Assembly: GCA_016928315.1 (NCBI GenBank)
Contig: JAFGKZ010000002.1
Span: forward strand, 1-34,313
DNA: 34,313 bases
Reading direction: 5' to 3'
Source of the DNA: Calditrichaceae bacterium
Lineage (GTDB): Bacteria > Calditrichota > Calditrichia > Calditrichales > Calditrichaceae
A program made the position numbers and the translations under genes. The notes beneath the pieces were generated by a model. It was not told the origin of the DNA. It saw only the letters and a program-made list of their open reading frames with translations, and ran no database searches. Positions 1 through 34,313 of the stretch are shown in pieces (the first letter of the stretch is position 1; each line of letters starts with the position of its first letter).

Positions 1-37
1 GGACTATAGCCCGACTAAAGTACTTGTTTTATTACCA

Positions 38-1300
38 TTATTTTATCCGCATCCATTTTATAATCTCCGGCAGGTTGGGGCGTTTGCCGTACATTAAAAT
101 TCCCACGCGATATATTTTTGCTGCCAGCCAGATTAAAAATATAATCGTTAAGATTAACAAGATAATTGATCCGCCAATTTCCATAAAACCCGGAGATGTA
201 AGATTGATTCGGGCAAACATAATAATAGGCGAGAAAAATGGAATTAATGAAATAGTCGTAACCATCGTGCTGTCGGGATTCTTTACAACGAGACCAAGTA
301 TCATAATGGGTACCACCAGCAGCATGATAACCGGAAAGGATATCTGCTGGCCTTCCTGATCTGTGTTAACCATAGCCCCAATCGCCGCAAAGAGAATGGC
401 ATATACAAAATAGCCCAATATATAAAAAAGGACGAAATAGATAAATATTTCCGGTGAAAAATTAAGATACTCACTTGAAACAGGAAGAACTCTGTTCCCA
501 TACAGAACGAGTAATATTCCAAAAATTGCCCAAATAATATATTGCGTAATGCCAACAAATCCCTGACCCACAATCTTCCCTGCCATCATTTTAAACGCGC
601 TGGTAGTGGATAATAATACTTCAATCACTCTGGTTGATTTTTCAAGAATAATACTGCGCATGATGGATGTGCCGTTAAAGATTAAGGTCATGTATAGAAT
701 CAATACAAAAACAAAGGTACCAAAATATTCTTCACCAAATCCACGTTCCTGTTGTTCACCGCCTTTTACCACTTTATATGTTTTTAGATCCACAGATTGG
801 GTAAGCTTTGTAATGTAATCAAGATTCAAACCGGATTTTTCGATGCGGTGGTCGCGCACAATTTTTTCCACGGCGTCTTTTATGCGATAATTAACATCAA
901 AATTGGCCACATTTTTTGTATAATAGATTACCTGATTGCTATCCAGAATGCTGGCGGGGATATACAATAATCCATCGGTTTTTTCTTCATCTATTAATAC
1001 TCTCTGATCCCGAATAACGCTATCCATTTGAGAAGATACGGCAACTGGTTTAATAAAGAACTTAGCTGAACCATCTTTCAATGTATCGCTAAGCCCATCA
1101 GATAATTTATCATAAACGACATTGCTTTCATCAATAACATTAAAATGCACCGGTTTTTCTTCTTCAAATCCAAAGAACAAGGTAGGCAAAACACCCAAAG
1201 CAATCATTAATACAGGCGTAATTAAAGTAAGTATTAGGAAGCTCTTTTTATAAACAGACTCCCGATATTCGCGTTTGATTATAGTCCAAATTTCTTTCAT
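38..1300 (-). CDS. ABC-2 type transporter permease (NatB-like)
   Basis: Integral-membrane half of an ABC exporter of the ABC-2/NatB type. The 420-residue protein has an N-terminal membrane segment at about residues 20-43. A long soluble extracytoplasmic stretch follows (about 50-190). A C-terminal block of five or six hydrophobic helices (about 193-395) completes it, which is the standard layout of this family. NatB-like permeases are linked to Na+ or small-molecule export, but substrate cannot be read from the sequence. The ATG overlaps the stop of the upstream ATPase gene by 4 bp (ATGA) and has a strong ribosome site (GGAGGAATCAGACC before ATG), so the two subunits are translationally coupled. 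The gene ends 37 bases from the window edge, so further operon members to the left cannot be excluded. Family confidence is high; substrate is unknown. Confidence 0.9.
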   Translation of the reverse strand: MKEIWTIIKREYRESVYKKSFLILTLITPVLMIALGVLPTLFFGFEEEKPVHFNVIDESNVVYDKLSDGLSDTLKDGSAKFFIKPVAVSSQMDSVIRDQRVLIDEEKTDGLLYIPASILDSNQVIYYTKNVANFDVNYRIKDAVEKIVRDHRIEKSGLNLDYITKLTQSVDLKTYKVVKGGEQQERGFGEEYFGTFVFVLILYMTLIFNGTSIMRSIILEKSTRVIEVLLSTTSAFKMMAGKIVGQGFVGITQYIIWAIFGILLVLYGNRVLPVSSEYLNFSPEIFIYFVLFYILGYFVYAILFAAIGAMVNTDQEGQQISFPVIMLLVVPIMILGLVVKNPDSTMVTTISLIPFFSPIIMFARINLTSPGFMEIGGSIILLILTIIFLIWLAAKIYRVGILMYGKRPNLPEIIKWMRIK

Positions 1301-2202
1301 GGTCTGATTCCTCCTTCGGCAAGCGCGATAAAAATTTCATTTAAACTGGATGATTGCGATTTAACTTGCGATATTTTGATTTTATCCAAAAGCGCCTGCA
1401 ATAAATCATTAATGGTATATGATTCTGCGAGTTCCAGTTCCACATAATTACTGTAATAATCACATTTATTTATCATGGGCAGCGATTTAATAAATTTTCC
1501 ATCCCCCTCAAATTCCACCTGTATCGAATTTTTTCCATATTCATTTCGGATTGTTTCCAGGTTTCCGTCAAGAATTTTCTCACCGCGATTAATCATAATA
1601 ACTTCATCGCATAATTTTTCAGCTGCCTCCATCATGTGCGTAGAAAACATGATGGCCTTATTCTGCTCTTTTAACTCAATCATAACATTCTTAATCAAAT
1701 TGACATTGACCGGATCAAGACCGGAGAATGGTTCATCAAGAATTATTAAATCAGGTTCGTGAATAATCGTGGAAATGATCTGAATTTTTTGCTGCATACC
1801 CTTCGAAAGTTCCTCTACTTTGGCCTCAGCTTTATCAGAAAGCTGCATTTTATTCAGCCAGTACGCGCATTTATCCTTGGCATAAGATAAATCCATCCGG
1901 TGTAATTCGGCCAGAAAATAGATGAGCTCTTTTACTTTCATTTTTTGATACAGCCCGCGTTCCTCCGGAAGATATCCGATTTTACATTTAAGCTGATCAT
2001 TCATGGATTGATCGAATAAACTTATAGTTCCGGAATCAGGTACTATTATATTCATAATCATACGGATGGTTGTCGTTTTGCCTGCCCCATTCGGTCCCAG
2101 AATGCCGTGTATCCTGCCGGGATTAATTTTAAAACTGATATCTTTCACGGCCATAAATCCATTAAATGATTTGCTTATACCCTTTACCTCTAAAATAGAC
2201 AT
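1297..2202 (-). CDS. ABC transporter ATP-binding protein (NatA-like)
   Basis: Cytoplasmic ATPase that powers the adjacent permease. It has a complete nucleotide-binding domain: Walker A GPNGAGKT (36-43), signature LSKGMQ (132-137), Walker B LIILDE (152-157) and the switch histidine in FSTH (H189). The Q-loop region reads YLPEERGLY, with Glu where many ABC proteins have Gln; to my knowledge this is usual in NatA-like ATPases. After about residue 215 a C-terminal extension of about 85 residues follows, as in NatA and drug-exporter ATPases. The ATG at 2200-2202 follows GAGGGAGAATCA, a good ribosome site. The gene is first in a minus-strand pair and diverges from the amidase gene across 234 bp. 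A TATAAT hexamer on the minus strand (2290 to 2285) is a possible -10 element, but no convincing -35 is visible. Confidence 0.93.
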   Translation of the reverse strand: MSILEVKGISKSFNGFMAVKDISFKINPGRIHGILGPNGAGKTTTIRMIMNIIVPDSGTISLFDQSMNDQLKCKIGYLPEERGLYQKMKVKELIYFLAELHRMDLSYAKDKCAYWLNKMQLSDKAEAKVEELSKGMQQKIQIISTIIHEPDLIILDEPFSGLDPVNVNLIKNVMIELKEQNKAIMFSTHMMEAAEKLCDEVIMINRGEKILDGNLETIRNEYGKNSIQVEFEGDGKFIKSLPMINKCDYYSNYVELELAESYTINDLLQALLDKIKISQVKSQSSSLNEIFIALAEGGIRP

Positions 2203-2436
2203 TGATTCTCCCTCTGCTTTGGTAGTTTTTAGATACTGCCAAATTTAAAAAATTTAGATAATTGCAATCCATTAAAATTCTAAAATTATATTTTTATATG
2301 TAAGACAATTAAACGCTAAAAATCTTACAATGGAACCTTTTAAACATATTGAGTACAATATTGAAATATCCTTGAATTTTAAGTAAGTTAAACCATTATT
2401 AATATATAATTTCTTATAAATTAAGATTACTAATAC

Positions 2437-3981
2437 ATGATTCGCAGAGAATTTATTGAATCATTTTCTTCACTTTTTGCCGGATTATTGAGTTTTCCAA
2501 TAACAGTGTTCGCAAAATTTCTGAATATTCAGAATGCCGGATCCACTATACTCATTAAAAACTTGATTACGGGATCTGAGCCTAAAAAGATTCGATATAA
2601 AAATTTTTATAATGAAATATATATTTCTCTTATTGAATTTTCAACTGCGACTAATTACAGAACCTATACTAATTCATCCAAACGAAAAACAGTATTATAT
2701 CTGGATCGTGATAAAATAAAATTTACTGCGGAAAATGGATTCGTCTTATTAAATGATCAGCTTTACAATTATCCTTATGAGCCCGTTTGGGTTGAAGGTG
2801 AAATCTGGGTATGTGCGCGCATTCTTGCTGAACTGTTTAACGATAATACGTCACATAAAATGAGCTTTGATAAAGCCAATCGTGAATTTATTATCGGAAA
2901 AAAAGAAGTCAACATTTCAAACATCAACATTACCAGTAAAGATAACGGCACCCTTATTCATATCTATTCGGACAAGCAATTCACGGACAAAGACATCAGC
3001 CTTAAAATTACCAATGATTGGTTTTACATAGATATCTATGGCGCTAAAGTGGATAGTGATGCGCTGGCTTCCCGGGAAACTGCCGGTATTATTTCCGAAA
3101 TACAGGTAATACCTTTTGAACAATCCGTATCATTTGCATTTAAGCTGAGCCGGTCGGTTGAATCCAAAGAACTCATTTTCTCGGATGACTCCAATGACTT
3201 TTATGTAAATTTACGTACATCCGGCAGGCAGGCCAGAGAAGATAAATCCAAAGATGATCTGGAAAAACAAAAAGAAGCCTGGATGGTTGATACAATCGTT
3301 ATCGATCCGGGGCATGGAGGTAAAGATCCGGGAGCGATTGGTTATGGAAATGTTAAAGAGAAAGATATTGTGCTGGCAGTAGCTTTAAAACTTGGTGAAA
3401 TTATACAAAAGCGCCTGCCTGATGTTAAAGTTATATATACCCGGGATAGGGATGTTTTTCCACCTTTGTGGAAACGCACTAAAATTGCTAATGAAAATAA
3501 CGGCAAATTATTTGTCAGCCTGCATTGTAATTCTAATAACTCCAGCCGCGCTGCAGGATTTGAAACATTTTTCTTAAGTTCTGAAAAAGATGATAAAGCG
3601 AGAGATGTTGTGCTTATGGAAAACGAATCTATCCGGTTTGAAAGTGCGGATGACCAGAAACGATACGAAGGGATTAATTTTGTCCTTGCTACTCTGGCTC
3701 AAAATGCGTTTCTTAAGTACAGTCAATATTTTGCGTCGCTTGTGCAAAAATCACTTAAGTCCAAACTTGGACCGTTGGGTATGAAAGATCGTGGCGTAAG
3801 TCAGGGTCCGTTTTGGGTTATGGTTGGCGCCACCATGCCGAATATATTGATTGAAATGGGATTTATATCCAATAAATATGAAGCTAAATTGTTAAAGCAA
3901 AAAGCTACACAAAATAAAATTGCGGATGCTATTTGTACCGGTATTGTAAAATATAAAAATGACTTTGAGAACGCTCTATAA
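2437..3981 (+). CDS. N-acetylmuramoyl-L-alanine amidase (Amidase_3), probable Tat export
   Basis: Zinc-dependent peptidoglycan amidase that cleaves the bond between N-acetylmuramic acid and L-alanine during cell separation. The catalytic domain covers about residues 286-505. Zinc-site residues are visible: H293 in DPGHGG, E308 in KEKD and H363 in SLHCNSN, with catalytic E473 in IEMGF. Upstream there is a region resembling a copper-amine-oxidase-N/AMIN-type binding module (about 85-260) and a charged linker (262-284). The N-terminus MIRREFIESF followed by a hydrophobic stretch to about residue 26 matches a twin-arginine signal peptide (RRxFIE). E. coli AmiA and AmiC are known Tat substrates. 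The ATG at 2437 lacks a good ribosome site; a TATAAT at 2405-2410 is a possible -10. murI follows two bases after the stop, making a cell-wall pair. Confidence 0.9.
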   Translation: MIRREFIESFSSLFAGLLSFPITVFAKFLNIQNAGSTILIKNLITGSEPKKIRYKNFYNEIYISLIEFSTATNYRTYTNSSKRKTVLYLDRDKIKFTAENGFVLLNDQLYNYPYEPVWVEGEIWVCARILAELFNDNTSHKMSFDKANREFIIGKKEVNISNINITSKDNGTLIHIYSDKQFTDKDISLKITNDWFYIDIYGAKVDSDALASRETAGIISEIQVIPFEQSVSFAFKLSRSVESKELIFSDDSNDFYVNLRTSGRQAREDKSKDDLEKQKEAWMVDTIVIDPGHGGKDPGAIGYGNVKEKDIVLAVALKLGEIIQKRLPDVKVIYTRDRDVFPPLWKRTKIANENNGKLFVSLHCNSNNSSRAAGFETFFLSSEKDDKARDVVLMENESIRFESADDQKRYEGINFVLATLAQNAFLKYSQYFASLVQKSLKSKLGPLGMKDRGVSQGPFWVMVGATMPNILIEMGFISNKYEAKLLKQKATQNKIADAICTGIVKYKNDFENAL

Positions 3982-3983
3982 AA

Positions 3984-4841
3984 ATGAAAAAACCTATTGG
4001 TATATTTGATTCTGGTATTGGCGGGCTTACCGTCGTCAAACAGTTGATGCATTTATTGCCCAACGAACAACTAATTTATTTTGGTGATACGGCGCGTATT
4101 CCTTATGGTACAAAATCAAAAAGGCTCATTGAGCGGTATGCTGTCGAAGATGCAAAATTTTTACTCCAGTACGATATTAAAGCGCTGGTGGTTGCCTGTA
4201 ATACGGCATCATCCCTGGCCATGGATGTTCTTCTGAATTCTCTTGATGTTCCGGTAATTGGTGTAGTTATACCCGGCGCTGAAGCAGCAGTTAAGTTAAC
4301 CTGCAATAATAAAATAGGAGTGATTGGTACAATCGCAACCATTAACAGTAAATCCTATACGCTGCAGATTCAAAAACGGCTCAGTGAAGCGCAAGTATTT
4401 GGTCAGGCCTGTCCGCTGTTAGTGCCATTGGTTGAAGAAGGCTGGCTGGATGATGAAGTGACGATTTTGACACTAAAGAAATATTTACCGGAAATGATCA
4501 AAGAACAGGTTGATACGCTGATTTTAGGTTGTACGCACTATCCTCTTTTGGAAAAAACAATTCAAAAAATTATGGGTGATCATGTCAGGTTAATCGATTC
4601 CGGTAAAGAAACGGCAAAAGCGGTAAAACAGGTCTTGATAGAAAACAATTTAATAAACCGGTCTGATAAACCGGGACCGGATAAATTTTTTGTGAGCGAC
4701 ATTCCGATGAAATTTGAAGAAATAGGATCGCGTTTCTTAGGTAAGACACTGGATAATGTAGAACGCGTTGATTTTGAACGCTTTCTTGTTAAACTGGAGC
4801 CCGGCAGAATGAACAATTTGAGAAGTAACATTGAGGTGTAA
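3984..4841 (+). CDS. murI: Glutamate racemase
   Basis: Converts L-glutamate to D-glutamate for the peptidoglycan stem peptide, in the cytoplasm and without a cofactor. The 285 residues match family length. All signature elements are present: FDSGIGGLTV with D9 and S10, the first catalytic cysteine C72 in VVACNTAS, and the second, C183, in LGCTHYPLL with H185 beside it. The ATG lies two bases after the amidase stop with no Shine-Dalgarno sequence, so translation is probably coupled to the upstream gene. The linkage of a racemase that feeds wall synthesis to an amidase that remodels the wall is functionally sensible. Its 3' end carries the ribosome site (GAGGTG) of the next gene. Confidence 0.97.
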   Translation: MKKPIGIFDSGIGGLTVVKQLMHLLPNEQLIYFGDTARIPYGTKSKRLIERYAVEDAKFLLQYDIKALVVACNTASSLAMDVLLNSLDVPVIGVVIPGAEAAVKLTCNNKIGVIGTIATINSKSYTLQIQKRLSEAQVFGQACPLLVPLVEEGWLDDEVTILTLKKYLPEMIKEQVDTLILGCTHYPLLEKTIQKIMGDHVRLIDSGKETAKAVKQVLIENNLINRSDKPGPDKFFVSDIPMKFEEIGSRFLGKTLDNVERVDFERFLVKLEPGRMNNLRSNIEV

Positions 4842-4842
4842 G

Positions 4843-5793
4843 ATGAGATTTATTCATTATTTATGTATTATATTTCTGTTAATATCAATATCTGTGGCTC
4901 AACATGACATGACCAGCGCCTTTGAATTTTTACGAATCGATTTTAATCCCCGCACATCAGCTACATCCAATGCTTTTATGTCCCTCACAAATGACGTCAG
5001 CGCTATGTATGTTAATCCTGCAGGAATGTCGTTTATCAATCAGGATCAGTTTGCTATAAATTACACGAATCACATTCTGGATATTAATGGCGGTATGGCT
5101 GCTTTTGCGCGAAATTTTCCCAAATATGGTGTGTTAAGCGTTGGTATTTTATATATGGATTATGGTGAATTTGAAGAAACCGATGATCATGCCCAAACGC
5201 TGGGGCGCCAATTTGGCGCCAATGATTTTGCCCTGGGTTTTGGTATTGCCAACCATCTGGATGAGTATTTTTCTTATGGTGTAAATATGAAATATGCCTT
5301 TTCTAAGCTGGAAAGTTATAATGCTTCAGCTATTGCCTTTGATTTTGGTTTACACTGGGCGGTGCCTTATGCGGATGATCTTTCCGCTTCTGTCACGCTG
5401 ATGAATATCGGTCGTCAATTTGATTATTACAATGATAGAAAAGAGACACTGCCGGTTAATCTTAGAATGGGTGTTTCAAAAAAACTGGCTCACCTGCCGC
5501 TGGAAATCGCCGTGAGTTTAAATGATATGAACATAGATGCCAATGACGCTGTGGATATAATCAAACGGTTTTCTATCGGCGGGGAGTTTACGCTGAGCGA
5601 AAAATTACGTGTACGTTTGGGTTATGATAACGATTTACATAGCGATGTGGAATCTACGGATGATTATCGTTTCGGCGGTATATCGGCAGGATTTGGTTTT
5701 TATTTTAAGAAATTTAGAATTGATTATGCCTATTCTAACTACGGCGCCCTGGGAGGAATCAGTCGGTTTGGATTATTTGGCGTCCTGGATTAG
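4843..5793 (+). CDS. PorV/PorQ-family outer-membrane beta-barrel protein
   Basis: Probable outer-membrane barrel related to the PorV/PorQ proteins of the type IX secretion system. With the ATG at 4843 the protein has 316 residues and begins with a clear signal peptide (MRFIHYLCIIFLLISISVAQ). I prefer this start over an in-frame TTG at 4831 because GAGGTG sits 4 bases before the ATG and because the TTG start would put charged residues ahead of the signal. After the signal comes the family hallmark: FEFLRIDFNPRTSA, then NDVSAMYVNPAGM. The rest is alternating amphipathic strands rich in Gly, Tyr and Phe, ending in a typical aromatic final strand. No other secretion-system gene is in the window, so a role as a general surface-protein shuttle or porin-like protein is equally possible. 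Confidence 0.8.
   Translation: MRFIHYLCIIFLLISISVAQHDMTSAFEFLRIDFNPRTSATSNAFMSLTNDVSAMYVNPAGMSFINQDQFAINYTNHILDINGGMAAFARNFPKYGVLSVGILYMDYGEFEETDDHAQTLGRQFGANDFALGFGIANHLDEYFSYGVNMKYAFSKLESYNASAIAFDFGLHWAVPYADDLSASVTLMNIGRQFDYYNDRKETLPVNLRMGVSKKLAHLPLEIAVSLNDMNIDANDAVDIIKRFSIGGEFTLSEKLRVRLGYDNDLHSDVESTDDYRFGGISAGFGFYFKKFRIDYAYSNYGALGGISRFGLFGVLD
5204..5220. repeat. 17-bp perfect palindrome inside the PorV-like gene
   Basis: GGCGCCAA-T-TTGGCGCC, with 8-bp arms and a one-base centre, lies within the codons for GRQFGAN. It is GC-rich in an AT-rich region. It may be chance codon use (GGCGCC recurs in this genome's Gly-Ala codons) or a short mRNA hairpin. Confidence 0.5.
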
Positions 5794-5858
5794 ATGATCT
5801 GATTTACTCTATTAATCTTCACAACTATCTAAAAATAGTTAAATAAGCTTATAATGTT

Positions 5859-6857
5859 ATGTTTATAGACTATGTCAAAATCCGTGTAAAATCAGGGCAG
5901 GGTGGAAGTGGTTGTATGAGTTTTCACCGCGAGAAGTTTATTGATAAAGGCGGACCCGATGGTGGAGACGGCGGCCGCGGCGGCAGCGTGATACTTAGGG
6001 CAAATCGTCAGCTCCGGACGCTTCAGGATTTTACTTATAAAAAAGAATATGCAGCTAAACGCGGGCAGCATGGTATGGGATCGAATAAGCATGGCAAATC
6101 CGGTGCAGATATTACATTGGAAGTCCCGGTTGGCACTGTGGTGAAAGAGGCCGAAACAGGCGATATTTTAGTGGATATTATTACTGACAGGCAGAAATTT
6201 ATTGTTGCTAAAGGCGGTAAAGGCGGACGAGGAAATGCCCGATTTGCCACGGCCACACACCGTAGTCCCCGTGAATGGGAAGTCGGCGATCCGGGGCAGG
6301 ACCGGCTTATTGAGCTGGAACTGAAGCTGATTGCCGATATTGGATTGGTAGGACTACCCAATGCCGGCAAATCAACTTTGCTTTCGGTCATTTCTTCAGC
6401 GAAACCTAAAATTGCCGGGTATCCGTTTACCACATTGCAGCCTAATCTTGGAATTGTTCGCTGGCGCGATTTGAGTAGTTTTGTAGTGGCTGATATACCC
6501 GGCTTAATTGAAGGCGCTCATGAAGGCAAAGGGTTGGGGCATCAGTTTCTACGCCATATTGAACGCACCCGCGCTGTTGCATACCTGATTGATGTATCAG
6601 ATGATGATCCGCAATCAACCTTTGACATTTTATACAACGAATTAAAAAGTTATAGTAAATTGCTTGTGCAAAAACCGGCAATTATTGTCATGACTAAAAC
6701 GGATATTTTGAGCAAACCTATAAAAAAAATGAAACTGAAAACAAAATTACCGGTATTGAATATTTCTTCTGTCAATGGTGATAATATTAGTTTACTTATA
6801 GACGAATTTGGCAAATTAATAAATAAAGCCGACCTTCTGAAAGAAGTTGAAGCATAA
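5859..6857 (+). CDS. obgE: Obg family GTPase (ribosome-associated)
   Basis: GTPase that binds the 50S ribosomal subunit and links ribosome assembly to growth and stress control. The 332 residues show the glycine-rich Obg fold (1-158, with GGPDGGDGGRGG and KGGKGGRGN runs). The G domain follows: GLPNAGKS at 165-172, the TT switch pair in GYPFTTLQPNLG, DIPG at 212-215 and TKTD as the G4 motif. It ends soon after the G domain, so the optional C-terminal OCT domain is absent. The ATG at 5859 has no evident Shine-Dalgarno sequence. dprA begins immediately after the TAA, so the two form a transcription unit. The 65-base gap upstream holds an AT-rich inverted repeat (AACTAT...ATAGTT, 5823-5840). Confidence 0.97.
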   Translation: MFIDYVKIRVKSGQGGSGCMSFHREKFIDKGGPDGGDGGRGGSVILRANRQLRTLQDFTYKKEYAAKRGQHGMGSNKHGKSGADITLEVPVGTVVKEAETGDILVDIITDRQKFIVAKGGKGGRGNARFATATHRSPREWEVGDPGQDRLIELELKLIADIGLVGLPNAGKSTLLSVISSAKPKIAGYPFTTLQPNLGIVRWRDLSSFVVADIPGLIEGAHEGKGLGHQFLRHIERTRAVAYLIDVSDDDPQSTFDILYNELKSYSKLLVQKPAIIVMTKTDILSKPIKKMKLKTKLPVLNISSVNGDNISLLIDEFGKLINKADLLKEVEA

Positions 6858-7958
6858 ATGAATAAAAAGTTTTCGTTGGAAGCTCTGCTGGGATTATATT
6901 CTATTCCCACAATCGGGCCTTCGCGCATGCGGAAGCTGATTTCCATTTTTAATTCGCCGGAAGCTGTACTGGATGCGAGCGCACGGCAGCTGAAGGAAAT
7001 TGAAGGGATTGATCAGAAAACAATCTCTCGCATTAAAGCCGGACCTAATGAGGATTTTGTTCAAACCCAATTGAGTACGATGGAAGAACATCAGGTCCAA
7101 ATTTTAACCTATTGGGATAAAAACTATCCGACGCGGCTAAAAAAAATTTACGATCCTCCCGCGTTTTTATTTTATAAAGGCAATACAAAATTTCTTACGG
7201 ATCCGGCGATTGGTATTGTTGGTACGCGGGTTCCCTCCAGTTATGGTAAATTGGTTACAGAACGACTTACGGCGGAGCTGGTAGAAAATAACTTTGCCAT
7301 TATAAGCGGTTTTGCCCGCGGCATTGATACAATCGCTCATACGACAGCGCTTAAAAATAATGGCACGACCCTGGCCGTTCTTGGAAATGGGATTGATCTG
7401 GTCTATCCGGCTGAAAATAAAAAATTGTTCAATGAGATGGTTGAACATGGATTAATTATTACAGAGTACCCGATGGGCACCAATCCGGACAGCGGTAATT
7501 TCCCCAAGCGTAACCGCATTATCAGCGGAATCAGCGTAGGCGTTTTGATCCCCGAAGCGGGCGCCCGCAGCGGTGCTCTGATCACTGCCTTATATGCTGT
7601 GGATCAGAATCGGGAAGTGTTTTGCGTGCCGGGACCGATTACATCAGGTAAAAGCGCCGGCGTAAATAAATTGATTAAAGACGGGGCTAAACTTGTTTTG
7701 GGCATCGATGATATTTTAAGCGAACTCAATCAGCAGCTCAATTTGAATTTTGAAAAAAAAGCACAGGATGTAAAAGAACTGAATCTCAGCGGTAATTACA
7801 AATTGATTTATGAAATATTAAATCATGAGCCAATCCATGTAGATCAGCTCGCCTTTAAAGCCAATTTATCGCCTGCGGAAACGCTAAGCGCCCTGCTAAC
7901 GCTGGAATTGATGGGTGTAATTCGTCAAATGGCAGGCAAGATGTTTATTAAATTATAA
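6858..7958 (+). CDS. dprA: DNA-processing protein DprA
   Basis: Protects incoming single-stranded DNA and loads RecA during natural transformation; widely conserved even where competence is unproven. The 366-residue protein has all three usual parts. An N-terminal helix-hairpin-helix/SAM-like region covers about 5-65. The Rossmann-like core contains GTRVPSSYG (122-130), SGFARGID (150-157), NGIDLVYP and FPKRNRIIS (215-223). A C-terminal winged-helix domain covers about 305-366. The ATG directly abuts the obgE stop (TAAATG), so coupled translation is likely. No other competence gene is in the window. A 371-bp gap follows with no strong terminator. Confidence 0.96.
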   Translation: MNKKFSLEALLGLYSIPTIGPSRMRKLISIFNSPEAVLDASARQLKEIEGIDQKTISRIKAGPNEDFVQTQLSTMEEHQVQILTYWDKNYPTRLKKIYDPPAFLFYKGNTKFLTDPAIGIVGTRVPSSYGKLVTERLTAELVENNFAIISGFARGIDTIAHTTALKNNGTTLAVLGNGIDLVYPAENKKLFNEMVEHGLIITEYPMGTNPDSGNFPKRNRIISGISVGVLIPEAGARSGALITALYAVDQNREVFCVPGPITSGKSAGVNKLIKDGAKLVLGIDDILSELNQQLNLNFEKKAQDVKELNLSGNYKLIYEILNHEPIHVDQLAFKANLSPAETLSALLTLELMGVIRQMAGKMFIKL

Positions 7959-8046
7959 TTCTAATTCTAAATAGTATCCGTTATAGGAAATTTAAATCCG
8001 AAAAATAATAACAGGATTTAATTACAATTAGCATATAAACGTCAAC

Positions 8047-8061
8047 CTGAACCAAGTTCAG
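8047..8061. repeat. Short REP-like palindrome (CTGAAC-caa-GTTCAG)
   Basis: Perfect 6-bp arms around a 3-base loop. The minus-strand reading CTGAACTTGGTTCAG resembles the short intergenic palindromes (CTGAACTTG-type) that I recall being scattered through Bacteroidota-group genomes. Only one copy is seen in this window. Confidence 0.35.
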
Positions 8062-8215
8062 TGATACGCAGCCCCGATTTTTAGTTACTGTATTTATTTT
8101 TTTATTAATTTCAAATCATATTTTAACTATACATATTTTTTATTCTTAAAAAAAAGAGTTCTTCTGCATTATTAATATCACTAAGGATAGCGCCGATAAT
8201 CCCTAAAACGCGCTG

Positions 8216-8244
8216 TCAAAACATGCCATTAAGTGTTGTTTTGA
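8216..8244. repeat. 8-bp inverted repeat with 13-base spacer
   Basis: TCAAAACA (8216-8223) and TGTTTTGA (8237-8244) are exact inverted copies about 90-110 bases before nfnA. No T-tract follows, so it is not a classic terminator; it could be an operator or a leader-RNA stem. Confidence 0.35.
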
Positions 8245-8279
8245 TCTTATGGAAATGTTAAATTTAATGGAGTGATTAT

Positions 8280-8292
8280 TTATCATTGATAA
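8280..8292. promoter_or_regulatory. Possible operator upstream of nfnA
   Basis: TTATCA-T-TGATAA is a 13-bp perfect palindrome 38 bases before the nfnA start. An overlapping GATTAT/ATAATC pair (8274-8279, 8289-8294) lengthens the symmetric region. The AT-rich GATAAT-like hexamers recall Fur-type boxes in reversed order, but no regulator can be assigned from the sequence. Confidence 0.3.
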
Positions 8293-8329
8293 TCAATTCA
8301 GTGCTAATCTCAGACAAATTGAGGAAATT

Positions 8330-9187
8330 ATGTATAAAATTGTTGAAGCAAGATTTCTGGCCGTAAACATCAAACTGTTTGAAATAGAAGCCCCGCAAAT
8401 AGCGAAAAAAAGGCAGGCGGGACAGTTCGTAATTATTCGTCTGGATGAACATGGCGAACGTATCCCTTTAACTATTGCTGATTCGGATTGGCAGAAAGGT
8501 ACGATTACTATTATTGTGCAGGGAATAGGCAAAACAACCCGCGCATTAAATAATAAAGAAAAAGACGATACCATTCTGGATGTGGTCGGGCCGCTGGGTA
8601 CGCCCTCACATATCGAAAAATTTGGCACTGTGGTCAGTATTGGCGGCGGCGTTGGGACAGCTATTGCCTATCCTACGGCGGTAGCACTGAAAAAAACCGG
8701 TAATTATGTAATCACAATAAATGGCGCCCGATCCAAAGATCTGGTGATTTTGGAAGAAGAAATGAAATCCGTGAGCGATGAAGCCTATGTAACCACAGAT
8801 GATGGTTCTTATGGCTTTCATGGGTTTGTTACACAAAAACTTCAGGAACTGATTGATTCTGGCAAGAAGATTGATTTTGTATTAGCGATTGGTCCAATAC
8901 CGATGATGAAAGCTGTGGCCGAGGTTACGCGTCCGTATAGTATCAAAACGGTTGTCAGCTTAAATCCGATTATGGTGGATGGCACGGGCATGTGCGGCGG
9001 ATGCCGTGTTATCGTGGATGGGAAATCTCAGTTTGCCTGTGTGGATGGGCCGGAATTTGACGCTCATTTAGTTGACTTTAAAAATCTTTCCGACCGGAAT
9101 AAAATGTACAGCAGGCATGAGCAAAATTCACTACAGCGGTATGAACATGAATGCAATTTATTAAAAAAAGCAAACGAATTACCCTAA
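8330..9187 (+). CDS. nfnA: NfnA: NADH-dependent ferredoxin:NADP+ oxidoreductase, FAD/2Fe-2S subunit
   Basis: Small subunit of the electron-bifurcating transhydrogenase Nfn (annotated in many genomes as sulfide dehydrogenase beta or ferredoxin-NADP reductase alpha). The complex couples NADH and reduced ferredoxin to NADP+ reduction in the cytoplasm. Visible elements are the FAD-contact motif RIPLT (44-48), the pyridine-nucleotide motif GGGVGT (105-110) and a C-terminal 2Fe-2S site formed by C222, C225 and C237. D217 in MVDGTGMCGGC is placed as in Nfn enzymes, where an Asp completes the cluster ligands. The ATG at 8330 follows GAGGAAATT. The partner subunit begins 22 bases downstream. A pyrimidine-pathway PyrK role is less likely because the neighbour is a GltD-like protein rather than PyrD. 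Confidence 0.9.
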   Translation: MYKIVEARFLAVNIKLFEIEAPQIAKKRQAGQFVIIRLDEHGERIPLTIADSDWQKGTITIIVQGIGKTTRALNNKEKDDTILDVVGPLGTPSHIEKFGTVVSIGGGVGTAIAYPTAVALKKTGNYVITINGARSKDLVILEEEMKSVSDEAYVTTDDGSYGFHGFVTQKLQELIDSGKKIDFVLAIGPIPMMKAVAEVTRPYSIKTVVSLNPIMVDGTGMCGGCRVIVDGKSQFACVDGPEFDAHLVDFKNLSDRNKMYSRHEQNSLQRYEHECNLLKKANELP

Positions 9188-9209
9188 TTGATATAGAAGG
9201 TGATAAATA

Positions 9210-10652
9210 ATGACAGAGAATGCCAAACCTAAGCTCACTGCAAAAGAGAGGATGCAGATACAACGGCATCATATGATTGAACAGGATCCGGATGTTCGCA
9301 ATAAAAATTTTACCGAGGTAAACCTTGGCTATACGGCAGAAATGGCCAAACAGGAAGCTTTGCGCTGCATTCAATGTCCCAAGCCAACATGCATCCAGGG
9401 ATGTCCCGTAAACATAGATATCAAAGGATTTATTACCCAGGTGGCGGAAGGTGATTTTCTCGGCGCCGTTAAAACAATCAAACAGGATAATGCTTTACCG
9501 GCTATTTGCGGAAGAGTGTGTCCGCAGGAAGAACAGTGCGAAGCGGCCTGCGTAGTCGGCAAAAAAAATGATCCGGTGGCCATAGGTAATTTGGAGCGCT
9601 TTGTCGCGGATTATGAGCGTGAGACAGGCAAAGTTGAATTACCGCAAGTGGCAGCTTCAACCGGAAAAAAGATCGCGGTTGTTGGAAGCGGGCCGGCAGG
9701 TTTGAGCTGCGCAAAAGATTTAATTCAGCTTGGCCATCAGGTAACTGTGTTTGAAGCTTTGCATGAACTCGGCGGTGTATTAATTTATGGCATTCCGGAA
9801 TTCCGTTTGCCCAAAACTATTGTTAAGCAGGAAATAGACGGTCTTAAAAAGATGGGCGTGGTTTTTAAAACAGATGCTGTCGTGGGCCGGACGATTACGG
9901 TAGACGAATTACTTAATGAAGAAGGTTTTAATGCCGTCTTTATCGGGGTTGGCGCCGGCTTGCCCTGGTTCTTAAATATTCCTGGTGAAAATCTGATTGG
10001 CGTATATTCCGCTAATGAATTTTTAACCCGCGTTAATTTAATGAAAGCATACAATTTTCCTGATTATGATTCACCCATTCTGGATTGTAAAGGTAAAAAT
10101 GTAGCTGTATTCGGCGGCGGCAATACCGCTATGGATTCTGTGCGAACCGCTTTACGTCTTGGAGCAAAAAATGCCTATATTGTCTATCGCCGGTCGGATA
10201 AAGAAATGCCGGCCCGGGTGGAAGAAGTTAAACATGCCAGGGAAGAAGGCGTTCAGTTTATGATGCTGACCAATCCTGTTAAATTTGAAGGTGATGAGAA
10301 TGGCTGGTTACAATCGATGACCTGTTTGAAAATGGAATTAGGCGCCCCGGATGACTCCGGCAGAAGGCGGCCCGTGCCTGTTGAGGGATCGGACTTCAAA
10401 GTTGATCTGGATATTGCCGTAGTGGCTATTGGTAACGGATCCAATCCGCTTATCAATCAAACCACACCGGAGATTGAAGTAAATAAATGGGGTAATATCA
10501 TTGCCGATAATGAAACGATGGCGACATCCAAAAAAGGTGTTTTCGCCGGGGGCGATATCGTAACCGGTGGCGCCACAGTGATTCTTGCCATGGGCGCGGG
10601 TCGGGTGGCGGCAAAATCCATTCATGAGTATGTCATGAATAATGCTCAATAA
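9210..10652 (+). CDS. nfnB: NfnB: FAD/4Fe-4S subunit, glutamate synthase small-chain homologue
   Basis: Large subunit of the Nfn transhydrogenase. It is often named GltA or glutamate synthase (NADPH) small chain, but the adjacent nfnA and the absence of a GltB-like large chain favour Nfn. Two 4Fe-4S sets lie in the N-terminal domain: C53, C56, C61, C65 and C100, C104, C110, C114. An FAD-binding GSGPAGL (159-165) and an NADPH-binding GGGNTAMD (302-309) follow, and near the C-terminus comes the FAD-contact motif GVFAGGDIVTGGATV. The 480-residue length matches the family. AAGGTG sits 7 bases before the ATG. Likely co-transcribed with nfnA; the 185-bp gap after the stop separates it from mdh. Known biochemistry supplies NADPH for biosynthesis in anaerobes. 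Confidence 0.92.
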   Translation: MTENAKPKLTAKERMQIQRHHMIEQDPDVRNKNFTEVNLGYTAEMAKQEALRCIQCPKPTCIQGCPVNIDIKGFITQVAEGDFLGAVKTIKQDNALPAICGRVCPQEEQCEAACVVGKKNDPVAIGNLERFVADYERETGKVELPQVAASTGKKIAVVGSGPAGLSCAKDLIQLGHQVTVFEALHELGGVLIYGIPEFRLPKTIVKQEIDGLKKMGVVFKTDAVVGRTITVDELLNEEGFNAVFIGVGAGLPWFLNIPGENLIGVYSANEFLTRVNLMKAYNFPDYDSPILDCKGKNVAVFGGGNTAMDSVRTALRLGAKNAYIVYRRSDKEMPARVEEVKHAREEGVQFMMLTNPVKFEGDENGWLQSMTCLKMELGAPDDSGRRRPVPVEGSDFKVDLDIAVVAIGNGSNPLINQTTPEIEVNKWGNIIADNETMATSKKGVFAGGDIVTGGATVILAMGAGRVAAKSIHEYVMNNAQ

Positions 10653-10837
10653 TATTCCGTACAAAAAGTATTTCTGTAACTAATTATTTCACAAGTTGAT
10701 TTCCTTGTTTCGCCTGTGTAAATTGCCAGGTGAACTGTGTTCAATTGTCCGGTAAAAAATCTCAAATGAAATGTCTCAAAAAATGTTTATACATATTTTT
10801 ATATTCATATCAGCCATTTAATTAAAGGAGAACCGGT

Positions 10838-11794
10838 ATGTTAAATAAAATTGCAGTTATTGGCGGAGGAAATATCGGCGGTGTGCTTGTCCAGGAAATT
10901 GTACGAAGAAAATTAGCAAGAAACGTTGCTCTAATGGATGTTAAGGATCCGGAACTGGCCAAAGGTAAAGCGCTGGATATTTTAGAGGGATCACCTGTGC
11001 TTCCAGCTGATATCAAAGTGGAAGGCTCAAAAGAATACGATGTGATTGCCAGTGCGGATATGATTATCAATACGGCGGGTGTACCCAGAACAACCCGGCC
11101 GGATGGCACGATACCTACAAGAGAAGAATTATTAGCTACAAATTTAAAAATCACTGATTCTGTTAGCGCGGGGATTCAGAAATTTTGTCCGAAGGCTACT
11201 ATTATATCTATCGCAAATCCATTGGACGCTATCGTTTACCGGTTGTATATGAATTTGAAACCGCCGCGGGAAAAATTGATGGGTATGGCCGGAGTGCTGG
11301 ATTCAAATCGTTACAGTTATTTTGTGGCAGAAGCTGCCGGCGTGAGCGTGGAAAATGTACAGGCTTTAGTTATGGGCGGTCACGGTGATGATATGCTGCC
11401 GATTCGTTCCGCCTGCCGGATTGCTGGTATGCCGGTTGAAAAATTTGTGCCAGCCGATAAGCTTGACGCCATCGAGGAACGTACACGTAAAGCGGGCGGT
11501 GAAGTGGTTAAACTGCTCGGTGTTGGATCAGCTTTTGTTTCTCCGGCCTGGAGCGCTCTGGAAATGGCCGAAGCGATAATTTTTGATAAGAAAAAAATAA
11601 TGTGTGTCAGCGCGCTGCTGCAGGGTGAATATGGGGTTGATGGATTGTTTATTGGCGTGCCTGCGCTTCTGGGTGCAAATGGTATTGAAAAAATTATTGA
11701 ACTTGATTTTACTGATGCCGAAAAGGAAGGATTTAAAAAATCAATAACCTCCGTACAAAAAACCAAAGAAGAAGTAATTGCAATGGCAAAATAA
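10838..11794 (+). CDS. mdh: Malate dehydrogenase (LDH-like type)
   Basis: NAD-dependent oxidation of malate to oxaloacetate. The 318 residues contain the nucleotide-binding GGGNIGG (9-15), the substrate-discriminating R84 in GVPR (Arg indicates malate, where lactate dehydrogenase has Gln), a second substrate-site Arg at R95, R158 in LDSNRYSYF and the catalytic H182 in GGHGDDMLP. Compared with the common form GVPRKPGMSR, the active-site loop here reads GVPRTTRPDGTIPTR, about five residues longer. AAAGGAG lies 7 bases before the ATG. The 185-bp upstream gap is AT-rich and contains TATACAT and TATATT hexamers around 10790-10806, which may be -10 elements. The UPF0173 gene starts 17 bases after the stop, so both probably share a transcript. 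Confidence 0.95.
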   Translation: MLNKIAVIGGGNIGGVLVQEIVRRKLARNVALMDVKDPELAKGKALDILEGSPVLPADIKVEGSKEYDVIASADMIINTAGVPRTTRPDGTIPTREELLATNLKITDSVSAGIQKFCPKATIISIANPLDAIVYRLYMNLKPPREKLMGMAGVLDSNRYSYFVAEAAGVSVENVQALVMGGHGDDMLPIRSACRIAGMPVEKFVPADKLDAIEERTRKAGGEVVKLLGVGSAFVSPAWSALEMAEAIIFDKKKIMCVSALLQGEYGVDGLFIGVPALLGANGIEKIIELDFTDAEKEGFKKSITSVQKTKEEVIAMAK

Positions 11795-11811
11795 TTTGAT
11801 CGGAGTAAACC

Positions 11812-12489
11812 ATGGCAAAATTAACTTTTTTAAGCCACTCTGCCTGGCTTATTGAGACCAATCAATATAATATATTTATTGATCCGTTTCTGGAAGGTAA
11901 TCCGCAGGCTAAAATTAAGCCAACGGATATTAAGGCTGATTTTATTATTGTTACGCACGCACATGGCGATCACCTCGGTGATGCCATCCCCATGGCAAAG
12001 GCTTCTAATGCACTGATTATTGCCAATAACGAAATCGCTAATTATTGCATTGCTAAAGGCGCCAAAGCCCATAATATGCATATCGGCGGTACAAGAGAGT
12101 TTCCATTTGGAAAAGTAAAATTAACACCGGCCTGGCATGGATCATCTTTTCCTGATGGAAGTTATGGCGGAATGCCGACCGGCTGCCTCGTAATGCTGGA
12201 AGGCAAAACCATTTACCATACCGGTGACACCGGTTTGTTTATGGATATGCAGCTGATTGGAGAAATGAATCCGGTGGATGTGTTCCTCGTAAGCATTGGC
12301 GATAATTTTACGATGGGCGTAGATGATGCAGTTAAAGCAGTGGAATTTGTTAAACCAAAATTGACTATTCCGATGCATTATAATACATTTGACGTCATCA
12401 AAGCGGATGCGAATGATTTTAAAAATAAAGTTAATGCCAAAGGCTATAATGTGAAATTAGTTGGCATAGGAGAATCCTGCCAGTTGTAA
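11812..12489 (+). CDS. UPF0173 metallo-beta-lactamase-fold hydrolase
   Basis: Cytoplasmic metal-dependent hydrolase of the UPF0173/YtkL group; natural substrate unknown. The two-metal motif is H49-A-H51-G-D53-H54 in VTHAHGDHLGD. Later ligand candidates are the His in AWHGSSFPDG, the Asp in HTGDTGLF and the His in PMHYNTF, all in the usual order. The 225-residue length is typical. CGGAG is 7 bases before the ATG. It follows mdh by 17 bases and is closed by the hairpin terminator at 12504-12531, which ends the mdh unit. Nothing in the sequence ties its function to malate metabolism beyond co-transcription. Confidence 0.9.
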   Translation: MAKLTFLSHSAWLIETNQYNIFIDPFLEGNPQAKIKPTDIKADFIIVTHAHGDHLGDAIPMAKASNALIIANNEIANYCIAKGAKAHNMHIGGTREFPFGKVKLTPAWHGSSFPDGSYGGMPTGCLVMLEGKTIYHTGDTGLFMDMQLIGEMNPVDVFLVSIGDNFTMGVDDAVKAVEFVKPKLTIPMHYNTFDVIKADANDFKNKVNAKGYNVKLVGIGESCQL

Positions 12490-12503
12490 ATGAAGTAAAC
12501 ACG

Positions 12504-12531
12504 CTGATCCGGATTTGTACCGGATCAGTTT
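12504..12531 (+). terminator. Rho-independent-like terminator after mdh-UPF0173
   Basis: CTGATCCGG (12504-12512) and CCGGATCAG (12520-12528) form a perfect 9-bp stem with a 7-base loop, 15 bases after the UPF0173 stop. The T-run is short (TTT then CC), so release may be incomplete. The hairpin spans the first in-frame TTG of the following gene, which argues against that codon as a start. Confidence 0.75.
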
Positions 12532-12571
12532 CCTATTGATTGACGGAACCGGGGAGATATTTGAACCGATA

Positions 12572-13261
12572 ATGACAGATGGTGCATTACAATTATTATT
12601 TTCCGATTTATTAGATACAATCGATCATAAAAAGAAATTCCAGGTAACAGCGGTATTCTATCAAACCAAAAGTATCCGGCATACAATTCAACTTAAACAC
12701 AAACATATCCGGATAAAAATTGCCCACTCCTTTCGTGAAGCGCCGGAACATATTATTAAAATCCTTGGGCTTATCCTCTATTCAAAACTCTTTCGTTTTA
12801 AAATAGATACGCAAACAAGGCGAACTTACAGACAATATGTTGACGATACCGTTCTGCCTAATCATATAACGCCGGCGCGTAAACCAAGTAAAAATTATCG
12901 CGCGCAGGGCAATTACTATAATCTGGATCATATTTTTGATGTAATTAACCAGTTCTATTTTCAGAGCCAATTAAAAAAACCTTTTCTCGGCTGGAGCCTG
13001 CATAAAAGTTATACCCGTCTGGGTTTTTATGCGGAAGATAAGAACTTATTGGTCATCAGCCGGATATTTGATTCTCCGCGGGTGCCGGGTAATGTTGTTG
13101 AATACATGATGTATCATGAAATGTTACATATTGCCATGCCTTCTAAAACATTAAATGGCCGGCGCCGTATTCACCCGCCTGAATTCAAAAAAATGGACAA
13201 AGCTTTTCCTGATTACGATGAAATCCAGAAATGGATTAAGAAAAACAGGATAAGACTATAA
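12572..13261 (+). CDS. SprT-like zinc metalloprotease-family protein
   Basis: Probable zinc-dependent peptidase of the SprT/M48-like superfamily; substrate unknown. The zinc motif is H182-E183-MLH186 in YMMYHEMLHIAMP, numbered from the ATG at 12572. It is followed by a third candidate ligand, H201, in RRRIHPPEFKKMD, the spacing seen in SprT-like domains. The N-terminal 90 residues are a basic alpha/beta region I do not recognise. Start choice is uncertain. The frame is open from a TTG at 12515, but that codon lies in the loop of the preceding terminator. The ATG at 12572 gives 229 residues but has only a distant GGGGAG (12551-12556), and a TTG at 12536 is another option. No promoter is obvious, so expression may rely on read-through. 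Confidence 0.75.
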   Translation: MTDGALQLLFSDLLDTIDHKKKFQVTAVFYQTKSIRHTIQLKHKHIRIKIAHSFREAPEHIIKILGLILYSKLFRFKIDTQTRRTYRQYVDDTVLPNHITPARKPSKNYRAQGNYYNLDHIFDVINQFYFQSQLKKPFLGWSLHKSYTRLGFYAEDKNLLVISRIFDSPRVPGNVVEYMMYHEMLHIAMPSKTLNGRRRIHPPEFKKMDKAFPDYDEIQKWIKKNRIRL

Positions 13262-13470
13262 TTGGCAAGTTTCAAAATGCCTAAAGTGCCAAAAATTATT
13301 ATTATTATGGATTAATTTTATATTACAGGTTATTTGAAGCGCTGTCTTGCATATTTCGTAATGTTTTCAACTTTACATACTCTATGCTGTTGTAAACTTT
13401 AGTCACTCAATAACCAAGCATCCTCTTGAAATAAGAATTTGAATTTATTACCTTTTACGACTTAATAAAT

Positions 13471-13500
13471 TTGGATCGAAAACAATCGTTTCCCTGTAAT
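13471..13500 (+). promoter_or_regulatory. Possible sigma70 promoter for the EF-G-like gene
   Basis: TTGGAT (13471-13476) and TGTAAT (13495-13500) are separated by 18 bases and lie 48 bases before the GTG start. Four or five of six positions match consensus in each box. Confidence 0.35.
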
Positions 13501-13547
13501 TTCTATTTAAAAATGGGATTTAAAAGTATTTATTAAAGGAGGCACAA

Positions 13548-15623
13548 GTGAAGGTATTCCAGACCGCACAGATACGTAATATCGGCTTGATCGGTCATGG
13601 CAGTAGTGGAAAAACAACTCTGGATGAAGCGTTATTATTTAATCTGAAAGCAACCAACCGTATCGGTTCTATCGAACAGGGCTCAACCATCTCTGATTAC
13701 AATGAAGCTGAAATTAATCGTCAAATTTCTATCAATACTTCTTTAACACATGGCGTCTGGAAAGATACAAAAATTAATATAATTGATACACCGGGATATT
13801 CAGATTTCTTTGGTGAAGTGGTAGGTACAATGCGGGTTTTGGATACCGCATTTCTGGTGGTATCTGCTGCTTCAGGTGTAGAAGTTGGCACCGAACTCGG
13901 CTGGCAGCAGGCAGAAAAGAATAAAGTTCCGCGCTTTTTCATCATTAACAAACTTGACAGGGAAAATGTTGATTTTGAGCATGTTTTCAAAGGCATGGTA
14001 GAGTCGTTCGGCCACCAGGTTGTGCTGGCTCAGTTTCCTGTTGAAACCGGTCCAAATTTTGACAGCATTGTTGATTTGTTCCGTATGAAATTATTAAAAT
14101 TTAACAAAGACGGCAGCGGGAATTTTACGGAAGAAAATATTCCGGCCAACTTAAAAGACAAAGCTGATGAATTGCATCTGAAATTAGTGGAAGCAGTTGC
14201 AGAGAGTGATGATGCTTTGATGGAAAAATATTTTGAAGCCGGTACATTAAGCGAAGATGAATTTCGATCGGGTTTTAAAACCGCTGTGGCAATGGATGCG
14301 GTTTATCCGGTATTTTGTGCTTCCGCAACTACCAATATCGGTATTAAAAGACTTCTTGATGTTATTATTAACTTTTGCCCGGCTCCCGGTGAAATTGGCG
14401 ATATCGTCGGCTTAGATAATAAAGTACGCAAGGTAAGCAATACAGAGCCATTCTCAGCTTTTATTTTTAAAACCTTATCCGAACAGCATGTGGGTGAGCT
14501 CTCATATTTTAAGGTAAATTCCGGCGTTATAAAAACCGGTATGGATGTTGTCAATTCTACCAGGAATCAGAGTGAGCGTATTGGACAGATTTTTGTATTA
14601 AACGGTAAGAATAAAGAAAATGTGGATCAGATGGAAGCCGGTGATATTGGTGCAGTTGTAAAACTAAAAGCAACCCACACCGGCGATACACTTGCGGCCA
14701 AGGGCAAAGAGATTACCTATCCCAAAATTGAATTTCCTGAACCGATTATTCGATTGGCTATCAGACCAAAAGCTAAGGGTGATGAAGAAAAAATTAGTAA
14801 TGGTCTGCATGTACTCCATGAAGAAGATCCTACATTTGTATATAATCAGGATTCAGAACTCCGGCAAACGATAGTTTCAGGTCAGGGGGAATTGCATCTC
14901 GCTATTATTCTGCAGCGCTTAAAACAAAAATTTGGCGTTGATGTGGAAGAAGAAGAACCACGTATTCCATATCGGGAAACCATCAAGAAAAAAGCGGAAG
15001 CACAGGGTAAATTCAAGAAACAATCCGGCGGCCGCGGTCAGTATGGCGATTGTCATTTGCGATTGGAACCGATGGCACGAGGAGAAAGATTTGAGTTTGT
15101 TGATGCCATTGTTGGCGGCGTGATTCCGGGGAAATTTGTCCCTGCCGTTGAAAAAGGTGTCATTGAAACTATTGAAAAGGGCGTTCTGGCTGGTTATCCG
15201 GTTGTTGATGTTAGAGTAACTGTTTTTGATGGAAGTTATCATAATGTGGACTCATCAGAAATGGCCTTTAAGGTTGCCGCTTCCATGGCTTTCAAAAAAG
15301 CTTTTGAACAATGCAATCCTGCCCTTTTAGAACCGATTATGAATGTTGAAATCCGTGTACCCGATGAATACATGGGTGACGTTATGGGTGATATCAGCAG
15401 CCGGCGCGGTAAAATTATGGGTATGGACAGCGACGGCCGGTTTCAGGTGATTAATGCACAGATTCCCTTAGCGGAATTGTACCGTTATTCCACCTCACTG
15501 CGGTCGATGACAGCCGGCCGCGGTATTCACAAACGCAGTTTTTCTCATTATGAAGAAGTACCCGGCGAAATTGCTCAGCAGGTGATTGAAAAAGCAAAGA
15601 AGGAAAAGGAAGAAGAAGATTAA
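13548..15623 (+). CDS. fusA: Elongation factor G-like GTPase (EF-G subfamily II)
   Basis: Translation GTPase with the five-domain EF-G layout in 691 residues. It is of the second EF-G subfamily (often EF-G2 or EF-G-like), not the canonical factor encoded beside rpsL, rpsG and tuf, none of which is here. Signs are the P-loop GHGSSGKT (16-23) instead of GHIDAGKT, switch I with INRQISIN instead of ERGITI, and switch II DTPGYSDF (80-87), in which Tyr84 replaces the catalytic His of canonical EF-G. NKLD (134-137) gives guanine specificity. Domain IV begins near the IPYRETI motif, and SGGRGQYGDCHL is characteristic. The start is GTG at 13548, preceded by a strong AAAGGAGG. The C-terminus is a Lys/Glu tail. 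A terminator follows. The role may be specialised translocation or recycling; function in this lineage is unproven. Confidence 0.93.
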   Translation: MKVFQTAQIRNIGLIGHGSSGKTTLDEALLFNLKATNRIGSIEQGSTISDYNEAEINRQISINTSLTHGVWKDTKINIIDTPGYSDFFGEVVGTMRVLDTAFLVVSAASGVEVGTELGWQQAEKNKVPRFFIINKLDRENVDFEHVFKGMVESFGHQVVLAQFPVETGPNFDSIVDLFRMKLLKFNKDGSGNFTEENIPANLKDKADELHLKLVEAVAESDDALMEKYFEAGTLSEDEFRSGFKTAVAMDAVYPVFCASATTNIGIKRLLDVIINFCPAPGEIGDIVGLDNKVRKVSNTEPFSAFIFKTLSEQHVGELSYFKVNSGVIKTGMDVVNSTRNQSERIGQIFVLNGKNKENVDQMEAGDIGAVVKLKATHTGDTLAAKGKEITYPKIEFPEPIIRLAIRPKAKGDEEKISNGLHVLHEEDPTFVYNQDSELRQTIVSGQGELHLAIILQRLKQKFGVDVEEEEPRIPYRETIKKKAEAQGKFKKQSGGRGQYGDCHLRLEPMARGERFEFVDAIVGGVIPGKFVPAVEKGVIETIEKGVLAGYPVVDVRVTVFDGSYHNVDSSEMAFKVAASMAFKKAFEQCNPALLEPIMNVEIRVPDEYMGDVMGDISSRRGKIMGMDSDGRFQVINAQIPLAELYRYSTSLRSMTAGRGIHKRSFSHYEEVPGEIAQQVIEKAKKEKEEED

Positions 15624-15677
15624 AAATAACGCCTGATATATTGAAAACAATTAATAATAAATAGAAAAATATGTTAA

Positions 15678-15710
15678 AGCCCAATGCCAGAAAAGTATTG
15701 GGCTATTTTT
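15678..15710 (+). terminator. Rho-independent terminator after the EF-G-like gene
   Basis: AGCCCAAT (15678-15685) and ATTGGGCT (15697-15704) form a perfect 8-bp stem with an 11-base loop, followed by ATTTTTG. It lies 55 bases after the EF-G stop and 20 bases before the HIT gene ATG. A TTG at 15709 in the T-tract is in frame with the HIT gene but is an implausible start. Confidence 0.85.
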
Positions 15711-15729
15711 GTCTAAAAGGAATTTTATA

Positions 15730-16227
15730 ATGAAACAATTATGGGCTCCCTGGCGCATGGAATATATTCAATCGGAAATAGATAATACAACGGAGGGATG
15801 CATCTTCTGCGATTTTCCCAATCAGGAAAATGATTCCAGGAATCTGATCGTTTATCGATCGGCACATTGCTTTGTTATTCTGAACCGGTTTCCTTACAAT
15901 AACGGTCATTTGATGGTAGTCCCCTATAAGCATACCAGTGATGTTCTGCAACTATCCGATGAGGAACTTTTGGATCTGCAGCTTACTATCAATAAATCAG
16001 TGCGGGCGTTACGTAATGTTGTGCATCCACATGCGATGAATATCGGAATGAACCTGGGCAGAACGGCCGGCGCCGGCATTGACGAACATGTCCATTATCA
16101 TATTGTGCCGCGCTGGGATGGGGATACTAATTATATGCCTATCATTGCCGGAACGAAAGTTGTATCGGAAAGCCTGCAAGCCTCCTTTGAAAAATTGACC
16201 GCCGAATTTGATAGACTTTTTAAATAG
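15730..16227 (+). CDS. HIT-family nucleotide hydrolase/transferase
   Basis: Histidine-triad protein of the group that begins MKQLWAPWRMEYI, related to diadenosine-polyphosphate hydrolases and nucleotidyl transferases; acts on nucleotides in the cytoplasm. The triad is H120-V-H122-Y-H124 in DEHVHYHIVPRW. A CxxC pair (C24, C27 in GCIFCDFP) suggests structural zinc. The ATG at 15730 is chosen because AAAGGA lies just before it and the conserved N-terminus starts there; upstream codons fall in the terminator T-tract. The length of 165 residues is normal. hutI starts 15 bases after the stop, making this the first gene of a HIT-hutI-macro set. The exact substrate cannot be read from the sequence. 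Confidence 0.92.
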   Translation: MKQLWAPWRMEYIQSEIDNTTEGCIFCDFPNQENDSRNLIVYRSAHCFVILNRFPYNNGHLMVVPYKHTSDVLQLSDEELLDLQLTINKSVRALRNVVHPHAMNIGMNLGRTAGAGIDEHVHYHIVPRWDGDTNYMPIIAGTKVVSESLQASFEKLTAEFDRLFK

Positions 16228-16242
16228 GCAAACATACAATCG

Positions 16243-17469
16243 ATGAAAATACTTATAAAAAATATTTCCAAAATATATACGCCTGTTTCCTCAAAACCTT
16301 ATGGATATATTAAAGAGTATAATGATGTCTCATTACTGATTATAAACAGTAAAATCGAATCTGTTTTTCAGAAAGGTGATACGGTTCCTGAAACAGACGA
16401 AATAATAGAGGCTGGAAAAGCCATTGTATTGCCCGGATTTGTAGATGCGCACACGCACCCGGTTTTCTGGAAAACCCGTGAAGATGAATTTATTATGCGA
16501 ATTCAGGGGAAAAGTTATGAAGAAATTGCCCGGGCAGGCGGAGGTATTCGCAACAGTGTACGTCTTTTCCGCGCGGCTGATAAACAGCAGATTAAAAAGG
16601 TTACGCGAAAACGCATAAATAAATTTTTGGAATACGGCACAACCACTATTGAAGCTAAAAGCGGGTATGGTTTATCTACGGAAGATGAGATAAAATCACT
16701 CGAAATAATTGATGAACTCAATCGTGAACAACCACTGGATTTAGTCCCTACATTTCTTGGGGCGCATGAAGTGCCCGATGAATACCAGGACAGACGAACA
16801 GAATATATTGATTTGGTTGTAAATGAGATGCTCCCGAAGGTTGCCCAAAGAAAATTGGCAAAATTTTGCGATGTATTTTGTGAAGAGGGTGTTTTTACCG
16901 TGGAAGAAAGCAGCAAAATATTAAAAGCAGCGAAGTCATTTGGAATACAGGCCCGCGTGCATGCGGATGAACTGAAAGGTACCGGCGGAGCGGAAATGGC
17001 CGCGGATATCAGCGCTGTTACAGCGGATCACCTGGTAAAAGTCTCGGATGAAGGCATACGGAAAATGGCCGATGCGGGCGTCATTCCGGTATTATTACCG
17101 GGTACAACCTTCTTTTTAATGAAGGACGATTATGCGCCTGCGCGAAAAATGATTGAGGCGGGCTGCCGCGTAGCTGTATCAACAGATTTCAATCCGGGTA
17201 GTTCAACCACGCAGAATATGCAGCTCATGTGGTCCATTGCTGCGCTTAAACTTAAAATGCTTCCTGCGGAATTGCTCTGGGCCAGTACACTTATACCGGC
17301 AGAATCTCTTGGTTTGCAGAATGAAATTGGTTCCATCGAACCCGGTAAAAGCGCCGATCTAATCTTACTTGATATACCTAACCTGAATTACCTGCCTTAC
17401 CATTATGGCATCAACCATGTATTAATGACCATTAAAAATGGCCGGGTTGTGTTTAAAAAAAATTTTTAA
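16243..17469 (+). CDS. hutI: Imidazolonepropionase (amidohydrolase)
   Basis: Amidohydrolase that opens 4-imidazolone-5-propanoate to N-formimino-L-glutamate in histidine breakdown. At 408 residues it is full length for HutI. Metal and active-site features visible are the HTH in GFVDAHTHPVF (H70, H72), H240 in RVHADE, and D315 in STDFNPGS. HutI-type landmarks include AGGGIRNSVRLFR, TIEAKSGYGL and FLGAHEVPDEY. The other histidine-utilisation genes (hutH, hutU, hutG or ftcD) are not in the window, so it is an orphan here. It lies between a HIT gene (15 bases away) and a macro-domain gene (17 bases away), suggesting co-expression with nucleotide-processing enzymes. No Shine-Dalgarno sequence is obvious before the ATG at 16243. 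Confidence 0.92.
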   Translation: MKILIKNISKIYTPVSSKPYGYIKEYNDVSLLIINSKIESVFQKGDTVPETDEIIEAGKAIVLPGFVDAHTHPVFWKTREDEFIMRIQGKSYEEIARAGGGIRNSVRLFRAADKQQIKKVTRKRINKFLEYGTTTIEAKSGYGLSTEDEIKSLEIIDELNREQPLDLVPTFLGAHEVPDEYQDRRTEYIDLVVNEMLPKVAQRKLAKFCDVFCEEGVFTVEESSKILKAAKSFGIQARVHADELKGTGGAEMAADISAVTADHLVKVSDEGIRKMADAGVIPVLLPGTTFFLMKDDYAPARKMIEAGCRVAVSTDFNPGSSTTQNMQLMWSIAALKLKMLPAELLWASTLIPAESLGLQNEIGSIEPGKSADLILLDIPNLNYLPYHYGINHVLMTIKNGRVVFKKNF

Positions 17470-17486
17470 AAATATGGAGGTTCAAT

Positions 17487-18017
17487 ATGAATGACTCCAG
17501 AAAAATTAATCAGGGTGTCATTTATCTGAAACTTGGCGATATAACTCAGATGAAAGTAGATGCTATTGTTAATGCAGCTAACGACCGGCTTATTTTAGGC
17601 GGAGGCGTTGCCGGGTCAATTGCCCGGGCGGGTGGACCGGCTATTCAGGAAGAATGTTATCGAATTGGAGGGACTTTTGTAGGTGGCGCCGTTATCACCG
17701 GTGCTGGTAATTTACTGGCAAAATATGTCATCCACGCCGTAGGTCCGCGCATGGGTGAGGGCAACGAAGATGTAAAACTACAGAATGCAGTTATCAATAG
17801 TTTAAAGGTAGCCGAAGAAAATAATGTAACTTCGATAGCATTTCCTGCTATTAGTACGGGGATATTTGGTTATCCGGTGAATCGCTGCGCCGGAATTATG
17901 CTGAGGCTTTGTGTGGATTATTTGCAAAAAGGCGGCAAAATAAAGGATATATATTTTTGTTTATGGGGTCAATCGACTTTTGATATCTTTGCTGAAACGC
18001 TAAATGAACTGAGCTAA
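17487..18017 (+). CDS. Macro-domain ADP-ribose-binding protein, probable deacetylase
   Basis: Single macro domain of 176 residues, likely binding ADP-ribose and removing acetyl or ADP-ribosyl groups. The family motifs are clear: GDITQMKVDAIVNAAND, then GGGVAGSIARAGG, then VIHAVGPR, then the pyrophosphate loop AFPAISTGIFGYP. It differs from MacroD enzymes (GGGGVDGAIH type) in reading LGGGVAGSIARAGG, closer to the archaeal Af1521-like group; activity is therefore uncertain. ATGGAGG is 7 bases before the ATG, a strong ribosome site. It ends the HIT-hutI set and is convergent with bshA. The two stop codons overlap (macro TAA at 18015-18017, bshA TAG read from 18016 to 18014), leaving no room for a terminator. 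Confidence 0.9.
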   Translation: MNDSRKINQGVIYLKLGDITQMKVDAIVNAANDRLILGGGVAGSIARAGGPAIQEECYRIGGTFVGGAVITGAGNLLAKYVIHAVGPRMGEGNEDVKLQNAVINSLKVAEENNVTSIAFPAISTGIFGYPVNRCAGIMLRLCVDYLQKGGKIKDIYFCLWGQSTFDIFAETLNELS

Positions 18018-19135
18018 GAATTAAGCGTTTCTTCATAAAAATTTAAATATTGCGGAACTACTTTATCTGCGCTAAAACGATCTCTGGAGATAATCCTGGC
18101 ATTTTTAGAAAATCTTTTTCTTAAATCGCTATTTTCAATCAATTGTTCAATACGACCGGCAAAAGCATCAATATCGCCGACATTTACAGTAAATCCGGTT
18201 TCTCCATCCAGATTCACTTCCGGAATACCGCCGGCGTTGGTAGTTATACAAGGCACACCGCAGGCATGCGCCTCCAAAATAACCAGACCAAAACTTTCAT
18301 TTTCACTAGGCAATAGAAATAGATCGGTTACGGCAAGAATTTCAGATATATTTTCTTGTTTCCCCATAAAAACAACTTTATCACACAATCCCAATTCTTT
18401 ACATAATTTTTCGGCCTGAAAACGATCCGGGCCATCGCCAACCATCAGTAATTTTATTTTCAGATGCCGCGGTAATTTATTTATAATATAAATCAGATCG
18501 GGAATGCGTTTAAGCGGCCTGAAATTTGAAATATGAGTCAGGATAAACTCACCTTTTTCAGCGCAGCAGTTCCTCAATTCCTGTGAGGGTTTTGCCGAGA
18601 TAAAATCATCCGGAATAAAATTCGGAATCACCCGGATAGAGTTGTTTATCTGAAATGTGTCCTGTGTTTCCTTCTTCAGATATTCAGAAACGGCTGTAAC
18701 GCCATCACTTTTTTCTATCGAAAATTTTACAATTTTAAAATAAGACGGATCAGCACCAAGCAAAGTAATATCCGTACCATGCAGGGTTGTTATATATTTT
18801 AATTTTTTCTGATCAGCCATTTCTCTTGCCAGAAAAGCGCTGGTTGCGTGAGGAATGGCATAGTGTACGTGCAGAATATCCAGTTTGGCCGCTTCCACGA
18901 CTTCGACCATTTTTGAAGCCAGAGAAAGCGAGTATGGCGGATATTCAAATAGCGGGTATTTCAATACCTCAACTTCATGGAAAAATAAATTGGACTGAAA
19001 ACGATTTAGCCGATAGGGCAGAGCGTAGGATATAAAATGAACTTCGTGGCCAAGCTGGGCCAATTTTTTACCAAGTTCTGTGGCAACAACACCGCTGCCG
19101 CCATAAGTCGGATAACAGGTAATACCAATACGCAT
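18014..19135 (-). CDS. bshA: N-acetyl-alpha-D-glucosaminyl L-malate synthase
   Basis: GT4-family glycosyltransferase that joins GlcNAc from UDP-GlcNAc to L-malate, the first step of bacillithiol-type thiol synthesis. The 373 residues begin with the near-diagnostic MRIGITCYPTYGGSGVVATELG. They continue with HVHYAIPHA and TTLHGTDITLLG, and in the C-terminal lobe the EX7E region NESFGLVILEAHACG, then TNAGGIPEV. The start lies one base after the stop of the upstream GGDEF gene, with no clear ribosome site, so translation is probably coupled. bshB and bshC are not in the window. Some genomes with BshA use modified bacillithiol, so the exact final thiol is not known here. mdh nearby makes or uses malate, but the genes are separate units. 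Confidence 0.93.
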   Translation of the reverse strand: MRIGITCYPTYGGSGVVATELGKKLAQLGHEVHFISYALPYRLNRFQSNLFFHEVEVLKYPLFEYPPYSLSLASKMVEVVEAAKLDILHVHYAIPHATSAFLAREMADQKKLKYITTLHGTDITLLGADPSYFKIVKFSIEKSDGVTAVSEYLKKETQDTFQINNSIRVIPNFIPDDFISAKPSQELRNCCAEKGEFILTHISNFRPLKRIPDLIYIINKLPRHLKIKLLMVGDGPDRFQAEKLCKELGLCDKVVFMGKQENISEILAVTDLFLLPSENESFGLVILEAHACGVPCITTNAGGIPEVNLDGETGFTVNVGDIDAFAGRIEQLIENSDLRKRFSKNARIISRDRFSADKVVPQYLNFYEETLNS

Positions 19136-19136
19136 T

Positions 19137-20651
19137 CTATTTAATCATTTCCGGTTTATACATTTTTACCAGATTTCGTCCGCTGCGCTTGGCGGCATAA
19201 AGAGCAGAATCTGCTTTATGTATCAGTTCTTTAAAGTTTTGCGCATTTTCAGGTGCGGACGCCCCGCCGACGCTGACGGTTACTTTACCGGTCGGTTGAA
19301 CCTCTTCGTGCTCAAAATAGGTTTCTTCTATTTTTTGCCGGATACGTTCGGCCAGAATATTAGCGCCTTCATGTTCAACCGCCGGCAAAATTATGGCAAA
19401 TTCTTCGCCGCCATACCGGGCGACAATATCGTTCTCACGAACGGTTTCTTTAAGAATATTAGCAATCTTTCGTAACACCTGATCGCCTTCCGGATGTCCC
19501 ATGGTATCATTGAAATTTTTAAAATTGTCAACATCCAAAATTAAAAGCGACAATGGGTTTTTTGTACGCTTATGACGCATAACTTCTTCCTTGAGACGTA
19601 GTTCAAAATATCGATAGTTATGCAAATCCGTCATGCCGTCGGTGTAGGATAACTGCTCAATCTCTTCATATAGGGATGCATTTGAAACGGCAATAGATAC
19701 GATATTACTCAGGATGGATATATGTTCAAATTCCCGTTTCTCATAACCCTTTTCTTTAATTCGTGGTCCCAGACATATAAAACCTTCAACAAAATCCTGT
19801 ATTGTAATCGGAGTAATAATCTCCACATCCAATGCGCTTAATTGTTTTGCAGCGCTTGATTTTGGTATCCGTTTATTCAAGTCTTTCAATGGATAGGGCA
19901 TAGGATGAAGTTTAAAATATGAAACCAGCGGATCGGATTTATCGATGTATAAATCTTTTACATCCTTCTGATGATAGCCTTTATGATTAATGATTTCCAA
20001 AATATCTTTACTATGTTTGCTGACCAGTAAAAATAAGGCTGATTTACAGGAAAACTGTCCAATCATCGTTAATAGAGTTGAATTAATCAGACGGTTCAAC
20101 TCAAGGATCGAATTAAGTTCCCACGATATTTCAAATAAATTGTGCAGACTGAACAGATTTTTTCGTAAATCTTTGTTTTTATCCACCAGGTTTTCATTTA
20201 ATGTGATAATTTTTAAATTGGCGGCTTCCAGATCGCGTGATTGTTTTACAAGCAGTTCATTGAGGCGTTTAATTCTGAGCGCAGAATTAATTCGTGCAGC
20301 CAGCTCTTCAAAATTGAATGGTTTTACCACGTAATCATCGGCACCAATTTCCAGGCCTGTAACAATGTCATCAGTATTGGTTTTAGCTGTTAGCATAATA
20401 ATTGGCGTGTAAGCTTTATCGCTATGATTTTGGCGGATTATTTTTGTCGCTTCCAACCCGGACATGCCCGGCAGCATTAAATCCATTAATATAATATCCG
20501 GTTGGTTTTCATCAAATAGTTCCAGACCAATTTCTGCATTGTCGGCTGTTGTTACCTGGTAAGAACGCTCTTCCAAAAATCGTTTGAGGACGGACTGCAT
20601 GTCCTGCTGATCTTCAATTATAAGCACTTTATGAAAAACATTTTTAGCCAT
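19137..20651 (-). CDS. Response regulator with GAF-like region and GGDEF diguanylate cyclase domain
   Basis: Cytoplasmic signalling protein, probably making cyclic di-GMP when phosphorylated. Domains in order are: a receiver (8-125) with the acidic pair E13-D14, phospho-acceptor D57 in LMDLMLPG, T88 and K110; a coiled-coil linker (about 128-170); a GAF-like sensor (about 175-325); and a GGDEF domain (335-500). The active motif is GGEEF (414-418), preceded by the RxxD inhibitory site R405-END408, so an active, product-inhibited cyclase is predicted. The cognate histidine kinase is not in the window. It is 504 residues long. The gene diverges from the lipoprotein gene across 138 bp and is followed after one base by bshA, an unusual pairing of c-di-GMP signalling with thiol synthesis. 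Confidence 0.92.
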   Translation of the reverse strand: MAKNVFHKVLIIEDQQDMQSVLKRFLEERSYQVTTADNAEIGLELFDENQPDIILMDLMLPGMSGLEATKIIRQNHSDKAYTPIIMLTAKTNTDDIVTGLEIGADDYVVKPFNFEELAARINSALRIKRLNELLVKQSRDLEAANLKIITLNENLVDKNKDLRKNLFSLHNLFEISWELNSILELNRLINSTLLTMIGQFSCKSALFLLVSKHSKDILEIINHKGYHQKDVKDLYIDKSDPLVSYFKLHPMPYPLKDLNKRIPKSSAAKQLSALDVEIITPITIQDFVEGFICLGPRIKEKGYEKREFEHISILSNIVSIAVSNASLYEEIEQLSYTDGMTDLHNYRYFELRLKEEVMRHKRTKNPLSLLILDVDNFKNFNDTMGHPEGDQVLRKIANILKETVRENDIVARYGGEEFAIILPAVEHEGANILAERIRQKIEETYFEHEEVQPTGKVTVSVGGASAPENAQNFKELIHKADSALYAAKRSGRNLVKMYKPEMIK

Positions 20652-20690
20652 ATTGATCTGATTCCGTTCAATTTGTATTTTGACCCATGT

Positions 20691-20742
20691 AACCCAATAA
20701 AGTAACGAATTTAATAATTTTAAACAAGCGGTTAATTGGGTT
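20691..20742. repeat. 8-bp inverted repeat in divergent intergenic region
   Basis: AACCCAAT (20691-20698) and ATTGGGTT (20735-20742) are exact inverted copies 36 bases apart between the GGDEF gene and the lipoprotein gene. This would suit paired operator half-sites or a DNA loop, but could be chance. Confidence 0.35.
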
Positions 20743-20769
20743 GTAAATTACAATAGTGGTATAGATAAT
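20741..20769 (+). promoter_or_regulatory. Probable promoter with overlapping palindromic operator, lipoprotein gene
   Basis: TTGTAA (20741-20746) and GATAAT (20764-20769) are 17 bases apart and lie 21 bases before the GTG start, a reasonable sigma70 promoter. The -35 hexamer is half of a perfect palindrome, TTGTAA-A-TTACAA (20741-20753), the geometry expected of a repressor site. Confidence 0.45.
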
Positions 20770-20789
20770 AATAAATATGAGGTGGAGTT

Positions 20790-21248
20790 GTGAGAATTAT
20801 CAAGTATTTTAGATTTCTAATTTTTTTTGGAATAATTATCGGATTATTCTATCTGATATCATGCAGCGAAGGCACTAATCCCAATGATAAAAAATTTGTT
20901 TTACCGGAAAAAGATTTGAGTTTTTATGAGCATATTGAACCGCTGTTTAACATAAGATGCGGTATGGAATCCGGCTGTCATTCTCCAACAGATATATCAA
21001 ATCCATTTACATATAATGATTTGACTATTCTTGAGGCATTAAAAAATTACCGGTTGTCCAATAACGATTATCGGTTAATAGAATTAGAAGTCGATCAATT
21101 GAATCCACAATCTTCAATTCTATATCTGATATTGTCTGAAGGATTTCCAGATTATAAGGATTTGATGCCGCCATTCCCCAAGGACAGACTCACCACGAAT
21201 CAACTCAATGGTATTAAACAATGGATCCGCGAGGGCGCGCCTGAGTAA
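20790..21248 (+). CDS. Lipoprotein with cytochrome-c-like CX5CH motif
   Basis: Predicted exported lipoprotein of 152 residues. A hydrophobic N-terminal segment ends in LISC, so C25 is the likely lipidated cysteine. The mature part has C57-GMESG-C63-H64, a haem-binding-like motif with five residues between the cysteines instead of the usual two. A possible distal ligand is M126 in DLMPPFP. The C-terminal pattern LTTNQLNGIKQWIREGAPE is the ending I know from small cytochrome-c-like domains of the FCB group and planctomycetes (MPP...L...Q...I..WI..GA). Function is probably electron transfer or a degenerate binding domain. The GTG at 20790 is preceded by GAGGTGGAG, which decides the start. It converges with the 919-residue gene, with 14 bases between stops and no terminator. 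Confidence 0.7.
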   Translation: MRIIKYFRFLIFFGIIIGLFYLISCSEGTNPNDKKFVLPEKDLSFYEHIEPLFNIRCGMESGCHSPTDISNPFTYNDLTILEALKNYRLSNNDYRLIELEVDQLNPQSSILYLILSEGFPDYKDLMPPFPKDRLTTNQLNGIKQWIREGAPE

Positions 21249-21262
21249 GCCTGTTGTTTTTG

Positions 21263-24022
21263 TTAATTCTCTAAAGTGACCAGATTGTAGGGAATAATCC
21301 GTACCGGCCCCAAAAGGCCGTAAGACTGCACAAAATAATTGGCAGGTTTGAATTTGTTATTTTCCGCCAACATATTGGATAAACGGTTGGCTATTTGAAT
21401 ACTGATTTTATTTTCACCCGCTTTCATAAATTTACTGACGTCAAATATCCATGGTGCAAAGATACGTCTTCCAACATATTCGTTGTTAATTGACAAGGTG
21501 CACCAATCGTGAAGCTGACCCAAATCCAGAAATAATTTCTGTTTATTTAAATAGTCTTTTTTGAGTACAATGAGCTTGTGATAGGTTAACACAGCGCTTT
21601 GATATGGAAACGGATAACTCTGATCGCCAAGGCTCACCTGCCCCTTAAAATGATCGCTGTCCAGATACCAGCCGCTGTTTCCGATGGATAACATGGGCAG
21701 TTTTTCTTTAATTTTATAATCGAGTTGCTTTTGTCCGCCAGCCTTTTGGATAATTATACTAAAGGAACCCTCTTTTCTCTGCCATCCATCCATTTTAAAC
21801 TTCTGCTCATCCTGCTGTATAATTTTATAACCATCCAATGAAGAATCATAAAGCTGGAATATTTTCAATGAATGTTTTTTATCAATCACAAATAAACGTG
21901 TTTCGCCTGGCGCCAGCCTGAGTCTCATAATTAATTTTTTGTCCCTGATGTACCAATCTGCATAGGGGTGAGATTCCGCCGTATTAAAATCCCAGCAATA
22001 AGGCCGTCCTAAATATTTAGACTCAATATTGAAATGCGTGGTTTTAAACTGGTCTGTATTCATGACCAGCAGGTAGTAGTTTTCCTGATGCTCCCGCAGT
22101 TGATAAACAATGCCCGGATTTGAGGATTTAATATGAATACGCAGATTCTTATCAAGATCAGTGAGTATATTTCTGAGGCGGGAAATACTTTTCTGAAAAT
22201 ATCCTAATCCTCCCGATTCGTGCTGTTTAAACAGGGTGCTTTGTGTATCAGATACATCCGGCCAAATTTCTTTTTTAATTTGTTTTAGCAGGGTATCTTT
22301 TTTACCGTCGCGGGTGTGAGCAGGCAGCCGGCCTAATGCCAGTACAATACCTCCTTCAGTGAAAAATTTATTTATTTTTTGCATACATTCAATCGGGATA
22401 TTTAAAATAGCGGGAAGTATTAAAATACGATAATTATGATTGAATAAAATAAAATTACCATCTTCAACAGGACAAACAAAATGGTCATTAAAGGTGTCAA
22501 AATCAATAATATGATAATCCAGACCTGTATATTTTAATTCATTTATCGTTCGTTCAAATAGTTCCAGGTCTTCATCGGAACCCGGATAAAGCAGCAGGGC
22601 TTCCGGTCGGCGAATACCCAATTTCATAAAGTGCCCCAGTTGATGCAGGTAGGCAAACCAATCAGAATAGGCTGAGAAATTGGGATCCCAGTTATTTATG
22701 GCCGCCAAAGGTTTTTCTTTATTTTCAAAAATATCCCCGGAAATACTAAAGTTAAAATGGTTAATCCCCGTTACAGTTAAATAATCAATAATATACTTTT
22801 TATCGTTAAAAGAATGTCTGGTATTTAAAATATGATCAATGGATGCCTGTATTTTGCAGTCGTTGGTTTTGTTGACAGCATTGACCAGTTTCCTGATAGT
22901 TATACAGGTATTTAAGGTATATTTTGTTTCCGGTAAAAATCGGTCCATTTCAATGCGGACTACAACTGGTACGGAATTGAGTAGTTGTTTGCTTAATGGG
23001 TGGTCCACATCGATGAATAGTTGATCTTTTTTCTTATGATTAAACTGGGATAAAAATTGTTCACGCATATAATCCGAATAAAGGTTGACCAGTTCCAGAT
23101 TAGCTTTATTACTCTCGGGGTGAGCGGCCATGTATTTTTTTAAGGTTAAATCCAGTATGGGCTGATTGGTAATGAGTTGTGATTGCTTTTCCTTTGTATA
23201 AATCAGATTTGGTAAAAAATCAAAATTCATCCCCGGTAATAATACATTCAAATCAAATATGGTATCCACTTCCGTGATACCCATTTCAATTATCTTTTGC
23301 TGATGTTTTTCACACGCCAGATTAAAGTTTTTTGGATTAACAAAATTTAGCCAATATTGCGGTCTATTGTTAAATACAACTTTACAGGTTCTCAGTACTA
23401 TTATTTTTGATGATTTTTCTCTGTGGGCTTTCAGCTTCAGAATACCCCGCTCAGCATCCAGTTTGCTCAATATGTCGCTGCAGTTTTTTACTTGAAATTC
23501 TTCAGAGTCAGAATAACGCCATTGGAAAATGGCAATTACATCTTCAGGATATTTAATTTCTGCTTCAAAAAATTTGTCTCCGGGATGTATCGTATAAATT
23601 TCCGGTTCATAACCATAGAAATAAAAGACATCTTCTCCCCATACCTTTTGCCGCTTATGATACAAATTTGTGCAGAATAATTTTGTCTGAAATAAACGAT
23701 CCAGATGATCCCGGTTAGTGTGAATAAAATTTTCTTCATTTATATGTAAGTTCAGGGCAATCTTAATATCTTTTAAATGAGATTTATTTGCAGTGTTCTG
23801 ATAAAAGTTTATAAGCGGGATAATAGATTCGATATGTTCAAACAAATACAACTCCTGGATGCACCAATCGTTCAATAGTTTAAATAATCTATTAATATCT
23901 GACTTTTCTGATAACTGCAGATTGATTCCACTAACAGAAATTGATGGATTAATACCAAGCAGATCCATGTTCTTTAAATAAAGCTCAAGACGGGACATTT
24001 TATTGCTGGCTGTTTTATTCAT
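21263..24022 (-). CDS. Large glycoside-hydrolase-like protein (GH106/GH2-like architecture), no signal peptide
   Basis: A 919-residue protein I recognise only by architecture. The N-terminal third (1-330) has weak barrel/sandwich features. Residues about 405-460 (IIDYLTVTGINHFNFSISGD, then AYSDWFAYLHQLGHFM) resemble the end of the catalytic barrel in GH106-type rhamnosidases. Residues about 470-570 look like the Rossmann/glutaminase-like domain of such enzymes (EALLLYPGSDEDL, YRILILPAIL, FFTEGGIVLALG). The C-terminal 130 residues are a carbohydrate-binding jelly roll (LSINNEYVGRRIFAPWIFDVSKFMKAGENKISIQIAN... YGLLGPVRI). No signal peptide is visible at either possible start (ATG 24022 or the internal Met9), so it would act in the cytoplasm or be inactive. 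I cannot place confident catalytic acids. No sugar transporter or other carbohydrate gene is nearby. Confidence 0.6.
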   Translation of the reverse strand: MNKTASNKMSRLELYLKNMDLLGINPSISVSGINLQLSEKSDINRLFKLLNDWCIQELYLFEHIESIIPLINFYQNTANKSHLKDIKIALNLHINEENFIHTNRDHLDRLFQTKLFCTNLYHKRQKVWGEDVFYFYGYEPEIYTIHPGDKFFEAEIKYPEDVIAIFQWRYSDSEEFQVKNCSDILSKLDAERGILKLKAHREKSSKIIVLRTCKVVFNNRPQYWLNFVNPKNFNLACEKHQQKIIEMGITEVDTIFDLNVLLPGMNFDFLPNLIYTKEKQSQLITNQPILDLTLKKYMAAHPESNKANLELVNLYSDYMREQFLSQFNHKKKDQLFIDVDHPLSKQLLNSVPVVVRIEMDRFLPETKYTLNTCITIRKLVNAVNKTNDCKIQASIDHILNTRHSFNDKKYIIDYLTVTGINHFNFSISGDIFENKEKPLAAINNWDPNFSAYSDWFAYLHQLGHFMKLGIRRPEALLLYPGSDEDLELFERTINELKYTGLDYHIIDFDTFNDHFVCPVEDGNFILFNHNYRILILPAILNIPIECMQKINKFFTEGGIVLALGRLPAHTRDGKKDTLLKQIKKEIWPDVSDTQSTLFKQHESGGLGYFQKSISRLRNILTDLDKNLRIHIKSSNPGIVYQLREHQENYYLLVMNTDQFKTTHFNIESKYLGRPYCWDFNTAESHPYADWYIRDKKLIMRLRLAPGETRLFVIDKKHSLKIFQLYDSSLDGYKIIQQDEQKFKMDGWQRKEGSFSIIIQKAGGQKQLDYKIKEKLPMLSIGNSGWYLDSDHFKGQVSLGDQSYPFPYQSAVLTYHKLIVLKKDYLNKQKLFLDLGQLHDWCTLSINNEYVGRRIFAPWIFDVSKFMKAGENKISIQIANRLSNMLAENNKFKPANYFVQSYGLLGPVRIIPYNLVTLEN

Positions 24023-24061
24023 AAAATCAGGAAATTCCGGGTATTAATTTTATAGGGTTGT

Positions 24062-24090
24062 TTGAATAGTTAACATAAAATTGGTAATAT
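24062..24090 (+). promoter_or_regulatory. Possible promoter for mtgA
   Basis: TTGAAT (24062-24067) and TAATAT (24085-24090) are 17 bases apart and 31 bases before the mtgA ATG. Each matches consensus at four positions, so the call is tentative. Confidence 0.3.
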
Positions 24091-24121
24091 TGAATTTTAA
24101 TGTCAAATATATTTTTGAGTT

Positions 24122-24913
24122 ATGTACCGAAAAGAAGAAGAATTCGATTATACAAGATTTCTCTGGCTAAAAAAACGTCCGTTAAAACTCATTAAGTTTG
24201 TACTTTTAATTAGCCTGTTCCTGATACTGGGGTATGCCATTTATTTTTTCGCAAATCTGCCCGATGTTTCGTATCTGAAAAGTGAAAATCCAAAAATTAC
24301 CGCTCTAATGCAATTGCGTATCGATCAGGCAAAGGCGGAAAATAAAAAATTTAAGTTACGTCAAAAATGGGTTCGGTATCAGGCTATACCGGATCTCTTA
24401 AAAAAATCTATTCGTATATCGGAAGACGCCTCTTTTTATAAACATGACGGCATCGATTTTGAAGAGTTAAAAGAATCTCTCAAACGTAATCTTGAAGAAG
24501 GCGAACTTGCCCGCGGCGGTAGTACCATTACACAACAACTGGCGAAAAATTTATATCTTTCTACCGAAAAAAGTTTTCTCAGAAAAATTAAAGAGTATTT
24601 TATTGCAAAAAGACTGGAAAAAGAATTATCAAAATACCGGATTTTTCATTTATATTTGAATGTGATAGAATTTGGGCGCGGAGTGTTTGGCGTGGAGGCA
24701 GCCTCAAGATTTTATTTTGGCAAATCTGTTGGAAATTTAACATTGGAAGAAATGGTCCGGCTAACCGCCATTATCCCGAGACCTTTAATTACAAATCCTA
24801 AAGGCAATAGCAGATGGCTTAAATGGAAATGCAAATGGATTCTAAGAAAATTAGCCTTGTATAATTACATCGATCAGGCAGCTTGTGATGCCGCTCTTTT
24901 GTCTTTTGAATAA
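24122..24913 (+). CDS. mtgA: Monofunctional peptidoglycan glycosyltransferase (GT51)
   Basis: Inner-membrane enzyme that polymerises lipid II into glycan chains. The 263 residues start with a short basic cytoplasmic tail and one membrane helix (about 22-43), followed by a periplasmic GT51 domain. Family motifs are intact: catalytic E101 in SEDASFYKHDGID, then ARGGSTITQQLAKNLYLS (130-147), the second acidic region RLEKELSK (164-171), YLNVIEFGRGVFGVEAASRFYFGK, and LTAIIPRP. No transpeptidase domain follows, so it is not a class A penicillin-binding protein. The Shine-Dalgarno match is poor. The TamA-like gene begins 12 bases after the stop, an envelope-related pair. Confidence 0.93.
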   Translation: MYRKEEEFDYTRFLWLKKRPLKLIKFVLLISLFLILGYAIYFFANLPDVSYLKSENPKITALMQLRIDQAKAENKKFKLRQKWVRYQAIPDLLKKSIRISEDASFYKHDGIDFEELKESLKRNLEEGELARGGSTITQQLAKNLYLSTEKSFLRKIKEYFIAKRLEKELSKYRIFHLYLNVIEFGRGVFGVEAASRFYFGKSVGNLTLEEMVRLTAIIPRPLITNPKGNSRWLKWKCKWILRKLALYNYIDQAACDAALLSFE

Positions 24914-24925
24914 ATAGTGCCCGCT

Positions 24926-26686
24926 ATGCGATTTCAATTATTATTCTTTTCACTTTGTCTATGTTTTTCACTTAACAATGCTCAGCCGGCTGGCAAAGCC
25001 ATTGTTTCCAGGATAGTATTTGAAGGTGATTTTAAGCTCTCCGATGAAAAAATGTCTTCAGCAATCGGGATCGCTAAAAACAACATTTTCGATCCGTCAT
25101 TAATGAAACCAATGATTGATAAACTTATAAAATATTATTATGAACAGGGCTATCTCTATGCTCAAGTTGATTCGGTTACGAGGCAATATAGTTATGATAA
25201 TAAAACAGTTAATCTTAACATCTATGGACACAGCGGCTATCCAACCTATTATGGGAAAATAAATATATTTGCTGACTCATTGGATATAAATAAATATATA
25301 CAATTACTGGATATCAAAGAAAATGATAGATACGCGCCGGTTTTAATGGAAAATAATTTTACCTATCTGCTCAATTATGCCGCCGATCAGGGATATCCTT
25401 TCACAAAAATAGAAATTGAAAATATATCATTCAATAAAATTGAAGAAAAAAATTATGCAGACGTCACGCTTAGAATTAATGAAGGTAAAAAAATATACAT
25501 TAAAGGCTTCCAAATATCCGGTAACGTTTATACCAATGACAATGTGATTCTCAGAGAACTTTATATGGGTAAAAAGGATGTTTACTCAAAAACAGCGGTA
25601 GATGAGATACCAGCGCAGCTAATGCGTCTTCAGATTTTTAAAGACGCGGTTATTGACGGAATAAGTCTTATTGAGGAAGACAGCGTTATTATAAATATCG
25701 GGATTGAAGAAGGTAATTCCATCATGGTTGATGGCGTAATTGGATATGTGCCTGAAAAATCCGGCACTAAATCCGACGGGAATATCACAGGGTTATTCAA
25801 TCTTTCGCTGAAGAATATTTTTGGCACCGGCCGTAAATTTGATGTGCACTGGCAAAAACCGGATACGTACAGCGAAGAATTTAATCTGCGTTATACAGAG
25901 CCCTGGGTGCTTGATTATCCTGTGGCAATTTCAATCGGATTGGACCGGACAGTCAGAGATTCCAGTTTTATTAAATGGGATACCTTTTTGAATACCCGCG
26001 TACGCATTCTAAAAAATCTGTCAGCCATAGCTGGTATCAGCCGAAAATTAGCCTATCCCGATTCGGTATCCAGCCGTAATAACCGGTTGTTACGCAACGA
26101 GGTAATCAATCTTGAACTGGGGCTGGAATATGATACGCGGGATTATCCGATAAATCCGCGTTCGGGATTATTCTATTCTAACTCCTACGCGTACGGATTT
26201 AAAAATAATTATGGTCCTTCCTACATTTTGATTGAAGATAGTATTAGCAGCAATGAAGAGCTGCAAACACTTCAACTTGAGTTTGGCTGGTATTATAATT
26301 TGTGGTCAAACCAGGTTGTTTCAATAGAACTTAATGGCAAACAGATCAAGGGTGATCAGCTGCAGCTAACCGATCTGTTTTGGTTTGGCGGCAGCCAATC
26401 GCTCAGGGGGTATCGGGAAAATCAGTACTGGGGCAGAGTAATCGCCTGGGCTAATTTGGAGTATCGGTTTATTCTAAATCGAAATTCACGCTTATTTATT
26501 TTCAGTGATTGGGGGATTTTTCAGGGGCTGGATAATGCGGTTCAGGAAAATGAAGTTTTGCCCGGTTATGGACTCGGCATTCGCATTGATACACCGCTTG
26601 GCATAATGGGAGTAGATTATGGCCTTGGCAAAGGTGATCGTTTTAGCGAAGGTAAAATTCACTTTGGTATAACCAGCCAATTTTAA
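24926..26686 (+). CDS. Omp85-family outer-membrane protein with POTRA repeats (TamA/BamA-like)
   Basis: Outer-membrane assembly or translocation protein of the Omp85 family. From the ATG at 24926 it has 586 residues and a signal peptide (MRFQLLFFSLCLCFSLNNAQ). An in-frame GTG at 24917 would add only three residues; neither start has a ribosome site. About three POTRA modules cover 24-245. One of them contains KKIYIKGFQISGNVYTNDNVILREL, split here as the usual G-N-x-x-T/Y-x-x-x-I-R pattern. A 16-strand-type barrel fills 245-586, with YDTRDYPINPRSG (403-415) and the lid-loop LRGY (493-496) in FGGSQSLRGYREN. The length and three POTRAs fit TamA better than BamA (about 800 residues, five POTRAs). 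No tamB-like partner is adjacent. Confidence 0.88.
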   Translation: MRFQLLFFSLCLCFSLNNAQPAGKAIVSRIVFEGDFKLSDEKMSSAIGIAKNNIFDPSLMKPMIDKLIKYYYEQGYLYAQVDSVTRQYSYDNKTVNLNIYGHSGYPTYYGKINIFADSLDINKYIQLLDIKENDRYAPVLMENNFTYLLNYAADQGYPFTKIEIENISFNKIEEKNYADVTLRINEGKKIYIKGFQISGNVYTNDNVILRELYMGKKDVYSKTAVDEIPAQLMRLQIFKDAVIDGISLIEEDSVIINIGIEEGNSIMVDGVIGYVPEKSGTKSDGNITGLFNLSLKNIFGTGRKFDVHWQKPDTYSEEFNLRYTEPWVLDYPVAISIGLDRTVRDSSFIKWDTFLNTRVRILKNLSAIAGISRKLAYPDSVSSRNNRLLRNEVINLELGLEYDTRDYPINPRSGLFYSNSYAYGFKNNYGPSYILIEDSISSNEELQTLQLEFGWYYNLWSNQVVSIELNGKQIKGDQLQLTDLFWFGGSQSLRGYRENQYWGRVIAWANLEYRFILNRNSRLFIFSDWGIFQGLDNAVQENEVLPGYGLGIRIDTPLGIMGVDYGLGKGDRFSEGKIHFGITSQF

Positions 26687-26766
26687 GTTCTGAAGTAACA
26701 ATTATCTGCTTTTTTTCTTAAATCTCGGCGCTCGCGGCGGCCTTTATTTTTAATTAAAAAAATTAT

Positions 26767-26795
26767 TTGACATTATGGTCTTCATCGAATATATT
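26767..26795 (+). promoter_or_regulatory. Near-consensus sigma70 promoter of tRNA-Arg
   Basis: TTGACA (26767-26772), 17-base spacer, TATATT (26790-26795). The -10 ends 24 bases before the tRNA, leaving a leader of about 17 bases. This is the best promoter match in the window. Confidence 0.8.
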
Positions 26796-26819
26796 TGCGC
26801 ACTCTTATCGTGATATAAT

Positions 26820-26893
26820 GCGCCTGTAGCTCAATTGGATAGAGCGTTGGATTCCGGTTCCAAAGGCTGGGGGTTCGATTCCCTCCAGGCGTA
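26820..26893 (+). tRNA. tRNA-Arg (anticodon CCG)
   Basis: A 74-nt cloverleaf. The acceptor stem GCGCCTG pairs with CAGGCGT (first pair G-U). The D arm GCTC/GAGC contains AATTGGATA. The anticodon stem TTGGA/TCCAA has the loop TTCCGGT, giving anticodon CCG, which reads CGG (Arg). The T arm GGGGG-TTCGATT-CCCTC has one G-U pair. The variable loop is five bases and the discriminator is A26893. CCA is not encoded (CAAC follows), so it must be added after transcription. Confidence 0.95.
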
Positions 26894-27078
26894 CAACTTT
26901 AAAAAGGAAAGCAGGTTAAGGATTATTCTGGAATCAACAATTCTATTATACATGTTGATGGCTTCGCTTCGGTTTTACACGATCTGTAATGGTAGAAAGT
27001 CAGAAAAGTTTAATCCGCAGGTTTCCTTCATTACGCTTGCAAATGTATTTTAATTCAATAAGCTAAGACTGAATTTGT

Positions 27079-27095
27079 ATGAAATTTTATTTCAT
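27079..27095. repeat. Palindrome ATGAAAT-ttt-ATTTCAT upstream of proS
   Basis: Perfect 7-bp arms around a 3-base centre, ending 23 bases before the proS ATG and just upstream of its ribosome site. It could be an operator or a leader-RNA hairpin. Confidence 0.4.
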
Positions 27096-27118
27096 CTGAT
27101 TAATGATTTGAGGAACAG

Positions 27119-28549
27119 ATGGCTGAAAAGGTAACACCAAGAGATGTAGATTATTCACGCTGGTATACAGACATCGTATTACAAGGAAAATTGGCTGATT
27201 ATTCCCCGGTTAAGGGAGCAATGGTTATCCGTCCCAATGGCTATGCTATTTGGGAAATGATTCAAAGTAATTTAGACCGGATGTTTAAAGAGACCGGTCA
27301 TGTAAATGCCTATTTCCCGCTGCTTATTCCGGAAAGCTTTATGCAGAAAGAAGCCGAACACGTTGAAGGTTTTTCTCCGGAATGCGCTGTGGTTACCATC
27401 GGCGGCGGTCAGGAACTGGAAGAGAAATTGTATATTCGCCCGACCTCTGAGACCATCATTTGGGCCATGTATAAAAAATGGATCATGAGTTATCGTGATC
27501 TGCCGTTATTGATTAATCAATGGGCCAATGTGATGCGCTGGGAAATGCGCACACGTTTATTCCTGCGTACATCGGAATTTCTATGGCAGGAAGGACACAC
27601 CGCCCATGCAACCTATGACGAAGCAGAGGAAGAGACGTTAAAAATATTAAACGTGTATAAAAAATTTGCTGAAGATTATCTGGCGATACCGGTCATTCCA
27701 GGCAAGAAAAGCGAAGCGGAAAAATTTGCCGGCGCTTTGCATACCTACTGTATCGAAGCGATGATGCAGGATAAAAAAGCATTGCAGGCCGGAACGTCGC
27801 ATAATCTTGGACAAAACTTTGCCAAAGCTTTTGATGTACAGTTTCAGGATAAAGACGGTAAGCTGAGTTATGTGTACGCGACCTCCTGGGGAGTCAGTAC
27901 CCGGTTGATTGGGGCTTTAATTATGGCGCACAGTGATGACCGTGGATTGGTGCTTCCGCCCAAAATGGCCCAGCGTCCGGTGGTGATTGTTCCGATCTAT
28001 CGCAGCGATGATGAGAAGAAAGCCGTGCTGGATTTTGCCGAGGGTGTTTATCGTGAACTGAAAGAAAAATATAATGTAATTTTTGATGACCGTCCGCAGT
28101 ACAAGCCGGGTTATAAATTTTCCGAGTGGGAATTACAGGGCATTCCGGTGCGTATAGAGATAGGACCGAAGGATGTTGAGAAGAATAACGTTGTTCTGGT
28201 TCGCCGGGATACGATGGAAAAACAGTTCATAACCCGAGTTGGAATTCTGGACAAGGTTACGAATGAATTAACGGCTATGCAGGGAGAAATGCTGGAACGG
28301 GCGCGTAAATTCCGGGATAAGAACACACTTGAAATTGATGAGTACAATACCTTTAAAACAGTGATCGATAGTGAAGGCGGATTCCTGAAAAGCCACTGGT
28401 GCGGCGATGCCGGATGTGAGGCTAAAGTGCAGGAAGAAACCAAAGCAACCATTCGTTGTATTCCGTTTAATGAAGCGGATGAAACAGGAAAATGTATTGT
28501 ATGTGGTAAAGAATCAACGAAACGGGTTATCTTTGCCAAGGCGTATTAG
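27119..28549 (+). CDS. proS: Prolyl-tRNA synthetase (archaeal/eukaryotic type)
   Basis: Class II synthetase that charges tRNA-Pro. The 476-residue form lacks the bacterial editing insertion between motifs 2 and 3 and carries the C-terminal zinc-type domain, so it belongs to the archaeal/eukaryotic-like group found in some bacteria. Visible parts are motif 1 around [28 protein letters not shown], given here only as the start of the catalytic core; motif 2 in [24 protein letters not shown]; motif 3 in [21 protein letters not shown]; and an anticodon-binding domain from about residue 285. Candidate zinc ligands are in HWCGDAGCE and [17 protein letters not shown] precedes the ATG. A stable nested hairpin follows the stop. 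Confidence 0.96.
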
Positions 28550-28566
28550 AGTTATGGAATATGGGA

Positions 28567-28603
28567 AACTTTAAGAAGGTAAAGACGTTACTGACTTAAA
28601 GTT
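28567..28603 (+). repeat. 37-nt nested hairpin between proS and rhomboid gene
   Basis: AACTTTAAG (28567-28575) pairs exactly with CTTAAAGTT (28595-28603). Inside, GTAA (28579-28582) pairs with TTAC (28588-28591) around a 5-base loop, and the two stems are separated by a symmetric 3-by-3 internal loop. No T-run follows on either strand, so it is not a standard terminator; it may be an mRNA processing or stability element. Confidence 0.55.
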
Positions 28604-28626
28604 AAAATAAATAGAATGATATTAAA

Positions 28627-29457
28627 ATGAATACTAACAGATCATTTGGTTTTGGCCCAATGGGTGGTATGCCGCCGGCCATAAAAAACATCATTTTTAT
28701 AAATGCTGTTATTTTTTTAATGCAGGTTTTGAATCAGTCGCTTGAACAGATGATTTTTCGATATTTTGCATTAATTCCATCGGAAATAATTTACCATTTT
28801 AAAGTTTGGCAACTAGTCTCATACATGTTTTTGCATGCCGATTTCTGGCATATCTTTTTTAATATGTTCATACTTTGGATGTTCGGTTCTGAATTAGAGC
28901 GCGAATGGGGTACTAAAGAATTTCTTAAATACTATTTTATTACCGGGATTGGCGCTGGTGTATTTAATCTTTTGTTGTCGAGTGCGCCAACTATTGGAGC
29001 GTCCGGGGCAGTCTACGGTATTATGTTGGCTTATGCGCTTCGTTTTCCTGATCGAATGGTTTATATCTATTTTCTTTTTCCGGTTAAGGTGAAATATATG
29101 ATGGCGTTTTTGGTTCTGGTCTCTTTCTTTTCTACTTTCAGTTCATCCGGTGATGGCATTGCGCATGCAGCGCATCTGGGTGGTATTGTCGTTGGATTTG
29201 TTTATTTAAAATATTGGGTCCTTCTCTATAAAATTAAGCAAAATATCCCTAACATTTCTTTTGGTAAAAAAGACAATCCCAATATGAAATATACTAAAGG
29301 CGGTGATAATAAAACCGAATACTATCGCCGTATAATTGATGAATTGCTTGATAAAATTAACCGGGTTGGTTACTTAAATCTTACAGATGAAGAGAAAAAA
29401 ATCCTTGAAGAGGGAAGCAAATATTTACGGGAGCATGATGCAGAAAATTTTAACTAA
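28627..29457 (+). CDS. Rhomboid-family intramembrane serine protease
   Basis: Polytopic membrane protease that cleaves within or near transmembrane segments. The 276 residues have about six hydrophobic helices between 20 and 205. The catalytic serine is S126 in TIGASGAVYG and the catalytic histidine is H183 in HAAHLGGIVVG. The family signature HADFWHIFFNMFILWMFG lies at 70-87 with WGTKEFLKYYFITG after it. The N-terminus is short and Gly/Met-rich (FGFGPMGGMPP), a form common in FCB-group rhomboids. The cytoplasmic tail of about 70 residues ends with EEKKILEEGSKYLREH. No ribosome site is clear before the ATG. The cysteine-rich gene follows after 37 bases. Confidence 0.93.
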   Translation: MNTNRSFGFGPMGGMPPAIKNIIFINAVIFLMQVLNQSLEQMIFRYFALIPSEIIYHFKVWQLVSYMFLHADFWHIFFNMFILWMFGSELEREWGTKEFLKYYFITGIGAGVFNLLLSSAPTIGASGAVYGIMLAYALRFPDRMVYIYFLFPVKVKYMMAFLVLVSFFSTFSSSGDGIAHAAHLGGIVVGFVYLKYWVLLYKIKQNIPNISFGKKDNPNMKYTKGGDNKTEYYRRIIDELLDKINRVGYLNLTDEEKKILEEGSKYLREHDAENFN

Positions 29458-29494
29458 AAATATATTATTGGTTTTTCGAGGGAGGCTGGCATAG

Positions 29495-29731
29495 ATGAGT
29501 TACTTTGAAAATCTAACATGTGCTTGTGAGGATTGCCATTATAATCATGATACGTTGTGTTACAGGGAATCCATAACGTTGGATTTGAATGGTACCTGCG
29601 AGGACATGGTAAATTGTGATGATTTCGAATGTCAGGATTGTGAATTTTTCGATTTTTGCAAAAAAGAGAAAAAATATAATTCGACAGCATTCACAAGTAA
29701 CGAAGATTATTATAACGAAGATGAGTATTAA
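29495..29731 (+). CDS. Small cysteine-rich, acidic protein, possible metal binder
   Basis: A 78-residue protein with nine cysteines (positions 9, 11, 14, 22, 35, 41, 46, 49 and 55) and an acidic, Asn/Tyr-rich tail. The first half, CACEDCHYNHDTLCYRESITL, split here as CxCxxCxYN then C then an IxL strand, resembles DUF1540-like cysteine modules; that likeness is from memory and untested. The spacing suits zinc or Fe-S binding. No signal or membrane segment is visible, so it is probably cytoplasmic. GGGAGG precedes the ATG by 12 bases, which with the terminator 41 bases after the stop supports a real, expressed gene. It may be co-transcribed with the rhomboid gene. Function unknown. Confidence 0.8.
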   Translation: MSYFENLTCACEDCHYNHDTLCYRESITLDLNGTCEDMVNCDDFECQDCEFFDFCKKEKKYNSTAFTSNEDYYNEDEY

Positions 29732-29771
29732 TGTAGTCCTTCGAATGATGTAATCATATCAAAGTAATAAG

Positions 29772-29798
29772 AAGGCGATTGTTTAATCGCCTTTTTTT
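29772..29798 (+). terminator. Strong Rho-independent terminator after the cysteine-rich gene
   Basis: AAGGCGATT (29772-29780) and AATCGCCTT (29785-29793) form a perfect 9-bp stem with a GTTT loop, running into seven T residues. It cleanly separates the proS-rhomboid region from the threonine operon. Confidence 0.93.
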
Positions 29799-29984
29799 AT
29801 AAGCAATTCGCTGCCCACCTTTTTAAAAATGCTGGTAATTGATTAATACCGATAGACTTTATCAAAAAAACTGTGATGTGGATATATTGTAACAACTTAT
29901 AATTATGCAGATATTATTTTGGAAATTCAGCTAATTTATATTAAAATCTGGCTCTCTAATAAAATATAAAAGGAATTTTGATAA

Positions 29985-32432
29985 ATGAAAGTTTTGAAGT
30001 TTGGCGGTTCCTCAGTAGGAAATGCAGAACGGATAAATAATGTAATCAATATTATAAAATCATCCTTTGATGATAAAGAAACCGGTGTGGTTGTTTTTTC
30101 GGCATATCAGGGTGTTACCGATAAATTAATCAAGGCCGGAAAAATTGCTGCAAAAGGCGATGAATCCTATCTAAAACTTCTGAAAGAAATTCAGGATCAG
30201 CACCTGGAAACAGCGCGATCACTCTTATCGATCAAACAGCAAAGCAATCAACTGGCGGAGATAAAAATTATCCTGCGACAATTGGAGGATATTTTACACG
30301 GTATTTTTTTAATAAAAGAATTATCAGCCAAATCCCTTGATTTTATTATGAGCTTTGGCGAGCGTCTGTCCGCTTATACCATCAGTGAATGCTTAAAAGG
30401 ACGTGGAATAAACGCTGAATTTTTGGATGCCCGTACTATTATCAAAACAGATCATAGTTTTGGTTATGCCAGGGTTAACTTTTCATTAACCAATAAAAAT
30501 ATTATATCTTCCATTAAAGAATCATCGCCAATCCAGATTGTTACGGGATTCATTGCTTCGAGTACAGATGGTGAAACGACCACATTGGGAAGAGGCGGGT
30601 CGGATTTCACAGCATCGCTTTTTGGCTCGGCTTTGAATGTTAAAGAAATTGAAATCTGGACCGATGTGGACGGCGTATTAACGGCCGATCCTAAAAAAGT
30701 ACCCAAAGCCTTTTCCATAACGCAGATGACGTATGAAGAAGCAATGGAATTATCTCATTTTGGCGCCAAAGTAATCTATCCGCCAACGATGCAGCCGGCT
30801 TTAGATAAAAAAATTGCAATCAGGATTAAAAATACGCTTAATCCACTGTTTCCGGGAACGGTGATTGGTCCGGATAAAACAGAAAATCAACATGCCATAC
30901 GCGGAATTTCATCCATTGACGATCTTGCCTTATTAACGATACAGGGCAGTGGTATGATTGGTGTCGCCGGCATTGCTGAACGTATATTCAGCGCTCTGGC
31001 AAAAAAAGAAATCAGTATTATTCTGATTACACAGGCGTCCTCAGAGCATTCTATCTGTCTGGCCATTTTGCCGCATTTTAAAGAAGCTGCGGTGGATGCA
31101 TTGCGTGAAGAGTTGAAATATGAAATTCGTGATGAAATAATAAACGAAATAGAAGTGGAAAATAATTTTTCTGTACTGGCAGTCGTTGGTGAAAATATGC
31201 GTCACCGTAAAGGATTGGCCGGCCGCGTGTTTAAAGCGCTTGGCGATGACGATATCAATATTTCGGCTATTGCGCAGGGTTCATCAGAATTAAATATTTC
31301 CATTGTCGTCTCCAGAAATGATGAAGCCAAAGCTTTAAATGCCATTCATCGCGCCTTCTTTGGCATCGGGCGTAAACCATTAAATGTGTATCTGGTTGGA
31401 ACCGGACTCATTGGCGGCACTTTATTAAATCAAATCCAGGATCAGATTGATTTTCTGCAAAATAAAAAATCGCTCAATATTAAAATTGTAGGTTTAGCTG
31501 ATATTGACCGTATGGTGTTTGATAAAAACGGCATTCATCTTGATTCCTGGCAAAAAACACTGAATGCATCCAGACTGGAGAGTAATCCGGAAAAATTTGT
31601 TGAAACTATGATTGCCAATAAACTGCAAAACAGCGTATTTGTTGACTGTACGGCCAGTACGGCGCTTACTCTGGCTTATCCAAGAATTCTGAATAATTCT
31701 ATTTCCATTGTAACGCCTAATAAAAAAGCCAATTCTGATACTATGGAATTTTATAATCAATTAAAAGATATCGTGCGGGAAAACAATACACAGTTTCTTT
31801 ATGAAACTAATGTCGGCGCAGGCCTTCCCGTCATTGATTTGATTCATAATTTAGTTCTGGCCGGTGACGAAATTCACCGCATAGAAGGCGTATTATCCGG
31901 CACCCTGAGTTATATATTCAACACGATGAGCTCGGAAAGATTATTTAGCGAGGTGGTGAAAGACGCCAAGCTTAAAGGATATACCGAACCGGATCCGCGT
32001 GAAGATTTGAACGGTATGGATGCGGCCAGAAAAATATTAATTTTAGCGCGGGAAATTGGAGAGTCGCTGGAATTGTCCGATGTCCGGGTGGAGAATCTTG
32101 TGCCTGAAGAAGCGAGATCAGCTGAGAATGAAGATAAATTTTTTGAAATTTTGGCAGAATACGACCAGCAAATGCGGGAAAAAGTGATCGATGCTGAACA
32201 CCGGGGACTGCGTTTACGTTATATTGCCACCTTAGAAAATAGTAATGCTATGGTTGGCTTAAAAGAAGTGGCCGAGGATCATCCATTTTATCAGATGAAA
32301 GGCAGCGATAATATTATTGCGATTTATTCAAAATACTATGAAACACCGATGGTCATTAAAGGACCGGGCGCAGGCGCTAATGTAACTGCTGCCGGCATTC
32401 TGGCTGATTTACTCAAAGCCGCAATTCATTAA
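29985..32432 (+). CDS. thrA: Bifunctional aspartokinase / homoserine dehydrogenase
   Basis: Catalyses the first and third steps from aspartate to threonine and methionine precursors. At 815 residues it matches E. coli ThrA in length and order. The kinase domain (1-300) has KFGGSSV (5-11), SFGERLSAY and LGRGGSDFTASLFG (201-214). Two ACT regulatory regions (about 315-460) include GSGMIGVAGIAERIFSAL and VVGENMRHRKGLAGRVF. The dehydrogenase domain (465-815) has GTGLIGG (472-478), TPNKKAN, NVGAGLPVIDL, and the catalytic region DPREDLNGMDAARKILILARE. Feedback inhibition by threonine is expected from the ACT regions. AAAGGA precedes the ATG at 29985. A TATAAT hexamer (29898-29903) may be a -10 element. 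I found no threonine-rich leader peptide or attenuator in the 187 bases between the upstream terminator and the start. Confidence 0.97.
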   Translation: MKVLKFGGSSVGNAERINNVINIIKSSFDDKETGVVVFSAYQGVTDKLIKAGKIAAKGDESYLKLLKEIQDQHLETARSLLSIKQQSNQLAEIKIILRQLEDILHGIFLIKELSAKSLDFIMSFGERLSAYTISECLKGRGINAEFLDARTIIKTDHSFGYARVNFSLTNKNIISSIKESSPIQIVTGFIASSTDGETTTLGRGGSDFTASLFGSALNVKEIEIWTDVDGVLTADPKKVPKAFSITQMTYEEAMELSHFGAKVIYPPTMQPALDKKIAIRIKNTLNPLFPGTVIGPDKTENQHAIRGISSIDDLALLTIQGSGMIGVAGIAERIFSALAKKEISIILITQASSEHSICLAILPHFKEAAVDALREELKYEIRDEIINEIEVENNFSVLAVVGENMRHRKGLAGRVFKALGDDDINISAIAQGSSELNISIVVSRNDEAKALNAIHRAFFGIGRKPLNVYLVGTGLIGGTLLNQIQDQIDFLQNKKSLNIKIVGLADIDRMVFDKNGIHLDSWQKTLNASRLESNPEKFVETMIANKLQNSVFVDCTASTALTLAYPRILNNSISIVTPNKKANSDTMEFYNQLKDIVRENNTQFLYETNVGAGLPVIDLIHNLVLAGDEIHRIEGVLSGTLSYIFNTMSSERLFSEVVKDAKLKGYTEPDPREDLNGMDAARKILILAREIGESLELSDVRVENLVPEEARSAENEDKFFEILAEYDQQMREKVIDAEHRGLRLRYIATLENSNAMVGLKEVAEDHPFYQMKGSDNIIAIYSKYYETPMVIKGPGAGANVTAAGILADLLKAAIH

Positions 32433-32462
32433 TTATAATGATATAAATATCAGGATTACTCT

Positions 32463-33416
32463 TTGCAGCTCTCTCAGTTAAAGAAAAATGAAATCCGCGT
32501 TTTTGCGCCGGCTTCAGTAGCCAATGTAGGCTGTGGATTTGATATTTTTGGTTTTGCCCTGCATGTTCCCGGCGATGAGGTCTATTTAAAAATAACAGAT
32601 AATCCCGGGATAAAAATTAACGCAATCAGCGGCGATGATAACCGGCTTCCGAAAGATGCGAAATTGAATACAGCGGGCGTTTCACTGCAGGCGATGATGG
32701 AGTTTTTGCAGACTGATTTTGGCGTCGAAATAGAAATCCATAAAAAGATGCCTATTGGCAGCGGACTCGGATCCAGCGCGGCCAGTTCGGTGGCCAGCGT
32801 TTACGCCTTAAATGAAATGTTAACCGAACCGTTGGAGAAGCGGCAGTTACTGGAATTTGCCATCGCGGGTGAAAAAATTACCAGCGGGGATAGTATTCAT
32901 CTGGACAATATCGCAGCTTGCCTGTATGGTGGATTCATTTTAGTGCGCAGTAAGCAACCTGTTGATATTGTACGGATTCCAACACCGGATGGTTTGCATT
33001 GCGTTGTTTTACATCCGCAGATTGAGATTAAAACGGAAGCGTCACGTAAACTCTTGAGAAAACAGATAACGCTGGAACAGGCCGTTATACAATGGGGAAA
33101 TGTAGCCGGTACTGTAACGGCTTTGTTTAGATCGGATTTTGAATTGTTGAAGCGTTCTCTGGATGATGTGGTAGTCGTCCCGGATCGTGCGGAACTGATC
33201 CCTAAATATTACCAGATTTATGAGGCGGCTATGTCAGCCGGAGCTATTGGCTGCAGTATTTCCGGTTCGGGCCCATCGGTATTTGCCTTGAGCCCCGATG
33301 AAACTTTAGCACGAAAAATTGGTCAGGCTATGGCTGATGTTTTAGATGGATTGGATATTGGCAGTGATCTTTACATATCCGCGATTAATAATGATGGACC
33401 TAAAGTTATTCAATAA
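32463..33416 (+). CDS. thrB: Homoserine kinase
   Basis: Phosphorylates homoserine, the fourth step of threonine synthesis. The 317 residues belong to the GHMP kinase family: N-terminal RVFAPASVANVGCGFDIFG (12-30), the ATP-loop PIGSGLGSSAASS (97-109), and the C-terminal AGAIGCSISGSGPSVFAL. The start is a TTG at 32463, supported by AGGA seven bases upstream. No in-frame ATG or GTG precedes the conserved N-terminus, so the TTG is very probably real. It is 30 bases after thrA and 12 bases before thrC, in the classical thrABC order. Confidence 0.95.
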   Translation: MQLSQLKKNEIRVFAPASVANVGCGFDIFGFALHVPGDEVYLKITDNPGIKINAISGDDNRLPKDAKLNTAGVSLQAMMEFLQTDFGVEIEIHKKMPIGSGLGSSAASSVASVYALNEMLTEPLEKRQLLEFAIAGEKITSGDSIHLDNIAACLYGGFILVRSKQPVDIVRIPTPDGLHCVVLHPQIEIKTEASRKLLRKQITLEQAVIQWGNVAGTVTALFRSDFELLKRSLDDVVVVPDRAELIPKYYQIYEAAMSAGAIGCSISGSGPSVFALSPDETLARKIGQAMADVLDGLDIGSDLYISAINNDGPKVIQ

Positions 33417-33428
33417 ATTTTTTTTGAA

Positions 33429-34313
33429 ATGAAATATTACAGCACCAAAAATAAAAAAATAACAGCAAATTTTCGTACTGCCGTTATCAATGGAATTGCC
33501 GAAGATGGCGGCTTGTTTATGCCGGAAGAGATTCCTCAGTTTCCTGCCGGAATGATGCAGTCATTGCCGAATCAATCCCTTCATGAAATCGGGATGCAGG
33601 TTATCTCAAAATTTGCCGGCTATATGGATCAATTATCACTTTTAAAAATAATTGAACAAGCTATCAATTTTAATGCGCCGGTAAAAACATTATCAGAATC
33701 GCTGTCTATTTTGGAATTATTTCATGGACCTACCCTGGCTTTTAAGGATTTTGGCGCGCGTTTTCTGGCTAATGCTATGGCCCATTTTAATAAAGATGAA
33801 GACAAAGAATTGATTATCCTTGTAGCTACTTCCGGCGACACGGGCAGCGCGGTTGCTTCCAGTTTTTATGGAAAAGAAGGAATTAAGGTTGGACTGTTAT
33901 ATCCCAGCGGCATGGTCAGCCAGATTCAGGAAAAACAGCTAACAACGATGGGTAAAAATATCAAAGCCTTTGAAATTGAAGGCACTTTTGATGACTGTCA
34001 GCGTCTGGTTAAAACCGCTTTTCTCGATCCGAATATTAAGGAAAAATTTAATTTATCTTCGGCAAACTCGATAAATATTGCCCGGCTGCTGCCGCAGTCT
34101 CTTTATTATTTTTATGCCTATGGTCAGGTTAAAAAGAACCTCGGAATAGATGATGTAATTTTTACGGTACCCAGCGGCAACTTTGGTAATTTAACGGCCG
34201 GACTCATCGCCGGAAAAATGGGCTTGCCGGTAAAAAAATACATAGCGGCGGTTAATTCAAATACGGTATTTACCGAGTATCTGCAAAATGGCGTCTTTAA
34301 GCCGCGGCCTGCC
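33429..34313 (+). CDS. thrC: Threonine synthase, 3' end cut by window
   Basis: PLP enzyme converting O-phosphohomoserine to threonine, the last step of the pathway. The frame is open from ATG 33429 to the last base of the window, exactly 295 codons with no stop. N-terminal MKYYSTKNKKITANFRTAV, AEDGGLFMPEEIP and the PLP lysine K106 in HGPTLAFKDFGARF identify it. ATSGDTGSAVA, YPSGMVSQIQEKQ, ANSINIARLLPQ and PSGNFGNLTAG are standard downstream motifs. About 130-140 residues should lie beyond the window, judged from usual bacterial length. It follows thrB by 12 bases with no clear ribosome site, so translational coupling is likely. Confidence 0.96.
   Translation, partial: MKYYSTKNKKITANFRTAVINGIAEDGGLFMPEEIPQFPAGMMQSLPNQSLHEIGMQVISKFAGYMDQLSLLKIIEQAINFNAPVKTLSESLSILELFHGPTLAFKDFGARFLANAMAHFNKDEDKELIILVATSGDTGSAVASSFYGKEGIKVGLLYPSGMVSQIQEKQLTTMGKNIKAFEIEGTFDDCQRLVKTAFLDPNIKEKFNLSSANSINIARLLPQSLYYFYAYGQVKKNLGIDDVIFTVPSGNFGNLTAGLIAGKMGLPVKKYIAAVNSNTVFTEYLQNGVFKPRPA

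Follow-up and report, generated by a model that had tools for sequence, protein, structure and literature searches.

GH106 rhamnosidases are the closest described counterparts of the protein analysed here, with BT_0986 (PDB 5MQM, 5MWK) and RHA-P (6Q2F) as the reference structures. According to the excerpted account of these enzymes (PMC6828813), BT_0986 has E593 as its catalytic base and E461 as its acid, and its metal ligands are D458, S459, E538 and E561. The same excerpts indicate that the base Glu also aligns in the distant, active Ram106B enzymes and that the E461-type acid is missing from some active GH106 members as well (PMC6828813). Literature listings on pseudoenzymes of GH106 and of glycoside hydrolases in general, and on GH106 and other glycoside hydrolases of Calditrichota and Caldithrix abyssi, showed no recognised description of the family reported here, for which we use the name GHL. 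We favour, at a probability of about 0.6, the reading of GHL as a pseudoenzyme of the cytoplasm that arose from the GH106 rhamnosidase fold and became a fixed core gene in Calditrichales.

The gene lies in the window, the whole stretch of 34,313 nucleotides that was analysed, which belongs to a metagenome-assembled genome (MAG) of Calditrichaceae, in the deep-branching Calditrichota, of 3.69 Mb in 291 contigs (87% complete).

21263..24022, minus strand: GHL coding sequence, 919 aa, stop included

The first-pass annotation had located this 919-residue frame correctly without giving its strand, which is added here. The frame runs from ATG to stop within an open frame of 926 aa. Only 7 in-frame codons separate the upstream stop from the ATG, which leaves no room for an overlooked longer N terminus carrying a signal peptide. 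As a measure of export potential, we took the most hydrophobic 12-residue stretch within the first 45 residues. This maximum was ≤1.69 in all 20 GHL proteins (one of them, L008, is cut by a contig end and lacks its true N terminus), compared with 2.3 to 3.5 in 9 of 10 comparison proteins, namely four lipoproteins of the neighbourhood and all but one of six GH106 proteins. The sixth GH106 protein, with a maximum of 0.86, looks cytoplasmic as well. A missed upstream signal peptide, which the first-pass annotation had named as one thing that would speak against its view, was looked for and is ruled out, as is a missed upstream start, by the open-frame length and the N-terminal hydrophobicity. GHL is thus predicted to be cytoplasmic.

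Over its C-terminal part, GHL is homologous to BT_0986, RHA-P and other GH106 proteins. Comparison by hhalign of the 20 GHL sequences with six GH106 sequences from the same class aligned 477 columns covering GHL residues 375-909 (Prob 100, E = 6e-40). The N-terminal 385 residues alone gave nothing significant against the GH106 profile (Prob <1), and residues 1-374 are not linkable to GH106 by sequence alone, in keeping with the diverged barrel region described in the first-pass annotation. The Pfam GH106 profile (PF17132) matched residues 411-685 of the window's GHL (P0001) at 24.8 bits, below its 29-bit cut-off; when whole genomes were searched, that cut-off was passed by 3 of the 20 GHL loci (G016, 43.0; G024, 38.5; G019, 37.3). 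The same PF17132 search found no GH106 in the window's own genome. The C-terminal jelly roll matched two further profiles: the GH2-type PF22666 at residues 811-892 (29 bits, above the cut-off of 27) and NF045579, which reached E ≤ 0.01 in all 20 GHL proteins and scored 43.9 on that of the window, below its cut-off of 50. In GH2 enzymes the jelly roll is N-terminal to the barrel. The PDB hits accordingly place it at about residues 45-170, whereas in GHL it is C-terminal (about 807-892).

An AlphaFold2 (AF2) model, built from 7 of the 20 GHL sequences, divides the protein as follows.

22613..23941, minus strand: predicted degenerate (beta/alpha)8 barrel, residues 28-470 (AF2 model)
23390..23602, minus strand: beta insert between barrel strands 3 and 4, residues 141-211 (AF2 model and alignment)
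22142..22612, minus strand: Rossmann-like domain, residues 471-627, approximate boundaries (hhalign, AF2 model)
21878..22141, minus strand: beta sandwich, residues 628-715, approximate boundaries (hhalign, AF2 model)
21683..21877, minus strand: extra beta domain, residues 716-780 (AF2 model and alignment)
21266..21682, minus strand: C-terminal jelly roll, residues 781-919 (profile matches)

The full-length model is of middling confidence (pLDDT 69.6, pTM 0.71). It begins with an eight-stranded barrel (strands 28-33, 57-60, 87-91, 253-257, 334-338, 353-357, 392-395 and 422-428), whose strands 3 and 4 are separated by the beta insert, and continues through a Rossmann domain and sandwiches to a jelly roll. 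The extra beta domain is present in 14 of the 20 GHL proteins and mostly missing in all six members of family f2. The fold search that had been proposed with the first-pass annotation returned the GH106 enzymes RHA-P and BT_0986 as best folds, both by Foldseek (E = 3e-28 to 7e-21; GH42 next, 4e-13) and by VIA-align (RHA-P, Z = 21.1, 699 aligned, rmsd 9.8; BT_0986, Z = 17.6, 562 aligned, rmsd 5.6; other glycosidases, Z ≤ 15.7). Both enzymes share the domain order of GHL and carry a barrel insert at the corresponding site between strands 3 and 4. GHL therefore combines the C-terminal-half homology of GH106 with its order of barrel, Rossmann domain, sandwich and jelly roll, the barrel half being taken from a model of middling confidence. 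The GH106/GH2-like layout read earlier from the sequence is borne out by the GH106 profile match at 411-685, the GH2-type jelly roll and the two best folds.

The barrel taken by itself was less specific. Its separate model (pLDDT 61.9) matched BT_0986 with Z = 15.7 (rmsd 8.1, 333 aligned), tied with beta-amylase at 15.0, and Foldseek ranked pyruvate kinases first, so that the barrel-only model is not GH106-specific. Given these matches, and since residues 1-385 lack a profile match, the barrel half is modelled as a TIM barrel, and the case for its GH106 origin is one of architecture and not of its own sequence. From the predicted structure we infer that residues 28-470 form a degenerate GH106-type barrel with a strand 3/4 insert. 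The second-best folds, GH42 and GH164, are retaining barrels with a strand-4 acid/base and a strand-7 nucleophile. They share a barrel and a Rossmann-like domain with GHL (Z about 15 to 15.6 over 470 to 500 residues) but differ in three respects: no sequence link to GHL was found, the aligned range stops near residue 715 with no matching C-terminal jelly roll, and the strand-7 position of GHL has no acid. The GH42/GH164-type nucleophile Glu is absent from GHL, with column 394 acidic in 0/20 and column 397 in 8/20.

We then compared the catalytic-site columns after aligning 16 GH106 and 20 GHL sequences together with MAFFT. One of 17 GH106 candidates, the partial L078, was left out, and n = 19 for columns in the first half because L008 lacks its N-terminal part. 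The positions concerned in the window are these.

22841..22843, minus strand: codon of S394, strand 7, column of the GH106 catalytic base (E593) (hhalign, MAFFT)
22745..22747, minus strand: codon of S426, strand 8, column of the GH106 His (MAFFT)
23252..23254, minus strand: codon of D257, strand 4, column of the GH106 Asp (D458 of BT_0986) (MAFFT)
22949..22951, minus strand: codon of E358, end of strand 6 (alignment column)

Alignment with the PDB sequence equates E593 of BT_0986 with a Glu that is invariant in the six-row GH106 profile. In the base column, all 16 GH106 sequences have Glu, whereas no GHL sequence (0/20) has an acid; the residues found instead are Ser (5), Ile (4), Leu (4), Arg (3) and, once each, Val, Ala, Gly and Gln. 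Two independent alignments (hhalign and MAFFT) place S394 at this column, inside predicted strand 7. The strand-8 His is likewise present in 16/16 GH106 and 0/20 GHL sequences. The strand-4 Asp is invariant in GH106 (16/16) and kept in 11/19 GHL proteins; the column after it is never Ser in GHL. Three residues past this Asp, the acid column (E461; column 260) has Val in the window's GHL and Asp or Glu in 5/19, a weak criterion, since some active GH106 enzymes also lack this acid. The losses of base and His, together with the partial loss of the strand-4 Asp, the missing signal peptide and an N-terminal half with no detectable sequence similarity, set GHL apart from BT_0986 and RHA-P. Ram106B-type enzymes (Thermotoga and relatives) resemble GHL in having no signal peptide and an active site unlike that of BT_0986, but by the same excerpted account they still have the base Glu and show activity on pNP-rhamnoside (PMC6828813).

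These columns bear on whether GHL might be an ordinary GH106 rhamnosidase acting on an imported or an internal glycan, its base seemingly missing through alignment error. The homology over 375-909, the fold and the strand-4 Asp kept in 11/19 would agree with such an enzyme, and cytoplasmic, signal-less active GH106 enzymes exist (PMC6828813, excerpts). Yet both alignment methods put S394 at the base column, none of the 20 sequences has Glu or Asp there, and the window's GHL falls below the Pfam GH106 cut-off. Nor was any sugar-uptake gene recognised among the window's ORFs, which were judged by eye apart from those searched for domains, as the first-pass annotation had also found none nearby. 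We regard an ordinary rhamnosidase as improbable. A full-length match to a characterised family with intact catalytic residues, which would have spoken against that annotation, was searched for and not found.

A second alternative is that GHL works as an enzyme in the cytoplasm with its catalytic residues moved to other positions, a new family of glycosidases, lyases or isomerases on the GH106 scaffold, with sites that differ by lineage. An acid at the end of strand 6 (column 358) is found in 16/20 GHL proteins (the E538 and E561 columns are unreliably aligned), and in f2 both D259 and D358 are invariant and column 397 is acidic throughout, which makes a relocated active site possible. Moreover, no polar residues of the barrel half are invariant (19/19) other than E141 and R211, one at each end of the insert. 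Against relocation, no acid at any barrel strand end is invariant across the family (19 to 20 sequences), residues such as Ser, Leu, Ile and Arg interchange freely in the base and His columns, and E141 and R211 may instead form a structural salt bridge. Measures of constraint point both ways. The barrel was the most constrained part in the single close pair with unsaturated dS (omega = 0.09; other parts, 0.29, 0.17 and 0.11) and was better conserved than the other domains in 3 of 7 pairs compared, but in deep comparisons it is among the least conserved parts (0.23 to 0.26). The strand-6 acid, the acidic columns of f2 and the low barrel omega would fit a pocket in use and leave room for a relocated activity, which we rank second, as less likely than the pseudoenzyme.

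The gene as a whole is under purifying selection. Of six pairs on which dN/dS was tried, five had saturated or undefined dS, and the remaining one gave an omega of 0.13 (NG86) or 0.165 (YN00). Mean pairwise identity by domain was 0.16 to 0.34 across the family, and the C-terminal jelly roll was the best conserved domain between members (0.34). Jelly rolls are sugar-binding modules in many enzymes. The very low identities, and the absence of GHL from a close relative that has the same gene block (G022, described below), could suggest a decaying pseudogene or a functionless translated relic. This is very improbable: none of the 20 frames has an internal stop (one copy, that of G002, is split by a contig break), omega is 0.13 and the full domain order is kept. 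The stop-free frames and the omega value also put the reading frame far outside what chance would give.

To describe the distribution of GHL, we searched 40 genomes of the class Calditrichia with a profile of 20 homologues; a search at the level of the phylum gave the same 40. Full-length GHL was found in 20 of the 40, as a single copy in each: 13/15 in family f1 (the family of the window, whose genome is included), 6/6 in f2 and 1/3 in f4. It was found in 0/16 genomes elsewhere in the class (f3, 0/4; f5, 0/7; f6, 0/5). Other profile matches in the GHL-bearing genomes covered the jelly roll or the C-terminal half only and included true GH106 proteins. Six of the homologous loci come from MAGs assigned to Calditrichaceae, Caldithrix or Calditrichota. 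In a wider set, 50 of 385 genomes matched the GHL profile at 1e-10. Ten stretches from outside the class were examined as candidate GHL, and the GH106 profile outscored the GHL profile on all ten, so none of these ten is GHL.

In a tree of the C-terminal part (quick method, midpoint root), the GHL sequences formed one clade (SH-aLRT 100) apart from the 16 GH106 sequences. Within it, f4 branches deepest, followed by f2 and f1; this order follows taxonomy and is as expected for vertical descent. These comparisons support GHL as a monophyletic, lineage-restricted and vertically inherited family. The GC content of the gene (0.359; third position, 0.365) is similar to that of its neighbours, which, with the vertical synteny and tree, rules out a horizontal island or foreign gene.

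The vertical signal extends to the chromosomal neighbourhood, in which three genes of the window recur.

20790..21248, plus strand: lipoprotein gene, convergent with GHL (context; synteny, alignment)
24122..24913, plus strand: monofunctional transglycosylase gene mtgA, divergent from GHL (context; synteny, domains)
19137..20651, minus strand: response regulator with GGDEF domain (context; synteny, domains)

Across the 20 loci, the lipoprotein gene adjoins GHL in all informative cases but one (18/19; G013 differs). On the other side stands mtgA or a PALP gene in 18/18 informative loci, and the GGDEF response regulator lies beyond the lipoprotein in 16/16. GHL keeps one chromosomal slot. Placed between a convergent and a divergent gene, it has no evident operon partner, and the genes around it point to no particular pathway. 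A functional tie to the lipoprotein is unsupported by co-occurrence, since the lipoprotein profile matches 37/40 genomes of the class, compared with 20/40 for full-length GHL. In G022 (f4; L136, contig 360, about 7958-8249), the response regulator, lipoprotein, PALP and mtgA genes stand in the same order with no GHL, and about 290 bases separate lipoprotein and PALP; this block reflects either a loss or the state before the gene arrived. A further genome, G001, has a strong lipoprotein match and no GHL, but its contig stops some 60 bases beyond the lipoprotein, at the expected GHL start, so that absence there is unsure.

Two other genes of the window merit description in their own right. The lipoprotein has a C-x5-C-H motif that is invariant in 16/16 homologues, with sub-threshold hints of cytochrome c (PSCyt1, E = 0.018 in 1/16; monohaem cytochrome c 4rlr, E = 0.35). 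It could be a c-type cytochrome with unusual spacing of the haem motif or a disulphide protein. Excerpts of a study of C. abyssi report no soluble monohaem cytochrome c (PMC5317091). An outer-membrane protein at 4831-5793 (plus strand) is PorV-like (PF19572, 28.3 bits; cut-off 27), which hints at type IX secretion in this lineage.

Taken together, the sequence comparisons indicate that (i) residues 375-909 are homologous to GH106; (ii) the base and the strand-8 His were lost in every member; and (iii) the gene, which encodes no export signal, has been under purifying selection and inherited vertically in one slot. Among the readings offered in the first-pass annotation, a new family (monophyletic and lineage-restricted), a pseudoenzyme (base in 0/20) and a cytoplasmic location hold up, whereas a cytoplasmic enzyme acting by GH106 chemistry does not. 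Having lost its catalytic residue and seeming to stay inside the cell, GHL has probably been put to another use. As a pseudoenzyme, GHL would bind a cytoplasmic ligand without cleaving it, at a barrel mouth with the part-retained strand-4 and strand-6 acids and the invariant E141 and R211; the predicted ligand is most likely a sugar or a glycoconjugate precursor. The Rossmann domain, sandwich and jelly roll would then serve as oligomerisation and docking parts, and the protein might act as a sensor or scaffold. A more doubtful variant is that the barrel was rebuilt around E141/R211, giving either a new activity or a sensor of sugar precursors linked to the adjoining envelope genes (mtgA and a nearby Omp85), its pocket re-tuned in each lineage.

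GHL is a new form of the GH106 fold, confined to one lineage and lacking GH106 chemistry. Proteins of this type are easily annotated, on the strength of the jelly roll alone, as rhamnosidases or glycosyl hydrolases, and the present case corrects that likely error. As a pseudoenzyme, GHL would be an instance of a glycoside hydrolase family yielding a vertically inherited, single-copy cytoplasmic gene in which the fold is kept and the defining catalytic residue is lost. Its 20 sequences in one chromosomal slot would provide a defined set for asking what a dead glycosidase does in the cell.
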